Assembly: GCA_029262275.1 (NCBI GenBank)
Contig: JAJCZS010000037.1
Span: 62,001-126,000 of the forward strand
Source: Deltaproteobacteria bacterium
GTDB lineage: Bacteria > Desulfobacterota_D > UBA1144 > Nemesobacterales > UBA2774
Length of the DNA: 64,000 nt
Reading direction: 5' to 3'
Part shown: positions 1 to 64,000 of the stretch, one piece after another
Position numbering within the stretch: position 1 is the first letter of the stretch
How the letters are laid out: the number at the start of each line of letters is the position of its first letter
Made by a program: the position numbers and the translations under genes
The notes under the pieces: generated by a model
The model's database searches: none
Told to the model about the DNA's origin: nothing
Seen by the model: the letters and a program-made list of their open reading frames with translations, nothing else

Positions 1-234
1 CTTAAATTCTTCAATCACAGTGGGTGCACTGTTAAAAGAAACCCGCTCGCGTATGTCGATTACCAATGCCACATTATTTATATCTTTGCCTGAATTCTCG
101 CAGAGCTCTATGAAAGTTGGTAGAAGTGTCGGTGGGATGTTATCTACACAATAATATCCTAAGTCCTCAAGCACGTTTACCGCTGTGCTCTTGCCCGAGC
201 CTGAGAGCCCGCTGATGATAACCAAATTTGTCAT
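1..234 (-). CDS. rapZ: RapZ family nucleotide-binding protein, N-terminal part
   Basis: The 78 codons in the window begin with ATG and run off the left edge, so the gene is partial. The N-terminus carries a P-loop (GLSGSGKST, about residues 9-17) followed by the family's [11 protein letters not shown] segment. These are hallmarks of the RapZ/YvcJ P-loop family, which in Enterobacteria acts as an RNase adaptor for small RNAs controlling glucosamine-6-phosphate synthase and elsewhere binds nucleotides. Its start codon overlaps the hprK stop codon in an ATGA arrangement, so the two are translationally coupled at the end of the rpoN-hpf-ptsN-hprK operon. The family call is strong; the exact physiological role here cannot be read from the sequence. 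Confidence 0.93.
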
Positions 235-800
235 TTTATGTCTGCAGCTGTCTTCACATTCTCGAGTTGGTCTAAAATTCTTTCTTTAGCCTCTGAGTCA
301 GATGATTTTAGTAACTGATTGAGCGCAGCTACTTCTAAGATCGTAGCAATGTTTCTACCAGGATTTACAGGAATTAGTAGATAAGGCAAATCTACCTCCA
401 TTATGTTGTAGTTTTTCTCTTCAATTCCCAGTCTATCATACTCGGTATTAGAATCCCACTTGGTAATCTCTATCACTATGTCTATCTGTTTTTCATTCAT
501 TACAGAATCAGCCCCATATAAATCCTTAATGTTTATTATGCCAAGTCCTCTTATTTCTATAAGGTGTTTCGTTCTATTGGGGGAGGTGCCTATTAATTTA
601 TCGGAACTTGATTTTGTTACTATAACTACGTCATCGGATATGAGTTTTGAACCCCTTGATATTAGATCAAGGGCAGTATCACTTTTTCCGGCCCCGCTTT
701 TTCCAATAATGAGAACTCCAAGTCCGCGAATCTCAAGCAAAACGCCGTGAGCTGTTGTAGCTAGAAGACAATCCTTTTTATTTGAGGTTTTTTCAGGCAT
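231..800 (-). CDS. hprK: HPr kinase/phosphorylase, short form (kinase domain only)
   Basis: HprK phosphorylates and dephosphorylates a serine of HPr-type phosphocarriers. The 189-residue product contains the C-terminal kinase domain: Walker A GKSGAGKS at residues 33-40, an ISDD acidic segment, the family signature [17 protein letters not shown] near residues 81-97, and the NPGRNIA loop near 147. Full-length HprK is about 310 residues; the roughly 120-residue N-terminal domain is absent, as in the short alphaproteobacterial enzymes. It lies 17 bases after ptsN and overlaps rapZ by 4 bases. The ATG at 800 has no longer in-frame alternative that would restore the missing domain. No HPr or enzyme I gene is in the window. 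Confidence 0.92.
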
Positions 801-817
801 TGGAGATGTTTACAGTT

Positions 818-1279
818 CTAATACTTTTCGTCTTCGGTAATGATTGACTCAAATATTTCCTCACCAGTCTCATACTTCATTAATCTGGATCTAAATTCTG
901 GTTCTTTAAAGATTTTTGATATTCTTGCTAAAAGCTGAATATGTGCTCCTGCTACCTCTTCGGGTGCAATGAGTGCAATGAAAAAGTGAGTGGGTTTTTT
1001 GTCCAATGATTCAAAAGCTATTCCCTCAAGGCTTCTTCCGAACCCTATCACTATATCGTTGATACCACTTAGCTTTGCATGAGGTACTGCAACTCCGAAA
1101 TCTACCGCGGTGCTGCACAGTTTCTCTCTCTCCATTAGGACTTCAACTAGTCTTTCATGGTTTATATTGGTATGTGTGTTTGATATGTTCTCAGAAAGCT
1201 CATTGATAACATCTTCTTTGCTATTTGAATTCAGCTTGGGTATTACAGTTGCTTCTTCTAAAAAATCTGCAAGTTTCAT
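818..1279 (-). CDS. ptsN: PTS-Ntr enzyme IIA (nitrogen regulatory IIA protein)
   Basis: This is a 153-residue EIIA-Ntr protein, a phosphoacceptor of the regulatory PTS that controls cell processes through protein contacts rather than sugar uptake. The phosphorylatable histidine is His67 in the AVPHAKL motif, followed by the usual segment ending in HIQLLARISKIF. Length and motif order match the family. It sits between hpf (14 bases upstream) and hprK (17 bases downstream) in one minus-strand operon headed by rpoN, the classical arrangement. The adjacent HprK suggests cross-talk between serine and histidine phosphorylation of the carrier protein, which is an inference. Confidence 0.95.
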   Translation of the reverse strand: MKLADFLEEATVIPKLNSNSKEDVINELSENISNTHTNINHERLVEVLMEREKLCSTAVDFGVAVPHAKLSGINDIVIGFGRSLEGIAFESLDKKPTHFFIALIAPEEVAGAHIQLLARISKIFKEPEFRSRLMKYETGEEIFESIITEDEKY

Positions 1280-1293
1280 AGTGAGTTATAGGG

Positions 1294-1845
1294 TTAAGGT
1301 TCAATCAAGATCTTCTGACCTCTTCGGCTTAGATAGATGACATTCATCAATCCGTTCTCGCTGTTTCTAAATGCTACAAAATTTGCATCAGAGACTTTAA
1401 GTTGAAGAGAGGCCTCTTCTATCGACATTGGTTTTGGGGGCAGTTTATGAATTTTCAAATCTCTCAGTTCGTCACTTTCCGTATCTAACGATAGAGCGGA
1501 TTCTACTAAGTCTTCTTTAGACTTAGCTCCTATTCTTCTTTTCTCTTTAGTTCGTTTCTCAGTCTGCTTTTTTAGTTGTTTTACAATTGTGTCTACAACA
1601 TCATCAATAGCTGCATACATATCATTGCTTTCAACTGAGCTTGTGGCTTTAATATTTCCAGAGCTTAAAATAATCTCAGCTTTATCTCTGAATTTCTCAG
1701 AGGACAATATGAATCTTAAATCTGAAGGATCTTTCTCAGAGTTTACGTATCTTTCAATCCTCTTAGTTTTCTTAAGAGCGTATGATTTAATCTTCTCTGA
1801 GGTTTTTGTGTCTTTTATGTGTCTAGTCGTTACCGTTACTTTCAT
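1294..1845 (-). CDS. hpf: Ribosome hibernation promoting factor, long form
   Basis: The protein binds the 30S subunit and promotes 100S dimers in stationary phase. Residues 1-105 form the S30AE/YfiA-like domain (MKVTVTTRHI start, basic KKQTEKRTKEKRR end). Residues 125-183 form the C-terminal dimerisation domain, with the PMSIEEASLQL motif and the ILIEP end. At 183 residues it is the long HPF form, which dimerises ribosomes without a separate RMF. Its ATG at 1845 lies inside the end of rpoN (23-base overlap), indicating coupled translation. Confidence 0.95.
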   Translation of the reverse strand: MKVTVTTRHIKDTKTSEKIKSYALKKTKRIERYVNSEKDPSDLRFILSSEKFRDKAEIILSSGNIKATSSVESNDMYAAIDDVVDTIVKQLKKQTEKRTKEKRRIGAKSKEDLVESALSLDTESDELRDLKIHKLPPKPMSIEEASLQLKVSDANFVAFRNSENGLMNVIYLSRRGQKILIEP

Positions 1846-3313
1846 TTTTGTTTTCCTTGTATTGTCTGGATCTTACAGAAGAAGAAGGTATTTTAAGTAT
1901 TTTTCTGTATTTTGCAACAGTTCTTCTTGCAACTTTAATATTTCTTCTTTCGAACATTTTAGATATATCCTCATCAGAATAAGGACTTTCAGGCATCTCA
2001 CTTGAAATAATATTCTTCATAATTGACTTTACGTTTTCAAATGAAATATCTTTTCCCTGTGATGACTCAATTCTCCGTGAGAATAGGGACTTAAGCTCAA
2101 TTGTTCCCTGAGGGGTTTGGATATATCTTCTACTTGTGATTCGGCTTACTGTGGATTCGTGCACTCCGACTGATTGTGCAATATCTTTTAATATAAGGGG
2201 CTTAATGTACTCTCTTCCATGCTCGAAAAATTCACTCTGAATCTCCACTATTTTAGATAGGATCTTTCTTACAGTTTGTTCACGTTCATCAAGACACTTC
2301 ATTATTCTTTGCGCTGCTTCAAGTTTTTCTTTGATGAATTTCTTTGCTTCACGTGGCAGTGTCTTTTCTTTCTTTATGAGGTTTTTGTAGTAATTACTTA
2401 TTCTGACTTTGGGGAAATCACGGTTTAACTGTATTTGTAATTCATCTCCCACATTATAGACGTAGTAATCGGGAACGATATATTTCTCCGAATCTTTTGC
2501 AAAAAATGGTCTTCCTGGTCTTGGTTCAAGGGATGATATAACAGACATTGCCTCTTGTATTTCTTGAGTTGAATCTTGAATCACATCCATTATATTGGTC
2601 AAATCGTTTTCATTGAGCTCTTCGAAATGGTTATCTATGATTCCTATTACTGGCCCATCTTCTGGATACCCTAAATCGAGTGCCTGGATCCTAAGACACT
2701 CTTTTAGATTCCTAGAACAAACCCCTGTGGGGTCAAAAGATAATTGAATGTCTTGTAAAATTTCACCTGCTATATCAACAAGTGTTTCTTTGGAATCGAG
2801 GGAAGAGCCATCTGAATTCTCATTTATGTATATGCTTACTATTTCTTCGATGTTTGTTTCTAAATAACCATCTTCATTTGTATTGCCTATTATTATTGAT
2901 GCTATTTCTTTCTCTTGCTCAGAAAAATCGGACATCTTAAGCTGCCACTTAAGGTGATCGATTAGGGATTCAGAAGAACTAATTCTGTTTTCCCACGGCG
3001 TTTCTTCTTGGCTATCATCAAAGAACTCTCTAGATGAATAATGTGGAACATCATTATCTTGATTTCCAAAGATTCTATCATCACCGATCTTGCTTAAATC
3101 AATGTCGTTATCAGAGCTATCTTCGGTTTTTTCATTTGTTTCCTGTGACTCTTCTAAAGTGGGGTTCTCAATAAGCTGTTCTTCAAGGTAGTCCTTTAAT
3201 TCAAGAGTGTTCATTTGAATTAACTTCAAGAAAAGCTGAAGGTCTTGAGTTAATATCAGACGCTGTTGAAGAACCTGTCTTTGAGATGTAGTTTGACTTA
3301 AATTTGTACTCAT
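1823..3313 (-). CDS. rpoN: RNA polymerase sigma-54 factor
   Basis: This is the alternative sigma factor that needs AAA+ enhancer-binding activators. Residues 1-50 form the glutamine-rich activator-contact region (LTQDLQLFLKLIQMNTLEL). Residues 55-110 form an acidic region II, followed by the core-binding region and a helix-turn-helix (DIAQSVGVHESTVSRI). The RpoN box ARRTVAKYRK lies near residues 462-471. The length of 496 matches the family. It heads the operon with hpf, ptsN, hprK and rapZ. No lptB gene lies upstream; instead a 198-base intergenic region separates it from a divergent DUF2905 gene. Confidence 0.97.
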   Translation of the reverse strand: MSTNLSQTTSQRQVLQQRLILTQDLQLFLKLIQMNTLELKDYLEEQLIENPTLEESQETNEKTEDSSDNDIDLSKIGDDRIFGNQDNDVPHYSSREFFDDSQEETPWENRISSSESLIDHLKWQLKMSDFSEQEKEIASIIIGNTNEDGYLETNIEEIVSIYINENSDGSSLDSKETLVDIAGEILQDIQLSFDPTGVCSRNLKECLRIQALDLGYPEDGPVIGIIDNHFEELNENDLTNIMDVIQDSTQEIQEAMSVISSLEPRPGRPFFAKDSEKYIVPDYYVYNVGDELQIQLNRDFPKVRISNYYKNLIKKEKTLPREAKKFIKEKLEAAQRIMKCLDEREQTVRKILSKIVEIQSEFFEHGREYIKPLILKDIAQSVGVHESTVSRITSRRYIQTPQGTIELKSLFSRRIESSQGKDISFENVKSIMKNIISSEMPESPYSDEDISKMFERRNIKVARRTVAKYRKILKIPSSSVRSRQYKENKNESNGND

Positions 3314-3366
3314 GACTTTCTTCTATCTATATATATATTGTGGTTTTATTCCCCGTTTAATTATAA

Positions 3367-3418
3367 TATAGCGCAAACTATATACAAGATTCGTGCCACT
3401 TAATTTAGTATAGCACAA
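3367..3418. repeat. Two near-identical 10-base direct repeats upstream of rpoN
   Basis: TATAGCGCAA at 3367-3376 and TATAGCACAA at 3409-3418 lie 42 bases apart, about four helical turns, in the divergent intergenic region between rpoN and the DUF2905 gene. An ACAAGATT word is also repeated here. This could be a paired protein-binding site, but it may be chance in A+T-rich DNA. Confidence 0.25.
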
Positions 3419-3511
3419 GATTGAGAAGATGTTTGTGTAATAATCTGATATTATTGAGATTTTAATCAGAATTTATATAATTTAGTATTAGTTAGGATAA
3501 TTTTTTTATAA

Positions 3512-3736
3512 ATGGAGTTGGGCAAAGTGGGCAAATTAATAATCTATATTGGGATTTTTCTTATAGTTCTTGGAGTGTTAATTCACTTTTATCCTAAGAT
3601 TCCATTTCTGGGCAAACTTCCTGGAGATATTTATATAAAAAGGGAAAATGTTTCCTTCTATTTCCCTCTTGCAACATCAATAATAGTAAGCATAGTTCTA
3701 AGTTTGGCTCTATATTTATTATCCAAGCTTAAGTAG
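3512..3736 (+). CDS. DUF2905 family small membrane protein
   Basis: The 74-residue protein has two transmembrane helices (about residues 8-26 and 50-70). They flank a conserved loop with LGKLPGDIYIKRENVSFYFPL, the diagnostic motif of the DUF2905 family. Its function is unknown; family members are widespread in Desulfobacterota, Chloroflexi and Firmicutes, often beside Holliday-junction or tRNA-modification genes, which is not the case here. It is a single gene, divergent from rpoN and convergent with leuD (10 bases between stops). Confidence 0.85.
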   Translation: MELGKVGKLIIYIGIFLIVLGVLIHFYPKIPFLGKLPGDIYIKRENVSFYFPLATSIIVSIVLSLALYLLSKLK

Positions 3737-3746
3737 TAGATGGTTT

Positions 3747-4370
3747 TTAAGAAGTGCTATTAGGTATGACCCATTTTCTCTCGCCAGAGTGTTTTTCTTC
3801 ATAGATTCTTATCTGATCTTCGTGCTCAAGTGAGTGACCTATGTCATCGAGTCCTTCAATTAAGCTCTTCTTCTTAAATGGGTCAATGTCAAAATTGATA
3901 GACCATCCCTCGTCATCGGAAATGGTTTGAGATCTCAGATCTACTGTAAGCTCATGGCCTTTTTTAGAGTTTACTATCTTAAATAGTTCTTTCACTTTAT
4001 CTTCAGGTAGGACAATGGGGAGTATGGCATTTTTAAAGCAGTTGTTATAGAAGATATCAGCAAATGAGGGTGCTATGATAACCTGGAAACCAAATTCCCT
4101 AAGTGCCCAGGGGGCATGTTCTCTTGAGCTTCCACTTCCAAAATTATGGCTAGTAAGAAGTATCTTAGCATCCTGATGATGCTCATGATTGAGCTCGAAA
4201 TTAGGGTTCGGTGTTCCATCTTCATGATAGCGCCAGTCAAAGAATAAAAATTCTCCAAAACCAGTTCTCTCAACCCTTTTTAAGAACTGCTTGGGGATTA
4301 TTTGATCAGTGTCCACATTTATTCTGTCCAGTGGGGCTACAATTCCATGTACTCTTTCTAGTGGTTCCAT
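3747..4370 (-). CDS. leuD: 3-isopropylmalate dehydratase small subunit
   Basis: LeuD forms the swivelling domain of isopropylmalate isomerase, which interconverts 2- and 3-isopropylmalate in leucine synthesis. The substrate-recognition motif FGSGSSREHAPWAL spans residues 77-90, and the N-terminal NVDTDQIIPKQFL segment is typical. The 207-residue length is the bacterial LeuD size. It follows leuC by 12 bases on the minus strand, so both subunits are co-transcribed. leuA and leuB are not in the window. Confidence 0.96.
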   Translation of the reverse strand: MEPLERVHGIVAPLDRINVDTDQIIPKQFLKRVERTGFGEFLFFDWRYHEDGTPNPNFELNHEHHQDAKILLTSHNFGSGSSREHAPWALREFGFQVIIAPSFADIFYNNCFKNAILPIVLPEDKVKELFKIVNSKKGHELTVDLRSQTISDDEGWSINFDIDPFKKKSLIEGLDDIGHSLEHEDQIRIYEEKHSGERKWVIPNSTS

Positions 4371-4382
4371 TTTAGTTCCTCT

Positions 4383-5807
4383 TTATAGTTCTTTGTCTAA
4401 GTCCCAATCTCGTACATCTACAAAATGTCCTTCGATCGCAGCAGCAGCAGCCATCTCAGGGCTAACAAGATGTGTTCTTCCGCCTTTACCCTGGCGTCCT
4501 TCAAAGTTTCTGTTGGAGGTACTTGCACATCTCTCTCCAGGTTCAAGTATGTCAGGGTTCATTCCAAGACACATGCTGCAACCTGACTCTCTCCAATCAA
4601 AGCCTGCATCCTTAAACACTTTATCAAGCCCCATTTTCTCAGCCTGCCACTTAATCATTTGTGATCCTGGTACAACCATTGCACTTACTGTAGGAGCTAC
4701 TTTCCTACCTTTCACAACTCTTGCAGCTTGGGTTAAATCTTGAATTCTTGCATTAGTGCATGATCCAATAAATACTCGGTCTAATTTTATATCTTCTATA
4801 GGGGTTCCCGGATTGAGGCCCATATATTCTAGTGCGCTAATTGTAGCTTTCTTGTCATTTTCGTTTTCAATTTGATCTGGATCAGGAATCTTTGCAGTTA
4901 CGTCTAATACCATCCCAGGGTTGGTTCCCCAGCTTACCTGCGGTACTATTTTTGCGGCATCAAGGGTGAGTGATTTATCAAAATGTGCACCTTCGTCTGT
5001 TTTAAGCTCTCTCCATTGCTCTAAAGCTTTATCCCACTCTTCTCCAGTCGGAGCAAATTTACGTCCTTTAACATACTCAAAGGTTTTCTCGTCTGGAGCA
5101 ATCATTCCAGCTCTAGCTCCTGCTTCAATGGACATGTTACAAACTGTCATTCTCTCTTCCATTGTAAGAGCCTCTATGGCCGAGCCTCTGTATTCAACAA
5201 CGTTGCCTGTTGCTCCTGCTGTTCCGATTTGACCTATGATATTTAATATGATGTCTTTTGCAGTAACGCCGTAACCGCGTTCTCCCTCGACTCTAATTTC
5301 AAACTCGCCGGGTTTATTCTGTCTTAAGCACTGTGTTGCAAGTACGTGCTCTACTTCGCTGGTTCCTATACCAAAGGCGAGGGATCCAAAAGCGCCGTGT
5401 GTCGAAGTATGGCTGTCTCCACAAACTATCGTCATCCCAGGTTTGGTAAGCCCAAGTTCAGGTCCTATTATATGAACAATTCCCTGCAAATCGCTGTTTA
5501 CATTTAGTCCAAATAACGGAACGCCAAACTCTTCACAGTTTTGCTCTAGAACTTCGATCTGTCTTGCCGAAATAGGATCTTCTATAGGAATTGATCTATC
5601 CGTGGTAGGAACATTGTGATCCATAGTTGCATAAGTTAAGTCAGGTCTTCTTACTATGCGGTCAGATAACCTGAGTCCTTCGAAAGCCTGTGGGGAAGTA
5701 ACTTCATGTACAAGGTGTAAGTCTATGTATATGAGAGTCGGCTGTCCTTCCTCTTCAAAGACCACATGTTGTTCCCAAATTTTATCAAAAAGTGTTCTTG
5801 ATGACAT
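4383..5807 (-). CDS. leuC: 3-isopropylmalate dehydratase large subunit
   Basis: The large subunit carries the [4Fe-4S] cluster of isopropylmalate isomerase. Cluster ligands are visible as Cys350 (GSCTNARI), Cys410 and Cys413 ([12 protein letters not shown]). The substrate-pocket motif [12 protein letters not shown] is near residues 130-141. The length of 474 is close to the E. coli protein. It is the first gene of a leuCD pair. The 122-base gap to enolase upstream presumably contains its promoter, but I see no clear hexamers. Confidence 0.97.
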
Positions 5808-5929
5808 ATCTTTATCCTTTTATATTGTGGTAAGCCTTTAATTATACACAATAAATATCATTTTTTGTTTTAAGCGAGTATGTAGCGCTAAAGAAAAAAT
5901 ATATACGAATCTGAAATTATCAAGATTTA

Positions 5930-7222
<1,293 letters not shown>

Positions 7223-7299
7223 TCACTCTAGGCTAAGGGAAATTACCATATCAACTTGTAGCTATCAAATCGGGTAAATTATTATCGTAAATTATGTTG

Positions 7300-7328
7300 T
7301 TGGAAAAGTAACATTAGTTCGGTACAAT
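7300..7328 (+). promoter_or_regulatory. Sigma-70-type promoter of the FG-GAP lipoprotein gene
   Basis: TTGGAA (7300-7305) and TACAAT (7323-7328) are separated by 17 bases. Transcription would begin near 7335. That leaves an ordinary leader to the ATG at 7364, but only about eight bases without any ribosome-binding site to the earlier ATG at 7343. Confidence 0.5.
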
Positions 7329-7363
7329 CTTAAACTCTTAAAATGACGGATAAGGAAATAAAT

Positions 7364-9181
7364 ATGAAATTTGTTCTAAACACAATAAAAGCTCTAAGGT
7401 TTATTTATCTTTTACCCATCTTGTTGGTTGTTGCATGTTCGGTTGGTGATGGATCATCTCCGGGAACCATAACCGATCTGACTTCAACCGAGGTTAGCAG
7501 ATTGCTTAATTGGACTGCTCCGGGAGACAAAGGGAACCAGGGTAGGGCTACTATATATTTCATTAGGTTCTATGATGATGAAGAAGTAGCTGAGATCCTG
7601 GGTGTGCCTAACTTAGATGGAGTACCTTTTCTAGTAATTGAGGAGGCTGTACGAGACAATTATGACAAAGCCACTCAAATACCAGATTTTCAACGTCCTG
7701 ATGTGGCAGGAACACCACAAGAATTTGTTACCCCAAGACTTGATACAAGTGGGGAGACGAGCTATTACTATGCAATTCGTACGAATGACGAAGTTGGGAA
7801 TTCTTCTCAGCCTTCAAATGTTGCAGAATTAACTACACCTTTTCAATCAGTCAAATACGTAAGTGAAAATGCAGAAAGTTGCTTGGGGGAGGCAATTGGC
7901 GCTGGGAACTTTAATGGGGACCGCGAAGATGACGGAGAATTTCTAAATGACTATGCTATTGGTGATCCGTGTCGTGGAAGAGTCTATATCTTCTTTGGAC
8001 AAAATGATTTGACCAACGATGGTAGTACTGTTATCGATGTGTCGACCGCAGATGTAACTGTAATTGGTAATGTGGCCGATGAATTCGGTGCCTCACTTGC
8101 GGGAATACCTAGTTTTGAGGGTAATTTCAGAACAGATGAGCTTGTGATTGGAGCCCCTGGATTTGATAATGGAAGGGGAAAAGTCTTTGTTATATTCGGA
8201 AGTACAGACTTACCTAGTGTATTAGATTTGTCAGACCCTGATGTTGACCGTATTGAGGTTACAGGAGAAAACGCTGGAGATAATTTCGGTTTTGCCGTAG
8301 CGGATGGAACTAGTGTGACTAACGGGTCCGGACTCTTTATGGTTGGAGCCCCTTTCTTTGCTGCTGATACCGGAAGGGCATATATCTTTAGGGGTAACGG
8401 ACTTTCTAGGAATCAAGTACTTCCGGCAACAGATGCTGGAGCTACTTTTACCGGTCAGCTCCCAGGAGGTTTATTTGGCTTTGATATTGAGAACGTGGGA
8501 AGAATGCGCAGAAACAGTTTTGATGAGTTTGGAATTGGGGCGCCTGGCATATCAAGAGCCTACGTGATATTAGGTCAGGATAACATTAGTAGTAGAGATT
8601 TAGCTTTTGATACTCAGAACGTTGTTATTCTCGAAGTAGATGGAGATGATGGTTTTGGTATGAGTCTTTCTGGAGATGGAGACATAGATCAAGACGGCGA
8701 GGAAAGGGATGATTTAATAGTTGGTGCTCCGGATGCAAACATGTCTACGGGCTCAGTTTATTTATATTCTGGCGATGATATAGATACAGCACTAGAAGAT
8801 GGTACTACCCCGCCAATTGAAACTGAATTTACTGGAATCAACCCTGGAGATAGATTTGGAACTTCTGTAAGTGTTATGCCTCAATTAAACTTTGAGTTAG
8901 AGAAGAGGAATAGAGATACTGCAATAGTCCTTATATTAGAACCTATTAATGCTGCTTTTGGCGTTGGTGCTCCCGGAACAACAAACGGCATAGTCTATTT
9001 GTTTTTCGGACAGCCTGATTTCCCTTCAATGGTCTCGGCTACTGATGCAAATGTAGATATTTTGGGCCAAGCAGGGGAAACCAATTTTGGTAAAGAGGTA
9101 AATGGAATTGGGGATACGAATGCCGATATGTTTGAAGATTTCGGTGTTGGTGGTGATGAGTTTATGAGTGTTGTTTATTAG
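7364..9181 (+). CDS. FG-GAP repeat lipoprotein with N-terminal Fn3-like domain
   Basis: This is a predicted lipoprotein of 605 residues. A short signal peptide ends in a lipobox (LLVVAC). An Fn3-like domain (LNWTAPGDKGNQGRA) follows, and then about six FG-GAP/integrin-alpha-type repeats, recognised by GAPGFDNGRGKVFVIFG, GAPFFAADTGRAYIFRG, GAPDANMSTGSVYLYSG and GAPGTTNGIVYLFFG. Such repeats build a calcium-binding beta-propeller on the cell surface or in the periplasm. I chose ATG 7364 because AAGGA lies seven bases upstream and the predicted promoter fits; ATG 7343 is possible. Its stop overlaps that of the convergent ABC ATPase gene. Ligand and role are unknown. Confidence 0.8.
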   Translation: MKFVLNTIKALRFIYLLPILLVVACSVGDGSSPGTITDLTSTEVSRLLNWTAPGDKGNQGRATIYFIRFYDDEEVAEILGVPNLDGVPFLVIEEAVRDNYDKATQIPDFQRPDVAGTPQEFVTPRLDTSGETSYYYAIRTNDEVGNSSQPSNVAELTTPFQSVKYVSENAESCLGEAIGAGNFNGDREDDGEFLNDYAIGDPCRGRVYIFFGQNDLTNDGSTVIDVSTADVTVIGNVADEFGASLAGIPSFEGNFRTDELVIGAPGFDNGRGKVFVIFGSTDLPSVLDLSDPDVDRIEVTGENAGDNFGFAVADGTSVTNGSGLFMVGAPFFAADTGRAYIFRGNGLSRNQVLPATDAGATFTGQLPGGLFGFDIENVGRMRRNSFDEFGIGAPGISRAYVILGQDNISSRDLAFDTQNVVILEVDGDDGFGMSLSGDGDIDQDGEERDDLIVGAPDANMSTGSVYLYSGDDIDTALEDGTTPPIETEFTGINPGDRFGTSVSVMPQLNFELEKRNRDTAIVLILEPINAAFGVGAPGTTNGIVYLFFGQPDFPSMVSATDANVDILGQAGETNFGKEVNGIGDTNADMFEDFGVGGDEFMSVVY

Positions 9182-9882
9182 TTCTGGCTTTGCTGTCTTT
9201 TATCCTCTACTATGTAGCCGTCTTTAAACGTTATAATCCTATTCCCATATTGAGCAATGTCCTGCTCATGAGTTATCATAATTATTGTTTTTCCATTCTT
9301 ATTTAGATCTCTAAAAATTCCCATTATTTCTGCGCTTGTTTGAGAATCAAGGTTCCCCGTAGGCTCGTCGGCCAGTATTATGCTGGGATTATTTACAATT
9401 GCTCTTGCAATTGCTACTCGCTGTTGCTGACCACCAGAGAGCTGAGAGGGCAGGTGATGTTCTCTTCCATTTAGTCCAACCATAGATATTGCTTGATTTG
9501 CAAGCTCTGACCTTTTCTTAGCTTCCGTGTTGTTATAAATCATTGGGAGCTCTACATTCTCAATTGCAGTTGTTCTGGCAAGCAAGTTAAAGCTTTGAAA
9601 AACAAAACCGATCTTAATATTTCTAATCTCTGCCAACTCATCTGTATCTAAAGAGGAGACCTGGTTGCTATCAAGAAAATATTCACCTCTTGTAGGTTTA
9701 TCTAGACATCCTATGATATTCATAAACGTACTTTTGCCCGAGCCAGAAGCACCCATTATGGATACAAAGTCTCCATTTTCTATTTCTAAGGAAATACCCT
9801 TGAGAGCTTTCACTTGAATATCTCCCAAATCATATGTCTTATGGATATCTCTTGCTTCTATTACAGGGCTATTGTTGCTCAT
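9178..9882 (-). CDS. MacB/LolD-type ABC transporter ATP-binding protein
   Basis: The 234-residue ATPase has all ABC motifs: Walker A GASGSGKST, the Q-loop FVFQSFNLL, signature LSGGQQQRVAIARA, Walker B IILADEP with TGNLD, and the H-loop ITHEQD. The AIENVELPMIY segment is typical of the MacB/LolD/FtsE group, which powers FtsX-fold permeases. It starts three bases after macA and is the last gene of the tolC-macA-ATPase operon. The permease that would normally be fused or follow is absent: the next gene is convergent. The partner permease must be encoded elsewhere, or the operon has lost it. Confidence 0.92.
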   Translation of the reverse strand: MSNNSPVIEARDIHKTYDLGDIQVKALKGISLEIENGDFVSIMGASGSGKSTFMNIIGCLDKPTRGEYFLDSNQVSSLDTDELAEIRNIKIGFVFQSFNLLARTTAIENVELPMIYNNTEAKKRSELANQAISMVGLNGREHHLPSQLSGGQQQRVAIARAIVNNPSIILADEPTGNLDSQTSAEIMGIFRDLNKNGKTIIMITHEQDIAQYGNRIITFKDGYIVEDKRQQSQN

Positions 9883-9885
9883 TTA

Positions 9886-11034
9886 TTAGAATCTCTTTGG
9901 TTGAGGTAGGTAGGAGGCGTTCTTTCCTCCGTTGTTCTTAATGATGGCCTCTACAATTACTTCGTCACCTTCATCAATATCTCCATCCATTATTTCAGTG
10001 TATCTGCCGTCACCTATACCAGGTTTTACTAAGAGTGGTTTAATTAGCCCGTTCTTAGCGGGCACCCATACGTGCGGCTTAATATTTATATCTACATCAT
10101 TTGTTTCTATTAGAGCAGTTGAGGGTGGGATAAACCTAAGGGCCGATGTGGGTACACGCAATGCATCCTTTTTCTCTGCCACTATTACTTTTACATCAGC
10201 AGTCATTCCTGGTTTTAATGTGCCTTTGTCATTCTCGATTGAAATAACCACATTATAGGTAACTACATTATTATTAGTTATAGGTTCATTTCTTATTTGA
10301 TACACTGTGCCTTCAAAAGTTTGATTGGGAAACGCGTCAACTGTAAAGAATGCCTTTTGGTCCTTTTGAATTTTCCCTATATCTGCCTCGCTTACATTTG
10401 TATCTATTTTCATTTTAGATAATTCTTGGGATATCAAAAATAGGGGCTTTCCGTTTGGAGTAACATTCTCCCCTGTATTTATATTTCGGGAAAGTACAAT
10501 TCCATCTATAGGTGAGCGGATGGTTGTATTGTTTAAATTAGATTCATTAATTTCAATCGTTGCATTGGACTGTTCTAATGCTGCTAACGCTGATAGGTAT
10601 TTTGATTGTGAATCATCCAGCTCTTCTTTTGAGATCAGTCTCTTTTCATAGAGATCTTTGTTTGTTTTATATACAGAGTTTGTAAGATTGAAATCAGACT
10701 GTGCTTTATTTTTGTCAGCTTGAGCACGTTTTAGCTCGGTCTCTATCTTGTAAGGGTCAATTTCTAAAAGCGGATCGCCTTTTTGAACTTTAGAGTTATA
10801 GTCTACAAAAACAGTTTTTGCGTAGCCTGAAACTTGTGATCCAACCTCGATAGTCTTAAGTGGGTTTATTGTCCCTGATGAGGTTATTTGAGACGTTATA
10901 TTGTTTTTGTCTACCTCTGCAGTTACATAAACTATAGATGAGTCACTATCACTAAAAAACCGGGGGACTATAAATATAGCAGCTACGATTATTACAAATA
11001 ATCCTATGTATAATTTACTGTTCTTGAGGTTCAT
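9886..11034 (-). CDS. macA: MacA-type periplasmic adaptor (HlyD/RND-MFP family)
   Basis: This is a 382-residue membrane-fusion protein. An N-terminal anchor (residues 9-26, LYIGLFVIIVAAIFIV) precedes the first lipoyl half, including SGTINPLKTIEVGSQVSG. Next come an alpha-hairpin of about 75 residues, the second lipoyl half (TIRSPIDGIVLSRNINTGENV) and beta-barrel and membrane-proximal domains (FEGTVYQI, LKPGMTADV). It bridges an inner-membrane ABC permease to TolC. Its start overlaps tolC by 20 bases and it ends three bases before the ATPase. The gene symbol is by family resemblance. Confidence 0.9.
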   Translation of the reverse strand: MNLKNSKLYIGLFVIIVAAIFIVPRFFSDSDSSIVYVTAEVDKNNITSQITSSGTINPLKTIEVGSQVSGYAKTVFVDYNSKVQKGDPLLEIDPYKIETELKRAQADKNKAQSDFNLTNSVYKTNKDLYEKRLISKEELDDSQSKYLSALAALEQSNATIEINESNLNNTTIRSPIDGIVLSRNINTGENVTPNGKPLFLISQELSKMKIDTNVSEADIGKIQKDQKAFFTVDAFPNQTFEGTVYQIRNEPITNNNVVTYNVVISIENDKGTLKPGMTADVKVIVAEKKDALRVPTSALRFIPPSTALIETNDVDINIKPHVWVPAKNGLIKPLLVKPGIGDGRYTEIMDGDIDEGDEVIVEAIIKNNGGKNASYLPQPKRF

Positions 11035-12262
11035 CTATCTCCCCTGTGGCTCTTTCTAATCTGGCAACGTTAATATTGTAGTTGTAAATTGACTGCAAAT
11101 ACTTTGCTTTAGAGATAGCAAAGAGTGCTTCAGCTTCTGCTAATTCTACTGAAGAAGCTCTAGCCAGATTATACCTTTCTCTAGCAAGGAGCAAACTTTG
11201 CTCAGCTGATTCTTTTGTTCTCTTCGTCACTATAATATTTTCTTTTGAGAACTCAAGGTCCAAATATAAATGCTTTATTTGTGATACAATTGCTGCTCTA
11301 GTTGATCTTAGCTCAGCCTTTGTGCGCCTTAGATTGGCTTTTGAATCTTCTACTTGGGCAAATCTGGAAAAGCCCTCAAATATAGGAAATTTTACACCCA
11401 CACCTGCAATGAAGCCTGGGGTTTCTGCTCCCTTTCCCTCAAACCTATATGCAGTTCTTCCAAAGACTTCAGGATAAAATTCTCTCTTAGAAGCCTTTAA
11501 ATTAGCCCTCATTGCAACTTTCTGAGCCTCAAGACTTTTTAATTCCGCTCTTGAGCCTAAAGCCTGTATTATCGATTCTTCGAGCTGATAGGACACAACT
11601 GAGAGATCAGAAGAATCTTCAAGCTCATAGCCGAACGTGGCATCTTCTATACCCATTGTTGTTTGAAGATTTACTTTTGCTACTGCTAAGTTGTTTCTGG
11701 CCGCTATATGCTCAAGCTTAGCATTGCCTAGGTTTACTTCTGCTTTGGTAACTTCTGTTTGTGGAATTCTTCCTGACTTATAAAAACCCTCGGCCTGCTC
11801 CAAGCGTCTCTCAGACTCAATTACTTTTTTCTCTAGTGCGGTTGCAATGTGTCTTTCTGATAGAACGGTATAATAGCCAATGATGGTACTTAAAATTATG
11901 TCATTCTTAGTAGAATCTTTATCAAACTCCCTTGCTTTCATAATTGCTTTTGTTGATTTAACTCGGCTTGAAGTGCGACCAAAGTCGTATATTAGCTGAT
12001 CTAAAAAGAATCCAGATTCACGCCCAATGAAGGGGACAATGATTCTTGAACTTATTTGAGGATAATATGCTGATTTAGCATTCTTAACACCTGCTTTAGA
12101 TATATCAAAGTTTGCATCAGATATCGTTATTGCAGGATTATTCTCAATAGCTAGATCAATAGCCTGGTTAAGAGTAATTACTTCTTCCTCTTGGGCCTGA
12201 GCGTATATATTTCCTAGTATAAAAGAAATTAATATTAGGAGTACTTTATAACGAGCTTTCAT
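11015..12262 (-). CDS. tolC: TolC-family outer membrane efflux protein
   Basis: This outer-membrane channel protein of 415 residues has a signal peptide (cut after about AQAQ). It also shows the duplicated TolC pattern: LNQAIDLAIENNPAI at the N-terminus, long coiled-coil helices, and NLARASSVELAEAEALFAISKAKYLQSIYNYN near the end. I place the start at ATG 12262, which has AAGGA seven bases upstream and gives a canonical signal peptide. A TTG at 12301 would add an implausible 13-residue extension. It heads the tolC-macA-ATPase operon and diverges from hemW. Confidence 0.9.
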   Translation of the reverse strand: MKARYKVLLILISFILGNIYAQAQEEEVITLNQAIDLAIENNPAITISDANFDISKAGVKNAKSAYYPQISSRIIVPFIGRESGFFLDQLIYDFGRTSSRVKSTKAIMKAREFDKDSTKNDIILSTIIGYYTVLSERHIATALEKKVIESERRLEQAEGFYKSGRIPQTEVTKAEVNLGNAKLEHIAARNNLAVAKVNLQTTMGIEDATFGYELEDSSDLSVVSYQLEESIIQALGSRAELKSLEAQKVAMRANLKASKREFYPEVFGRTAYRFEGKGAETPGFIAGVGVKFPIFEGFSRFAQVEDSKANLRRTKAELRSTRAAIVSQIKHLYLDLEFSKENIIVTKRTKESAEQSLLLARERYNLARASSVELAEAEALFAISKAKYLQSIYNYNINVARLERATGEIDEPQEQ

Positions 12263-12311
12263 TTTATAATCCTTAATTTCAAATGAATAATATGACTTCA
12301 AAACATATACG

Positions 12312-12339
12312 TTGCAACATTTTTTTCATACCGTAAAAT
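12312..12339 (+). promoter_or_regulatory. Putative hemW promoter, transcript starting at the ATG
   Basis: TTGCAA (12312-12317) and TAAAAT (12334-12339) are separated by 16 bases. The predicted transcription start falls within a base or two of the hemW ATG at 12346, and no ribosome-binding site precedes that ATG. Together these suggest a leaderless transcript. Confidence 0.4.
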
Positions 12340-12345
12340 ACTTTC

Positions 12346-13503
12346 ATGCCATTTGGAATATATATACATATCCCATATTGTGTTACAAAATGTCCTTATT
12401 GTGACTTCAACTCATACGGAGTGGGCTCAAATTTTCCTGAAGATGACTATACAGATTCAATTCTAAGTGAGCTTGAGTTATACCGAAATGACATCTCAAA
12501 TGTAGATTTAACCTCAATCTTTTTTGGAGGCGGTACTCCATCCCTATTTGATCCAAAAAATATAGAAAAGATTATTTCTAAAATATATGATATCACGAAT
12601 AGCTCTGAAAATCTGGAGATCTCTTTGGAGGTCAATCCAAAAACAGCCGATTTGCAAAAGCTAAGGGGGCTCAGAGCGGCGGGTATAAACCGAATAAGTG
12701 TTGGCATTCAGTCCTTTTCAGAAAGAAAGCTTAAGTTTCTAGGCAGGATTAATACTCCCGAGGATAGCAGGCAGATACTAGGGGACATAGTAGAGTCAGG
12801 GTTTGAGAACTACAGCATGGACCTTATGTATGGAACGAAAGATGAAACATTCTCTGAATGGGAGGATGACATAGCTGAGGCGCTCAGCTTTAATTATCCC
12901 CACATTTCAGCTTATTGTTTGACGGTAGAAGACGGAACGGAATTCGGTAGGCGCTATTCACTTGGCAAATTGAAATTGCCTTCAGATGACAGACTGTCAA
13001 AATTTATTGCTTATACGACAGACTTCCTACAAAGCTCAGGTTATAGACAATATGAGATATCAAACTATGCAAAAGAAGGCTCAGAGTGCTCTCACAACAT
13101 GCTTTATTGGAAAGGGCAGAGCTACTTAGGTGTGGGTGCGGGTGCTCATTCTCACTTTGCTATTACTGATTTGAATCAATGGGGAGAGAGGTGGGCTAAT
13201 ATTAGAAATCCTGCTCAGTACATAAAATCGGTGCAGGAGGGTAAGAAGCCTCTAGACTTTACAGAAATCTTAAATAGGGATGAGGCAGTTCAAGATAATG
13301 TTCTTATGGGACTCAGATTGAATGATGGTATAGATCTAGTAGATATAGAGAAGAGATTTAGCATAACTGCTGATAAGGATAAGATAGGGCGTCTTGTGGA
13401 AGATGGTTTTCTTGAGAGCTCTGAGGACTTGTTTCGCTTGACCAAAAAGGGGAACTTATTATCTAACGCTGTTATTCTGCGATTTGTTGAGGCACTTAGT
13501 TAG
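12346..13503 (+). CDS. hemW: HemW-like radical SAM protein (heme chaperone family)
   Basis: The 385-residue protein belongs to the HemN/HemW radical SAM family. The cluster motif CVTKCPYC gives Cys12, Cys16 and Cys19, followed by the HemW-type Phe-Asn (CDFNSYG). SAM-binding GGGTPS and the C-terminal HNMLYWKGQSYLGVGAGAHS segment are present. Proteins of this size and pattern are the heme-binding HemW rather than true coproporphyrinogen dehydrogenase HemN, which is longer and has a different N-terminus. It overlaps the convergent DUF1285-like gene by eight bases. Confidence 0.93.
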   Translation: MPFGIYIHIPYCVTKCPYCDFNSYGVGSNFPEDDYTDSILSELELYRNDISNVDLTSIFFGGGTPSLFDPKNIEKIISKIYDITNSSENLEISLEVNPKTADLQKLRGLRAAGINRISVGIQSFSERKLKFLGRINTPEDSRQILGDIVESGFENYSMDLMYGTKDETFSEWEDDIAEALSFNYPHISAYCLTVEDGTEFGRRYSLGKLKLPSDDRLSKFIAYTTDFLQSSGYRQYEISNYAKEGSECSHNMLYWKGQSYLGVGAGAHSHFAITDLNQWGERWANIRNPAQYIKSVQEGKKPLDFTEILNRDEAVQDNVLMGLRLNDGIDLVDIEKRFSITADKDKIGRLVEDGFLESSEDLFRLTKKGNLLSNAVILRFVEALS

Positions 13504-13948
13504 GAATTCTTTTTAATATGTGTTTCTCGCCGTTTGAAACTATGTAGTAGTTATCCTCTTCCTTCTTCAAATACTTCATGAATTCATAGTATGCGGGTCT
13601 TGTGAATCTAGCTTGAAACTCTCCGTCTTTAATTTTAGCATATGGGATATTTTCATTATTTGTTGTAATGGTGCTGAGGTCTAATTTTTCCTTTGTCTCG
13701 TCGTTTAGAATTATGTAGAAATCCTCGCCCTTTTTATCTACCATTTTTACAACAAAGGGGGTGTCCTCAACTTCGATATATAGTTTTCCTGATCCTTCAT
13801 CCAGAAAGTATCTACCTTTCTCGTCTCTATTGAGCAGCTTGTTGTTATACAGATAAGTAAGTCTATGCTGTATTTTGATTCCATCCTGAAACCAGTTGCC
13901 TCTTTTATCAATAAAGAATCTATAATTTATTTTTTCTTCTTTGCTCAT
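13496..13948 (-). CDS. DUF1285-like conserved protein
   Basis: This is a soluble 150-residue protein without signal peptide or membrane helix. The order of motifs (FFIDKRGNWFQDGIKIQH, RYFLDEG, IEVEDTPFVV, ending in a tyrosine-rich segment) resembles the DUF1285 family, whose function is unknown. No catalytic motif is apparent. It is convergent with hemW and 42 bases downstream of yjbQ on the same strand, so it may be co-transcribed with that gene. The family assignment is from memory of the motif pattern and is tentative. Confidence 0.7.
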   Translation of the reverse strand: MSKEEKINYRFFIDKRGNWFQDGIKIQHRLTYLYNNKLLNRDEKGRYFLDEGSGKLYIEVEDTPFVVKMVDKKGEDFYIILNDETKEKLDLSTITTNNENIPYAKIKDGEFQARFTRPAYYEFMKYLKKEEDNYYIVSNGEKHILKRIPN

Positions 13949-13990
13949 CGGCTTTATTATAACAAATCTGAAAATTCCGCATACAAACAG

Positions 13991-14404
13991 CTACTCTCCC
14001 ATTACCTTAACCACAACTCTTTTCTTTCTACCTCCATCAAATTCAGCATAAAAAACTCTCTGCCATGGACCCAGGTCCAGGTCACCCTCGGTTATAGGTA
14101 AAATCACCTGATGATGCATAATTAGGTTTTTAAGATGTGCATCCCCATTGTCTTCTCCAGTTCTATGGTGCTTGTAATCATCTTTATAAGGTGCCAATCC
14201 CTCAAGCCATTCCCATATATCTTCAATTAGCCCATCCTCGTGATCGTTTACATATACAGCAGCCGTGATATGCATAGCAGATACAAGAACAAAACCTTCC
14301 TGCACAGTGCTCTTATATACAATATCCCTTACAGTATCTGTTATGTGGATCATTTCTCTTCTTTGTTCCGTATCAAACCATAAATACTCAGTCATGCTTT
14401 TCAT
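13991..14404 (-). CDS. yjbQ: YjbQ/UPF0047 family protein (secondary thiamine-phosphate synthase-like)
   Basis: The 137-residue protein matches the UPF0047/YjbQ fold family. Motifs are [36 protein letters not shown] and [14 protein letters not shown], containing the conserved His, Asp and Gln residues of the putative active site. Some members complement thiamine-phosphate synthase mutants weakly, hence the usual annotation; the true physiological reaction is uncertain. GAGGAG lies seven bases before ATG 14404. It is divergent from a thiamine-binding-type gene, sharing a 98-base intergenic region. Confidence 0.9.
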
Positions 14405-14502
14405 AAATGATCTCCTCTACACTATTAGAATCTGATATCATTACAGATTAGCACAACTTCTTGTTTGTTATTTCTTATTAGTATGAATATTAGGAGGGTC
14501 TT

Positions 14503-14793
14503 ATGATAATTGAGTTAAGTGTTATACCGATTGGTGTCGGGCCATCTCTTTCAAAGTATGTGGCATGTGTGATGAGAGTGATTCAAGATAGTGGTTTGAA
14601 TTATGAATCGCACTCAATGGCTACTAATATTGAATGTGATTGGGATGATATTACGCCACTTGTAAAAAAGTGCCACGACGAGCTTAAAAAGATGGGTGTC
14701 GAGCGCATAAGCAGCACTGTAAGAATAAGTGAGAGAACGGATAAGCCTTATACGATGGAAGGCAAGATGATCAGCTTGGAAGAGAAATTATAA
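14503..14793 (+). CDS. MTH1187 family thiamine-binding protein
   Basis: This is a 96-residue ferredoxin-like-fold protein of the MTH1187/YkoF (DUF77) family. It shows the family opening (IELSVIPIGVGPSLSKYV), then MATNIECDWDDI and VSSTVRISERTDKP-like segments. Family members bind hydroxymethylpyrimidine or thiamine. A strong AGGAGG precedes the ATG. Its divergent neighbour is a YjbQ-family gene, itself often linked with thiamine; a functional link is inferred. Confidence 0.87.
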   Translation: MIIELSVIPIGVGPSLSKYVACVMRVIQDSGLNYESHSMATNIECDWDDITPLVKKCHDELKKMGVERISSTVRISERTDKPYTMEGKMISLEEKL

Positions 14794-14824
14794 AGCTCCA
14801 CGACTGTAATTAATAAATTATTTC

Positions 14825-14853
14825 TTGACTCTCCTACCCATTTAAGGTTAAAA
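14825..14853 (+). promoter_or_regulatory. Putative dprA promoter with very short leader
   Basis: TTGACT (14825-14830) and TTAAAA (14848-14853) are 17 bases apart. The start would be near 14860, about five bases before the dprA ATG at 14865, which has no recognisable ribosome-binding site. Confidence 0.35.
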
Positions 14854-14864
14854 CTTTTGGCATT

Positions 14865-15971
14865 ATGAGAGAAGATTGGAAGTACTGGATTGCTCTTGGT
14901 AGGGTAAGCGGATTAGGGGGCATTTCAATTAAAAACCTGTTCGACAAGTTCCAGAGTGCTGATGCTATATTTAAAGCCTCTAAAAAAGAGTTAACACAGG
15001 TAGATGGGATAAGTACTAAACAGATTGAATCCATACAGAGTTTTAATGATTGGGGTGGTGTAGAAAAAGAGTTAGAAAAGATTGAAAAGAGACGAATAAA
15101 TTTACTTCCCCTAGATGATTCTAAATATCCTGCTTCTCTACTACAAACATATAATTCTCCTCCACTGCTTTACGTGAGAGGAGAAATGATCCCCGAGGAT
15201 AAGAACTCAATTGCAATAGTTGGTAGCAGACTTCCTACATCATATGGCAGAAAGGTTACAGAATCTCTCTCAGGTGAGCTTGCATCTATGGGAGTTACAA
15301 TTGTAAGTGGAATGGCTAGGGGTGTTGATTCGATTGCTCAATCAAAGGCGCTTAAGATGGGGGGACGAACTATAGGGGTCTTGGGCTGCGGGTTAGATAT
15401 TTATTATCCTCCTGAAAATGACAAACTTTATGATGCTGTAGCGCAAAGTGGAGCTTTAATATCAGAGTTTCCTTTAGGTATGAGCCCTGTTTCTAGTAAT
15501 TTTCCTAGAAGAAATAGAATAATAAGCGGGCTCTCACTAGGTGTTGTGGTAGTTCAGGCATCAGAGAAAAGCGGCTCGCTTATAAGCGCTTCATTTGCGC
15601 TCGATCAGAACAAAGAAGTTTTTGCTGTTCCAGGGAATATAGACAACAAATTAAGCCGCGGAACAAATTGGCTTATCAAAAAAGGTGCTAAATTAGTTGA
15701 GACAGTGGATGATATTTTATGTGAAGTTGAAGCCCTGAGGAATGTTAATAGCTCAGGTTTATTTGAAGAAGATAGAGTTCAAAAAATATCAGACTCCTTA
15801 ACCAAGAACCAAAAAGAAGTCTTTTCTGTTTTAACTAGAGAACCTCTACATATAGATGAAATAATAAAATTAACGGGTATCGAGTCTTCAAACCTACTTT
15901 CCATATTGCTATCTCTTGAGCTTGATGACTACATAGCTCAACTGCCAGGCAAGCATTTTCAGATTAAGTGA
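14865..15971 (+). CDS. dprA: DNA processing protein DprA
   Basis: DprA loads RecA onto incoming single-stranded DNA during natural transformation. The 368-residue protein has an N-terminal helix-hairpin-helix-like region (residues 5-70). The Rossmann-like DprA domain follows, with AIVGSRLPTSYG, VSGMARGVDSIAQ, GVLGCGLDIYYPPEN, SEFPLG, FPRRNRIISGLS and VVVVQASEKSGSL. The C-terminal winged helix (about 300-368) is also present. It is a single gene; no com pilus genes are nearby. The start lacks a Shine-Dalgarno sequence. Confidence 0.95.
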   Translation: MREDWKYWIALGRVSGLGGISIKNLFDKFQSADAIFKASKKELTQVDGISTKQIESIQSFNDWGGVEKELEKIEKRRINLLPLDDSKYPASLLQTYNSPPLLYVRGEMIPEDKNSIAIVGSRLPTSYGRKVTESLSGELASMGVTIVSGMARGVDSIAQSKALKMGGRTIGVLGCGLDIYYPPENDKLYDAVAQSGALISEFPLGMSPVSSNFPRRNRIISGLSLGVVVVQASEKSGSLISASFALDQNKEVFAVPGNIDNKLSRGTNWLIKKGAKLVETVDDILCEVEALRNVNSSGLFEEDRVQKISDSLTKNQKEVFSVLTREPLHIDEIIKLTGIESSNLLSILLSLELDDYIAQLPGKHFQIK

Positions 15972-16054
15972 TAAATTGCATTTAATTTGATTTACCTATT
16001 GTCTGGCTGAATAATATTAATAGATTATAAAAACTTTGTGTGGAGGAAATCACG

Positions 16055-18133
16055 ATGTATACCCTTAATAGTTTGAAGACCATTAGCTTTGGTTTTATTA
16101 TAGCAATTTTAGCTTTTGGAATTCTATTATACTCATGTGATTCAAATAATAACCAAGCTCAAATACAAGGTTTTGTGCAAAGTGGTGAGCTGCCAATAGA
16201 ATTTACAAATGTTGTTCTCAGAAGTACTGGAACAGAGAATGGAATCGAGATATTGGAAACAGCTCAAACAGATGAATCCGGTTTTTTCCGTATTAATTTC
16301 AATCCTCCGCAAGATCCTAACGCCGTATTATATATAACAGCTGGGGAAGTAATTTCTTCACCTAATGTTTCTAGCAGCGGCATAATTCCTTCAGATCCTA
16401 TCAGATTAGCAACAGTATTGGGTAGAAGGCCTGTTGAAAAAGATGTGGTAATTAATGAGTTGACCACTGTAGCAACTGCATATGCTATGGCTCAGTTCTT
16501 TGTTCTTGATCAAATTGATGGACCTTATCCAGGGCTACAAAATGCAGCTGATATAATGACTAGACTGGTAGAGCTTGATACGGGCAATACTACTTTTTTC
16601 CTAAATACTTTTCCAAATGGCTCAAGCACTACTACAAGAGGTGCTTTTAACTCTCTTGCCAATATGCTTGCCGCATGTGTGCGTGACAATAATGAGTGCG
16701 ATACGCTGTTTGAGCTTGCAACTACTCCCGGAGGCAACAAGCCTGGAAATACACTAAGTGCTGCTGTAAATATTGCCCATTTCCCTTGGCAAAATGTTGA
16801 AGAACTATTTGACTTCTCGCTTGAAGAGCAAGTGTATGGACCTACACTCGGGTCTACAGAGGATATTACGGCATGGGTTATAGCCATAAGGTATGTAGGC
16901 AATGGTATGGAAATCAATGGGCCAGGAAATACTGCCTTTGATGCTGAAGGCAATGCATGGATCACCAATAACTTTGTGTTTAGAGAAAACCCATTGGATG
17001 TAGCCTGCGGCGACGACCATGTTCTCAGGCTAACTCCCACCGGTGAGGATGCACCGGGTGCGCCTTATCAGGGCGGAGGGCTTTACGGAGCGGGTTATGG
17101 CATCACCCTTGATCCAGGTGGGAATGTTTGGATCGGCAATTTTTCTTTCCAGGGTGTCGGGTGCATGTTTAATCCTATTCAACAAGATCTTCGAGCTAGA
17201 TCAGTATCAAAATTCTCACCAGAAGGTGTTCCCATTTCACCTAATACTGTGGGAAATGACATAGGAGGTTTTATGGGAGCCGGCAATACGATCTTTTATC
17301 CTCAAGGTACTGTGTCAGACAAAGAAGGTAATATTTGGATCGCAAGCTGCAGCGCAGACCATGTAACAATATTTCCCGGAGGAGATCCCGACCAAGCATT
17401 TGTAATACAAGAGACGGACGATTCAGATGAAACAATAGTCGTCAAGCCGTTTGATGTCGCAATAGATATAGACGGAAACGCATGGGTTACAGGGAACGGG
17501 ACCTCAAATGTTGCGAAGTTTGACCCCAACGGTGATCTGATATTTAACGTATCTGGGGATCAGGCGGCCGAAGCAGGGTTCAAAAAGCCGATGGGGCTTG
17601 CTACCGACATGTTTGGAAACACATGGGTAGCGAACTCAGGCTTTGTAACCGCCCCTTGTGATGGTGGCTCCGTACCTGGTATGTTAGCGTTTATTGCGCT
17701 TATTCTTGCCCCAGACTTTACGAACCCAGACGCATCTTTAATCATGGTAAATTCAGACGGAACCGAGATCGGATCTTTCAAGGGCGGCGGGCTGCTGATG
17801 CCTTGGGGGATTTCGGTCGACGGAAGCGGTAATGTGTGGGTATCTAACTTTGACGGAAATACTGTTTCATACTTTTGCGGGGAAGACACAAGCAAGTGCC
17901 CACCGGGTTTAGAGACAGGAGACCCGATAGCTCCCCTCGGTTATTTCTTTAACGGTCTTAAAAGAAGTACGTCTGTTCAGATAGACCCATCTGGAAATGT
18001 ATGGGCTACTAACAACTTCGAGACAATTGCTCTATCCGAAAACCCGGGTGGAGAAGAGATGGTCGTTTTAATAGGAGCCGCAACACCTGTTGCTGCGCCG
18101 TTGATTGGACCTCCAGCTAGCATATTTGAATAA
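16055..18133 (+). CDS. Lipoprotein with carboxypeptidase-regulatory-like domain and NHL-type beta-propeller
   Basis: This predicted lipoprotein of 692 residues has lipobox LLYSC and an N-terminal carboxypeptidase-regulatory-like domain (IQGFVQSGELPIEFTNV, then ESGFFRINF). A helical middle region follows. Residues from about 280 form a propeller recognised by seven GNxW blades: GNAWITNN, GNVWIGNF, GNIWIASC, GNAWVTGN, GNTWVANS, GNVWVSNF and GNVWATNN. This resembles NHL/virginiamycin-lyase-type propellers, but no lyase active site can be assigned. ATG 16055 is preferred because GGAGG lies eight bases upstream; a GTG at 16040 overlaps that site. The propeller-coding half is markedly richer in G+C than the start. 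Confidence 0.8.
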   Translation: MYTLNSLKTISFGFIIAILAFGILLYSCDSNNNQAQIQGFVQSGELPIEFTNVVLRSTGTENGIEILETAQTDESGFFRINFNPPQDPNAVLYITAGEVISSPNVSSSGIIPSDPIRLATVLGRRPVEKDVVINELTTVATAYAMAQFFVLDQIDGPYPGLQNAADIMTRLVELDTGNTTFFLNTFPNGSSTTTRGAFNSLANMLAACVRDNNECDTLFELATTPGGNKPGNTLSAAVNIAHFPWQNVEELFDFSLEEQVYGPTLGSTEDITAWVIAIRYVGNGMEINGPGNTAFDAEGNAWITNNFVFRENPLDVACGDDHVLRLTPTGEDAPGAPYQGGGLYGAGYGITLDPGGNVWIGNFSFQGVGCMFNPIQQDLRARSVSKFSPEGVPISPNTVGNDIGGFMGAGNTIFYPQGTVSDKEGNIWIASCSADHVTIFPGGDPDQAFVIQETDDSDETIVVKPFDVAIDIDGNAWVTGNGTSNVAKFDPNGDLIFNVSGDQAAEAGFKKPMGLATDMFGNTWVANSGFVTAPCDGGSVPGMLAFIALILAPDFTNPDASLIMVNSDGTEIGSFKGGGLLMPWGISVDGSGNVWVSNFDGNTVSYFCGEDTSKCPPGLETGDPIAPLGYFFNGLKRSTSVQIDPSGNVWATNNFETIALSENPGGEEMVVLIGAATPVAAPLIGPPASIFE

Positions 18134-18229
18134 TCTGGTGCTTAATACTAAAGTATGGCTCATTCCTTGTTCTATGGTATTATAGGAAAGTTCTATAATC
18201 TTTAATATAGCCTAGGAAGCAAATGAAGC

Positions 18230-18913
18230 ATGGCTGAGACCAAAAGACGTATCAAAAAGAAATCAGGGTCCATTAAAACTGTAATAGCTTGCTCTTATCC
18301 TATTTATGGCGAAGGGCTTAGTAGGATCCTCCAAGAAGATAAAGCAATTGAAGTTGTTGCAGAAGTGTCAAACCTTATTGATATAGTTGAATCCTGTAAG
18401 CAATATGATTTTGATATTTTACTTCTAGACATAGAGCTCAAGGGCTTAAACCTAAACAAGATTTTGACCCTTGTTAAAAAGAATAAGGATGCCAAAGTAA
18501 TTTTATTAATTGATGACAGTTATAATGAGAATTTGTTAATAAATGGCATTCGCTCAGGAATTAGGGGTTATCTAAATAAGAACGAAAAATCCTCAGAACT
18601 AATTGCATCAGTCAAAGCAGTATATGACGGGGAGCTCTGGGCGGAGAGGAAATTGATGGGTAAAGTGGTTGATGGCTCATCTTATCCCACCAAAGAAATT
18701 AATCTTAAGGGTCAAGTTTATGACCTCACAGAGACTGAAATAAAAATAATTAAGCTTTTGCTCAGGGGGCTAACAAACAAGGAAATAGCCGATGAGTTGT
18801 ATATAAGCGAGAAGACTGTGAAGTTTCATTTATATAAAGTTTTTAAAAAACTAGCGCTAAAAAACCGCTCTGAGCTTATGCTCTTTGGTTTTCGTAACGG
18901 ACTTATAACTTGA
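18230..18913 (+). CDS. LuxR/NarL-type response regulator with degenerate receiver
   Basis: The 227-residue regulator has an N-terminal receiver domain (about residues 15-140) and a C-terminal LuxR helix-turn-helix (LTETEIKIIKLLLRGLTNKE, then ISEKTVKFHLYKVFKKL). The phosphoacceptor Asp is present (ILLLDIEL), as is the conserved Lys (GYLNK). The acidic Asp pair near the N-terminus is replaced by Cys-Ser (IACSYPIYGEG), and the switch Ser/Thr position is Ile. Magnesium-dependent phosphorylation is therefore doubtful. No histidine kinase is adjacent. Confidence 0.9.
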   Translation: MAETKRRIKKKSGSIKTVIACSYPIYGEGLSRILQEDKAIEVVAEVSNLIDIVESCKQYDFDILLLDIELKGLNLNKILTLVKKNKDAKVILLIDDSYNENLLINGIRSGIRGYLNKNEKSSELIASVKAVYDGELWAERKLMGKVVDGSSYPTKEINLKGQVYDLTETEIKIIKLLLRGLTNKEIADELYISEKTVKFHLYKVFKKLALKNRSELMLFGFRNGLIT

Positions 18914-18929
18914 GAACTCTGTCCTCAAG
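18909..18929 (+). terminator. Weak hairpin after the response regulator gene
   Basis: CTTGAG and CTCAAG form a 6-bp stem with a nine-base loop spanning the stop codon, followed by GGACTTTTG rather than a clean T-run. It may end transcription, but the signal is weak. Confidence 0.3.
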
Positions 18930-19014
18930 GGACTTTTGTGAATGTGCAGTTTCTTTATATTAAATTCATTTTTTCATGATAATCTAGTATGCTTTCAAAA
19001 ATCAGGGGTTAATT

Positions 19015-20319
19015 ATGAACATAAGTGTAATAGGAACAGGATATGTGGGGTTAGTCACAGGTGCTTGTCTTGCGGGAAGCGGAAACAATGTGATTTGCGT
19101 TGATATTGATGAGGAAAAGATCAAAAGCCTCAAAGAAGGCAAAGTCACATTTTACGAGCCCGGTCTTGAGGATATTGTAAAAAAGAATATAAAAGAAGAG
19201 CGTCTCCATTTCACTACCGATCTCGACTTTGCTATAAAAAACTCCTTAATAGTTTTAATTGCTGTAGGCACACCTCCTAATGACGACGGGTCTGCTGATA
19301 CGAGTGCTGTGATTAGTGTTGCACAATCTATAGGTCGCAGTCTCGATGATTATAAGGTTATAGTTACCAAAAGTACCGTACCCGTTGGTACAACAGAGAT
19401 GATTCGTGATGAGATTAAAAAAATCACAGACATTAAATTTGATGTAGCGTCAAATCCTGAATTTCTAAAAGAAGGAGCTGCTGTAGAGGACTTTATGAAG
19501 CCCGACAGGGTGTTGATTGGAATAGATAATGAATCCACTGCCCAGATATTAAAGGAGCTGTATGCCCCGTTTATGAGATCAATGGACCGAGCTGTTGTCG
19601 TATCAATTAGATCATCAGAATTAGCAAAGTACACCGCGAATGCCATGCTTGCTACAAGAATTTCCTTTATGAATGAGATTGCAAACTTATGTGAAGTAGT
19701 TGGTGCTAACATCTCAGAAGTGAGAGTTGCCATAGGCTCTGACGATAGAATAGGGCGTCATTTTCTCTATCCTGGGATTGGTTACGGCGGATCATGCTTC
19801 CCAAAGGATGTCAAAGCGCTTATTAATACAGGAAGTGAGTATGGCTCGGAGCTTCAAGTTTGCAGGGCCACTGATGAAGTAAATACCAGACAAAGAGAGC
19901 ATTTTTGGCATAAGATCGAAAATTACTTCGAAACAAAACTTGAGGGCAAGAAAGTTGCCGTGTGGGGAATTTCTTTTAAACCTAAGACAGATGACATAAG
20001 AGAAGCTCCTTCACTCTACATAATAGAAAAGCTCCTCTCCGCTGGCGCCTCGGTAACGGTACATGATCCTGTTGCAATGGATAATGCCAAAGCTCATTTT
20101 GGGGCAAAGGTAAATTACGCTGATTCCAATTACAGTGCTTGTAAGGGTGCGAATGCACTTGTTATTAACACTGAGTGGAATGAGTATAGGCAGCCTGATT
20201 TTATTAAGATGAAAGAATTAATGGATGGAGAAGTGATCTTTGACGGTCGGAACTTATATAAACCCGATTCATTAAAAGAGATCGGGCTTAAATATTTCGG
20301 AGTTGGTATTGGTAATTAA
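19015..20319 (+). CDS. ugd: UDP-glucose 6-dehydrogenase
   Basis: The enzyme oxidises UDP-glucose twice to UDP-glucuronate for polysaccharide synthesis. The 434-residue protein shows the N-terminal Rossmann motif GTGYVGLVTGACLA, TKSTVPVGTT, SNPEFLKEGAA, the catalytic Cys in GYGGSCFPKD (near residue 260), and the C-terminal domain with WGISFKPKTDDIREAPS. AGGGG precedes the ATG. It is monocistronic, with a small hairpin at its stop codon. Other envelope-sugar genes (manC) lie far off at 62 kb. Confidence 0.96.
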   Translation: MNISVIGTGYVGLVTGACLAGSGNNVICVDIDEEKIKSLKEGKVTFYEPGLEDIVKKNIKEERLHFTTDLDFAIKNSLIVLIAVGTPPNDDGSADTSAVISVAQSIGRSLDDYKVIVTKSTVPVGTTEMIRDEIKKITDIKFDVASNPEFLKEGAAVEDFMKPDRVLIGIDNESTAQILKELYAPFMRSMDRAVVVSIRSSELAKYTANAMLATRISFMNEIANLCEVVGANISEVRVAIGSDDRIGRHFLYPGIGYGGSCFPKDVKALINTGSEYGSELQVCRATDEVNTRQREHFWHKIENYFETKLEGKKVAVWGISFKPKTDDIREAPSLYIIEKLLSAGASVTVHDPVAMDNAKAHFGAKVNYADSNYSACKGANALVINTEWNEYRQPDFIKMKELMDGEVIFDGRNLYKPDSLKEIGLKYFGVGIGN

Positions 20320-20338
20320 ACACTAAGGTGTTTTTCTT
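20318..20338 (+). terminator. Short intrinsic terminator after ugd
   Basis: AAACAC and GTGTTT form a 6-bp stem with a TAAG loop that overlaps the ugd stop codon, followed by TTCTT. The stem is short and A+T-rich, so termination may be partial. Confidence 0.4.
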
Positions 20339-20514
20339 GATAACGACTTTTGTACGGCGTGCATATAATATGGGATATTCAGTACTAGCGATTTTATACT
20401 AAAATTTGCATTAATATTTATTCAGGTAAAATGCCTTATAATCAAATACGAGATTGAATCTCAAATGTTTATGATTAATCTAAAGAATGAAAATAGATTG
20501 AAAATAGGTGAATA

Positions 20515-22782
20515 ATGTCTAAATCTCTCATTATTGTAGAGTCTCCAGCGAAGGCCAAGACTATAAAGAAGTACCTGGGTGCAGATTTCAGTGTTGAAGC
20601 TTCCTCAGGCCATCTTATTGATCTTCCTACAAGTAAACTAGGTGTGGATGTAGAAAATAATTTTAACCCCGAATATGTAGTTATAAGAGGAAAAGGTAAA
20701 TATCTAGATAAACTCAAGAAAGCTGCAAATAAGGCTGAAAACGTTTATTTGGCGTCTGACCCTGATAGAGAGGGAGAGGCAATAGCATGGCATATTGCCA
20801 ATGAGTTAGACATCTGGGACAGGTCTCATAGAGTGCTGTTTCATGAAATTACCAAGAATGCAGTTCAAAAATCAATAGAAAATCCCACCGATCTAAGCCA
20901 AGACAGATTTGAAGCACAGCAAGCTAGGAGAGTTCTTGATAGACTTGTTGGTTATCAGGTAAGCCCACTTTTATGGAGAAAAGTCAAAAAAGGGCTTAGT
21001 GCAGGCAGAGTGCAAAGTGTCGCACTTCGGATAGTTGTTGAAAGAGAGAGACAAATTGAGGCATTTAAGGCCAAAGAATATTGGTCTATTGAATCTGAGC
21101 TAAAGCGCAATCAAGATGAGCCCTCCGATTCATTTATAGCTAATTTAGTTAGATTTGAAAGTGAGAAGACTGAAATATCTAATGAAGAGCAGTCAAATCA
21201 TATACTTGATTCAATTAGAGGAAAGACTTTTGTTGTTTCTTCTGTAGATAGAAAGGACAAGAAAAGAAATGCGCTTCCACCTTTTATTACTAGCACACTT
21301 CAGCAGGAAGCCTCACGCAAGATCAGATTTGGAACTAAGAAAACAATGTCGGTTGCTCAGAAACTCTATGAAGGAATAGACCTTGGTGCAGAAGGCCCAG
21401 TTGGTCTTATTACTTATATGAGAACTGACTCAGTTAGGGTTTCAAATGATGCACTTGATGATGCTAGAAACTATATTAAAACAAATTATGGTAATGAATA
21501 TTTACCCGGAAGTCCTAATACATTTAAAGTTAAGAAGTCAGCTCAAGATGCGCATGAGGCGATAAGGCCCACATTTGTAGATAAAATTCCTGAATCTATA
21601 AAAGAATTTCTTTCTGATGAAGAATACAAGCTCTATAAACTTATATGGCAGAGGTTTGTTGCATCTCAGATGACACCAATGATCTATGATCAGACAACCG
21701 TAGAAATAGAAGCTGGTAAGGCCGTATTTCGTGCAACGGGTTCAATAATAAAATTTGCTGGTTTCTCAGCCGTATATCTTGAAGGTAAGGAAGAAGAGGA
21801 AGAAGCAAAGGAAAAAGATGAGATGAGAAAACTTCCAGATGTTTCAAAGGGAGATAGTCTTGATCTTATTAACCTTGAGGGTAAACAGCACTTCACTCAG
21901 CCACCACCAAGATTTACAGAGAGCTCTTTGGTTAAAGAGCTTGAAGAAAAAGGAATAGGGCGCCCGTCCACTTATGCGAGTATTATCTCAACCATTACAG
22001 ACCGTGAATATGTTCTTAGAGAAAAGAACAGACTCTCTCCAACCGTTTTAGGCCGCACTGTAAATGATCTTTTAATACAAGGTTTTCCTGAGATTATGGA
22101 TGTGAAGTTTACTGCTGATATGGAAGAGAAGTTAGATGATGTCGAGGACGGCAATATAAACTGGGTTGAGCTCTTAAAGAGTTTTTATGACGGTTTTTCC
22201 GAGAGATTAGATAAAGCACAGGATTCTATGAAAGGCGTTGAGACAAATATTGCCTGTGACAGCTGTAGTGCTCCAATGATAATTAAATGGGGTAAAGGAG
22301 GAGAGTTCTTATCTTGCTCCAAGTACCCTGAATGTAAAAATGCAAAGGCTTTTGAGTATGACAAAGAAGGGAAAATTGTAATAATAGAAAGAGCAGCTCC
22401 TGAGTTAAGAGAAGATCTCCCGTGTGATAAATGTAGTGCTCCAATGGTAATTAAACAAAGCAGACGAGGCGAGTTCTTGGCATGCTCACGTTATCCTGAT
22501 TGCAAGAACGCAAAAGCTTTTGAGCTAGATCCGGACGGAAACATAAAGGTTCTCGAAAAAGAAGAGCCCGTAATCAGAGAGGATATAAAGTGCGAGAAAT
22601 GTGGCAAGCCAATGGCCGAGCGTAAGGGCAGGTATGGCAAATTCGTTGGATGCACAGGATATCCAAAGTGTAGAAATATTAAAAACATAGATGAAAATGG
22701 AAATATTGTAGCGTCTAAGCCCTTTGGAAAAGGTAAAAAGGGTGCTAAGAAAGAAACAGAAGAAACCAAAGATACGAATTGA
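20515..22782 (+). CDS. topA: DNA topoisomerase I
   Basis: This type IA topoisomerase relaxes negative supercoils. The 755-residue protein has a Toprim domain (LIIVESPAKAKTIKKYLG, ASDPDREGEAIAWH), the active-site Tyr in LITYMRTDSVRVS (near residue 300) and ESSLVKELEEKGIGRPSTYA. The C-terminal part has three four-cysteine zinc-ribbon units (about residues 580-725), each of the CDxC...CSxYPxCKN type. It ends in a lysine/glutamate-rich tail. A 195-base leader region precedes it, containing a TATAAT-like hexamer near 20366 but no convincing partner element. Confidence 0.97.
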   Translation: MSKSLIIVESPAKAKTIKKYLGADFSVEASSGHLIDLPTSKLGVDVENNFNPEYVVIRGKGKYLDKLKKAANKAENVYLASDPDREGEAIAWHIANELDIWDRSHRVLFHEITKNAVQKSIENPTDLSQDRFEAQQARRVLDRLVGYQVSPLLWRKVKKGLSAGRVQSVALRIVVERERQIEAFKAKEYWSIESELKRNQDEPSDSFIANLVRFESEKTEISNEEQSNHILDSIRGKTFVVSSVDRKDKKRNALPPFITSTLQQEASRKIRFGTKKTMSVAQKLYEGIDLGAEGPVGLITYMRTDSVRVSNDALDDARNYIKTNYGNEYLPGSPNTFKVKKSAQDAHEAIRPTFVDKIPESIKEFLSDEEYKLYKLIWQRFVASQMTPMIYDQTTVEIEAGKAVFRATGSIIKFAGFSAVYLEGKEEEEEAKEKDEMRKLPDVSKGDSLDLINLEGKQHFTQPPPRFTESSLVKELEEKGIGRPSTYASIISTITDREYVLREKNRLSPTVLGRTVNDLLIQGFPEIMDVKFTADMEEKLDDVEDGNINWVELLKSFYDGFSERLDKAQDSMKGVETNIACDSCSAPMIIKWGKGGEFLSCSKYPECKNAKAFEYDKEGKIVIIERAAPELREDLPCDKCSAPMVIKQSRRGEFLACSRYPDCKNAKAFELDPDGNIKVLEKEEPVIREDIKCEKCGKPMAERKGRYGKFVGCTGYPKCRNIKNIDENGNIVASKPFGKGKKGAKKETEETKDTN

Positions 22783-22860
22783 TTGATTTGGCTCGTATTT
22801 GTTATACACTTTACTCTGAAATATAAATAATCCTTATTGGTAATCTTTATTAATAAAAAA

Positions 22861-23916
22861 ATGGAAAGAAATTCCAGACAGATTGAACTTGGGGGAATAA
22901 AAGTTGGCGGCGGGGCTCCAATTACAGTTCAATCAATGACTAAAACCGATACTCGTGATATCGTAGCGACTGTTGCGCAGATAAAAAGCTTGGAGAAAGC
23001 AGGATGCGACATAGTACGCCTTGCTGTGCCTGATATGGAAGCTGCTAAATCACTGGGTGAAATAATAAAACAAACTAATATTCCTATCGTCTCCGATATT
23101 CATTTTGATTATAAACTTGCGCTTGAAGCAGTGAATCAGGGTGTTGACGGCATGAGACTTAATCCAGGAAACATAGGGGCTAAGTATCGTATAAAGGCCG
23201 TGGTGGACGCAGTTAAAGAAAGAGGCATACCTATTAGAATAGGGGTCAACTCTGGCTCTTTAGAAAAAGACATATTAAAAAAACACGGCTCACCTACAGC
23301 TGAGGCTCTTGCAGAAAGCGCATTTAGACATGTTCAGATACTAGAAGATCTTGATTTTAGAGATATTAAAATTTCAGTTAAATCAACTGATGTAAAAAAG
23401 ATGATAGCAGCCTATCGTCTCTTGGCAGAGAGATGTGAATATCCTCTTCACCTTGGTGTTACAGAGGCGGGAACGTATGAGATGGGCGCAATCAAATCTT
23501 CAATTGGCATAGGGACTCTTCTTGCAGAGGGTATTGGGGATACGATCAGAGTTTCCTTAACCGGAGACCCGGTTGATGAGATAGTAGTTGGGTTTAATAT
23601 TCTAAGGTCGCTGGGGCTTAGAAGAAACGGGATTGAGCTAATATCTTGTCCAGGCTGTGGAAGGCTTGAGATTGACCTGATGAAACTAGTTAAAGACGTA
23701 GAGGATAGAATAGTTGACATTGAGCTTCCAAGACCTATCAAAGTTGCTATCCTAGGCTGCGTAGTAAATGGTCCTGGAGAAGCGTCTGAGGCCGATATAG
23801 GTATTGCTGGTGGTAGAGGAAAGGGAATGCTTTATAAAGACGGCAAACTGGTACGATCCTTTAAAGAGCATCAGATTGTAGATGAATTAGTAAAAGAGCT
23901 TGAGACATTTGTATAG
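22861..23916 (+). CDS. ispG: 4-hydroxy-3-methylbut-2-en-1-yl diphosphate synthase
   Basis: IspG (GcpE) converts MEcPP to HMBPP in the MEP isoprenoid pathway using a [4Fe-4S] cluster. The 351-residue bacterial form shows GGGAPITVQSMTKTDTRD, the TIM-barrel core (RLNPGNIG), and the cluster ligands in SCPGCGR and LGCVVNGPGEAS. I place the start at ATG 22861; a TTG at 22837 would add eight unlikely residues. No good ribosome-binding site is visible for either. It lies 78 bases after topA and is convergent with the next gene. Confidence 0.96.
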   Translation: MERNSRQIELGGIKVGGGAPITVQSMTKTDTRDIVATVAQIKSLEKAGCDIVRLAVPDMEAAKSLGEIIKQTNIPIVSDIHFDYKLALEAVNQGVDGMRLNPGNIGAKYRIKAVVDAVKERGIPIRIGVNSGSLEKDILKKHGSPTAEALAESAFRHVQILEDLDFRDIKISVKSTDVKKMIAAYRLLAERCEYPLHLGVTEAGTYEMGAIKSSIGIGTLLAEGIGDTIRVSLTGDPVDEIVVGFNILRSLGLRRNGIELISCPGCGRLEIDLMKLVKDVEDRIVDIELPRPIKVAILGCVVNGPGEASEADIGIAGGRGKGMLYKDGKLVRSFKEHQIVDELVKELETFV

Positions 23917-24011
23917 AACTGCCTAGTAGTAAAACTCTGTTTTAAATTCCACCAAATTTTATATTTTCCAACTAAAAAAGACACCTGTCTGCTGTCGAAT
24001 GAATTGTTTGC

Positions 24012-25472
24012 TTAATTCTGATTCATAGGAATCGCATCAAGCACTTTAATTCTAACTTCTTGAGGAATAGCATTTATAAATCCTGCTTTTATATTCTTAA
24101 AAGTTCTCTCACTTTTTGCGGGTAGAACATCTACAATTGTGGCCCTGTTGGAAAACATTGGAGTCTCTTCTTTAAATGAGTAGAACTCGACCTTGAGATC
24201 TATTTTTGTGTATGGGATATCACTTAAGTTTCTAAGCGTAATCTCACTTATTCTTCCCATAGTTTGGGGAACAGCGCCTGAGAAAACAAAGTTTTCAACT
24301 ACTATGTCCTCAGTAGGTAGTGGAAAATCTTCTTCATATTCGTACTCGTATTCCTCTTCATCTTCTGATGAGGCCGAATCAGTAGCTTGAGTAGTAGTTG
24401 AGGTATCCTGAGCTGTAGTATCTTTAGGGGCTGTGATTGCTTCTTTAACTGATGAGTCCTGTCCCGCTGGTTCATCAGATTGTGCTACCTGATCATCCGA
24501 AGTTGTTCCAGCATCTGCTGATGGTAATGCGGTACCCTGTTCCTCAGCCATTTTCTTCTTGTATTTCTCTGAGAGGGAAAGCTTTCTTCCGCTTTCATCG
24601 TAACCGTCGTAAGCATCTTCCGTATAGCCTTCCTCACCCTCTGCTTTTGGTTTCCTTTTCTTCTTTTTAACTGCTTTTTTACCTTCTTTCTTGGCTTGCT
24701 TAATTTTAAGCTCTTTGTCAGACATTGGCTTTGCACTTCTTACGCTTATATTCACATCTTTAGCATCTGGGTGTCTGAATCCAACGTTGATGCCATAATA
24801 AGTTCTCTCGGTTCTAGGTGGGATTATATCATGTATGACTGCTCTACTTGTAAATCCTCTAACACCCAATTTCCCGCCTTTTGTTCCAAGGAAGTTGATA
24901 TTTATTTCTATGTCTTTCCATGCCTCACCACTTCTGTTATCAAGAGTGATTTCTTTTAGAATTCCTTCTGTTCCGTACTGTCCACCACTCCATTCCCAGT
25001 TTTTGACCAGGATAAGATCTTTTGCCTGAGTAGGTGTACCTTTTTCTATAAGGTCAGCGTTTACGACTCTTGTAACGGAATTCTTAAGCTCAGCATGCAT
25101 GATGCCGAAATTTAAGTTATAAAAAGTTTTCTCACTCTTACTTGGTATTATTTCTTTTATTGTAGTTCTTAGTGACCCAAGGGGAATATCATTTGAAGTA
25201 TACAAATCAACTTCAACGGATATATCCTTATAGTCGTTTATGCCTCTGTTCTCTATTGTTATCTCAGACATGATGGCAGGTCTACCCATACCACCTGACG
25301 CCCATTTATAATCTTTTACCACAAGTACCCTTTTAACAGATTCAGGTTTATTCTTCTGTGCCTGTGCACTAGGTGGTGAAACGTTAATTAGGATAAACAA
25401 CAGCGCAATTAACATTAAAACACTTAAGCTTATCCTATTGAGTTTAGAGTTCTGCTGAGTTCTGAAATGCAT
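24012..25472 (-). CDS. Secreted protein with three FxLYD-like repeats and charged linker
   Basis: This 486-residue exported protein has a signal peptide at residues 1-38 ending AQAQ. Three homologous domains of about 90 residues lie at 48-140, 152-245 and 388-480. Each starts like VVKDYKWASG or LVKNWEWSGG, contains EITLxN with an Asp/Lys-rich strand pair, and ends with IxPxxSERTF followed by a xxGF strand. The pattern resembles FxLYD-type beta-sandwiches. Repeats 2 and 3 are separated by a 140-residue linker, first lysine-rich (KKAVKKKKRKPK), then Ser/Thr/Asp-rich, then acidic with alternating Glu-Tyr. It is monocistronic and the function is unknown. Confidence 0.8.
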   Translation of the reverse strand: MHFRTQQNSKLNRISLSVLMLIALLFILINVSPPSAQAQKNKPESVKRVLVVKDYKWASGGMGRPAIMSEITIENRGINDYKDISVEVDLYTSNDIPLGSLRTTIKEIIPSKSEKTFYNLNFGIMHAELKNSVTRVVNADLIEKGTPTQAKDLILVKNWEWSGGQYGTEGILKEITLDNRSGEAWKDIEININFLGTKGGKLGVRGFTSRAVIHDIIPPRTERTYYGINVGFRHPDAKDVNISVRSAKPMSDKELKIKQAKKEGKKAVKKKKRKPKAEGEEGYTEDAYDGYDESGRKLSLSEKYKKKMAEEQGTALPSADAGTTSDDQVAQSDEPAGQDSSVKEAITAPKDTTAQDTSTTTQATDSASSEDEEEYEYEYEEDFPLPTEDIVVENFVFSGAVPQTMGRISEITLRNLSDIPYTKIDLKVEFYSFKEETPMFSNRATIVDVLPAKSERTFKNIKAGFINAIPQEVRIKVLDAIPMNQN

Positions 25473-25545
25473 TATATCTCCTTATTAGAGCAACAAGATT
25501 GTGATAAGATTATACATAATTAAAGCTGAAATTATACCTGTGTAA

Positions 25546-25586
25546 AATAACAGACAATAGCTAAAATTTTAAGCTCTGTTGTTATT
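25546..25586. promoter_or_regulatory. Bulged inverted repeat upstream of the GYD gene
   Basis: The arms AATAACA/TGTTATT, ACA/TGT and AGCT/AGCT pair around an A/T-rich loop, about 14 pairs with small bulges. It lies in the divergent region between the triple-repeat protein and the GYD gene and has no T-run, so an operator or leader structure is likelier than a terminator. Confidence 0.3.
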
Positions 25587-25641
25587 AGTTAAAAAAAGCT
25601 GGAATAATATATTTTCAACGAAAAGCTAACAGGGGCTAAAA

Positions 25642-25944
25642 ATGAGTGTATACATATTGCTTAGCAAACTTACGACCGAAGGTCGGAAAACAATTAAAGA
25701 AAGGCCGGGAAGGATTAAAGAGGTGGGGGATGAAATAGAAAATTTGGGAGTTAAGGTTATAGAGCAGTATGCAACATTGGGACCTTATGATTTTGTAACT
25801 GTCATAGATGCCCCGGATAATGAGACAGTAAGTGAACTATCTGTTGATTTATGCTCAAGGGGTACAATTGAGATAATGAGTCTAGCCGCAGTGCCTGTAG
25901 ACTCTTATGTAGATGCTCTTAAATCTGCTAAAAAAATAAAGTGA
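25642..25944 (+). CDS. GYD domain-containing protein
   Basis: This small soluble protein of 100 residues belongs to the GYD family (ferredoxin-like fold). It shows YILLSKLTTEGRKTIKERPGRIKEV, the namesake-type GPYDFVTVIDAPD and the closing TIEIMSLAAVP. Family members are of unknown function. A weak AGGGG precedes the ATG. The gene is followed after 18 bases by a possible 53-codon gene and then mutL. Confidence 0.87.
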   Translation: MSVYILLSKLTTEGRKTIKERPGRIKEVGDEIENLGVKVIEQYATLGPYDFVTVIDAPDNETVSELSVDLCSRGTIEIMSLAAVPVDSYVDALKSAKKIK

Positions 25945-25962
25945 GGGGTAGATAAATAGACT

Positions 25963-26124
25963 ATGTTGAGTGAATTCAAACGGATATTAAAACAACATTC
26001 AGATGATGTATATGGTGTGGCGTCCTACACGACGCTCTCTTTCTATACTGTTTTAGCTCTAGCCTGCATCTTAGTTCCAGTTTTGTTTTTTCTAATATTG
26101 GGTATGTGGAAGCTGTTTTCATAA
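25963..26124 (+). CDS. Possible small single-pass membrane protein (53 residues)
   Basis: An ATG-to-TAA frame of 53 codons begins 18 bases after the GYD gene and ends 39 bases before mutL. The first 20 residues are polar (MLSEFKRILKQHSDDVYGVA). They are followed by a hydrophobic helix of about 25 residues containing SFYTVLALACILVPVLFFLI, and the end is WKLFS. The ASYTTLSFYTVL segment slightly resembles the start of YihY-type or other membrane proteins, so it could be a remnant as well as a genuine small protein. A GAGGGG lies about 14 bases upstream, further than ideal. Confidence 0.45.
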   Translation: MLSEFKRILKQHSDDVYGVASYTTLSFYTVLALACILVPVLFFLILGMWKLFS

Positions 26125-26163
26125 TACGTTTCACTTTTATTTAAGGTAATAAGGCACTTTAAA

Positions 26164-27990
26164 ATGGCAAAGATAAGGATTTTATCCGATAATGTGGTAT
26201 CCAAAATAGCTGCTGGAGAGATAGTAGAAAGACCTGCCTCCGTTGTAAAGGAGCTCGTTGAAAACTCAATTGACGCAGGCAGCAAATCTATAAAAATTGA
26301 ACTTGAATCTGGCGGCAAAAAGTTAATCCAAATATCCGATGATGGAGAGGGGATGAGCAGGGATGAAGCACTACTCTCCTTAGAGCGCCACGCTACAAGT
26401 AAGATTAAAGATATAAACGATTTGTTCTCTGTTAAGTCTCTTGGCTTTAGGGGTGAGGCAATACCTAGTATCACAAGTGTTTCACGGTTTAAAATTATAT
26501 CTAAAACAAGTGAAGATATAATTGGCACTGAGATATCCGGGGATGGCGGAAAGATTAGAAAGGTAGAAGAGGTAGGATGTCCTCCAGGGACCACAATCCA
26601 AGTGAAAAATCTCTTCTATAATACTCCCGTTAGGCTAAAGTTCATGAGAAAGATAGAAACTGAGCTTTCAAATGTTTTAGATATTGTTCAAAGGGAAGCA
26701 ATGTCAAGACCGGGAATCAGCTTCGAGGTTGTAAGTGGGGGAAGAACACTACTCAGCCTTTCCAAAAGAGATAAATTGTCTGACAGACTAGCTGATATAT
26801 TTCCTAAGGCTGAGCTACAAAGTATTTATGCTGAAGGTGAAGGAGTTGTGGTTTCAGGATTTATGAGTAGCCCTCTTGATACCAGATCTACTACACATAA
26901 ACTTTTTACTTATATCAACAATAGAGCAGTTAGGGATAAGTTCTTAACCCGTATAATAATCGACGCCTATGGGAAAATGCTTGAGAAAAGAAAATTTCCC
27001 CAAGGTGCCCTTTTTCTGCAAATCCCGGCCCCTGAGGTGGATGTGAACGTTCATCCTACTAAGAATGAAGTCAGGTTCAGAAACCAAAGGCTCATTGCGG
27101 ATTTGATTAGAACATCCATACTTGAAATGTTAAGAGAAGCTCCTTGGATAAAAAGTTACCAAGACAGGGGACATGACTTGTCCGGGGGCAATATAGAGCA
27201 GAGAAATATTGAGACAAATTATGAAAGAGCGCATAATTTTAATAGAAGCGAGAGAGTATTTGCGGAAGAAGTGGGGCATGTTGATGTTCCCACCGCTCAT
27301 GGTTCTCTTTCATTAGAGAATGAAATCGCGCGCCCCTCGCATGTAGATCAGGGGTACCCTAGATCTAATGATTCCAGCTCTGAAAGCCTTTTTGAGCAAG
27401 AGGGTTTTTACTCCAGCTTGAAAATAATAGGTCAGATTAGGGAATTATATATAGTTTGTGCTTCAGAGAACGCAATGGTTCTAATTGACCAGCATGCGGC
27501 GCATGAGAGAATAAACTATGAAAAGTTAAAAAGTGCTTATCTTGAGAAGAAAGCGCTTGAGATTCAGGAATTGCTAGTGCCCGAAGTTGTTGAGTTCCCG
27601 CCTTTTGAGGCGAGCTTGATCGAGAGACACCTTAATGATTTTGAGTCATTGGGGTTTAGGCTTGAGGAATTTGGCAAAGGCAGTTTCTTAATCAGATCTA
27701 CTCCTGCATTACTTAAGAACGCGGATTCTTCAGGGCTTTTAAAAGATGTAATCTCCGAAATTGCATCAGGCGGTAAAGAAGAAAGCATAAGTGAGAAGAT
27801 CGATCTAGTAATCGCCACTATGGCCTGTCATTCTTCCATCACAGCTAATTTTGAGCTTAATCCTCAAGAGATGAAGGCGCTGCTTTCTGAGCTTGACGAA
27901 ATGGAATTCCCTCATTCTTGCCCGCACGGAAGACCTGTTGCTCAAGAGCTTACTTATTATGATATAGAGAAAATGTTTAAAAGGACCTAG
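26164..27990 (+). CDS. mutL: DNA mismatch repair protein MutL with endonuclease motif
   Basis: MutL couples mismatch recognition by MutS to strand removal. The N-terminal GHKL ATPase of the 608-residue protein is complete: KIAAGEIVERPASVVKELVENSIDAGS, DDGEGM, RHATSKI, GFRGEA and NTPVR. The C-terminal domain carries the endonuclease motif DQHAAHERINYE and the metal-binding CPHGRP near the end, so this is a nicking MutL as in organisms lacking MutH. A variable linker spans about residues 325-410. It is followed by yacG six bases later. mutS is not in the window. Confidence 0.96.
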   Translation: MAKIRILSDNVVSKIAAGEIVERPASVVKELVENSIDAGSKSIKIELESGGKKLIQISDDGEGMSRDEALLSLERHATSKIKDINDLFSVKSLGFRGEAIPSITSVSRFKIISKTSEDIIGTEISGDGGKIRKVEEVGCPPGTTIQVKNLFYNTPVRLKFMRKIETELSNVLDIVQREAMSRPGISFEVVSGGRTLLSLSKRDKLSDRLADIFPKAELQSIYAEGEGVVVSGFMSSPLDTRSTTHKLFTYINNRAVRDKFLTRIIIDAYGKMLEKRKFPQGALFLQIPAPEVDVNVHPTKNEVRFRNQRLIADLIRTSILEMLREAPWIKSYQDRGHDLSGGNIEQRNIETNYERAHNFNRSERVFAEEVGHVDVPTAHGSLSLENEIARPSHVDQGYPRSNDSSSESLFEQEGFYSSLKIIGQIRELYIVCASENAMVLIDQHAAHERINYEKLKSAYLEKKALEIQELLVPEVVEFPPFEASLIERHLNDFESLGFRLEEFGKGSFLIRSTPALLKNADSSGLLKDVISEIASGGKEESISEKIDLVIATMACHSSITANFELNPQEMKALLSELDEMEFPHSCPHGRPVAQELTYYDIEKMFKRT

Positions 27991-27996
27991 ACTGTT

Positions 27997-28191
27997 ATGA
28001 GCTTAAAAGTTAAATGCCCTATGTGTAAGAAAGAAGTACTGTGGGATAATAATAAGTGGAGACCTTTTTGTTCAGAGAGGTGCAAAATGGTCGATTTAGG
28101 TGCTTGGGCTAAAGAAGATTATCGTGTTTCAGAAGATACGGATCGTGTTACAATAGATAATGGCAATTTTGATGACGAGGATAGTATTTAA
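27997..28191 (+). CDS. yacG: DNA gyrase inhibitor YacG (zinc-binding)
   Basis: The 64-residue zinc-finger protein has ligands Cys7, Cys10, Cys25 and Cys29 (CPMC, then PFCSERCK). The [24 protein letters not shown] segment is characteristic of YacG, which binds GyrB in E. coli. An acidic tail follows. It lies six bases after mutL, so the two are co-transcribed, and efp follows after 79 bases. Confidence 0.92.
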
Positions 28192-28270
28192 GATCGAAGA
28201 GGATATTATTTAAGATTACAGAGTAAAATACTGATTATTTATGCGCACGATTTAAGGAGGCAATTAGCTA

Positions 28271-28843
28271 ATGGGAGTTGTAGAGACAAATCAATTTCAC
28301 AAAGGTTTAAAAATCGAATACGATGGTGAGATATGGGAAATTATAGAATACAAGCACTCAAAAATGGCCCAAAGAAGCGCTGTCATGAAAACCAAGATAA
28401 AAAATATTGTCACAGGTGCTGTACAAGAAAAGAGCTTTAGATCTGGTGACTCTTTTAAAGTTCCTGATATGGACAGAAAGAATATGCAGTTTTTATATAA
28501 AGATGATATTGGGTTCCATTTTATGGATATGGAAACATATGATCAGTACGATTTATCAAAAGATCAGATGGGTGAGGCAGCTAATTACGTAAAAGAGCAG
28601 CAAGAAGTGAACATACTTTACTTTAATGACGAGCCCATGGGCGTTGAGTTGCCTACTGCAGTTGAGCTTACTGTTACCGAAACTGAGCCAGGAGTTAAAG
28701 GGGATACCGTCTCAGGGGGTAGCAAACCCGCGACCTTGGAGTCGGGAGCTACTATTCAGGTTCCATTATTTATTGATGTTGGCGATATATTAAGAGTCGA
28801 TACCAGAACGGGAGAGTATCTGGATAGACTTAAGAAGAAATAA
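28271..28843 (+). CDS. efp: Elongation factor P with non-canonical tip loop (Gln34)
   Basis: EF-P relieves ribosome stalling at polyproline. The 190-residue protein has the three expected beta domains and typical segments (FHKGLKIEYDGEIWEIIEY, TGAVQEKSF, PTAVELTVTETEPGVKGDT). Aligned without gaps to E. coli EF-P, the tip of domain I reads KMAQRS at residues 31-36 where E. coli has KPGKGQ. Position 34, which is normally a modified Lys or Arg, is therefore Gln, and the Pro-Gly pair is lost. An AAGGAGG precedes the ATG. No EF-P modification gene (epmA, earP, ymfI type) is in the window. Confidence 0.95.
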   Translation: MGVVETNQFHKGLKIEYDGEIWEIIEYKHSKMAQRSAVMKTKIKNIVTGAVQEKSFRSGDSFKVPDMDRKNMQFLYKDDIGFHFMDMETYDQYDLSKDQMGEAANYVKEQQEVNILYFNDEPMGVELPTAVELTVTETEPGVKGDTVSGGSKPATLESGATIQVPLFIDVGDILRVDTRTGEYLDRLKKK

Positions 28844-28936
28844 CTCCTACAAATACAATCATTGTTCTTTTTGTCTAGATGTTGGTGCCATTTATGATCC
28901 AAGAAAACATTTAGAGGCTAGAATTTAGTCATTTGT

Positions 28937-28966
28937 GTAACTTTTTCTGTAAATCACAGTTATTAA
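28937..28966 (+). promoter_or_regulatory. Possible ECF-type promoter of the sigma/anti-sigma operon
   Basis: GTAAC followed by a T-run at 28937-28946 resembles the AAC-containing -35 element of ECF sigma promoters. It lies about 50 bases before the sigma gene, where an autoregulated promoter would be expected. The -10 element is not clear. Confidence 0.3.
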
Positions 28967-28991
28967 TTAATAAAGCTGTTACGGCGTTCAT

Positions 28992-29564
28992 ATGGAAAGC
29001 GATATAGAGCTAATGCTGAGGACAAAGGATGGGGACGATGGCGCATTTAGCGAGCTTATGAATAGGCATTATAAGGGCGTGTTGAATTATATATACAGGT
29101 TTACGAATTTAAGGGAAAATTCAGAAGATCTTGCTCAGGAGGTATTTTTAAGAGTGTACCGGTCAGCAAGTAAGTATAGACCAGAGGCCAAATTTACTAC
29201 ATGGCTTTATAAAATTGCTACCAATGTAAGCCTGACGTATGTAAAAAAAAAGAATACTAATATAAGTTTAGATGAAATGACTGAAAACATTGGGGAATAT
29301 GAGGATTCAGATGTTGAAATATCAGATGACATAATTTATAGAAAAGAAATGAGAAATGTAATATTCAGTGCAATGGAAACTTTGCCCGAAAGAGAAAAAA
29401 TTGCTATTATGCTATGTAAATATGAGGGCCTTTCTTATGAAGAAACGGCGGATGTCCTTGAATGTACAGTAGGTGCTGTTAAGGCATATGTTCACAGGGG
29501 AAGAATGAAGCTTGTGGATAAACTCAAACCATATTTGATGGAGGAAGGAAAATATGGAATGTAG
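28992..29564 (+). CDS. ECF-family RNA polymerase sigma factor (RpoE-like)
   Basis: The 190-residue sigma factor has region 2 (FSELMNRHYKGVLNYIYRFT, LAQEVFLRVYRSASKY, KFTTWLYKIATN) and region 4 (LPEREKIAIMLCKYEGLSYEETADVLECTVGAVKAYVHRGRMKL). These are separated by an acidic linker. It overlaps the downstream anti-sigma gene by 11 bases, and a Spy/CpxP-like gene follows, so it probably responds to envelope or metal stress through those two proteins. Confidence 0.94.
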   Translation: MESDIELMLRTKDGDDGAFSELMNRHYKGVLNYIYRFTNLRENSEDLAQEVFLRVYRSASKYRPEAKFTTWLYKIATNVSLTYVKKKNTNISLDEMTENIGEYEDSDVEISDDIIYRKEMRNVIFSAMETLPEREKIAIMLCKYEGLSYEETADVLECTVGAVKAYVHRGRMKLVDKLKPYLMEEGKYGM

Positions 29565-30048
29565 AGAAATTAAAGAGACTCTTATAGAATACACATTGGG
29601 TGATTTAAGCCATGTTGAAAAAGCAAATATAGAGAGCCACTTGGATGGCTGTATAGAGTGTAGGGGTTTCGTATCTGAGTCAAAAGGGCTCTGGAGCCTA
29701 TTAGAGACTTGGGATGAAGTAGAGCCTAGTGGTGATTTTATATCTAACTTCTGGGATAATGTTGAAGAAACTAAGGCTAGCCCGGGATTCTTAAATTGGA
29801 TACAAAATCTAAAGCCAAACTGGACATTAGCAGGAGCAATGGCTTCCATTTTCTTAGTTAGCATCATTACCTTTGGTGCTTTTAGTCCGGATACAAGGAA
29901 CAGCATTTTCATGAGTGCTGATGAGCGAGATGAATTAATATTGATAGAGCTAGACAACGCTATATCTAGAGAAACGGCGGATGTGCTTTCAATCTATGGG
30001 CCATGGGACGGTGGCTCGGAGATAAATGGTAACGGAGGCTTTAATTGA
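29554..30048 (+). CDS. Anti-sigma factor with N-terminal zinc finger
   Basis: This membrane-anchored anti-sigma factor of 164 residues has a zf-HC2/ZAS-type motif with His29, Cys33 and Cys36 (SHLDGCIEC) plus Cys3. A cytoplasmic linker and a single transmembrane helix at about 92-113 (WTLAGAMASIFLVSIITFGAF) follow, then a periplasmic tail of about 50 residues. It overlaps the sigma gene by 11 bases and the next gene by four, so all three are translationally coupled. It should hold the sigma factor at the membrane until a periplasmic signal arrives. Confidence 0.88.
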   Translation: MECREIKETLIEYTLGDLSHVEKANIESHLDGCIECRGFVSESKGLWSLLETWDEVEPSGDFISNFWDNVEETKASPGFLNWIQNLKPNWTLAGAMASIFLVSIITFGAFSPDTRNSIFMSADERDELILIELDNAISRETADVLSIYGPWDGGSEINGNGGFN

Positions 30049-30461
30049 GAATATCGGTTTTGTTTTTTGTTTTCTTAATTATTTTTACTTTAAACGCAAG
30101 CGCAATGCTTGGCTCTAAGGGCAATTACAAGTGGTGGAAAGATCCTCAAATTGTTACTAAACTTGATCTGAATACCCAACAGGTAAACACTATAGACGGT
30201 ATTTTTAAATCTTATAAAAAAACATTCATTAATTATAAAAAGCAGCTTAGATACCAAGAGGTAGAATTGAAAAAAGAGCTGCAAAATCCCAAAGCAAAAA
30301 AAGAGAATGTTCTACAACTAATTGATGGGATTGAAGATACTAAAGCCGCCTATACTAGAACAAAGGTAGAGATGTATCTAAAGGTAAAAGATGTACTAAC
30401 ACCTCAACAACAAAGCACTCTTCACCAGATTAAGCTCCGTTTTAGACCTTACCATAGATAG
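30045..30461 (+). CDS. Spy/CpxP-like periplasmic protein
   Basis: The 138-residue exported protein has a signal peptide ending near NASA. Its helical mature part carries a Spy/CpxP/heavy-metal-sensor-like pattern (WWKDPQIVTKLDLNTQQVNTID, then LTPQQQSTLHQIKLRF). The TTG start at 30045 overlaps the anti-sigma stop as TTGA and has GGAGG six bases upstream, which supports it over later starts. By position it is the periplasmic sensor or effector of the ECF system, comparable to CnrX/ZraP-type proteins. It has few metal-binding side chains, so chaperone or stress sensing is also possible. Confidence 0.8.
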   Translation: MRISVLFFVFLIIFTLNASAMLGSKGNYKWWKDPQIVTKLDLNTQQVNTIDGIFKSYKKTFINYKKQLRYQEVELKKELQNPKAKKENVLQLIDGIEDTKAAYTRTKVEMYLKVKDVLTPQQQSTLHQIKLRFRPYHR

Positions 30462-30551
30462 TAAGCAGTTCTCTGTAATACCTTATTATATCTTTGAATG
30501 TTTATTCCTGATCTTTTTATTAACTAAAAGTTGTTAGATTATAATAATTAC

Positions 30552-30675
30552 GATGAATTAGAGCTAAAGAGTTTTATTGATATTGAGGTAAGTGCATGTA
30601 TTCTTCTCCTTGCTCTATGCACTAAAATTGGGTAGTATCTCTTTGACGAAAAGCGGGTTAAACCCGCTTTTTTTA
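30552..30675 (+). ncRNA. Candidate small RNA or leader RNA upstream of rimP
   Basis: A TATAAT hexamer at 30540-30545 would start a transcript of about 125 bases ending at a strong intrinsic terminator. Between them, AGTGCAT (30591-30597) and ATGCACT (30617-30623) form a perfect 7-bp stem. Its 19-base loop contains CTCCTT (30606-30611), complementary to Shine-Dalgarno sequences. No open reading frame is apparent. The -35 element is weak. It could be an independent small RNA or an attenuator of the rimP-nusA operon. Confidence 0.35.
30649..30675 (+). terminator. Strong intrinsic terminator before rimP
   Basis: AAAAGCGGGTT pairs with AACCCGCTTTT and is followed by a T-run. It lies 188 bases after the Spy-like gene and 77 before rimP. 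Confidence 0.85.
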
Positions 30676-30752
30676 ATTTTTAAGGGTATTAACCGCTATT
30701 AAGCGTTTTTAACTGCTAATATGGTTTATTAATATCCAGAAGGTTATTTTTC

Positions 30753-31220
30753 ATGAACGTAACTGAGCAAAATATAATATCTAATATTAAAGAGTTGTTA
30801 GAACCAATATTATATGAAAAGAACCTTGAGTTGTTTGATATAGAATATAAAGGATCGAGCCATAAGGGAGTCCTGAGAGTTTATATAGATAAAGAAGAGG
30901 GTGTAACAATAAGTGATTGTACTCAAATAAGCAGAGAGCTTGGTCCTCTTTTAGATGTTCATGAGGTTATTCCTGGCTCATATACACTTGAGATCTCTTC
31001 CCCTGGACTTACAAGGGCTCTAAAGAAGCCAAGTGATTATATAAGATTCAAAGGCAAAACTGTGAAAATTAAGACAATAGAAGAAATAGATGATAGAGAC
31101 GTCTTTCAAGGGAAGCTTGTAGACTTTATAGATGAAACAGTATCTCTTGAGACTAAAGGGACTAATTATTTGATTCCCTTCAGTAAAATAGAAAAGGCAA
31201 ACCTGGAATTGGATTTCTAG
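30753..31220 (+). CDS. rimP: Ribosome maturation factor RimP
   Basis: RimP assists 30S subunit assembly. The 155-residue protein shows the family order: LELFDIEYKGSSHKGVLRVYID, VTISDCTQISRELGPLLD, and the hallmark YTLEISSPGLTRALKKPSDYIRFKGK. It begins the long rimP-nusA-infB superoperon; nusA follows after 13 bases. Confidence 0.95.
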   Translation: MNVTEQNIISNIKELLEPILYEKNLELFDIEYKGSSHKGVLRVYIDKEEGVTISDCTQISRELGPLLDVHEVIPGSYTLEISSPGLTRALKKPSDYIRFKGKTVKIKTIEEIDDRDVFQGKLVDFIDETVSLETKGTNYLIPFSKIEKANLELDF

Positions 31221-31233
31221 AGGGAGATTTGCA

Positions 31234-32586
31234 ATGTCAGAACTAACCGAATTAACTCGTGTAATGGATTCTGTCTGTAAAGACAAGGGTATTAAAAGAG
31301 AAGAGATTGTTGACGCGGTTGAAGAGGCCGTATTATCAGCAGCACAAAAATTATTCCGAATGCAGGATATGGATAAAGAGCTTGAAGTTCATTTCAATGA
31401 AGACGATGGCGACGTAGAGTTATTTGAGTTTAAGACTGTCGTAGAAGATATTGAAGATCCTGAGATGGAAATTAATGAAGAGGAAGCGCTAACTCTTGAT
31501 CCAGAAGCCGAGCTTGGTGATCAGATTGGTGTTAAAATTAACCCTGATTTTACTAGAATTGCCATACAAAATGCTAAACAGAGAATACTCCAAAGTATAA
31601 AAGAGGCGGAAGGAAAGGTCATTTATGAGGAATTTAAAAACCGCAAAGGGGAGCTTATTAGCGGAATAGTAAGAAGGGTTGAAAGAAGAAATATTATTGT
31701 AGACCTAGGAAAGACAGAAGCCTACCTTCCTCCTGAACAACAGGTGCAGAGAGAGTATTATAAGCCTAAGGAGCGAATGAGGGCTATATTGGTTGATATT
31801 AAGGAAACAAAACGCGGGCCGCAGTTAATATTGTCCCGTTCTCATAAAGACTTTGTAAAGAAACTATTTGAATCTGAAGTGCCAGAAATAGGTGAGCAAA
31901 TTGTAGAAATTCAAGCTATCTCCCGAGATCCTGGAGGCCGCACAAAAATTGCTGTTTCATCAAACGATCAGGATGTTGATCCAGTTGGTGCATGTGTTGG
32001 AATGAGAGGGGCTAGAGTTCAAAATGTGATTCAAGAGCTAAGAGGGGAAAAAATTGATATAGTGCCGTGGTCTCCTGATCATGCAAGATTTGCTTGTAAC
32101 GCACTATCTCCTGCAGAGGTTAGTAAGGTCATCATTGATGATGAAAATAAGTCAATGGAGATTATAGTGGATGATGATCAATTATCCTTGGCGATAGGCC
32201 GCAGGGGTCAGAATGTAAGGCTTGCGTCTCAGTTAACTGAATGGCGTATTGATATTAAGACAGATTCTCAGATGAAACGTGAACAACAGGATGTTGTCTC
32301 TTTGTTAATGTCGCTTCCTAATGTTAAAGAGGTGACTGCTAATCTATTGTATGGTGATGGTTATCATAAATTAGAGGATGTCGCTTTTTCTGACTCAGAA
32401 AGTCTTGTAAAGTCAGGTGGCTTAAAAGACGAAGAAGAAGCCCAGAGATTACAAACTGCAGCAAGAATTGCACTTAAAGATAAATTGGATCAAATGACAG
32501 AGCCTGGCGAGGTTGCCGAGGAATCTATACTTGAAGTGAAACAGGAACCTGAACCGAAAGCAGAAAATGTGGCTGAACAAGAGTAA
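31234..32586 (+). CDS. nusA: Transcription termination/antitermination factor NusA
   Basis: NusA modulates RNA polymerase pausing and termination. The 450-residue protein has the N-terminal polymerase-binding domain (1-125), an S1 domain (about 135-200, GELISGIVRRVERRNIIVDLG), and two KH domains (DPVGACVGMRGARVQNVIQELRGEKID; LAIGRRGQNVRLASQLTEW). A helical C-terminal region ends in an acidic tail. GGGAG precedes the ATG. The usual ylxR gene does not follow; 175 non-coding bases precede infB instead. Confidence 0.97.
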   Translation: MSELTELTRVMDSVCKDKGIKREEIVDAVEEAVLSAAQKLFRMQDMDKELEVHFNEDDGDVELFEFKTVVEDIEDPEMEINEEEALTLDPEAELGDQIGVKINPDFTRIAIQNAKQRILQSIKEAEGKVIYEEFKNRKGELISGIVRRVERRNIIVDLGKTEAYLPPEQQVQREYYKPKERMRAILVDIKETKRGPQLILSRSHKDFVKKLFESEVPEIGEQIVEIQAISRDPGGRTKIAVSSNDQDVDPVGACVGMRGARVQNVIQELRGEKIDIVPWSPDHARFACNALSPAEVSKVIIDDENKSMEIIVDDDQLSLAIGRRGQNVRLASQLTEWRIDIKTDSQMKREQQDVVSLLMSLPNVKEVTANLLYGDGYHKLEDVAFSDSESLVKSGGLKDEEEAQRLQTAARIALKDKLDQMTEPGEVAEESILEVKQEPEPKAENVAEQE

Positions 32587-32776
32587 ATATTAAATTTTCT
32601 TAGAATTTGTCTAACAAAATGATTGAGTTGATTTAGGTTCCATAAAATTAAGTTCATTTAAGGTACATTAACAAAGCTCTCTTTTGCATAGTTTACTAAA
32701 CTTTGGTACCCTTCATTAGATAAGCTCAAAGATTAAAATAAAATATTAATACCTAGTAGTAATGGATGTGTTAAAT

Positions 32777-35413
32777 ATGTCTAGTATAAGAGTCTATGAA
32801 CTATCGCGTGATTTAGATAAGCCTAGCAAGGAAGTTTTAAATGTTGCTAAAGGTTTAGGTATATCTGTTAAGAGTCATGCCAGTTCAATTTCTGCCGAAG
32901 AAGCGAAGAAAATTATAGATAAAATTGGCTCTCCTGGGTCAGCAGAATCTAAGAAAAAAGAGGCTGCTGTTGAGGAGAAAGAAAAGGTGAGAGTCTTTCG
33001 TTCTGAAAGTGGGGCTGAAGTTGTTGAGAGAAGAAAGGGAGCCCGAGTTGTATTACGTAGAAAAAAGAAGTCGGCAGAGCCAGAAGAAGTTCTCGAAACC
33101 GCAGAGCCTGAAGTTATAGAAACACCGGCAGTCGTCGATGAGCATGTGGAAGATGGGGCCAAAGCAGTAGAGCTCAGTGAGTCTGAAGAAGCAATTCAAG
33201 CCAAGGGATCCGACTCAAGTACCGAAGCAACTCAAGAAATTAGCCAAGAATCTGAGGAAGAACCCTTAGAAGCTCAAGACTCTGAAGAAACTGTAGAGAA
33301 CAAAACCCAACAATCAACACCTGAAATAGATAAAAAACCTAAAGCTGCTACAGAAGAGCCTGAGAAGAAGTTTAAGAAAAAGAGTAAAAAGGTTAAACCT
33401 AAACGCGAAGAAATAATAGATGAAGACACACTTGAAGAATTAAGGAAAGCCTTCAGAGCCAAGCTTCCTGGTAAAAGAAGGGAGTATCTTGTTGAAGGTG
33501 GTGCTAGCAGATCCAGACCTAGACCATCTAACAGTGGTGGATACAGGGGCAAGGGGTCTGACAACAGAGGTTCTAGAGATGACTCCAGATATGCCAAATC
33601 TCAAGCTGGGGCTAGTGATATGTCCACTGATGTTTTCCCATTTCCAGCAAAGGCATCAAAGCGTGCTATAAAGATCGGCGAGTCAATCAATGTTGGCGAA
33701 TTAGCCAAGTTGATGAGTGTTAAGGCCGGGGAATTAATAAGAAAACTAATTTCTCTAGGTGTTAGTGCTACTATCAATCAAACTGTAGACCATGAAACAG
33801 CTGTACTTTTGGCTGAAGAATTCGAATATGAAGTTATTGTTGATATATTTGAGGAAGAAGACTTACTACTTGAAACTGAAGATAATGACACCGAAGCCAA
33901 TATGTCCACACGACCACCAGTTGTAACTGTAATGGGTCATGTAGATCATGGAAAAACTACTTTGCTCGATACCATAAGAAAGGCAAATGTAGTGGATGGA
34001 GAGGCTGGTGGAATTACTCAGCATATAGGTGCATATTCTGTAGATGTTAATGGTAGAAAGGTTGCATTTGTAGATACTCCGGGACATGAAGCTTTTACCG
34101 CAATGAGGGCTCGTGGTGCAAAAGTTACGGATGTTGTGATTCTTGTGGTTGCTGCGGATGATGGAGTTATGCCTCAGACAGTAGAGGCTGTAAACCATGC
34201 TAAGGCTGCGGAAGTTCCTATAATAGTAGCTGTTAACAAAATAGATAAACCCGACGCTGAACCTGAAAAAATTAAACGTGAGCTATCAGAAATCGGTCTC
34301 CTTGCTGAAGATTGGGGAGGCGATACGTTATTTACAGAGGTATCAGCTAAGCAAAATACCGGCATTAAGGAATTACTTGAACTCATATTATTGCAAGCAG
34401 ATGTGCTTGAGCTAAAAGCCGATACCAACAAGAGAGCCAACGGGTTTGTAATTGAGGCAGTTTTAGACAAGGGCAGAGGCCCAGTTGCTACTGTGATTGT
34501 TAATGAAGGAACCTTGAGGGTTGGAGATACAGTGGTTGCTGGTACAACCTATGGTAAAGTCAGGGCCCTTTTAGACGATAGAGGTGGTAGGGTTCAAGAG
34601 GCAGGCCCCGCAGTTCCAGTTGAAATAATGGGACTCTCTGGGGTTGCTCAAGCAGGAGAGCGTTTCTATGCTGTAAAAGATGAGAAAACAGCCAAAGATG
34701 TAATAGGACATAGAGAAACGAAGCAAAGAGAGACTCTGGCTGCCAAAGTAAGGAAACCATCATTAGAGAATCTATTTGAGACACTAGAGGAAGAAGAAGC
34801 CAAAGAGCTCGCTATAATCATCAAAGCAGACACTCAGGGTTCAGTTGAAGCAGTTAGAGAGTCCATAACTAAACTTAGCACAGAGAAATGTCAGGTTAAG
34901 GTAGTACATACAGGGGTTGGAGGCATTAACGAAACAGATGTGATATTGGCCAGTGCTTCAAATGCGATTATTGTAGGATTTAATGTCAGACCTGATGTAA
35001 AGGCTTTAGAGATCGCAGATAGAGAGGGCATTTCATTTGAACTTCATACTATAATATACAATCTTATTGATAGAGTCAGAGGAGCCATGGAAGGGTTATT
35101 GGATCCGATAGTCAAAGAGAAGATTATGGGTCACGCAGAAATTAGAGAGACCTTTAATATTTCTAGGATTGGAACTATAGCAGGGTGTTTTGTAAATGAT
35201 GGTAAAGTTGTGAGAGATAACAATGTGAGAGTTTTGAGGGATGGCGTAATCGTTTTTGATGGTCTTCTATCATCTCTTAAACGTTTCAAAGACGATGCCA
35301 AGGAAGTTAACGCGGGATATGAATGTGGTATAACAATTGAAAGGTTCAACGATCTTAAAGTTGGGGATACTTTCGAGTTTTACACTCATGAGGAATTTAA
35401 GCAAGAGCTTTGA
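32777..35413 (+). CDS. infB: Translation initiation factor IF-2
   Basis: IF-2 places initiator tRNA on the ribosome. The protein of about 878 residues starts with the IF2_N fold ([20 protein letters not shown]). A long low-complexity charged linker and a second IF2_N domain ([21 protein letters not shown]) follow. The GTPase domain has [27 protein letters not shown] and NKIDKPDA, and domains II-IV follow it. I prefer ATG 32777 because homologues begin at this Ser-Ile-Arg-Val sequence. ATG 32762 would add five residues, and neither start has a strong ribosome-binding site. DUF503 and rbfA follow closely. Confidence 0.96.
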
Positions 35414-35422
35414 TAGTGACAA

Positions 35423-35713
35423 ATGTTCGTAGGCATACTCCGAATTGATTTATATATGGATGGCAACAGATCTCTCAAAGATAAGAGGCAGACCTTAAAA
35501 AGCTTGATTCATAGAGCAAAATCCAGATTCAATAACATCTCAATAGCTGAAGTAGATTCTAATGATCTTTGGCAAAAGGCAACGGTGGGTATATCCTTCG
35601 TTAGCAATGAAAAACGTCATGTGAACTCAGTACTGGATCAAGTAGCTGACTTTATAGATTCAACAGGGTTGGTTCAAATGGGAAATAGAGAGCTTGAAAT
35701 ATTAAATATATAA
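35423..35713 (+). CDS. DUF503 (YlxP-like) protein
   Basis: The 96-residue protein of the DUF503 family opens FVGILRIDLYMDGNRSLKDKRQTLKSLIHRAKSRFNNISIAEV. The C-terminal half shows HVNSVLDQVADFID. The family is regularly encoded between infB and rbfA, as here (nine bases after infB, 13 before rbfA), implying a role in translation or ribosome assembly. Its biochemical function is not established. Confidence 0.9.
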   Translation: MFVGILRIDLYMDGNRSLKDKRQTLKSLIHRAKSRFNNISIAEVDSNDLWQKATVGISFVSNEKRHVNSVLDQVADFIDSTGLVQMGNRELEILNI

Positions 35714-35726
35714 TGGGGAGCGTTAT

Positions 35727-36083
35727 TTGGCAGCTACTTTTAAAAGATCAGCCAGGATTTCAGATTTAATAATAAAAGAAGTATCTCAAATGATAGTGAA
35801 GGGTGAAATTAGGGATCCTAGGGCTAGTTTAGCATTTATCACCGGAGCAAGGGTTTCCGATAATCTTAGCAATGCAAATATATATTTTTCCGTTCTAGAC
35901 GATTCCACAGATAAAGAAGAAGTTCTAAAGGGACTGGAAAGTGCCAAAGGATTTATTAAAACTGCGTTATCGAAGAGACTAAAGATGAGAAAACTACCTG
36001 ATTTGCAATTTAAACATGATACAGCTCTTGAGACAGGATATAAGGTAGACGAAGTACTTAGAGAGATTAAAACTGATGAGTGA
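35727..36083 (+). CDS. rbfA: Ribosome-binding factor A
   Basis: RbfA helps 16S rRNA 5'-end maturation on the 30S subunit. The 118-residue KH-fold protein shows RSARISDLIIKEVSQMIVKGEIRDPR and the closing LRKLPDLQFKHDTALETGYKVDEVLREI-like region. The start is TTG at 35727, with GGGGAG about seven bases upstream. It overlaps nrnA by eight bases. Confidence 0.94.
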   Translation: MAATFKRSARISDLIIKEVSQMIVKGEIRDPRASLAFITGARVSDNLSNANIYFSVLDDSTDKEEVLKGLESAKGFIKTALSKRLKMRKLPDLQFKHDTALETGYKVDEVLREIKTDE

Positions 36084-37050
36084 ATATAACAAGCTCAATG
36101 AATTGATTGGGCAATCAAAAAAGATATTAATTACCTCACATGAGAATCCTGATGGGGATGCGCTAGGTTCTATGCTGAGTCTTGGGCTTGGACTTTTAAA
36201 ATTGAACAAAGAAGTTGTATTTTATAATAAAGACGGAGTGCCTGAGATATTGGATTTCCTTCCTCATTCTGAAGAAATAATAGATTCTCTAGATTCTTTA
36301 TCCGGTCCGTTTGATATTGTTTTTGCTGTGGATTGCTCTGGTACATATAGAGCAGGTAAAGAGTTTGAAAGGTATGCAAAGTCTGAGAATTGTCTAAATC
36401 TTGTAATTATTGACCACCATGAGACAACCGGATCTAATGCTGATATACACATTCTTGATACAAATGCGTCTTCAACAGGGATCATGATTTATAGAATATT
36501 AAAGTCTCTAGATGTAGAAATTGATGAATCAATCTCAAAAAACATATATACAACGATAATTAGTGATACAGGTTCTTTTAATTATTCGAATACAAGCTCT
36601 GAGACCTTCAGAGTAGCTGCTGAGCTAGTCGACGCGGGAGCAGATCCTTCTGAGATCTCTCAGGCTTTATATGAAAATGAGCCACTTAGGAAGCTTGAGC
36701 TTTTTAAATTAGTAATTCCAACTCTAGATATAACCCCAGGTAAAACCATTGCTTCAATATTTGTAGATAAGGAAATGTTTAGTGAAACTGGAACAACCAG
36801 GGAAGACACCGAGGGGATGGTTAATATCCCTAGGAGCATAAAAGGGGTCCAAGTTGCTATGTTGTTTAGACAGGAAAAGGGGGAGGATTGGAAAATTAGT
36901 CTTAGATCTAAAGGACAGGTTAATGTAGCCAAGATAGCAGAGGGGTTTGGAGGCGGAGGTCATGCTAGGGCTGCGGGCTGCTCACTTAAGGGTAGCATTT
37001 CTGAAGTTAAATCTGAAGTAATTCGTAGTATTGAAGAGGCTTTAGGATGA
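36076..37050 (+). CDS. nrnA: Bifunctional oligoribonuclease/PAP phosphatase NrnA (DHH family)
   Basis: This 324-residue DHH/DHHA1 phosphoesterase degrades nano-RNAs and may hydrolyse 3'-phosphoadenosine 5'-phosphate. Metal-binding motifs are visible: SHENPDGDALGS, FAVDCSGTYR, the DHH motif in IIDHHETTGSN, and SDTGSFNYSNTSS. The C-terminal DHHA1 motif is FGGGGHARAAGCSL. Its ATG lies inside rbfA and its stop overlaps the truB start by four bases, so it is firmly in the translation superoperon. Confidence 0.93.
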   Translation: MSEYNKLNELIGQSKKILITSHENPDGDALGSMLSLGLGLLKLNKEVVFYNKDGVPEILDFLPHSEEIIDSLDSLSGPFDIVFAVDCSGTYRAGKEFERYAKSENCLNLVIIDHHETTGSNADIHILDTNASSTGIMIYRILKSLDVEIDESISKNIYTTIISDTGSFNYSNTSSETFRVAAELVDAGADPSEISQALYENEPLRKLELFKLVIPTLDITPGKTIASIFVDKEMFSETGTTREDTEGMVNIPRSIKGVQVAMLFRQEKGEDWKISLRSKGQVNVAKIAEGFGGGGHARAAGCSLKGSISEVKSEVIRSIEEALG

Positions 37051-37958
37051 GTGGAGTGATTGTGCTCGATAAGCCAAAGGGTATTACCTCTCAGAAGGCC
37101 GTAACTGAGGTGAACAAAATAATTAAGGCTAAGCGTGCTGGACACACTGGGACGCTTGATCCTTTTGCCACAGGCGTGTTGCCTATTTGTTTTGATAAAG
37201 CCACAAAACTAATTCCCTACATGAAGAATGATTTTAAGAAGTACGAAGCTGTAATTCATCTCGGAATATCTACTGATACTCTTGATAATACAGGTGAGGT
37301 TACAAAGAAGTGTGATCCTGGGATTTTAGATAAAAATACAATAATTGGTGCATTTTCTAAATATAAGGGTAAAATAAACCAGATTCCTCCCATGTTTTCA
37401 GCAGTTAAGAAAGATGGAGTTAGATTATATGAGCTGGCTAGAAGAGGGATAGAGGTTGAAAGGGCTCCAAGGGAAGTAACAATTAATAAGATTGAGCTAT
37501 TGGAGTTTGATCCACCACTCATAAGATTTATTGTAGAATGTTCGCGCGGTACTTATATCAGGGTTCTTGCTGCTGACATTTCTGATGATCTTGGTTGCGG
37601 TGGGCACCTAGTTGAACTTAGAAGAATTAGTAGTGATGGATTTACGATAGATGAAGCGGTAACGATAGATGATATAAAGAGTGGCAATATTGAATTAACT
37701 TCACTAGAAGATGTACTCTCACATATCAAAGAAGTAAACGTTTCTTCTAATGTGGCCAGTCAAATCAGACTAGGCAAACAAATTATGAGATCTCATATAG
37801 ATTTAAATGACCTCCCGGTGTTTGAAGCTGGAGATCATTTAAAGATTTATGAGAATAAGGTTTTGGTCGCTATAACCCAGGCGAATGTCGGCTCAAGTGA
37901 GCTTGGGGAAGTAGATGATCAAGCAATTGTTTTTAAATTGCTCAGAGTATTTAACTAA
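37047..37958 (+). CDS. truB: tRNA pseudouridine-55 synthase
   Basis: TruB makes pseudouridine 55 in the T-loop of tRNAs. The 303-residue protein has the catalytic Asp38 in GHTGTLDPFATGVLPIC, the KYEAVIHLGISTDTLDNTG segment, IPPMFSAVKKDGVRLYELARRG and CSRGTYIRVLAADI, with a C-terminal PUA-like region. ATGA overlap couples it to nrnA; rpsO follows after 65 bases. Confidence 0.96.
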   Translation: MSGVIVLDKPKGITSQKAVTEVNKIIKAKRAGHTGTLDPFATGVLPICFDKATKLIPYMKNDFKKYEAVIHLGISTDTLDNTGEVTKKCDPGILDKNTIIGAFSKYKGKINQIPPMFSAVKKDGVRLYELARRGIEVERAPREVTINKIELLEFDPPLIRFIVECSRGTYIRVLAADISDDLGCGGHLVELRRISSDGFTIDEAVTIDDIKSGNIELTSLEDVLSHIKEVNVSSNVASQIRLGKQIMRSHIDLNDLPVFEAGDHLKIYENKVLVAITQANVGSSELGEVDDQAIVFKLLRVFN

Positions 37959-38023
37959 ACACGCCGTGGTTAAATGAATCTGAGTCAATTTGCCAAATAC
38001 AGAAATACAAAGGAGGCAGTTAA

Positions 38024-38293
38024 ATGGCGCTAGATAAAGAAGATAAATCCCAAATAATCAGTGAGTTCGCAACTCATGATAAGGATGTTGGCTCACCAGA
38101 GGTGCAAGTTGGCATACTTTCCCGTAGAATCGCAGATCTTACTGAGCATATGAGTAATGCACCTAAGGATTTTCATTCCAGACGAGGACTCGTGCTTCTT
38201 GTTGCTAGAAGAAGACGTTTACTTAACTATATTAAAAAGAACAGCCCGGAAAAATATCCAGGGCTCATAAAAAGACTCGGACTTAGAAAGTAG
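38024..38293 (+). CDS. rpsO: 30S ribosomal protein S15
   Basis: The 89-residue protein is canonical S15: helix 1 with [30 protein letters not shown], then [22 protein letters not shown] and [12 protein letters not shown]. It binds 16S rRNA early in 30S assembly. AAAGGAGG precedes the ATG. It is followed by pnp after 23 bases, the classical rpsO-pnp pair. Confidence 0.98.
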
Positions 38294-38316
38294 AGAGTTA
38301 TTAAGGAGGCAGTATA

Positions 38317-40422
38317 TTGATTAATCAACCAAAGAAGGTTGAAGCACAGATATTTGGAACAACTTTTGGGCTTGAGACCGGAACACTTGCAAAACAGACA
38401 AGCGGCTCAGTATTGGCACGCTATGGTGACACAGTAGTGTTGGCTACACTAGTTGCGGCTAAAGAAAAAACAGAAGGTGAAGACTTTTTACCACTGACAG
38501 TTAACTATCAAGAAAAATCTGCTGCTGCGGGGAAAATACCGGGCGGATTTTTCAAAAGAGAGGGAAGACCTAACGAAAAGGAAGTTCTAACTTCAAGGCT
38601 TATTGATAGGCCAATTAGACCCTTATTTCCTAAAGAATTTACATATCAGACTCAAATAATTATTACGGTCTTTTCTGCAGATGCTGATTATGATCCCGAT
38701 GTACTATCAGTAACAGCGGCATCAGCGGCACTTACGGTTTCTGATGTTCCCTTTGCGGGCCCATTGGCTGCTGTTAGAGTTGCTAGAGTTGGGGGAGAGT
38801 TCATTTGCAACCCTATAAAAAGTCAACTTGAAGAAAGTGACATGAACATTGTTGTAGCGGGAACAAAAGAAGCTATCGTTATGGTTGAGGGAGGTTCAAA
38901 TGAAGTCTCTGAATCCGACATAATAGATGCCCTGATGTTTGCCCATGAATGTATTCAGGAATTCATTAAAGTTCAGGAAGATTTAGTTGCTGGTGAGGAT
39001 ATTCAGAAACGAGTTCTTGATCCTATTGAAGAAGATGAAGATTTCAACAACAAGGTTATTTCTTTTGCTGACGATAAATTAAAAGAAGCTATTGTGATTT
39101 CATCTAAAACCGAAAGAAATGATACTATAAAGAAAATTCATTCTGAGACACAGGAACAAATAAGTTCTCAGTATCCTGATGAAGAAGTAGATATTTCAAA
39201 GCCTTTTGAGAAATTACTAAAAGAATCTGTTAGAGGCCTTATCGTTAATGACCAAAAGAGACTTGATGGTAGAGGATACAGAGATGTTAGACCAATAAGT
39301 GGTGAGGTTGGTTTTCTTCCTCGTGTACATGGCTCAGCAGTATTTACCAGGGGTGAGACACAGGCTGCTGTGACTGCTACTCTTGGTACCAAATATGATG
39401 AGCAAAGGATAGATTCTCTAGAAGGGGATGTTACCAAAACATTTATGCTTCATTACAATTTTCCTCCATATAGTGTAGGAGAGACCTCTTTTAGATTAGG
39501 GCCGGGACGAAGAGAAATTGGGCATGGAGCGCTAGCTGAAAGAGCTCTTTCTGTAGTTTTACCAAAAAGAGAAGACTTTCCTTATACCCTAAGAATCGTC
39601 TCAGAGGTACTTGAGTCAAACGGCTCCTCCTCAATGGCTTCAGTGTGTGGCGGAACTTTATCGATGTTAGACGCCGGTGTTCCTATTAGTGCACCTGTTA
39701 GCGGTATAGCAATGGGATTGATTAAAGAAGGCGACAACTTTGTAATTCTCTCAGATATTTTAGGGGACGAAGACCATTTAGGAGATATGGATTTTAAAGT
39801 TGCAGGTACTACTAATGGAGTAACTGCTCTCCAGATGGATATTAAAGTTACCGGAGTTACAAGAGAAATTCTTACTGATGCTCTAAATCAGGCAAAAGAA
39901 GGCAGACTCCATATTCTAGGAGAGATGGACAAGATACTTGCCACTCCTAGAGAGGACATTTCAGAGTTTGCTCCTAGAATTATCACAATGCAGGTAGATC
40001 AGGCCAAGATCAAAGATGTTATTGGCTCTGGTGGTAAAACTATCAAGAAGATTGTTGAACTTACTGGTGTGCAGATAGATATAGATGACTCTGGTACTGT
40101 AAATATTGCATCTCCTGATAGAGATGCTTGTGCCCAAGCAATCAAGATAATTGAAGGAATTGTCGAAGATATGGAAGTTGGCAAGGTTTATCTTGGAACC
40201 GTTAAAAGGATATTAGATTTCGGTGCTATTGTTGAGCTTGCAAATGGGAAAGACGGACTGGTTCACATCTCTGAGCTAGAACCAAAAAGAGTTGAGAAAG
40301 TTACAGATGTCCTTCAAGAAAAAGATGAGTTATTAGTTAAATGTATCGAAACGAGCCGCGATGGAAAGATCAGGCTGAGCAGAAAACAGGCTCTTGATCA
40401 GAACATTGAGGATTATAGATAA
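38317..40422 (+). CDS. pnp: Polyribonucleotide nucleotidyltransferase (PNPase)
   Basis: PNPase is a phosphorolytic 3'-5' exoribonuclease. The 701-residue protein contains two RNase PH-like domains; the first has [29 protein letters not shown] and the second has [21 protein letters not shown] and [15 protein letters not shown]. They are separated by a helical domain. A KH domain ([25 protein letters not shown]) and an S1 domain ([20 protein letters not shown]) follow. The start is TTG at 38317 with AAGGAGG seven bases upstream. Confidence 0.97.
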
Positions 40423-40453
40423 TTCTTTATACATATAACGATTAATAGAGAAA

Positions 40454-41389
40454 GTGAAACTAAATAAACCCAAACTGATTGTTGTTTTGGGTCCTACAGC
40501 AGTAGGAAAGAGTGCTGTTGGCATTGATATAGCTAAGAGGTTAGGGGGCGAAATTATCAATGCCGATTCCCTCCAAGTATACAAATATCTTAATATTGGC
40601 ACAGCCAAGCCAAGCTCAAAAGAACTAGATGAAGTAAACCACCACTTAATAGATATTGTTAATCCGGATGAGGATTTTAATGCGGGCATATTTAGAACCC
40701 GAGCAGCTTCAACTATTAATGATCTATCCCAAGCGGGTAAAAATATAATACTTGTCGGAGGCACTTATCTTTATGTGAAAGTGCTTCTCTCTGGTCTTAT
40801 TGAAGGACTGCCTGCAAATCAGGAAATAAGAGAGAACATAAAAAAGTTGCGGTCCATCTTCGGACTCCCGTATGTATATGAGAGACTGTCTTTAATAGAC
40901 CCTGAGGCAGCATCAAGAATCCATCCCAATGACTACGTTAGAGCCGAGAGGGCTCTCGAGGTTAATTATCTTACAGGACAGAAAATGTCAGAGCTACAAT
41001 CGGAGCATTGTTTTCGAGACCAAGACTTTGAATATCTGAAAATTGGTATTTCCTTGGACAGAGAACTTCTTAAACAACGTATTGATACTAGAGTTGATGC
41101 TATGATTGAAGCTGGACTTGTAGGGGAAGTAGAAAAGTTAAGAGAAATGGGTTATCCGTGTGACTTAAAGCCAATGCAGTCAATCGGTTATAAAGAGATA
41201 AATCAATTTCTTGATGGGGATATAAATTTTGATGAAGCTGTCGAGCTGATAAAGCGCGATACAAAGAGATTTGCCAAAAGGCAAATGACCTGGCTTAGAA
41301 AAGATAATGAAATCAAATGGTTTGAGCTAGATAAGAACTTTGATCAAATTGCTGATTTAGCAAAAGAGTTTTTTGGGAGTCGGCTTTAA
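40454..41389 (+). CDS. miaA: tRNA dimethylallyltransferase
   Basis: MiaA adds the dimethylallyl group to A37 of tRNAs reading UNN codons. The 311-residue protein has the P-loop GPTAVGKS (residues 13-20), ADSLQVYKYLNIGTAKPS, HHLIDIVNPDEDFNAGIF, the GGTYLYVK motif and a final KRDTKRFAKRQMTWLRKD. The start is GTG at 40454. It is the last gene of the plus-strand superoperon, 31 bases after pnp and 12 bases from the convergent ccmH stop. Confidence 0.95.
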   Translation: MKLNKPKLIVVLGPTAVGKSAVGIDIAKRLGGEIINADSLQVYKYLNIGTAKPSSKELDEVNHHLIDIVNPDEDFNAGIFRTRAASTINDLSQAGKNIILVGGTYLYVKVLLSGLIEGLPANQEIRENIKKLRSIFGLPYVYERLSLIDPEAASRIHPNDYVRAERALEVNYLTGQKMSELQSEHCFRDQDFEYLKIGISLDRELLKQRIDTRVDAMIEAGLVGEVEKLREMGYPCDLKPMQSIGYKEINQFLDGDINFDEAVELIKRDTKRFAKRQMTWLRKDNEIKWFELDKNFDQIADLAKEFFGSRL

Positions 41390-41401
41390 TAGATCTTGTA
41401 T

Positions 41402-41893
41402 TTAAGAATCGCTCTTTTTAATTTCTTCATCAACTTTATTTATATATTCATCCTGACTTTTGGCTATAGTCTCGATTTCTTTTCTGTCTTCACTTCCATC
41501 TTCTTTTTGAGCTCTAAACAAGAACAAAGTAATAATGACTCCGCCTATTATTATTCCTGCCCCAGGTAGAAGCCATAGAATCCAGTTTATACCTTTTGGA
41601 GGAGGAGAGGCAAGAATACTCTCTCCGTAGCTGCTTACAAAATAAGCCAGTATTTCTTCTTGGGATTTTCCTTCTTCTAGTTGTTTTCTGATGATATCCC
41701 TCATATCATTTGCAAGATTAGAGTTGGATTCTCCTACACTCTGTCCCTGACATACAGGGCACATAAGAAGATTTGCAATACTTGTTGTTTGATCGTCAAT
41801 ACCTTCTTCAGCGATTGAGACGAGTCCTGAAAAAACAAGAATTGAAATTATAGTTAATACACTTAATGAGTTTTTTAAAGTAAGCCTAGTCAT
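41402..41893 (-). CDS. ccmH: Cytochrome c biogenesis protein CcmH (heme ligation thioredoxin-like)
   Basis: CcmH reduces apocytochrome CxxCH thiols in System I cytochrome c maturation. The 163-residue protein has a signal peptide and the redox motif LMCPVCQGQ (Cys45 and Cys48, canonical LRCxxCQ). A three-helix domain (NDMRDIIRKQLEEGKSQEEILAYFVSSYGESIL) and a transmembrane helix at about 107-128 follow, then a charged tail. Its start overlaps the ccmG stop by one base (TAATG). No ccmA-F genes are in the window, so the rest of the system must lie elsewhere. Confidence 0.93.
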   Translation of the reverse strand: MTRLTLKNSLSVLTIISILVFSGLVSIAEEGIDDQTTSIANLLMCPVCQGQSVGESNSNLANDMRDIIRKQLEEGKSQEEILAYFVSSYGESILASPPPKGINWILWLLPGAGIIIGGVIITLFLFRAQKEDGSEDRKEIETIAKSQDEYINKVDEEIKKSDS

Positions 41894-42441
41894 TAGGATT
41901 CATTCTCTTGTGGTTTCTGAGCCTTTAGGACGAAGTAATCTATGATTTGCTCCGTGAGTGGTCCTGTAAATTTATCTCTGACCATCCCGGACGAATCAAT
42001 GAAAAATGTCTCTGGTACTCCGCCCACTCCATAATCAATCTGAATTTCCTCATCAGGGTCTAGAGCATGCGGGTAACCGCCACCAAATTTACTTAGATAT
42101 TTAAGCGCATTTGAGTTCTCGTCCCATACGTTAACACCCACAAAAACTACATCATCGCCCTTATACTTCTGCCATGCTCTCTCTAGTGCTCCAGCTTCTT
42201 GTTTGCAGGGCATACACCATGAAGCCCAGAAATTTAGAAGTACTGTTTTTCCTTCCAGATCAGATAATTTCAAATCTTGTCCATCAAAAGTCTTTAAGTT
42301 GAAGTCGGGTGCTTGCGTGCCTATCAAAGGGGATGTTTTTATGCTTACTCTGTTGCCGAAGATCGCATATCCCATAAGAGATATGAGACCCACAATGATT
42401 ATTAATACAACTATTTTTCCTGAAGCACCTAGTATTTTCAT
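41893..42441 (-). CDS. ccmG: CcmG/DsbE-type membrane-anchored thioredoxin
   Basis: The 182-residue periplasmic thioredoxin has an N-terminal anchor (residues 9-28), the motif NFWASWCMPCKQE (Cys76 and Cys79) and the acidic GVNVWDE insert typical of CcmG/DsbE. The proline loop is VGGVPETFFID. It passes electrons from the membrane to CcmH or to apocytochrome. It lies between a cytochrome c gene (63 bases) and ccmH (one-base overlap), which suits a role in maturing that cytochrome. Confidence 0.9.
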   Translation of the reverse strand: MKILGASGKIVVLIIIVGLISLMGYAIFGNRVSIKTSPLIGTQAPDFNLKTFDGQDLKLSDLEGKTVLLNFWASWCMPCKQEAGALERAWQKYKGDDVVFVGVNVWDENSNALKYLSKFGGGYPHALDPDEEIQIDYGVGGVPETFFIDSSGMVRDKFTGPLTEQIIDYFVLKAQKPQENES

Positions 42442-42504
42442 ATATAAACAGAAAGTCCTTTGAATTAAGAATTATAGTATAGCCAATGATAGTTGGGAGT
42501 TCGA

Positions 42505-43047
42505 TTAATATTTATAGAACTCTTCATCTTCTGGCGGGATGTCGAAATCAAATGACCCATTGTTTTTGAGCGCCTTGTAATCTTCTGCTGATAAATCAGG
42601 AAGCTGTTTTAGGAACGCAACTATGGACCATATTTCCTGATCACTATGAGACAGACCAAATGCGGGCATTCCTGTCATTTTTATTCCGTTTTTTGTTACC
42701 CAAAATAGTTCTACAGCGCTAAGCTCTTCTGACTCTTCTGCAAGATCAGGAGGGCTTGGGTTAAAACCCTCAGCCGCTTCACTTCCAGGTCCACCGTGGC
42801 AGCCAACACACATATTGTCATAAAGGTCGAATCCTGACTTTATTAATGAATCATCATTTAATTTGGCTCTTTCTATATTCTCTGAGTGTTTTTTTATTGA
42901 ATATTTTTTTGTAGTGTTAAATACCCATTCAGCTAATAGTGAATGAGGTTCAGTTGCAGCAATGTTATAGGTTCCAGAATAGATAAATACAAACAACCCT
43001 GCAATTAATAATATCAAAACTAATATAACAGTTTTAATAAATCCCAT
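42505..43047 (-). CDS. Membrane-anchored mono-heme cytochrome c
   Basis: The 180-residue protein has an N-terminal transmembrane anchor (residues 5-24) and one heme site, CVGCHGGPG (Cys80, Cys83, His84). The MPAFG segment near residue 128 supplies the probable axial Met. Around it, KSGFDLYDNMC and SIVAFLKQLPDLS mark a class I cytochrome domain. It is encoded between the multicopper oxidase-barrel gene and ccmG/ccmH on the same strand, so it may exchange electrons with the copper oxidase or with a terminal oxidase. Confidence 0.88.
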   Translation of the reverse strand: MGFIKTVILVLILLIAGLFVFIYSGTYNIAATEPHSLLAEWVFNTTKKYSIKKHSENIERAKLNDDSLIKSGFDLYDNMCVGCHGGPGSEAAEGFNPSPPDLAEESEELSAVELFWVTKNGIKMTGMPAFGLSHSDQEIWSIVAFLKQLPDLSAEDYKALKNNGSFDFDIPPEDEEFYKY

Positions 43048-43183
43048 TTATAATCCCCCGTTTCAATTAAAAATTTAGCCACTCTAAGATATTAATCCTG
43101 ATATTCATGAATTTATATTATGATTAGCTTATTGGAACTATACTCTCAACTATATTATCATAAATTAATAGAGTTTTGCAGTT

Positions 43184-45271
43184 TTATAATCTTATTTCTA
43201 TACCTCCACCAGCTCCAAACTCTGAATAATACTGCCCTACGAGAGATAACCACTTATTAATCATCACTGCACCTCCAGCTTTCCACTCCCACTTGCTCTC
43301 GGTGTCGAACTGAAGCTCCCCAAAGGCACTCAGCCGCTCAGTAAGATCTATTTCTTTATCAAGAATTATTCTTAGATCAGCATCAGTATCTATCCAAACA
43401 GTACTATCTATGAGTAATGGCAGTAAGTACCTCACCCCAAATATTCCGCGAGTATCTTGCTCTTCATTAGTAATATCAATCCCTCCAAATGCTGTTATAA
43501 AACGGTTGATATATCTATTATATGTAAGCACGATTTCATAGTCTTCTTCTTCCCATCCTGCTTCCCATGTAGCACTGATTGTGTTTCTTGTATTTGATAT
43601 CGCAGCTGTTCCTTCAGTCATCTGACTTAGTATTCTCACATCCGCCCAGTAGTAGAGAGGGTCCTTGTATAGATTGGGCCTCATCTCTTTAATGTCCGGA
43701 TCAATGTCTGAGCCCACGTAACTTACAATTCGTGACATGCCTGCCTTCATATGATAGAGAACATGGCAATGGAAAAACCAGTCTTTTTCCTCATTTGCTT
43801 CAAACTCAATTACTACAGTTCCAAGCGGGGGGACATCAACTGTGTGCTTTAGGGGCGAGTATTCTCCTTGTTCATTTAATACCCTGAAAAAATGACCGTG
43901 GAGATGCATCGGGTGGTGCATCATAGTTGTATTATTAAGTATAAATCTTACATTCTCGCCCTTACGAATTAGTATTTTGTCATCTTCATTGATTGTCATT
44001 CCATTTATCGACCATACGTACCTCTCCATATCGCCCGTTAGATTAAGTACTACTTCTCTAGTCTGGTTTTCTGATGGCAAAGTGGTTTCCTCCAGTGAGC
44101 GCAAGTTGTCATATGGAGGAAGCGGTCTTGGATTCTTAGGCATGTTCATCATATCAGACATTTCCATTTGATCATGTCCCATATTTTCATGCATTGTATG
44201 GTCCATTTCCATCTCTGAGTGACCCATCATCTGAGAATGATCCATCTTATATAAATTTGGTCTGGGAATATTCGGGGCTAATACTTGTGCACCTTCTCCA
44301 ATAAATAGTGACGCATGACCTGAGCCGTCCTGTGCTGTAGCACGGAATTCATATGAACCGCCATCGGGAACTGTTAAGATCACATCATATGTTTCGGCTA
44401 TAGCCATTAGAATTCTATCGGTATCAAAAGGCTCTACATCAACACCATCTGCAGCGATTACTTTCATCTCACCACCAGCATAGTTGAGATAAAAATAGCT
44501 AGATCCACCAGCGTTAATTATTCTCAGTCTCACATCCTCTCCAGGCTCTGTTTTTAGGGTGGACTGGGGCTTTCCATTAATTAAGAAAGCATCGTATGCG
44601 ACGTCTGATATATCCATTGGAGGCATTCTTCGAATTGAGCGCTTTAGATTATCCATTACAGCATGATTTTTGATAACTCCAAGCACAGTCTGCTTACCGC
44701 CTTTCTTAAAAGATTGATATTCGCTTCCACGTTTTAAATCTCTTAAGACTTCATTCGGGTTTTGATCAGTCCAGTCGGATAGAACAACAACATGCTCAAC
44801 TTCGGGTAGTTCTATATCTGTCCTTTGTTCTTTGGGCTCAATCACAATTGATCCATATACTCCCAACTGTTCCTGAAGACCTGTATGAGAGTGGTACCAA
44901 TATGTGCCGCTGTGTTTAATTGGGAATTCATACGTATAGGTTGTTCCTGGTTTTATTGGCGGTGTAGTTAGATAAGGCACGCCGTCTTCTCTGTTGGGTA
45001 GTAACAATCCGTGCCAGTGAATTGAGGTATTCATATCCATATTGTTCTCAACATTTATTCTTGCGGTATCACCTTCTTTGAAATAAAGAGTAGGTCCTGG
45101 AATTGAGTCATTAATGGACATTGCACTCTTCTCTTTACCAGAATAGTTCACTGTCTTGTGATCTATCTCCAAATTGTATTCTCTAACTTCAGCACTAGCT
45201 TTGTTATAAGAAAAAAGTGCACAAGCTATAATTAATAGTATTAAAAAAATGTTTTCAGTTCTAAAATTCAT
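43184..45271 (-). CDS. CopA-like multicopper oxidase with Met/His-rich loop and C-terminal barrel-like domain
   Basis: This exported oxidase of 695 residues has a signal peptide (to about residue 27). Three cupredoxin domains contain the copper motifs IHWHG (His85, His87), YWYHSHTG (His127, His129), HPMHLHGHFF (near 453-462) and HCHVLYHMKAGM (near 501-512). A Met/His-rich insert spans about 343-379 (MDHSQMMGHSEMEMDHT). Residues 533-695 are unusual: a tail of alternating strands (YYWADVRIL, EIVLTYNRYINRF, RGIFGVRYLLPL) resembling the CopB outer-membrane barrel, ending GGGIEIRL. ATG 45271 has GGAG seven bases upstream; ATG 45292 is an alternative. A role in Cu(I) oxidation or tolerance is inferred. 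Confidence 0.88.
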   Translation of the reverse strand: MNFRTENIFLILLIIACALFSYNKASAEVREYNLEIDHKTVNYSGKEKSAMSINDSIPGPTLYFKEGDTARINVENNMDMNTSIHWHGLLLPNREDGVPYLTTPPIKPGTTYTYEFPIKHSGTYWYHSHTGLQEQLGVYGSIVIEPKEQRTDIELPEVEHVVVLSDWTDQNPNEVLRDLKRGSEYQSFKKGGKQTVLGVIKNHAVMDNLKRSIRRMPPMDISDVAYDAFLINGKPQSTLKTEPGEDVRLRIINAGGSSYFYLNYAGGEMKVIAADGVDVEPFDTDRILMAIAETYDVILTVPDGGSYEFRATAQDGSGHASLFIGEGAQVLAPNIPRPNLYKMDHSQMMGHSEMEMDHTMHENMGHDQMEMSDMMNMPKNPRPLPPYDNLRSLEETTLPSENQTREVVLNLTGDMERYVWSINGMTINEDDKILIRKGENVRFILNNTTMMHHPMHLHGHFFRVLNEQGEYSPLKHTVDVPPLGTVVIEFEANEEKDWFFHCHVLYHMKAGMSRIVSYVGSDIDPDIKEMRPNLYKDPLYYWADVRILSQMTEGTAAISNTRNTISATWEAGWEEEDYEIVLTYNRYINRFITAFGGIDITNEEQDTRGIFGVRYLLPLLIDSTVWIDTDADLRIILDKEIDLTERLSAFGELQFDTESKWEWKAGGAVMINKWLSLVGQYYSEFGAGGGIEIRL

Positions 45272-45363
45272 GTCCTTTCTCCATTTATTCATATCCTTTT
45301 AAATCAGAAAATTAAAGTTTCCCATAAACTTTTAAAGAGTTTTGGGTAAGGATGTAGTGGAGA

Positions 45364-45744
45364 TCAGATTAAAAAAGTGGAATGTAATACTTGTATATTG
45401 GGTGGACCGTGTTCTCTTTGAGAACGGTTATTAATCTTATTGTCTTGTGTAGTCAAAATATTTTGAACCCAAGATCTTGTTACATTTGTATAGATAACTT
45501 TTACATATTGATCAGACGAGCTATTTGTAAGATATTCATTGCAACAGGAACTGTTGAAATCTGCCTGTTGGTTAAAGTCTTGCATAATATCCAATGTTTC
45601 AGTCACAGGAGTCTCATGCTTATCCATCTTATGACAGCTCTCCGTAGCTTCATTGGTAGATGCTGCAAATGTAATAGGGCTATTACACAGCCCCCCTACA
45701 CAGACAACAACATTTAAAATTAGAAATAGGTGAAATATTCTCAT
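45364..45744 (-). CDS. Small periplasmic Cys/His protein upstream of the copper oxidase
   Basis: The 126-residue exported protein has a signal peptide at residues 1-28 (ending ITFAA) and a SCHKMDKHE segment. A SSCCNEY segment follows in the mature half, giving three cysteines and two histidines within about 40 residues. The rest is polar with an aromatic strand (QYVKVIYTNVTRSWV). I do not recognise a family. It lies 92 bases before the multicopper oxidase on the same strand, and small Cys/His proteins often precede CopA-type genes, so a copper-binding or sensing role is plausible. Confidence 0.65.
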   Translation of the reverse strand: MRIFHLFLILNVVVCVGGLCNSPITFAASTNEATESCHKMDKHETPVTETLDIMQDFNQQADFNSSCCNEYLTNSSSDQYVKVIYTNVTRSWVQNILTTQDNKINNRSQREHGPPNIQVLHSTFLI

Positions 45745-45787
45745 AGCTCTCTATATTTTAATAATATGAACTGAAATCTCTATGTCA

Positions 45788-45818
45788 ACCTACTATTTCC
45801 ATTAATTTCAAAGTAGGT
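45788..45818. promoter_or_regulatory. Inverted repeat between the copper cluster and otsAB
   Basis: ACCTACT (45788-45794) and AGTAGGT (45812-45818) are perfect 7-base arms separated by 17 bases. The repeat lies in the 90-base divergent region, 44 bases from the Cys/His gene start and 17 from the otsAB ATG. A dimeric regulator could bind here. Confidence 0.35.
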
Positions 45819-45834
45819 ATAGTCTATATACGTT

Positions 45835-48027
45835 ATGGGAAAGCTTATAATTGTTTCCAACCGATTGCCCGTTACTGTTTCTAAGAAAAAATCCAAATTT
45901 AGCATGCAGCCCAGCGTAGGCGGCCTTGTCACTGGTGTAAGTTCCCTTGATATGTCAGGAGAGCAGGTCTGGATAGGATGGCCTGGAATAACTCTATCTG
46001 GATATAGTACAAAATCAGACTCTCAAGAATTAAAAGACAAATTATCTGAATATAATTACAGACCTGTATTTTTAAAAAGAAACGATTTCGAGAATTACTA
46101 CCAGGGATTTTGTAATGAGGTGATCTGGCCTCTTTTTCATTACTTTGTTCAATATGCAAATTATGAGAAAAGCTATTGGGATAGCTACAAGAGGGTAAAT
46201 GAGGCTTTTAGTCAGGCAGTGCTTGAAGTTGCAAAAGATGATGATGTAATCTGGATTCACGATTATCATCTTATGCTCTTGCCTGAGCTGATCAGGAAAA
46301 AATTACCCAAAGTTAAGATTGGTTTCTTTCTCCATATACCATTTCCATCTTCAGAAATATTCAGATTAATCCCTTGGTGTGCTGAGATACTAGAGGGACT
46401 ATTGGGAGCTGATTTAATAGGTTTCCACACCTTTGACTATGCCCGTCATTTTCTTGAGAGTGTAAGACGTGTTTTGGGCTATGAGCATACACTTGGACAG
46501 ATAACCTTGGGTAATCACGCAGTTAAAGTTGATACCTTCCCAATGGGTATTGATTATTCTAAATTCTCACAGGCTCCTGACACGAAAGAAGTACAGCTGA
46601 GTATCTCTAAGCTCGGAGAGAATATTAAAGAAGACTATAAAGTAATATTATCTATTGATCGTCTTGATTATACAAAAGGTGTCCCAGAGCGTTTAGAAGC
46701 TTTTGACTATTTTCTAGATAAAAACCCGAGCTATAAAGGAAAAGTGATATTTATAGTAGTTGCTGTCCCTTCACGTACTGAAGTTGAGCATTATAGACTC
46801 TTAAAAGAGCAAGTCGATAATCTTGCGGGAAGAATAAACGGGAAACACGGCACCATTGGATGGACACCAATATGGTATATGTACCGCTCATTTGGTTTTG
46901 ATGATTTAATTGCTCTATATTCGATAGCTGATGTGCTTTTTTTGACACCACTAAGAGATGGTATGAACTTGGTTGCAAAAGAGTATGTTGCTACACGTAA
47001 AAACGAAGACGGAGTGCTTATCTTAGGTGAGATGGCAGGTACTGCCAAAGAGCTTGGAGAAGCCTTAATAATTAACCCCAATGACCTCCAAGGAACCGCT
47101 AAGGCTCTTAAAGATGCAATAACAATGCCTATCCAGGAGCAAAAGAGAAGAATGATCAGTATGCGAGGTAGGCTTGAGCGCTATGATGTAAAGAGATGGG
47201 CACATGATTTTATGGATCGAATTGGTCACATAAAAGAGGTTCAAAAACAATTAACATCTAAAGGGTTGTCTCAATCAAGAAGAAACAAGCTTCTACAAAG
47301 TTATTCCAGAAGTAAAAAGGCTCTGTTCTTATTAGACTATGATGGCACCTTAATGCCTTTTAACGAAAGACCAGAAAAAGTGAAACCAGACAAAGAACTA
47401 AAAGATCTACTCGGTTCTATATCTCGTAATTCAAAGAATAATCTTGTAATTATAAGCGGTAGAGATAGAAAAACTCTAGATAGGTGGGTATCAAATGTCT
47501 CTAATGGTTTAGTCGCTGAACATGGGGTATGGATTAAAGAGAAGAAATCCTGGGAAACTCTAGAGATGCTCTCTGATGAGTGGAAAGAAGAGATAAGGCC
47601 TATCTTGGAAGTTTTCGTCGACAGAACCCCCGGCTCTTTTATAGAGGAAAAGGATTTCTCCCTTGTCTGGCATTTTCGCAAGGTCGACCCGGCATTGTCA
47701 ATTGTTAGGGTAGGGGAGCTTAAGGATGTGCTGCTGCACATTACTGCTAATTTAAACGTAGGTGTTCTAGAAGGAAACAAAGTAATAGAGGTAAAAGACA
47801 CAGGTATCAACAAGGGTAAAGCTGCAATGCATTTAATGTCCAGGGAAAAATGGGATTTTATAATATCTATTGGTGATGATTGGACAGATGAAGATGTATA
47901 CGAAGTCCTTCCTGAGTGGGGCTATTCTATTAAAGTAGGTTTTGGCCCGACTAAAGCAAGGTTCAATTTGCCATCCTTCCGTGAAGTAAGAAAACTTTTA
48001 AAAGACATAATAGAAACAAAGACTTAG
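45835..48027 (+). CDS. Fused trehalose-6-phosphate synthase/phosphatase
   Basis: The 730-residue protein joins a GT20 trehalose-6-phosphate synthase (1-465) to a HAD phosphatase (about 495-730). The synthase part shows SNRLPVTVSKK, VGGLVTGVSS, WIHDYHLMLLPELIRK, IPFPSSEIFR and the nucleotide-sugar site DGMNLVAKEY. The phosphatase part shows FLLDYDGTLMPF, VIISGR and SIGDDWTDEDVYE. Together they would make trehalose, an osmolyte and stress protectant, from UDP-glucose and glucose-6-phosphate. It resembles OtsA plus OtsB in one chain. An aldo-keto reductase follows after 25 bases. Confidence 0.94.
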   Translation: MGKLIIVSNRLPVTVSKKKSKFSMQPSVGGLVTGVSSLDMSGEQVWIGWPGITLSGYSTKSDSQELKDKLSEYNYRPVFLKRNDFENYYQGFCNEVIWPLFHYFVQYANYEKSYWDSYKRVNEAFSQAVLEVAKDDDVIWIHDYHLMLLPELIRKKLPKVKIGFFLHIPFPSSEIFRLIPWCAEILEGLLGADLIGFHTFDYARHFLESVRRVLGYEHTLGQITLGNHAVKVDTFPMGIDYSKFSQAPDTKEVQLSISKLGENIKEDYKVILSIDRLDYTKGVPERLEAFDYFLDKNPSYKGKVIFIVVAVPSRTEVEHYRLLKEQVDNLAGRINGKHGTIGWTPIWYMYRSFGFDDLIALYSIADVLFLTPLRDGMNLVAKEYVATRKNEDGVLILGEMAGTAKELGEALIINPNDLQGTAKALKDAITMPIQEQKRRMISMRGRLERYDVKRWAHDFMDRIGHIKEVQKQLTSKGLSQSRRNKLLQSYSRSKKALFLLDYDGTLMPFNERPEKVKPDKELKDLLGSISRNSKNNLVIISGRDRKTLDRWVSNVSNGLVAEHGVWIKEKKSWETLEMLSDEWKEEIRPILEVFVDRTPGSFIEEKDFSLVWHFRKVDPALSIVRVGELKDVLLHITANLNVGVLEGNKVIEVKDTGINKGKAAMHLMSREKWDFIISIGDDWTDEDVYEVLPEWGYSIKVGFGPTKARFNLPSFREVRKLLKDIIETKT

Positions 48028-48052
48028 AAGTTTAAAAGCTAAGGAGAGTATT

Positions 48053-49048
48053 ATGGAATTTGTTAAAATAAATGGGACTGATATTGAATCATCTAGAATA
48101 GGCCTAGGTGCATGGGCTATTGGGGGATGGCTATGGGGTGGGAGTGAGGAGAGAGAATCTATTGAGACAATACATGCTGCACTTGATAATGGGATTACGT
48201 TAATAGATACGGCTGCTATTTACGGCTTTGGCAGATCAGAAGAAATTGTTGGTAAGGCTGTATCTGAATACGGCGGTAGAGATAAGATAGTCATTGCTAC
48301 AAAAGCAGGCCTTGATTGGACTTCTGGCAAAGTCTATAGAAATTCAACAAAAGAGCGCATTTTTAAAGAAGTTGATGATTCGCTGCAACGTCTTCAGACA
48401 GATTATATAGACATTTATCAGATCCATTGGCCTGACTTCGAGAGCCCATTTGAAGAAGCAGCAGAGGCAATGAAAGAGCTTCATGATAGCGGTAAGATTA
48501 GAGCCATCGGAGTTAGCAATTACACGACAGAGCAAAAGGACATATTTCGTGGGGTTGCAACAATCCATACTTCTCAGCCGCCATATAATTTGTTTGAGCG
48601 TGACATCGAAGAAGATATTGTTCCATATTGCAAAGAACATGGAATTACAATGCTTCTTTACGGTGCTATTTGCAGAGGACTCTTGAGCGGGAGAATGAAC
48701 TCTCAAACAACTTTTGAAGGTGATGATATAAGAAAGGTGGATCCTAAGTTTAAGCAACCTAGGTTCGAGCAGTATTTAGCAGCAGTTCAAAAGTTAGATG
48801 AGTTTGCTCAAGAAAACTACAATAAACGGGTAATACATTTGGCTCTAAGGTGGGTGTTGGATAAAGCGGACTCAGATATAGCCCTCTGGGGAGCAAGAAG
48901 GCCTTCTCAGCTTGAGCCTTTAAAAGAGATTTTTGGTTGGTCGTTGGATGACGCAGCATTTAAAGAGATAGATAATATACTGTCTGAAACAATTAAAGAC
49001 CCTGTAGGTCCCGAGTTTATGGCTCCTCCAGTGAAAGGTCGATTATAG
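48053..49048 (+). CDS. Aldo/keto reductase
   Basis: The 331-residue NADPH-type oxidoreductase has a TIM-barrel fold. The catalytic tetrad is visible as Asp and Tyr in LIDTAAIYGFGRSE, Lys in IVIATKAG and His in YQIHWPD. Coenzyme-binding segments (LWGARRPSQL) are near the C-terminus. AAGGAGAG precedes the ATG. It is 25 bases downstream of the trehalose gene and probably shares its transcript. The substrate cannot be determined from the sequence. Confidence 0.92.
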   Translation: MEFVKINGTDIESSRIGLGAWAIGGWLWGGSEERESIETIHAALDNGITLIDTAAIYGFGRSEEIVGKAVSEYGGRDKIVIATKAGLDWTSGKVYRNSTKERIFKEVDDSLQRLQTDYIDIYQIHWPDFESPFEEAAEAMKELHDSGKIRAIGVSNYTTEQKDIFRGVATIHTSQPPYNLFERDIEEDIVPYCKEHGITMLLYGAICRGLLSGRMNSQTTFEGDDIRKVDPKFKQPRFEQYLAAVQKLDEFAQENYNKRVIHLALRWVLDKADSDIALWGARRPSQLEPLKEIFGWSLDDAAFKEIDNILSETIKDPVGPEFMAPPVKGRL

Positions 49049-49055
49049 ATTTATC

Positions 49056-49085
49056 TTGACAGCGATGTTATGAAGATGAGATAAT
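49056..49085 (+). promoter_or_regulatory. Sigma-70-type promoter of the DUF5684-like gene
   Basis: TTGACA (49056-49061) and GATAAT (49080-49085) are separated by 18 bases. This gives a start near 49092 and a 34-base leader that contains AGGAGGG before the ATG at 49126. It is the best promoter match I saw in the window. Confidence 0.65.
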
Positions 49086-49125
49086 ATTTTAATATCACTG
49101 AGTATCTATATAGGAGGGTACAGTC

Positions 49126-49452
49126 ATGGAAGAAACTATTGGTGTTCTATTTTATATAGCTATATACGTATATGTAGCTTATTGCATCATGGTGATAGCC
49201 AATAAAACCAATACCGAGAATGCATGGTATGCTTGGGTCCCGATTCTTAACCTTTATCTGTTATGCAAAATAGCTGATAAACCCGGCTGGTGGTTAATTC
49301 TGTTCCTTATACCACTTGTAAACATAGTTATATCTATAATTGTGTGGATGAGAATAGCCGAGAAATTGGGTAAACCAAGCTGGCTTGGGATTCTCTGGAT
49401 AATACCTCCTGTTGGGCTCATAGTTGTAGGGTATCTAGCTTTCTCAGATTGA
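49126..49452 (+). CDS. DUF5684-like small membrane protein
   Basis: The 108-residue membrane protein has three to four hydrophobic helices (about residues 5-25, 37-47, 52-72 and 85-105). They are separated by conserved-looking WYAWVPILNLYLLCKIADKPGWW and AEKLGKPSWLGILWIIPPVG segments, the pattern of the DUF5684 family. The function is unknown. It has its own promoter and AGGAGGG ribosome-binding site and ends 13 bases from the convergent HAD gene. Confidence 0.8.
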   Translation: MEETIGVLFYIAIYVYVAYCIMVIANKTNTENAWYAWVPILNLYLLCKIADKPGWWLILFLIPLVNIVISIIVWMRIAEKLGKPSWLGILWIIPPVGLIVVGYLAFSD

Positions 49453-49465
49453 GGGTAATAGAGAC

Positions 49466-50116
49466 CTACTTAAAGAAATTTATTAACTCTGGACTGATTC
49501 TATTTAGGCTTGGTACGATGAGGTCCGCATTGTGAAATTCTTCCTGGCTTAATCTCTTATCAGGCACTGCAATACAGTACATACCTGCAGCCTTCGCGGA
49601 CTTGAGTCCATTTATAGAGTCTTCAATAGCTACACATTCAGATGGATTCACTTTTAGTTTCTCTGCTGTATGTAGATAAATTGCAGGGTGGGGTTTGCCG
49701 TTTTCAGTGCACTCTCCTGATACTACTATCGGGAAATACTTGTGTAGTGAAAACATATCTAAAACAAAGTTAATTAATCTCATTGGTGAGCTTGAAGCAA
49801 CAGCAAGGTCAAAATTGTGTTCCTGAAGTTGATTTAGTAAAGGTATAAGCTCGGCTACGACTTCTAATTCTTGCTCATAAATTTCTGTTAATATTTCTAC
49901 TCTCTCATTTATTATGTCTTCAACTTCTTCGTTTAGACCAAATGTATCAACTAGTAATTTGCCTGAATCATTTTGATTTAGACCAACTATTTGGTCTCTT
50001 AAGTCAGCAGTATATGTTATATCTCTTCTACCAAGTAAAATGTGTTCAGTTTTCTCCCAAAGAGGCTCACTGTCTATCATCACACCGTCCATATCGAATA
50101 TTACTGCTTTTATCAT
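49466..50116 (-). CDS. HAD-superfamily sugar-phosphatase-like hydrolase
   Basis: The 216-residue HAD subfamily IA protein has motif I FDMDGVMIDSEPLW, a helical cap (about 15-85), motif II VASSSP, the motif III Lys (GKPHP) and motif IV AIEDSINGLKSAKAAGM. The DGVxxDSEP form is typical of phosphoglucomutase-like or 2-deoxyglucose-6-phosphatase-type enzymes (YniC/HxpB). It is monocistronic. The substrate is not predictable. Confidence 0.92.
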   Translation of the reverse strand: MIKAVIFDMDGVMIDSEPLWEKTEHILLGRRDITYTADLRDQIVGLNQNDSGKLLVDTFGLNEEVEDIINERVEILTEIYEQELEVVAELIPLLNQLQEHNFDLAVASSSPMRLINFVLDMFSLHKYFPIVVSGECTENGKPHPAIYLHTAEKLKVNPSECVAIEDSINGLKSAKAAGMYCIAVPDKRLSQEEFHNADLIVPSLNRISPELINFFK

Positions 50117-50274
50117 AGAGTTTGTCCTTCTTAGGATTAAGAGTTTGAAATATTACCAGGCGATTTTGGGAACTCAAATAAAGAGGAGAATAATTTGAGA
50201 TCAATTATCCTTTTCTTAATGCATAATGATAAGAACCTTGGTTTTCATAGCTTAATTAGGTAAATATACTTGCA

Positions 50275-51132
50275 ATGTTGCATAACAAATTAAAGATGAT
50301 TTGCCTGATTGCTCTAAGTTTTAGTGTTTTTACATTGCAATCAAATGCAGACCACTTGGGTAGACTGGAAAAAGCAGAGCCTTTTTTTACAGTAAAAGCC
50401 TTTCTTGAAAAAGAGCTAGAGTTTAGTGTAGGAAATGATAATAGCAAAGAAGATCATTCGTTAGAGTTGGGTCTAGAATTTGATTGGGTGTTTTTTGAGC
50501 GCATTCAGTTGGGGGTTGAAGTTCCTTACGTTTTTCTGTTTCCAGACGGTCAAGATTCGACCTCTGCATTCTCTGATATAGGTTTATCTACACAAGTGCT
50601 ATTATGCTGTACCAGCCCAACTACTTCTTATTATTTGTCGCTCAGAGGAGAGTTAGCTTTGCCGACTGGTGATGAAGATAAAGGAATAGAAGGAAGTGGT
50701 GAGTGGGGCTTTTCATTGAATGCAGCTTACTTTTTTGGAGTTGGTGACATAAGTCTTTGGGGCATTCAATTGCAGCTTGCATACGCTCAGCAACTCAAAT
50801 TCTCAGATGAACAGAGAAGTCTAGCAAACATGCTCAATATAAATAAGACACATAATAAAGATATAATCTGGAATGGTGCCTATACACAAGAATACTTCAA
50901 CGGCAGGCTATCCCCTGTTTTTGAAGTTTTAGGCACCTCAACTGTGGATGCAATGCAATCTGAAGATGAAGGAACAATAGTGGAGCTAGGTTTTGGTTTT
51001 TGGCTAAGCCCGTTTTCAGATACAAGCCAGTTAAATGCTGTAAATTTAGGTGTTGCGGCTAAATTCCCAGTAACTGAGCGTGAAGAGACCTCAAGCTCAT
51101 TCCTCTTTGTTGCAACTTATGGATTTGACTAA
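50275..51132 (+). CDS. Putative outer-membrane beta-barrel protein
   Basis: The 285-residue exported protein has a signal peptide (cut near SNAD, about residue 26). Its many amphipathic strands include LELGLEFDWVFFERIQLGVEVPYVFLF, YYLSLRGELALPTGDED and VNLGVAAKFPVT, and it ends in an aromatic TYGFD. This is the look of an outer-membrane barrel of the transporter or porin-like type, but I do not recognise the family. It is convergent with the Tat-type multicopper oxidase gene, the stops being three bases apart. The start may be ATG 50275 or 50296; neither has a strong ribosome-binding site. Confidence 0.7.
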   Translation: MLHNKLKMICLIALSFSVFTLQSNADHLGRLEKAEPFFTVKAFLEKELEFSVGNDNSKEDHSLELGLEFDWVFFERIQLGVEVPYVFLFPDGQDSTSAFSDIGLSTQVLLCCTSPTTSYYLSLRGELALPTGDEDKGIEGSGEWGFSLNAAYFFGVGDISLWGIQLQLAYAQQLKFSDEQRSLANMLNINKTHNKDIIWNGAYTQEYFNGRLSPVFEVLGTSTVDAMQSEDEGTIVELGFGFWLSPFSDTSQLNAVNLGVAAKFPVTEREETSSSFLFVATYGFD

Positions 51133-51135
51133 TAT

Positions 51136-52632
51136 TTAGCTTGGAGACTTATAATGAATTTCTCTCGCCATACCAGTTTCTAAATGATAGAGATTGTGGC
51201 AATGGAAAAACCACCTGCCAGGATTGTCTGTGTAGAATTCAAAAGATACTTTTTTGAATGGAGGAACACTTATTGTATCTAGTAGAGGCGCATGGTCATA
51301 GCCGGATTTTAATCCTAATACACGGAAGAAATGACCGTGAAGGTGCATTGGATGATACATAGGAGTAGTGTTAGTCATGTTGACTACAACACGTTCCCCA
51401 GATTGTACTATCAAAGGATCTGCATTTGGATATATCTGATTGCCCATCTCCCAAATGTACTTAGCCATGTTTCCATCTAGACTTAAATCAAAAGTTTTTA
51501 CTGGACTATCAGGTGGCGTGCTGGGCTCAATAGAAACAAGGTCATCATATACAAACCCCCTTCCTTTTACTTTAGGTATTTTCTTAGATACCTGCCCCTT
51601 AGAGTCTGGTGTTCTTAGTATTCCTATTGCTTGAACTGATCCATCTTGGGCTACACCTCTTATAGCAAATGTCCCAGATTCTTTTACTCGTAGAACTAAA
51701 TCATAACGTTCTGCTACGCCCATTAATATGTTGTCCACCTCAACAGGTTTAACCCTTTGCCCGCTAGCCGTATGAGTAACCGTTAGTTTATGGTCGTCTA
51801 CCATAAAGTAGAAATAAGATGATGCGCAGCTATTTATTACTCTTAGCCTTACAAGGTCACCAGGTTTTGCAATAAATTCCATAGGATTGTTAATTCCTTG
51901 GCCGTTTAATAGAAAACTTGGATAATCAACATCAGCTAAATCAGGGGTCGTCTCTTTTACATTTTTATTCTGCTCTGCCTGTTTCCTCAAATTAGGGACT
52001 ATTTTATAAGGATCGGTATGCAGCCAGTCATTTATAGTAATGACATATTCTTGATCATATGACATATCTTCTCTTTTGGGTTCAACAATGATTGGACCAA
52101 ACACGCCTTGCTGCTCTTGCAGATTTACGTGAGAGTGATACCAGTAGGTGCCTCTTTGTCGAATAATATATTGATATACATATTGCTCATAAGGTGCTAT
52201 AGGGCGTTGAGTAACTTCAGGCACCCCGTCCATATTACTAGGTAAAATCATGCCGTGGCTGTGAATTGTAAGGTTTTGATCTGCAATCTTGTTTGTTGTC
52301 ACAATACGCAGAAGATCTCCTTCTCTAACCCTTATCTCAGGGCCAGGTATTTGTCCATTTACTGTAAGTGCCTTGACCGTGGTTCCATCAGGTGTCACCT
52401 CTTGTTCAGCCACTTCAAGTTGATATTCTTTATACGGTATTTCAACCGGTATAGAACCAGTTCCGGGTAGAGCTGGGAGTGTATTTTCGGCTTGGACAAT
52501 CTTAGGCAATCCGAGCAAACTTACACCAGCAGCAGCGCCTAAACCCAACCCGCTAAGCTCCAAAAAATTTCTACGTGATAAGGAATTATTACTTTTCAAC
52601 TTATCTTTTTTCTGATCTGATTTGCTTTTCAT
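51136..52632 (-). CDS. Tat-exported multicopper oxidase (CopA/CumA-like)
   Basis: The 498-residue three-domain multicopper oxidase has a Tat signal (SRRNFLELSGLGLGAAAG, residues 18-35). All copper sites are present: IHSHG, YWYHSHVNLQEQQG, HPMHLHGHFFRVL and the type 1 motif HCHNLYHLETGM. It lacks the Met/His-rich insert and the C-terminal barrel of the other oxidase in the window but shares the same core. AGGAGGG precedes the ATG. Copper tolerance or Mn/Cu oxidation is possible. A 7-base inverted repeat lies 43-60 bases upstream of its start. Confidence 0.92.
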   Translation of the reverse strand: MKSKSDQKKDKLKSNNSLSRRNFLELSGLGLGAAAGVSLLGLPKIVQAENTLPALPGTGSIPVEIPYKEYQLEVAEQEVTPDGTTVKALTVNGQIPGPEIRVREGDLLRIVTTNKIADQNLTIHSHGMILPSNMDGVPEVTQRPIAPYEQYVYQYIIRQRGTYWYHSHVNLQEQQGVFGPIIVEPKREDMSYDQEYVITINDWLHTDPYKIVPNLRKQAEQNKNVKETTPDLADVDYPSFLLNGQGINNPMEFIAKPGDLVRLRVINSCASSYFYFMVDDHKLTVTHTASGQRVKPVEVDNILMGVAERYDLVLRVKESGTFAIRGVAQDGSVQAIGILRTPDSKGQVSKKIPKVKGRGFVYDDLVSIEPSTPPDSPVKTFDLSLDGNMAKYIWEMGNQIYPNADPLIVQSGERVVVNMTNTTPMYHPMHLHGHFFRVLGLKSGYDHAPLLDTISVPPFKKVSFEFYTDNPGRWFFHCHNLYHLETGMAREIHYKSPS

Positions 52633-52674
52633 ATTGAATTAGCCCTCCTTTTAGCAGTGGCTAGTACTTCTTGA

Positions 52675-52692
52675 TTAGTAAAACCTTACTAA
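52675..52692. promoter_or_regulatory. Operator-like inverted repeat upstream of the Tat multicopper oxidase
   Basis: TTAGTAA (52675-52681) and TTACTAA (52686-52692) are perfect arms with a four-base AACC centre, located 43-60 bases before the oxidase ATG. The size and symmetry suit a dimeric repressor or activator. Confidence 0.4.
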
Positions 52693-52740
52693 CCATAAAA
52701 ATATACCTAAATATTTCTATACAAAGAAAAAGAGAGATAA

Positions 52741-52795
52741 AAAAAGGATTTACATACAGGAAACTTAATTCTCCGCATGTAAATCCCTTTTTTTT
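52741..52795 (-). terminator. Intrinsic terminator of the Gly/His/Tyr-rich gene
   Basis: GGATTTACAT (52746-52755) and ATGTAAATCC (52777-52786) form a perfect 10-bp stem. On the minus strand it is followed by a T-run, 20 bases after the stop of the repeat-protein gene. Poly-A/T on both sides would let it act in both directions. Confidence 0.8.
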
Positions 52796-52814
52796 GTTGA
52801 AACTGTTCTAATTC

Positions 52815-53234
52815 TTAATCGAATACTATTCCTAAGTTAACCGAAAAAGGTACATAGGGATAAACTGGATAGGGTCTTGGATAGTAAGCGTAGGGTCTGT
52901 AGTATGGCCTATAGTAAGGTCTGTAGTATCCACCATAAGCATAGCCTCTGTTTTTATAATAATGCCGGCCATGTTTGTGACCGTGTTTGTATCCATGACC
53001 TCGGTTATAACCATAGCCTTTATTCTTGTAGCCATGACCACCGTAGTGTTTCTTGTGTCCACTATATTTATAGCCATGACCTTTACTCTGACCTTTGTAC
53101 CCATGACCTCCGTAGCTTTTACTGTGACCTTTGTACCCATGACCTCCGCCTTGGTATTTCTTCGCAAAGCTACTTATAGGCGCTGCCAGTACAAAGGCTA
53201 GTATTACAAAAGCTGGAATAATTAATTTCTTCAT
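52815..53234 (-). CDS. Secreted Gly/His/Tyr/Lys-rich repeat protein
   Basis: The 139-residue protein has a signal peptide (1-24, ending SSFAK). The low-complexity region at 28-95 is built on HGYKG or GGHGYK units with Ser-Lys spacers. A tyrosine/proline stretch follows (YYRPYYRPYYRPYAYYPRPYP), and the end is hydrophobic, NLGIVFD. The His content suggests divalent-metal binding; Gly/Tyr repeats also occur in surface or matrix proteins. It has its own terminator and lies between the Tat oxidase and a cation transporter. The reading frame is supported by the signal peptide and the in-frame repeat structure. Confidence 0.75.
   Translation of the reverse strand: MKKLIIPAFVILAFVLAAPISSFAKKYQGGGHGYKGHSKSYGGHGYKGQSKGHGYKYSGHKKHYGGHGYKNKGYGYNRGHGYKHGHKHGRHYYKNRGYAYGGYYRPYYRPYYRPYAYYPRPYPVYPYVPFSVNLGIVFD
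53082..53148 (-). repeat. Tandem 36-base coding repeats
   Basis: Two adjacent copies starting at 53082 and 53118 share the word GACCTTTGTACCCATGACC and neighbouring bases at 36-base spacing, coding for 12-residue units around GGHGYKG. The near-identity in DNA indicates recent duplication or slippage. Confidence 0.7.
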
Positions 53235-53367
53235 GTCAATTTCCCCCTGAACAGCTTTTGTATATATAAACCCATACTTCTACATAATGGTTTCAATTAA
53301 TCTGACATTTATATTGCAGAGTATGTGTATGCTTAATTCAATAAGAATATTTTTTAAGAGTAGGAGG

Positions 53368-54267
53368 CTATGAGTAATCGGGATGTTTATCGGGATCTAC
53401 ATGAACTGTTACTTCTGAGTTGGGTATCAGAGCTTCAATCTCTTTAATTATATCCTCTGCAAGCTCGTGGGATTTTACAAATGTAAGCTCGTGGTTCATG
53501 ACTACATGAAATTCAATAAATTTCACTGATCCTGCGTTTCTCGTTCTGAGCTTATGAAAACTCCTGACCTCTGGACTGTGCATTACGATTGCTTTTTCTA
53601 TTTGAGCCACGACTTCTTGTGGCAACTCTTTGTCCATAAGTATATTTAGAGACTGCATTACTATATCCTTTGCGGACCACATGATTAAGACTGCAATCAC
53701 TATTGAAATAATCGGGTCAATAACGTTGAGATCCGTAAATTTTATTATTATCAGAGCTACTACAATCCCAATATTTGTGTAGACATCAAACTGGTAGTGC
53801 AGACTATCGGCAGAGAGGGCTATACTATCTGTCTGCCTTGCAACATTTCTTATATATCTAGCTAGAAGCAGGCTAACAATAATTGAGAATGCAATAACCA
53901 CAATACCTAAATCAAGAGCTTGTAGATTGCCCCCATTTAAGAGTCGCCCAACAGATAAATTTATTAAATATAAAGAGGAAACACCTATAACAAAACATTG
54001 AAATAATCCTGCCAGACCTTCTGCCTTACCGTGTCCAAACTTGTGATCGTGGTCTGCGGGCTTTTCAGATTTTCTTATTGAGAAATAATTTACGGATGAT
54101 GCGGAAAGGTCTAAGAAAGAATCTACAGCTGATGCAAGTATACTGACGGAGTTAGTTATAACTCCAAAAACTAACTTAATAACTATTAATGCTATGGATA
54201 CACTAATAGAGATTAAGGCCGTTTGGAGTTTTTTTTGTTTTTTTTGCTCAGGGTTGGTTAGTGTCAA
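53368..54267 (-). CDS. Cation diffusion facilitator (CDF/FieF-like) metal transporter
   Basis: The 299-residue CDF exporter has six predicted transmembrane helices. The helix-II metal site is ASAVDSFLDLSAS (two Asp) and the helix-V partner is SADSLHYQFD (Asp/His). The HDHKFGHGKAEGLAG motif follows helix II, and the cytoplasmic C-terminal domain ends in HVDPDKHPD. Such proteins export Zn, Fe, Mn or Co in exchange for protons. The start is TTG at 54267, 24 bases after the malic enzyme stop, so both probably share a transcript. Confidence 0.92.
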   Translation of the reverse strand: MTLTNPEQKKQKKLQTALISISVSIALIVIKLVFGVITNSVSILASAVDSFLDLSASSVNYFSIRKSEKPADHDHKFGHGKAEGLAGLFQCFVIGVSSLYLINLSVGRLLNGGNLQALDLGIVVIAFSIIVSLLLARYIRNVARQTDSIALSADSLHYQFDVYTNIGIVVALIIIKFTDLNVIDPIISIVIAVLIMWSAKDIVMQSLNILMDKELPQEVVAQIEKAIVMHSPEVRSFHKLRTRNAGSVKFIEFHVVMNHELTFVKSHELAEDIIKEIEALIPNSEVTVHVDPDKHPDYS

Positions 54268-54291
54268 AGGACTTTGTTTGATAAAGAAAAG

Positions 54292-55608
54292 CTACTTGAT
54301 GCTCCATCTTTTTAATTTCTCTTGAACTTTTTTCTCAAGATCATCTCTATACTCATCTATATCGATTTGAATTCTAGAAACACCTGACTTCATTGCAGCC
54401 TCAGCAACCGCAACCGATTCCCAAACTAAAACTCGTGGATCAAAGGGTTTAGGAACTATGTATTCAGGTCCGAATTCAAAACTTTTCTCACCATATGCTT
54501 TCGCAACGTTCTCGTCGGCACCCTGTTTGGCTAAATTAGCCAAAGAATAAGCAGCAGCAACTTTCATCTCTTCGTTAATAGCTTTAGCCCTTACATCAAG
54601 TGCTCCCCTAAATATAAAAGGAAATCCAAGAACATTATTAACCTGATTTGGGTAGTCAGATCTTCCAGTTGCCATAATTACATCATTTCTAGCAGCTACT
54701 GCATCAGGGTATGAAATTTCCGGATCAGGGTTAGCCATAGCAAAAATAATTGGCTTATCAGACATTGATTTGACCATATCTTGGTTAACTGCACCACCGG
54801 ACGATAAACCAGCAAATACATCAGATCCCTTCATAGCATCTTCAAGCGTTCTAGCGCTGGTGTCCACAGCAAAGCGTTCTTTTTGAGCGTTCATGTTTTC
54901 TTCTCGCCCTTTGTAAATAACTCCCCTGCTGTCACACATTATAATATTTTCTCTTTTAGCTCCCAGAGTGATAAAGAATTCTGCGCAAGCAATAGCAGAT
55001 GCACCCGCGCCATTGAAGACAATAATAAGCTCACTCATGTCTTTACTTACTATCTCACAAGCGTTTAGAAGTCCTGCACCCGAGATTATTGCAGTTCCGT
55101 GCTGATCATCATGAAAAATAGGGATGTCTGTTTGTTTTTTTAGCTCTTCTTCAATGTAGAAACATTCAGGTGCTTTAATGTCTTCAAGGTTTATACCGCC
55201 AAAAGTAGGCTCTAAGTATTTAACAGTTTTTATAATTTCGTCAGGATCAGTTGCGCTTATTTCTATATCAAATGCATCTATTCCAGCAAACCTTTTAAAA
55301 AGCACACTTTTCCCTTCCATGACAGGTTTCCCCGCCAAGGCTCCAATATTCCCTAAGCCTAGTACGGCTGTTCCATTGGAGACCACTCCTACTAGGTTTC
55401 CCTTGTTAGTATATTCATATACATCATTTGGATCCTTATGTATCTCAAGGCATGGCTCTGCGACGCCAGGGGAATATGCTAGTGATAGATCCCACTGGGT
55501 TAAACAAGGCTTTGTCGGGACCACCTCAATCTTCCCTTTCTGACCAATCCTGTGGTAATCCAGAGCGGCTTGTTTCATATCTTTGTCTTTATCAGACGGG
55601 TTTGACAT
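54292..55608 (-). CDS. Malic enzyme (oxaloacetate-decarboxylating), short form
   Basis: The 438-residue enzyme decarboxylates malate to pyruvate with NAD(P). Motifs seen are [11 protein letters not shown], the metal site [10 protein letters not shown], the catalytic segment [15 protein letters not shown] and the Rossmann motif [10 protein letters not shown]. It ends before any phosphotransacetylase-like domain, so it is the short MaeA/MaeB-type core. Two symmetric sequence elements and a 14-base palindrome lie in its 260-base upstream region. GGAGGA precedes the ATG. Confidence 0.94.
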
Positions 55609-55635
55609 TTTACCTACAATCCTCCGTAGTTATAT

Positions 55636-55722
55636 AATCCAAATTGGATTCGAATATATCTTTTATATTTTTTTATTAGTTTCTCATGCTGCATATGCAG
55701 CCGCTGTTGGATAATCCAGCAG
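55636..55722. promoter_or_regulatory. Cluster of palindromes upstream of malic enzyme
   Basis: Three symmetric elements occur within 90 bases: AATCCAAATTGGATT (55636-55650), GCTGCATATGCAGC (55688-55701) and CTGTTGGATAATCCAGCAG (55704-55722). The first and third share ATCCA half-sites. They lie 28-114 bases before the malic enzyme ATG, where operators would be expected. Confidence 0.45.
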
Positions 55723-55868
55723 AACGCGCTTTCAAAAAAATATAAGCAACTAGTATAAAATCATATGACAAGTAGTCAATGTAAATATTTACAGTCACTT
55801 AGATACATAAAATTAAATTTTAAGAGTCAGTAATTATAACTGGAAGACTTTATTGTGTTAAGCGGATT

Positions 55869-56606
55869 TTATAGAGTCTTAAATTCAAAGCGGCAAATTT
55901 CTATATCCTTTCCTTCTGTGGCAAGGGCTGCTAGATAATCTTCATCTATTTCAATATCAACCAGAGACCATTTGGATTCTGTTTTCATGTCAGTTGTGCT
56001 AATTACTGTAGTTGGTGCAAGATTGAGGTCAAATTCCTTTGATGGGAGGCCAATTCCCATTCCCCTTGCTTTTGAATAAGCTTCTTTCCTTGTCCATAGT
56101 GTGAAAAAAGCCAATTTTTTCTTATCCTCAGGTTGGGAATAGTAGAAGTCTGTTTCTTGCTGAGTAAAAAACCTCTTAATAATCTTATCCGCAGTTCTTA
56201 CTTCTCTAATATATTCCAAGTCAATTCCAACCTCTCTATTTTGGCTGATAGCATAAATAGCCAGATTGGCTGAATGAGATACATTAAACTTGATATTTCC
56301 TTGATTATGTTCTGGTTTTAAATCGGGTTTCCCGTATTTATTATAAGTAAATGTGATATCAGAGGGCTCTGTACCTATGTAGTTTCCAAGGTTTTCCCTG
56401 AGAAGTCCCCTCGAGACTATAAACCGCCTTTTATCTTTTTCTGATTTTAACCTATCCACTCTTTTCCTTTCATCGTCTGACAAAACATCCGAGAAAAGAT
56501 CGTCTAAATTCAATGTAGGATTATCTATATTAACCCTCCAAATGTGGACCTGGTTCTGTTCCAGCATCTTTTTAGAATGATTCAATAAATTTGTTTTCTC
56601 AGCCAT
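55869..56606 (-). CDS. Sfp-type 4'-phosphopantetheinyl transferase
   Basis: The 245-residue enzyme transfers phosphopantetheine to carrier proteins. Motifs are VSRGLLRENL, FNVSHSANLAIYAIS, the magnesium site VGIDLEYIREV and FFTLWTRKEAYSKARGMGI. It is the longer Sfp/EntD/HetI class rather than AcpS. No polyketide or peptide synthetase is nearby, so it may activate the fatty-acid carrier or a synthetase encoded elsewhere. It lies 59 bases after ccdA on the same strand. Confidence 0.9.
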   Translation of the reverse strand: MAEKTNLLNHSKKMLEQNQVHIWRVNIDNPTLNLDDLFSDVLSDDERKRVDRLKSEKDKRRFIVSRGLLRENLGNYIGTEPSDITFTYNKYGKPDLKPEHNQGNIKFNVSHSANLAIYAISQNREVGIDLEYIREVRTADKIIKRFFTQQETDFYYSQPEDKKKLAFFTLWTRKEAYSKARGMGIGLPSKEFDLNLAPTTVISTTDMKTESKWSLVDIEIDEDYLAALATEGKDIEICRFEFKTL

Positions 56607-56665
56607 GATCGTTTCTTAGATAATACTATATCTCTCAGGGTAAATTAAATAGAAGGGTTAATATT

Positions 56666-57424
56666 TTAAAAAGTTTTCCAGAAGTCCAGCCCTATAAAGT
56701 CCAGAGCTCTTTGCCCATAAATATTGAGGTAGAACAGATTATTTGTGAGCATAAGCACTCCCACTGCTATTAAAGTACCACCTACTATGATCTTGTATAA
56801 ATTATAATGCCGTTTTATCCAACCAAATGCTGTGAGTGCTTTTGAGAGTGCGAGTCCGGTGAGTATGAACGGCAAACCCAAGCCGATTGAATATACAAAT
56901 AATAGAGCTGCTCCTTTTCCTGCTCCCTCTGCTGTGCTGGCATAGAGTAAGATAGATGCTAATATTGGTCCAACGCATGGCGTCCAACCAAAACCAAAAG
57001 CTATGCCTAAGAAGAATGTTCCTACAAGCCCTATGTTGCCCGCTGGTAAGTTCAACCTTCTTTCTCTATATAAATATGAGATTTTTAATATGTCCATCGT
57101 GAAGAGGCCGAAAAGTATTATTATCACACCAGAGACGCGTAGCAATAAAACCTTGTTTTCCTGTATGAAGGTTCCTACAAATGAGGCCCCAGCCCCTAGT
57201 GAGACAAAGACGAATGAAAACCCTAGTACAAAAAACAAGCTCGGCAAGAAAATCTTAGAGGCTTTTCCTTCCATGCTTCCGTCCGTCAGTTCTTCAAAAG
57301 ACATCTTTGAGACCATTGATACGTATCCAGGAATTAGTGGAAGCACGCATGGTGAAAGAAAGGATATAACGCCTGCCAGAAATGCAAATAGCCAGCTTAC
57401 ATGAACAACTTCAGAGGGATTCAC
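56666..57424 (-). CDS. ccdA: CcdA-type thiol-disulfide transmembrane protein
   Basis: The 252-residue membrane protein of the CcdA/DsbD-beta family has six helices. The two redox cysteines sit in SFLSPCVLPLIPGYVSMVS (helix 1) and GFGWTPCVGPILASIL (helix 4). It moves electrons from cytoplasmic thioredoxin to periplasmic partners. The GTG start at 57424 overlaps the stop of the TlpA thioredoxin gene by four bases, so those two are a functional pair. The run continues upstream to the arsenosugar genes. Confidence 0.94.
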   Translation of the reverse strand: MNPSEVVHVSWLFAFLAGVISFLSPCVLPLIPGYVSMVSKMSFEELTDGSMEGKASKIFLPSLFFVLGFSFVFVSLGAGASFVGTFIQENKVLLLRVSGVIIILFGLFTMDILKISYLYRERRLNLPAGNIGLVGTFFLGIAFGFGWTPCVGPILASILLYASTAEGAGKGAALLFVYSIGLGLPFILTGLALSKALTAFGWIKRHYNLYKIIVGGTLIAVGVLMLTNNLFYLNIYGQRALDFIGLDFWKTF

Positions 57425-57942
57425 TTAGAAATCTCCTCCATATAGAGGTTAAGTTTTTTCTTTCCATTCTTTCCAGCAAAAGAACCGTAGTTTTTTGCAA
57501 CTACTTTTCCTTCCTTATCTATAAAAAATGTAGCGGGCAAAGCAATAACGTTATATTTGCCTGATACCTTACCAGAAGGATCATAAAGATTGGGATATGT
57601 TATTCCGATTGCCTCTAGAAACTTTGTGGCGTTATCTTTGTCATCCATAACATCTATGCCAAGAAAGACTACGTCCTTATCCTTATATTTCCTCCAAGTT
57701 TCTTCAAAGAGAGGCATCTCTTCTCTGCATGGTCCACACCAAGTGGCCCAAAAATTTAATACCACACCTTTGCCTCTAAAATCTTCGAGGGACATTTCTG
57801 TCTCTTCAGTTAATGAGTCTAGGGTAAAGTTTATTGCAGTTCCTGCGTCGGTTCCAGCGGTAGATTCTTCCGTACCTTGGTTACAGGATGATAGAAATAG
57901 TAATGCACATAGAAAACTTGATAATATAAAGGTTTTTCTCAT
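57421..57942 (-). CDS. TlpA/ResA-type thioredoxin lipoprotein
   Basis: The 173-residue lipoprotein has lipobox FLSSC (Cys20) and the thioredoxin motif FWATWCGPCREEM (Cys69 and Cys72). The cis-Pro loop is IALPATFFIDKEG. The WCGPC dipeptide and VFLGIDVMDD insert fit TlpA/ResA proteins, which reduce specific periplasmic disulfides using electrons from CcdA. It overlaps ccdA by four bases and lies 67 bases after the glycosyltransferase gene of the arsenosugar set. Confidence 0.92.
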   Translation of the reverse strand: MRKTFILSSFLCALLFLSSCNQGTEESTAGTDAGTAINFTLDSLTEETEMSLEDFRGKGVVLNFWATWCGPCREEMPLFEETWRKYKDKDVVFLGIDVMDDKDNATKFLEAIGITYPNLYDPSGKVSGKYNVIALPATFFIDKEGKVVAKNYGSFAGKNGKKKLNLYMEEISK

Positions 57943-58009
57943 TTTCGCTCCGGTTATATATTAACTGTGATTCCTCTCAATAATAAGCATTAATTCACAA
58001 CTATGTATC

Positions 58010-58621
58010 TCAAATGTTAGCTATATCTATATTAAAACCCTCTAAATCATCTACGGTATCAATGTCCTTTAAGGTTTTAAGTAGCTTATATTTTAGCCCC
58101 ATTTTATTAACTTGCTGAATAGTTTGTTGCAATACTTTATCTGTGCTCCACTCTATGTCTTGAAAAATCTGAGGGGAATATTCATTTGTTCCCAGAAGAT
58201 AATAACCCCCGTCTTGTGCAGGCCCCAAAATAACGTCTGTGGTATCAAGCAAGTCTATAGCTTCGTTTATTGTGACTTTATCAACATCAATACAGTCGCT
58301 TCCTATAATTAGAGCTTTATTAGTTCCTGAAGAATAAACTTCTTTAAAGGCACTTGATATCCTCTCACCTAAAGTATTACCTAACTGCGGTAGATAATTA
58401 AGCTCTTTTTTGTTAATCCACTTTTTTATATCTTGTTCTTTCTCGGGAGGATCGTAGAAAATAAAAGTATTGTAGTTCGCTGTATCTATAGTTTTTTCAA
58501 TGATTGTTTTTGTCATCTGAGAATATATTTTTGCAGCTTCGTTATCTCCAATGTCTTTTGCCAGTCTCGTCTTTACTTTTCCAGCCTGCGGATATTTAAT
58601 AAATATTATAAGAGTATTCAT
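58010..58621 (-). CDS. TIGR04282-type glycosyltransferase (arsenosugar cluster)
   Basis: The 203-residue GT-A-like protein of the DUF2064/TIGR04282 family has IIFIKYPQAGKVKTRLAKDIG at the N-terminus, LGERISSAFKEVY, the GSDCIDVD acidic motif and LGPAQDGGYYLLG. This family is typically found with arsS and is proposed to add the sugar-derived part or aglycone during arsenosugar synthesis. It lies 32 bases after arsS and is the last of the four arsenosugar-type genes. Confidence 0.9.
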   Translation of the reverse strand: MNTLIIFIKYPQAGKVKTRLAKDIGDNEAAKIYSQMTKTIIEKTIDTANYNTFIFYDPPEKEQDIKKWINKKELNYLPQLGNTLGERISSAFKEVYSSGTNKALIIGSDCIDVDKVTINEAIDLLDTTDVILGPAQDGGYYLLGTNEYSPQIFQDIEWSTDKVLQQTIQQVNKMGLKYKLLKTLKDIDTVDDLEGFNIDIANI

Positions 58622-58653
58622 TTGGAATTATGTGTAGACAAAATGAGATGAAC

Positions 58654-59694
58654 TTAAGTTGTAGTACCACCACAGCTACTACCAGAGCCAGCGGTGCATC
58701 CAAAGCAGTGGGATCCAAACATTATTTCCCGGTTTACGAGCTTATTATAGTCAAAGTTAAAGATAGTCATAGGCTCACCGCCTGCTACTACATCCATATC
58801 AAGCATTTGATTAAAATCGCAGTCGTATACTTTTCCATCATGACTAACACTTATTAAGGAGCGACACATTACACTCTTAGCGGCAGTGGGATTAAAGGCA
58901 TTTACTAGCTTGACCATATACTCATCGTAAGCTCCCAATCTCTTTAATTGCTGCTTGAACCTATTAATTGGCATATTCGTGATTACAAAAAGGTTGTTGA
59001 ATTTAATTCCATATTTTTTATCTAGTTCACGCTTAAAATCTGTTTCCAAGCTTTGTTGAGAAGCCGGCAAAAAAGCACCGACAGGGTTATATACAAAATT
59101 CAGGATTAGTTCGCTACCCTCTATTCCAAATCCTTTCTCGTTAAGCATTAGGATAGACTCAATACTCTTTTCAAATACCCCTTTTCCTCTCTGCTTGTCT
59201 GTGAAGTATTCCTGATAGTAGGGTAGGGATGAGATAACTTCTACCTGGTTTTCGGCATAGAATTCAGGCAAGTATTCCTTGCTCTCGCCAGTCACTGGGT
59301 TTCCATCCAAAGTTACAGTGAGGTTGTGTCTTACCATTACATGCTTGTTCAACTTTCTTGCTTCAGTTACTAAAAAATCAAAGTGTGGGTTTAACTCAGG
59401 GGCTCCACCCGTTATATCCAGATTCTTAATGCTCTCGTTAGTAGCTAAGATCTCAAGACATCTGTTCACTGATTCCAAGTCCATCTGTTCTTTTCTTTTA
59501 GGAGATGCATCTACGTGACAATGAAGGCAGGTTTGATTACAGAGCTTGGTGATATTGATCTGAAGAGTCTCTATTGTTGTAGGAGGCAGATCAGTTTTTG
59601 CCTCTGACAACTTTTTGTAGAAGCTGTATTTAACATCATCTGTTTTATCTTGTGAAATGTCTCTTTGTCTAAGGACTGTAACTTGTGACATCAT
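58654..59694 (-). CDS. arsS: Arsenosugar biosynthesis radical SAM protein ArsS
   Basis: ArsS adds a 5'-deoxyadenosyl group from SAM to dimethylated arsenic. The 346-residue protein has the radical SAM motif CNQTCLHCHVDASP (CxxxCxxC), the SAM-binding DITGGAPEL segment, and a C-terminal cysteine-rich tail HCFGCTAGSGSSCGG typical of the ArsS family. It follows the peroxidase-like gene by 23 bases. The two Met codons at the start make 59694 or 59691 equally plausible. Confidence 0.95.
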   Translation of the reverse strand: MMSQVTVLRQRDISQDKTDDVKYSFYKKLSEAKTDLPPTTIETLQINITKLCNQTCLHCHVDASPKRKEQMDLESVNRCLEILATNESIKNLDITGGAPELNPHFDFLVTEARKLNKHVMVRHNLTVTLDGNPVTGESKEYLPEFYAENQVEVISSLPYYQEYFTDKQRGKGVFEKSIESILMLNEKGFGIEGSELILNFVYNPVGAFLPASQQSLETDFKRELDKKYGIKFNNLFVITNMPINRFKQQLKRLGAYDEYMVKLVNAFNPTAAKSVMCRSLISVSHDGKVYDCDFNQMLDMDVVAGGEPMTIFNFDYNKLVNREIMFGSHCFGCTAGSGSSCGGTTT

Positions 59695-59717
59695 AACTCC
59701 TAATAAATTCTCATATT

Positions 59718-60053
59718 TCAGAGCGCTCCATTTTTTTCTAACGCATTATGCATCTGAATCCCGTGTATTAAGGTGATCCCAGCCTCAAGTGAAGCTGCTA
59801 CATGAATAGCCTCTGTCATTTGCTCGGGATCTGCTCCAGTCTCTAAACACTGGGTTGTATATGAATCGATGCAATATGGGCACTGTTTTACATGTGATAC
59901 AGCAAGTGCTATAAGTGCTTTTTCTCTTTTGGTAAGAGCGCCGTCCTCTCCTATCGCAGAATTATAGTAATCAAAGAACTTCTCCATTAATTCTTTGCTA
60001 AACTTTCCAACCTCACCAAAGCGTTTTAAATCCTTTGAATCGTAGTATCCCAT
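59718..60053 (-). CDS. Arsenosugar biosynthesis-associated AhpD/peroxidase-like protein
   Basis: The 111-residue protein of the carboxymuconolactone decarboxylase/AhpD fold has the redox motif CPYCIDSYT in HVKQCPYCIDSYTTQC. It is followed by an EAIHVAASLEAG helix. A family of this type recurs with arsM and arsS. It may act as a peroxidase or thiol-oxidoreductase protecting or cycling arsenic thiol intermediates; the activity is not proved. It lies between arsM (36 bases) and arsS (23 bases). Confidence 0.9.
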   Translation of the reverse strand: MGYYDSKDLKRFGEVGKFSKELMEKFFDYYNSAIGEDGALTKREKALIALAVSHVKQCPYCIDSYTTQCLETGADPEQMTEAIHVAASLEAGITLIHGIQMHNALEKNGAL

Positions 60054-60089
60054 GTCTTGCCTCCGTTAGTGCTTTTTATAATATCTATT

Positions 60090-61064
60090 TTAACAGCATG
60101 TTGTGCTGTTGCCATTAGTCGCACTTGGAGAGCAACAAGAAACCTCTTGTGAATCCTGATCAGGCTCTAGGATTGTGAACATGCCTTTGTAAGGAACCTC
60201 AGATAACTTCTGGGCTGTGTCCGTGCATACTTCAATTGCCTGATTTCTAGGAAACACATGACCTTCTTCATCTATAATAATTTTAAAAGGACCATTGTAG
60301 ACAGCGTGTTGGCCAACAAATACACACCCGGCAGTTTTCTCAAATCTATATGCTCTAACGGTAATAGAGCAAAAGTCGATATTTTCTATACTCTTCCAAT
60401 AAGTTTTGCTAAGTACCTCAATTCCATAGAAACCAACTTGTTCTAGGTAAGATAAAAATTGATCCTCGGTCAAAGCCCCTGCAATACACTCCCCTAGAAG
60501 CTCTTCATTATCTCTTATGCTTTCAGGGATTTTTTGTGATGAGATGATATCAGAAACAACAATTCTTCCATGGTCTTTTAATACTCTTATCATCTCACTA
60601 AACACTTTTCTTTTGTCGGGAGAGAGATTAATAACACAGTTTGATGTAATAAGATCTACAGATTTGTCGGATACCGGGATTTCTTCTAAAAAACCTTTTC
60701 TGAATTCAACAACGTCATATCCTAGGTTAGATGAAACTTGGTCTTTGCTTTCGTTTGCGACCTTGAGCATGTCATCGGTCATGTCGACGCCTATCACGCT
60801 CCCCTTGGCACCTGTTTTTTTGGCTGCTATGAAACAATCTATTCCTGCACCTGATCCCAAATCCACAACAGTCTCACCTTCTTTTATGCCAGCTGTGCTC
60901 ATAGGGCTTCCGCATCCATAGAATCTATCTATAACTTCTTGTGGTATATGCCCAATATCCTCTGTTGGATAGCTCGTCGGACAACAGAGATCTTCTCTAG
61001 GTTCAACGGCAGCTTTGCCGTAGTACCCCTGTACAAAATCCCTTGTTTCATCTGTTTTCTGCAT
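60090..61064 (-). CDS. arsM: Arsenite methyltransferase ArsM
   Basis: ArsM methylates As(III) using SAM. The 324-residue protein has N-terminal Cys27 and Cys28 (DLCCPTSYP), the SAM motif VVDLGSGAGIDCF, the active-site Cys in TSNCVINLSPDK, and an As-binding-like Cys-rich end (SCCSPSATNGNSTTCC). The CCPTSYP start and the CC tail match ArsM forms encoded in arsenosugar clusters. GGGAGGC precedes the ATG. It heads the arsM-peroxidase-arsS-glycosyltransferase run. Confidence 0.94.
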   Translation of the reverse strand: MQKTDETRDFVQGYYGKAAVEPREDLCCPTSYPTEDIGHIPQEVIDRFYGCGSPMSTAGIKEGETVVDLGSGAGIDCFIAAKKTGAKGSVIGVDMTDDMLKVANESKDQVSSNLGYDVVEFRKGFLEEIPVSDKSVDLITSNCVINLSPDKRKVFSEMIRVLKDHGRIVVSDIISSQKIPESIRDNEELLGECIAGALTEDQFLSYLEQVGFYGIEVLSKTYWKSIENIDFCSITVRAYRFEKTAGCVFVGQHAVYNGPFKIIIDEEGHVFPRNQAIEVCTDTAQKLSEVPYKGMFTILEPDQDSQEVSCCSPSATNGNSTTCC

Positions 61065-61239
61065 TAATAAAGCCTCCCTCGATAATTCTCTAATTTATAA
61101 AATAATACCTAATGTATTCATTTAAAAAATATTACATTCCCTATTAACGATTAGATGTAGCATCGGTTTAAAAGATGCACAAAAATTCGTACTAATCAAA
61201 TAAGTTTTTTATGGTGCCTGTTTTCATTTAATCATCTTA

Positions 61240-61255
61240 ATGTAGATTACTACAT
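61240..61255. promoter_or_regulatory. Palindrome between arsM and the HAD gene
   Basis: ATGTAG and CTACAT surround ATTA in the 221-base divergent region, 31 bases before the HAD ATG at 61286 and 176 bases before arsM. It is operator-like. A second small repeat, GATG-TAG-CATC, lies at 61154-61164. Confidence 0.35.
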
Positions 61256-61285
61256 ACCAATTGTTTGTAAGGAAACTTAGACATA

Positions 61286-61969
61286 ATGTTAAAAGCAATT
61301 ATCTTTGATTTTGACGGCGTTATAGCAGATACAGAGCCACTGCATCTAAAGGCTTTTCAACTGACTCTAGCAGATAATGGTATTGAGCTTTCAGATCAAG
61401 AGTATTTTGCAAATTATCTAGCCTATGACGATAAAACTTTTTTTAAAGAGCTATTCAAAGACAGGAACTTCGAGCATGATGAATCTGTTATCTCTGATTT
61501 TATGAATCAAAAATCAAAACATTTTGAAAATGTCCTTAAGGGAAACATTCTTATTTTAGAAGGAGTGCCTGAATTTATCTCTCAGATTAGTGATAAATAT
61601 CCACTGTCTATTGGATCGGGTGCATTGAGAGCCGAGATTGTTGAAATACTTAAATACGCAGGATTAAGGGATCATTTTGATATAATTGTAAGCGCAGATG
61701 ATGTTGTAGACTGCAAGCCAGATCCCGAGGTTTATCTGAAAGTGCTTAAAGATTTAAATGATAAAGCAGTGCCGGGCGAGATATTAGCTAGCGAATGTTT
61801 AGTAATAGAGGATTCTACCTCTGGAATTAAAGCTGCACACTCTGCTGGTATGAAATGTTTGGCGGTCACGAATTCTTATTCTGAAGAAAAATTGTCAGAT
61901 GCGGAATTGGTGGTCAATTCTTTAAAAAAAGTTTCGATAAAACAGTTAGAGGACTTGTTTTTAAGCTGA
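61286..61969 (+). CDS. HAD-superfamily phosphoglucomutase-like phosphatase
   Basis: The 227-residue HAD-IA enzyme has motif I FDFDGVIADTEPLH, a helical cap (15-90), motif II IGSGALRAEI, the motif III Lys in CKPDPEVY and motif IV VIEDSTSGIKAAHSAGM. The DGVxxDTEPLH form fits beta-phosphoglucomutase-like phosphatases. It may share a transcript with manC, which starts 43 bases later. The substrate is unknown. Confidence 0.92.
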   Translation: MLKAIIFDFDGVIADTEPLHLKAFQLTLADNGIELSDQEYFANYLAYDDKTFFKELFKDRNFEHDESVISDFMNQKSKHFENVLKGNILILEGVPEFISQISDKYPLSIGSGALRAEIVEILKYAGLRDHFDIIVSADDVVDCKPDPEVYLKVLKDLNDKAVPGEILASECLVIEDSTSGIKAAHSAGMKCLAVTNSYSEEKLSDAELVVNSLKKVSIKQLEDLFLS

Positions 61970-62012
61970 GCGGACAGTTTGCAGAATAAAAGGAGTATAA
62001 TTACTTTTAACA

Positions 62013-63095
62013 ATGGAACTTACTGCACTAATAATGGCTGGGGGTGAGGGAAAGAGGTTTTGGCCCCTGAGTACAAAATCAAACCCTAAACAGTTTCTCT
62101 CTCTAGTAGGCGAGAAGTCTCTGATTAGACAAACCGTAGATAGAATCCTACCTTTGATACCTATTGAAAATATATATGTTGTAACGGGTGAGGTGTATGG
62201 GGAACAAACCCTCGAGCATATACCCGAGCTTCCCAAAGAAAACTTGATTCTAGAGCCAGTTGGGATGAATACTGCTCCTTGTATTGCTTATGGATCTCTC
62301 AAAATAAATAAAATTCATGAGGATTGTGTAACAGTGGTGCTTCCGGCGGATCATGTTATCGGAGACGACGAGCAGTTTAAGAATGCTCTTAGTTTTGCAG
62401 CAGAGGTGTCCTATAAACCACTAGACAATAATGAATACCCTCTTATTACGCTTGGCGTTACTCCCACAATGCCCGAGACTGGATATGGGTATATTAAGGC
62501 AACTAATAAAGAGATCGGCACATCCGAAGAGTACAAAGCTTATAAAGTTGAACAATTTACTGAAAAACCAGATTTGAAAACTGCTGTAAGCTTTATAGAT
62601 CAAGGCGGTTATTACTGGAATAGCGGAATATTTGTGTGGAAAACCTCATCTATCATTTCTGCTTTTGCTGAAATAATGCCTAAGTGGTATAGCTATTTTG
62701 ATGAAGTTTCAAGTAATATAGGGAGCTTATCTGAGAGAGAGGCTATTGCTAAATTTTATGATAGTGTATCGTTTGGCTCGATAGATAAAGTAATACTTGA
62801 GCATTCTAAAAATACTGCTGTTATTCCAATAAACTTCCCTTGGAGTGATATAGGTAGCTGGTTTGCACTTGATGATTATTTAAGAAACGAAGGAAATCAG
62901 AACTTGATTAAAGGGGAAGCGATATCTGTTGATTCCACTGGTTGTATGGTTTTTGGCTCAGGCAAACTCGTTGCATTGGTTGGTGTAGAGGATCTTGTTG
63001 TTGTAGAGTCAGAAGATTCGATATTAGTCCTAAATAAACAAAGAGCCCAAGATGTTAAAAAAGTGGTTGAAGAGATCAACAAATCCAAAAAATAA
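62013..63095 (+). CDS. manC: Mannose-1-phosphate guanylyltransferase
   Basis: The enzyme makes GDP-mannose from mannose-1-phosphate and GTP for glycan synthesis. The 360-residue protein has the nucleotidyltransferase signature LIMAGGEGKRFWPLS, then NPKQFLSL, NTAPCIAYGS, VVLPADHVI, FTEKPDLKTA and GGYYWNSGIFVWK. It ends after the guanylyltransferase domain and lacks the phosphomannose isomerase domain of bifunctional ManC/AlgA. Together with ugd it points to surface polysaccharide production. Confidence 0.94.
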   Translation: MELTALIMAGGEGKRFWPLSTKSNPKQFLSLVGEKSLIRQTVDRILPLIPIENIYVVTGEVYGEQTLEHIPELPKENLILEPVGMNTAPCIAYGSLKINKIHEDCVTVVLPADHVIGDDEQFKNALSFAAEVSYKPLDNNEYPLITLGVTPTMPETGYGYIKATNKEIGTSEEYKAYKVEQFTEKPDLKTAVSFIDQGGYYWNSGIFVWKTSSIISAFAEIMPKWYSYFDEVSSNIGSLSEREAIAKFYDSVSFGSIDKVILEHSKNTAVIPINFPWSDIGSWFALDDYLRNEGNQNLIKGEAISVDSTGCMVFGSGKLVALVGVEDLVVVESEDSILVLNKQRAQDVKKVVEEINKSKK

Positions 63096-63109
63096 TCTCC
63101 AACCTCCCA

Positions 63110-63135
63110 TATTTATTGAAAAATATCAATAAATA
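63110..63135. promoter_or_regulatory. AT-rich inverted repeat between manC and gmk
   Basis: TATTTATTGA (63110-63119) and TCAATAAATA (63126-63135) are perfect 10-base arms with a six-base centre, 15 bases after manC and 67 before gmk. No T-run follows, so an operator or mRNA-stability hairpin is more likely than a terminator. Confidence 0.35.
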
Positions 63136-63201
63136 ACCTAAAATTAATAATAAGCTGCAAAATTTTGTATTTTCAATAGCAAAGGATCAAGAGAATTTAT
63201 T

Positions 63202-63816
63202 ATGAGAAAAGGTATTCAATTTATAGTTTCCGGCCCCTCAGGGGGTGGAAAAACCACGCTTGCAAAGACCATGTTGGATAAACTCGAAAACCTTAGGTTT
63301 TCTGTGTCCTGCACAACCAGAACTCCTAGAGAAGGAGAGATTGACGGTAAGGATTATAAATTTATCTCTCACGCAGAGTTTGAGCAAATGGTTGATAAAG
63401 GGCAATTTGTTGAGCATGCGCTTGTGCATGGGAACTATTACGGCACGCCCCTGTCTGAATTTGAAGATGCCGGAACAAGTGGAGTAGATCTTCTTCTTGA
63501 CATCGATGTACAAGGAGCAAGTCAGATAAGAAGGAATTATCCAAATGCAGTTTTTTGTTTTGTTCTACCTCCTTCAATTGAGATTCTAGAAGAGAGGCTA
63601 GTTGAGAGAAACAGTAATGGAGAGGTTGATATCCAAAGAAGACTCGACCGCGCAAGGGAAGAAGTGGCTCCCTCAATTCTAGAAGAATATGATTATATCA
63701 TTATTAATGATGAGTTAGATAAGGCACTTGAGGCTATGTTTTCGATAATAGTTTCTACCAGGTGTCAAAGTAGTAGAATTATAGATAAGATCAAAGCAAG
63801 TTTTCTAGCAGAATAA
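63202..63816 (+). CDS. gmk: Guanylate kinase
   Basis: Gmk phosphorylates GMP to GDP. The 204-residue protein has the P-loop SGPSGGGKTTL, the GMP-binding segment SVSCTTRTPREGEIDGKDYKFIS, GNYYGTP, the LLLDIDVQGA strand and the lid ERLVERNSNGEVDIQRRL. It is followed after one base by the relA/spoT gene, a common pairing, but without rpoZ between them. Confidence 0.96.
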   Translation: MRKGIQFIVSGPSGGGKTTLAKTMLDKLENLRFSVSCTTRTPREGEIDGKDYKFISHAEFEQMVDKGQFVEHALVHGNYYGTPLSEFEDAGTSGVDLLLDIDVQGASQIRRNYPNAVFCFVLPPSIEILEERLVERNSNGEVDIQRRLDRAREEVAPSILEEYDYIIINDELDKALEAMFSIIVSTRCQSSRIIDKIKASFLAE

Positions 63817-63817
63817 A

Positions 63818-64000
63818 ATGATTAGGCTCAACGACATAATTGAGGATGTTAATAAGTATCTCCACCTAAGTGAAAAAGATGTGGAGATGATTAAAAAAGC
63901 ATACGTATACTCTGCAAAGGTTCACTCAGGACAAAAGCGGAGCTCGGGAGAGCCCTATCTAAGCCACCCGCTTGAGGTAAGCGGTATTCTTGCCCAGATG
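63818..64000 (+). CDS. RelA/SpoT family (p)ppGpp enzyme, N-terminal part
   Basis: The 61 codons in the window start with ATG one base after the gmk stop and run off the right edge. The segment KAYVYSAKVHSGQKRSSGEPYLSHPLEVSGILAQM is the start of the HD hydrolase domain of RelA/SpoT proteins (HxGQxRxSGxPYxxHP pattern). The length and synthetase domain cannot be seen, so RelA, SpoT or Rel cannot be distinguished. Coupling to gmk links guanine nucleotide supply with the stringent response. Confidence 0.93.
   Translation, partial: MIRLNDIIEDVNKYLHLSEKDVEMIKKAYVYSAKVHSGQKRSSGEPYLSHPLEVSGILAQM

Follow-up and report, generated by a model that had tools for sequence, protein, structure and literature searches.

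The rimP-nusA-infB operon in the 64,000-nucleotide stretch of DNA that was analysed (the window) is preceded by an intrinsic terminator of the rimP-leader type, and comparison with related genomes shows that this terminator and a promoter-like pair of boxes close to it have been conserved jointly. Probably, the promoter of the operon is set directly against a rimP-leader attenuator for which NusA is the signal, and many transcripts would most likely end after about 30 bases. Use of the promoter, the position of the start, the functioning of the terminator in vivo and NusA as the signal are what we infer from these patterns. The rimP-leader attenuator is an already known kind of element; what the comparison of sequences would add is its start-site-coupled form throughout the class.

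Genomic context of the element

The window belongs to a draft genome of 2.48 Mb in 47 contigs, and the relatives are labelled here as Ca. Dadabacteria and kin. As a preliminary description of this DNA had stated, the element lies in the longest intergenic region of the window, namely the 291 bases of 30462-30752, when ORFs of at least 60 amino acids are called greedily. It is flanked upstream by a small ORF that weakly resembles Metal_resist (26.8 bits against a Pfam cut-off of 29.2), and downstream by rimP-nusA-infB (Table 1), where the ORF that we take to be infB was assigned by sequence recognition. Positions 28992-30461 encode, in a row, an extracytoplasmic-type sigma factor, an anti-sigma factor (zf-HC2) and a secreted protein resembling Metal_resist, which together have the look of a separate sensing module.

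A scan of the window for tRNA and tmRNA genes returned none, and no Rfam family was matched anywhere in the window at gathering scores. When E-values of up to 10 were allowed for positions 30440-30780, 15 matches were obtained, every one of them below its gathering score, the best being L20_leader (21.8 bits against 58.7). The gammaproteobacterial rimP leader RF01770 has the same position 5' of rimP, and the alignment of its model to the terminator covers positions 34-99. Its score against the window, 16.4 bits, did not reach the cut-off of 47, and the match was the seventh of 12 weak places in the host's own genome.

Table 1. Features of the region upstream of and within the rimP-nusA-infB operon.
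Feature	Position	Strand	Basis
TATAAT/AATAAT, possible weak second promoter	30540..30548	+	p = 0.169 for the best upstream promoter of the window
Hairpin of the preliminary description, judged not functional, overlapping the -35 box	30591..30623	+	Shuffles, genus comparison
Predicted -35 box TTGCTC, rimP operon promoter	30610..30615	+	Invariant in 7/7 genus members
Predicted -10 box TAGTAT, 17 nt past the -35 box	30633..30638	+	Genus: TAGTAT 5/7, TAATAT 2/7
Predicted transcription start	30645	+	Inferred with an assumed spacing of ~7 nt past the -10 box
Intrinsic terminator, rimP-leader type	30648..30674	+	Stem GAAAAGCGGGT/ACCCGCTTTTT, loop TAA, T-run 30668-30674
Shine-Dalgarno-like AGAAGG of rimP	30738..30743	+	Sequence reading
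rimP	30753..31220	+	ORF; Pfam RimP_N 2.1e-24, DUF150_C 7.3e-18
nusA, proposed feedback regulator	31234..32586	+	ORF; Pfam NusA_N 1.1e-31, KH_5 2.4e-31
infB (presumed)	32762..35413	+	ORF

Loci used for comparison

A RimP match was found in 56 class genomes, and 50 of these were used (G012, G043, G048, G051, G052 and G054 were left out). L073 and L077 were added as kin on the grounds of NusA identity; the other loci numbered L062-L078 are repeats of counted genomes or, in the case of L065, have the upstream part missing. Outside the class, 63 loci (L079-L141) were examined, and the promoter counts cover those in which the finder detected a terminator, thus all but L079, L109, L121, L125 and L136; the hairpin found in L091 is not of the GGG...CCC type. 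The set for the covariation analysis consisted of 34 class loci picked by eye, so as to thin near-identical ones.

A conserved terminator upstream of rimP

The terminator had been described as strong, and this view was borne out. Its 11-pair stem (30648-30672) is accompanied by a run of seven T residues, the end of which lies 78 nt from the rimP ATG, and a folding energy of -14.9 kcal/mol is obtained for the predicted 30-nt RNA, a value reached by 0 of 200 of its shuffles. Across the 33 distinct class sequences, 93.9% of the cells are paired and 5 of 10 pairs have changed on both sides (in 13 cells), with a covariation score that none of 500 shuffles attained. Within the genus alone, no both-side changes were found in the stem. 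A GGG...CCC stem core, which reads GCGGGTTAAACCCGC in the window, is present in 50 of 52 class loci and in 47 of the 58 terminator-bearing loci outside the class. One genus member, G003 (L006), carries a broken stem pair (GCGCG...TCCGC), because of which it was missed by the terminator finder and had to be placed by hand; the attenuator of G003 may therefore be weaker.

As the hairpin would occupy the extreme 5' end of the message, it could stabilise the rimP mRNA instead of working as a terminator. We regard this as very unlikely, since the T-run, which a stabiliser does not need, is conserved along with the stem in the alignment of relatives, and since real termination at the same place has been described in Streptococcus agalactiae (PMC4448216). 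A further structure between the terminator and rimP was considered and dropped, because the window, which folds there somewhat better than its shuffles (z = -2.34), is not matched in this by the six relatives (z from -1.07 to +1.10).

Terminator-like sites numbered 18, 15 and 23 in the three 20-kb parts of positions 1-60000, against 15.2, 13.3 and 12.7 in shuffles. A stricter scan of the whole 64 kb returned one site per strand, the one on the + strand being the rimP terminator. Intrinsic termination may thus be little used in the host genome.

A predicted promoter immediately upstream of the terminator

When the upstream regions of the seven genus members are aligned, an invariant TTGCTC is followed, 17 nt on, by a GGTARTAT block and then by the terminator. 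The corresponding pattern, TTG-N16/17-TA..(A/G/T)T at most 75 nt 5' of the stem, occurs in 49 of 52 related loci, where dinucleotide shuffles lead one to expect 4.0; it should be noted that the pattern TTG-N16/17-TA...T was written after viewing the sequences. Without L073 and L077 the count is 47 of 50. Three loci, L046, L055 and L058, lack the pattern; L049 has a doubtful match, which is probably not the true box. Judged by an E. coli matrix, these promoters look weak, with 20 of 51 loci at p-values of 0.05 or less and a p-value of 0.169 for the window. The case for the promoter therefore rests on conservation and not on closeness to the consensus. The idea of a genome-wide regulon sharing this promoter was abandoned, as TTGCTC-N16/18-TANNNT is too unspecific (111 places in the genome compared with 52 for the reversed pattern). 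With GCGGG added, the pattern (TTGC...) was found at 6 places in the genome, and its control at 1.

The terminated RNA predicted from this arrangement comprises positions 30645-30674, that is 30 nt, instead of the 125 bases that had been proposed. Measured from the predicted start to the end of the T-run in the 49 loci, it ranges from 22 to 53 nt with a median of 31, and falls within 22-41 nt in 46 of them.

Outside the class, 4 of 11 Bdellovibrionota loci carry the strict pattern, where 0.45 would be expected, as do 2 of 47 others, with an expectation of 1.82. When the pattern was loosened after viewing, 8 of the 11 (0.46 expected) and 1 of the 47 (1.93 expected) matched, so that in these 47 other loci no coupling beyond the level of expectation was seen with either pattern. 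The Bdellovibrionota-titled locus L136, in which the finder detected no terminator, is outside the 11 counted. Coupling of promoter and terminator is therefore not universal; to judge from the patterns, the start-site-coupled form appears plain in the class and, by the looser post-viewing pattern, likely in the Bdellovibrionota. In L089, L113, L118, L119, L120, L124, L133 and L138, all from this group, a TTG-N17-TA pair lies 9-16 nt before the terminator core.

The terminator might mainly serve to end the upstream genes for the sigma factor, the anti-sigma factor and the Metal_resist-like protein, with the rimP promoter merely adjoining it. Indeed, the nearest upstream ORF is co-directional in the window, and no stronger terminator lies between this ORF and the promoter, which makes a shared role of the terminator possible. 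Likewise, among the 37 genomes where an upstream ORF could be called (some of these ORFs being short), the nearest one is co-directional in 26, divergent in 10 and ambiguous in one (L023). However, the terminator is present in all 37 genomes despite the varying upstream gene. In the 10 genomes with a divergent gene (L016, L017, L019, L020, L021, L022, L024, L030, L071 and L072; 74-232 nt from the stem core) it cannot be ending the upstream gene, and the motif specific to rimP is kept while that gene changes. Moreover, from its place 3' of the promoter the terminator would stop rimP too. We therefore consider it unlikely that ending the upstream genes is the main role of the terminator.

The upstream hairpin and a possible longer leader

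The preliminary description had proposed a small RNA that acts in trans and exposes an anti-Shine-Dalgarno word in its loop, or an attenuator of rimP-nusA-infB. The second proposal is supported for the terminator alone, which precedes the operon in nearly all of the relatives examined and agrees with the rimP-leader as published. The hairpin on which the first proposal was built is present as described: the perfect 7-bp stem AGTGCAT/ATGCACT encloses a 19-nt loop with CTCCTT at 30606-30611. Nonetheless, of 2000 dinucleotide shuffles of the same 102 bases, 206 contain a hairpin at least as good (perfect stem of 7 or longer, loop no longer than 19), as do 57 of 627 chunks taken from the window, and the hairpin looks like a chance occurrence. 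In the six relatives from the same genus, 23 of 42 pairs form in the hairpin register, compared with a mean of 19.8 when the 3' arms are permuted; 23 or more were obtained in 120 of 720 permutations. The signal looks stronger with the row of the window included, where the share of paired cells is reached by 4 of 500 shuffles and the covariation score by 8 of 500, but it is this row that defines the structure. The relatives' own short hairpins sit in other registers, and CTCCTT occurs in 2 of 7 genus genomes, the second copy being three bases off register. A BLAST search with the region matched the rimP upstream regions of the genus and of some family and order members, in alignments that start inside the loop of the hairpin or further on, and not at its 5' arm. 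Neither the stem nor CTCCTT is thus clearly conserved in close relatives. In addition, the loop overlaps the -35 box that is invariant in 7 of 7 genus members, so that, on the best reading, the hairpin is not transcribed from that promoter. These findings speak against the proposed small RNA.

The statement that the region has no reading frame was nearly right, apart from a 9-codon ATG...TAA frame at 30596-30625. In 30585-30625, GAGG precedes this frame. A leader peptide was considered here and rejected, since the ATG is unaligned among the genus relatives.

The TATAAT that had been pointed out is indeed present at 30540-30545, and transcription could start from it at about 30552 and reach the terminator, which would give a leader or small RNA of 120 nt. 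Three of the 7 genus members have TATAAT, and a fourth has TACAAT, about 94-113 nt 5' of the stem core, and there is some excess pairing in the hairpin if the window row is counted. Against this stands the finding that none of the best upstream promoters of the seven genus members beats shuffles at the 0.05 level (p-values from 0.055 to 0.965), and that the hairpin and CTCCTT are not kept in relatives. A start at this TATAAT is accordingly doubtful, and we judge a longer leader of this kind to be highly improbable.

Relation to known nusA operon leaders

The preferred reading, a promoter set directly against a rimP-leader attenuator, has several known counterparts. The rimP-leader of Naville and Gautheret (2010) is described as an attenuator with a GGG...CCC stem at 4-130 nt from the gene, for which, in the passages of that paper on this motif, no antiterminator was seen and a protein regulator was favoured, NusA being judged the best and most probable candidate (PMC2965389). 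The element in the window resembles it in having a terminator 5' of rimP-nusA-infB with a G-rich 5' arm, a C-rich 3' arm and a T-run (PMC2965389); indeed, its position at the operon, its GGG and CCC arms, its T-stretch and its distance of 78 nt to the gene all agree with the published description. It differs next to GGG...CCC, where the published motif has c/g and the window stem, GCGGGT...ACCCGC, has T/A. The same passages report no promoter coupling, and the mapped B. subtilis leader is given there as 180 nt (PMC2965389). If transcription begins at the predicted start, 30645, an antiterminator is impossible.

In the rimP-nusA operon of S. agalactiae, RNA-seq is reported to have located termination at an intrinsic terminator 31 nt from the start site, with a short and a long transcript from one start, and feedback by NusA was proposed (PMC4448216). 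The predicted 30 nt of the window agrees with these 31 nt, the former being a prediction from sequence and the latter an RNA-seq result (PMC4448216). For B. subtilis, a review describes autoregulation of NusA by termination in the 5' leader (PMC12288461), and the E. coli metY-nusA-infB operon is described as having a tRNA, several promoters and the terminators t1 and t2 before rimP (PMC6511841). NusA-stimulated termination upstream of the genes, as we propose it here, would be common to these operons and the window; in contrast to the approximately 30 nt of the window, the leaders described for B. subtilis and E. coli are long (PMC12288461, PMC6511841). A search of the open-licence literature for Dadabacteria together with rimP found no paper. 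Since the stem and position are the same as in the published rimP-leader, and in view of the S. agalactiae and B. subtilis cases, we regard the element as a start-site-coupled rimP-leader, and by analogy NusA would exert the control in the host organism.

Proposed mechanism and implications

RNA polymerase would start near 30645, and the whole nascent RNA of about 30 nt would fold as the terminator. When NusA is plentiful, termination would be efficient and the tiny leader alone would be made; when NusA is scarce, read-through would lead to synthesis of RimP, NusA and IF2. Transcripts from the predicted promoter would run into the terminator immediately, too early for any sensor made of RNA to be accommodated. 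As a tentative extension, to which we give only a small chance of being correct, the start-site attenuator could directly measure how much NusA is free when sigma hands over to NusA just after promoter escape.

In place of the small RNA that had been proposed, the region in this uncultured lineage thus appears to hold a conserved element that controls the transcription machinery. RNA-seq has shown the start-site-coupled form of about 30 nt once, in a streptococcus; elsewhere, too, it is probably common. If the handover reading were true, the attenuator would have been placed at the start purposely, with the speed at which NusA replaces sigma on the polymerase as its sole possible signal, and this gauge would have been kept over a class and would recur in Bdellovibrionota and streptococci. 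A terminator that reads NusA after promoter escape would then constitute a minimal natural system for the exchange of sigma for NusA.

Follow-up and report, generated by a model that had tools for sequence, protein, structure and literature searches.

A multicopper oxidase gene of Dadabacteria that continues into a predicted CopB/PcoB-like barrel

In the copper-handling systems closest to the gene studied here, PcoA (CopA) oxidises Cu(I) in the periplasm, and the PcoB barrel passes Cu(II) in proteoliposomes (PMC9210255). What CopB/PcoB does and how it relates to the oxidase is not settled, with copper export, copper import and an electron conduit all having been proposed. A natural fusion bears directly on this question: by tying oxidase and barrel together at a one-to-one ratio and to a common face of the outer membrane, it strongly hints at joint action. 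Such proteins have been described: fused PcoA-PcoB was reported in 2012 in five Legionella species (PMC3548706), and the oxidase G2EDV6 of Bizionia argentinensis was found to end in a porin-like region that bears some resemblance to E. coli PcoB (PMC11213822, 2024). The preliminary description of our locus rightly takes CopA and CopB to be separate proteins as a rule, yet these fusions had already been published. The oxidase-barrel fusion is a known architecture, of which the Dadabacteria gene is a further example. Annotation pipelines miss the barrel family of its tail, which falls below the CopB model, and label the product only as 'multicopper oxidase domain-containing protein'.

The gene lies on the minus strand of the window, the 64,000-nucleotide stretch of DNA that was analysed. 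Its ORF starts with an ATG at 45271 and stops at 43184, the product ending in GGGIEIRL; a second in-frame ATG upstream, at 45292, would lengthen the product by 7 aa. The gene and its parts are as follows.

43184..45271 (-): fused multicopper oxidase / CopB-like barrel gene, 695 aa, kept at full length in relatives (57-81% identity)
45191..45271 (-): N-terminal signal peptide, residues 1-27, of Sec type by inspection, with no twin-arginine motif
43715..45190 (-): three-domain multicopper oxidase, residues 28-519 (PF07732, PF00394, PF07731; TIGR01480)
45008..45019 (-): copper motif HWHG, residues 85-88, invariant in aligned homologues
44885..44893 (-): copper motif HSH, residues 127-129, from the sequence and homologue alignments
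44135..44245 (-): Met/His-rich loop between domains 2 and 3, residues 343-379
43892..43915 (-): copper motif HPMHLHGH, residues 453-460, from the sequence and homologue alignments
43736..43771 (-): copper motif HCHVLYHMKAGM, residues 501-512, from the sequence and homologue alignments
43655..43714 (-): linker with a short helix, residues 520-539, from the AlphaFold tail model (tail helix 12-21)
43187..43654 (-): CopB/PcoB-like 12-strand barrel, residues 540-695, as predicted from hhalign, strand count and the top Foldseek match 7pge

The oxidase half had been described as a complete three-domain copper oxidase, and the domain matches bear this out. All three Pfam Cu-oxidase domains were detected (E 1e-46, 7e-34 and 1e-23), and the protein shows the CopA/PcoA hallmark of three cupredoxin domains with copper motifs at residues 85, 127, 453 and 501, all of them complete. 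Among NCBIfam models, copper_res_A (TIGR01480) was by far the best match (E 1.6e-126), with a score of 423 bits that does not reach the curated cut-off of 478.95 bits; the 695-aa protein is accordingly treated as a relative of copper_res_A and not as a strict member. The Met/His-rich insert noted earlier at about residues 343-379 is equally real, with Met or His at 17 of its 37 residues as compared to 37 of 658 in the remainder of the protein. A Met-rich loop occupies the same place in an unfused Dadabacteria CopA (genome G009, locus L011) and is an ordinary CopA/PcoA feature. In plasmid-borne homologues from Bacteroidota (L031-L034), the Met/His-rich loop at this place is expanded to as much as a few hundred residues and contains repeats of the MDHSxM type. 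The window contains a second multicopper oxidase gene, 6 kb from the fused one (51136-52632 (-)), encoding an unfused 498-aa protein with a twin-arginine signal and without a tail, ~35% identical to the fused oxidase. Another gene (52815-53234 (-)) encodes a 139-residue secreted protein of His/Gly/Tyr/Lys repeats that has no Pfam match and possibly binds metal.

Fused homologues with an intact N-terminus likewise lack a Tat motif, whereas most unfused CopA proteins have one. A Sec instead of a Tat signal would fit a chain that arrives unfolded at the outer-membrane insertion machinery. A strict rule, by which unfused oxidases use Tat and fused ones Sec, is weakened by an unfused Acinetobacter CopA with a Sec-like start, and a distant short oxidase of Ilyobacter also begins like a Sec signal.

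The tail (approximately residues 520-695) shows 50-86% identity across eight homologues, which rules out a read-through or frameshift product; the full-length frame recurs in many genomes and is intact in relatives within the genus, within the family and in a further family of the order. A Pfam scan of the window's own tail matched no family, PF05275 CopB included, and none of nine members scanned reached the PF05275 cut-off with its tail. The weak matches among these nine were all to outer-membrane barrel families, namely DUF481 (E 0.0012), CopB (best E 0.014) and OMP_b-brl (E 0.21). Single-sequence NCBIfam scans of the tail returned nothing usable, and the tail profile had zero matches when searched against PDB sequences. 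Comparison of profiles using hhalign aligned the fused tails with five CopB/PcoB proteins over 165 columns (E 8e-8), and a repeat restricted to residues 520-695, with four tails added, gave E 2.6e-7. Overall, the comparisons with the CopB/PcoB profile yielded E 6e-8 to 3e-7 and scores of 53-58. Among the controls, column shuffling produced maximal scores of 20.7 in 100 shuffles and 21.3 in 200, the reversed profile scored 13.1 and an unrelated barrel in the window 14.7. At the level of profiles, the tail thus shows homology to CopB/PcoB in the HMM comparison with this family that the preliminary description had proposed.

Structure prediction points the same way. The crystal structure of PcoB has 12 strands, with both termini in the periplasm (PMC9210255). 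An AlphaFold model of the tail, calculated from an alignment of only 8-9 sequences, comprises one helix and 12 strands at low confidence (pLDDT 57); a full-length model, in which no barrel formed (pLDDT 46), was not used. When the tail model was compared with 350,542 PDB chains by Foldseek, the best match was PcoB (7pge), with an E-value of only 1e-3 and a probability of 1.00, followed by a runner-up at E 1.8e-2. Coming from a low-confidence model, the fold match to PcoB is support and not proof.

A search for the same domain order in other genomes, as suggested in the preliminary description, was successful: the fusion is common to Dadabacteria, Nitrospirota, Bacteroidota and Fusobacteriota. 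Within the phylum, the tail profile has matches in 8 of 58 genomes; in the phylum of the Nitrospirota MAG, it has matches in 6 of the 148 genomes sampled. Among these matches no free-standing tail gene was seen, with two exceptions, one at a contig end (G012) and the other a remnant (G003). In the remnant (L012:137-481 (-)), the barrel tail runs directly up to the final 22 codons of the adjacent trehalose-phosphate synthase gene; the oxidase half is gone, as is the bulk of the synthase gene, through either a deletion or an assembly error. On plasmids from Bacteroidota and Ilyobacter, all tail matches (20/20) lie in annotated multicopper oxidases, and the seven examined in full are all fused. 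In an oxidase-domain tree, all fused proteins fall to the same side of one branch (support 88/90), an arrangement that would be compatible with a single origin without proving it. A separate CopB (PF05275) was found in G009, alone among the 58 genomes of the phylum, and there directly follows the unfused twin-arginine CopA; it was not found in the window's genome (G000) nor in the other fusion genomes checked. The fused gene encodes an oxidase followed by a PcoB-type barrel in one chain, in a genome without a separate CopB.

Two genes flank the fused gene.

42505..43047 (-): membrane-anchored monohaem c-type cytochrome (PF13442), a probable functional neighbour
45364..45744 (-): small secreted Cys/His protein whose gene lies immediately upstream of the fused one; its conservation is confined to the genus, and the Pfam scan gave no match

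Three genus members and L021 have the cytochrome c gene next to the fused gene, and in G009 it adjoins the separate CopA and CopB genes (L011:7692-8339 (+)).

According to these data, the 695-aa protein is very probably a single-chain PcoA-PcoB (CopA-CopB) copper-handling protein, in which the oxidase would sit at the inner mouth of a CopB-type barrel. The earlier reading of an oxidase fused to a CopB-like barrel withstood the refuting tests set for it in the preliminary description and is supported by the profile match, the strands, 7pge and the recurrence in four phyla. We nevertheless weighed whether the tail might be a barrel of another family, such as DUF481, that converged on CopB-like features. 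Two tails match DUF481 better than CopB in the single-sequence Pfam scan (0.0012 as against 0.014); with equal numbers of sequences, however, the tail profile scores 33.4 against DUF481 (three sequences) and 42.8 to 56.2 against any three CopB sequences, so that part of the signal stems from features common to barrels in general and CopB is the better match. Since the top PDB match is PcoB and the oxidase half is the known partner of CopB, an origin from another family appears improbable, and DUF481 was dropped as the barrel's family on its lower profile score. The barrel, from CopB or another small barrel, could also be a mere outer-membrane anchor for the oxidase that conducts no copper. Of the conserved pore acids of PcoB (D97-E207, E130-E223 and E187), some are kept: positions E187 and E207 align with D622 and E640 and are acidic in the Dadabacteria tails, E223 aligns with Q654, the key residue D97 cannot be aligned and the alignment of E130 is unsure. 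The partial loss of pore residues would suit an anchor, as would the missing CopB extracellular and last-hairpin loops, whereas the two acidic positions speak against it, and so does the absence of separate CopB where the fusion is present, which is expected if the barrel replaces CopB. On balance, we regard a pure anchor as rather unlikely.

Two further readings draw on the cytochrome. The fused protein might oxidise Fe or Mn and, together with the cytochrome c, move electrons across the envelope; in favour are the conservation of the c-type cytochrome gene next to the oxidase and the hypothesis, put forward without experiment, that PcoAB forms a porin-oxidase electron conduit in iron oxidisers (PMC5566968). 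The Met/His-rich copper loop and the best family match to copper resistance oxidases nevertheless argue for copper, and in G009 the cytochrome accompanies an ordinary CopA-CopB pair downstream of a CusA-like pump gene (L011); an Fe or Mn oxidase seems highly improbable. It is also conceivable, and in our view quite doubtful, that the fusion represents a distinct, ancient outer-membrane oxidase-porin, in which the oxidase would directly meet the copper that comes in through the barrel, electrons might be exchanged with the cytochrome c and the whole would have spread between phyla as a unit.

For the single-chain PcoA-PcoB protein, we envisage that the signal peptide would direct the fused chain into the periplasm, where the three-domain oxidase would fold and acquire Cu(I), aided by the Met/His-rich loop, and convert it to the less toxic Cu(II) using oxygen. 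The C-terminal 12-strand barrel would enter the outer membrane with both of its ends facing the periplasm and so place the oxidase at its inner mouth. Outer-membrane insertion, passage of copper through the barrel and Cu(I) as the substrate are what we infer. Most likely, the fused protein does the jobs of both PcoA and PcoB in one chain and would stand in for the two-gene copA-copB module of its relative.

New here are the occurrence of the fusion in Dadabacteria, Nitrospirota and Fusobacteriota, the evidence from profiles and fold for the tail as a relative of CopB, and the comparison with a two-gene system within one family. That system, CopA-CopB of G009 (L011), comes from the same family of organisms and shares the Met-rich loop in the oxidase and the cytochrome c neighbour; it differs in having separate genes, a Tat signal and a CopB that PF05275 matches at E 1e-85. 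E. coli PcoA and PcoB, like Pseudomonas CopA and CopB, comprise a homologous oxidase (36% identity between the window's oxidase and E. coli PcoA over 563 residues) and, by the profile match, a homologous barrel, but are encoded by two genes, with a twin-arginine signal in PcoA and an N-terminal extension and longer loops in PcoB. Bizionia G2EDV6 resembles our protein in its signal peptide, three Cu-oxidase domains and C-terminal PcoB-like porin region, yet stems from Bacteroidota and is longer, its porin-like region lying at 611-809. The Legionella fusion likewise joins a PcoA oxidase and a PcoB barrel in one gene but is gammaproteobacterial; compared through its published description, it matches the Dadabacteria gene in architecture.
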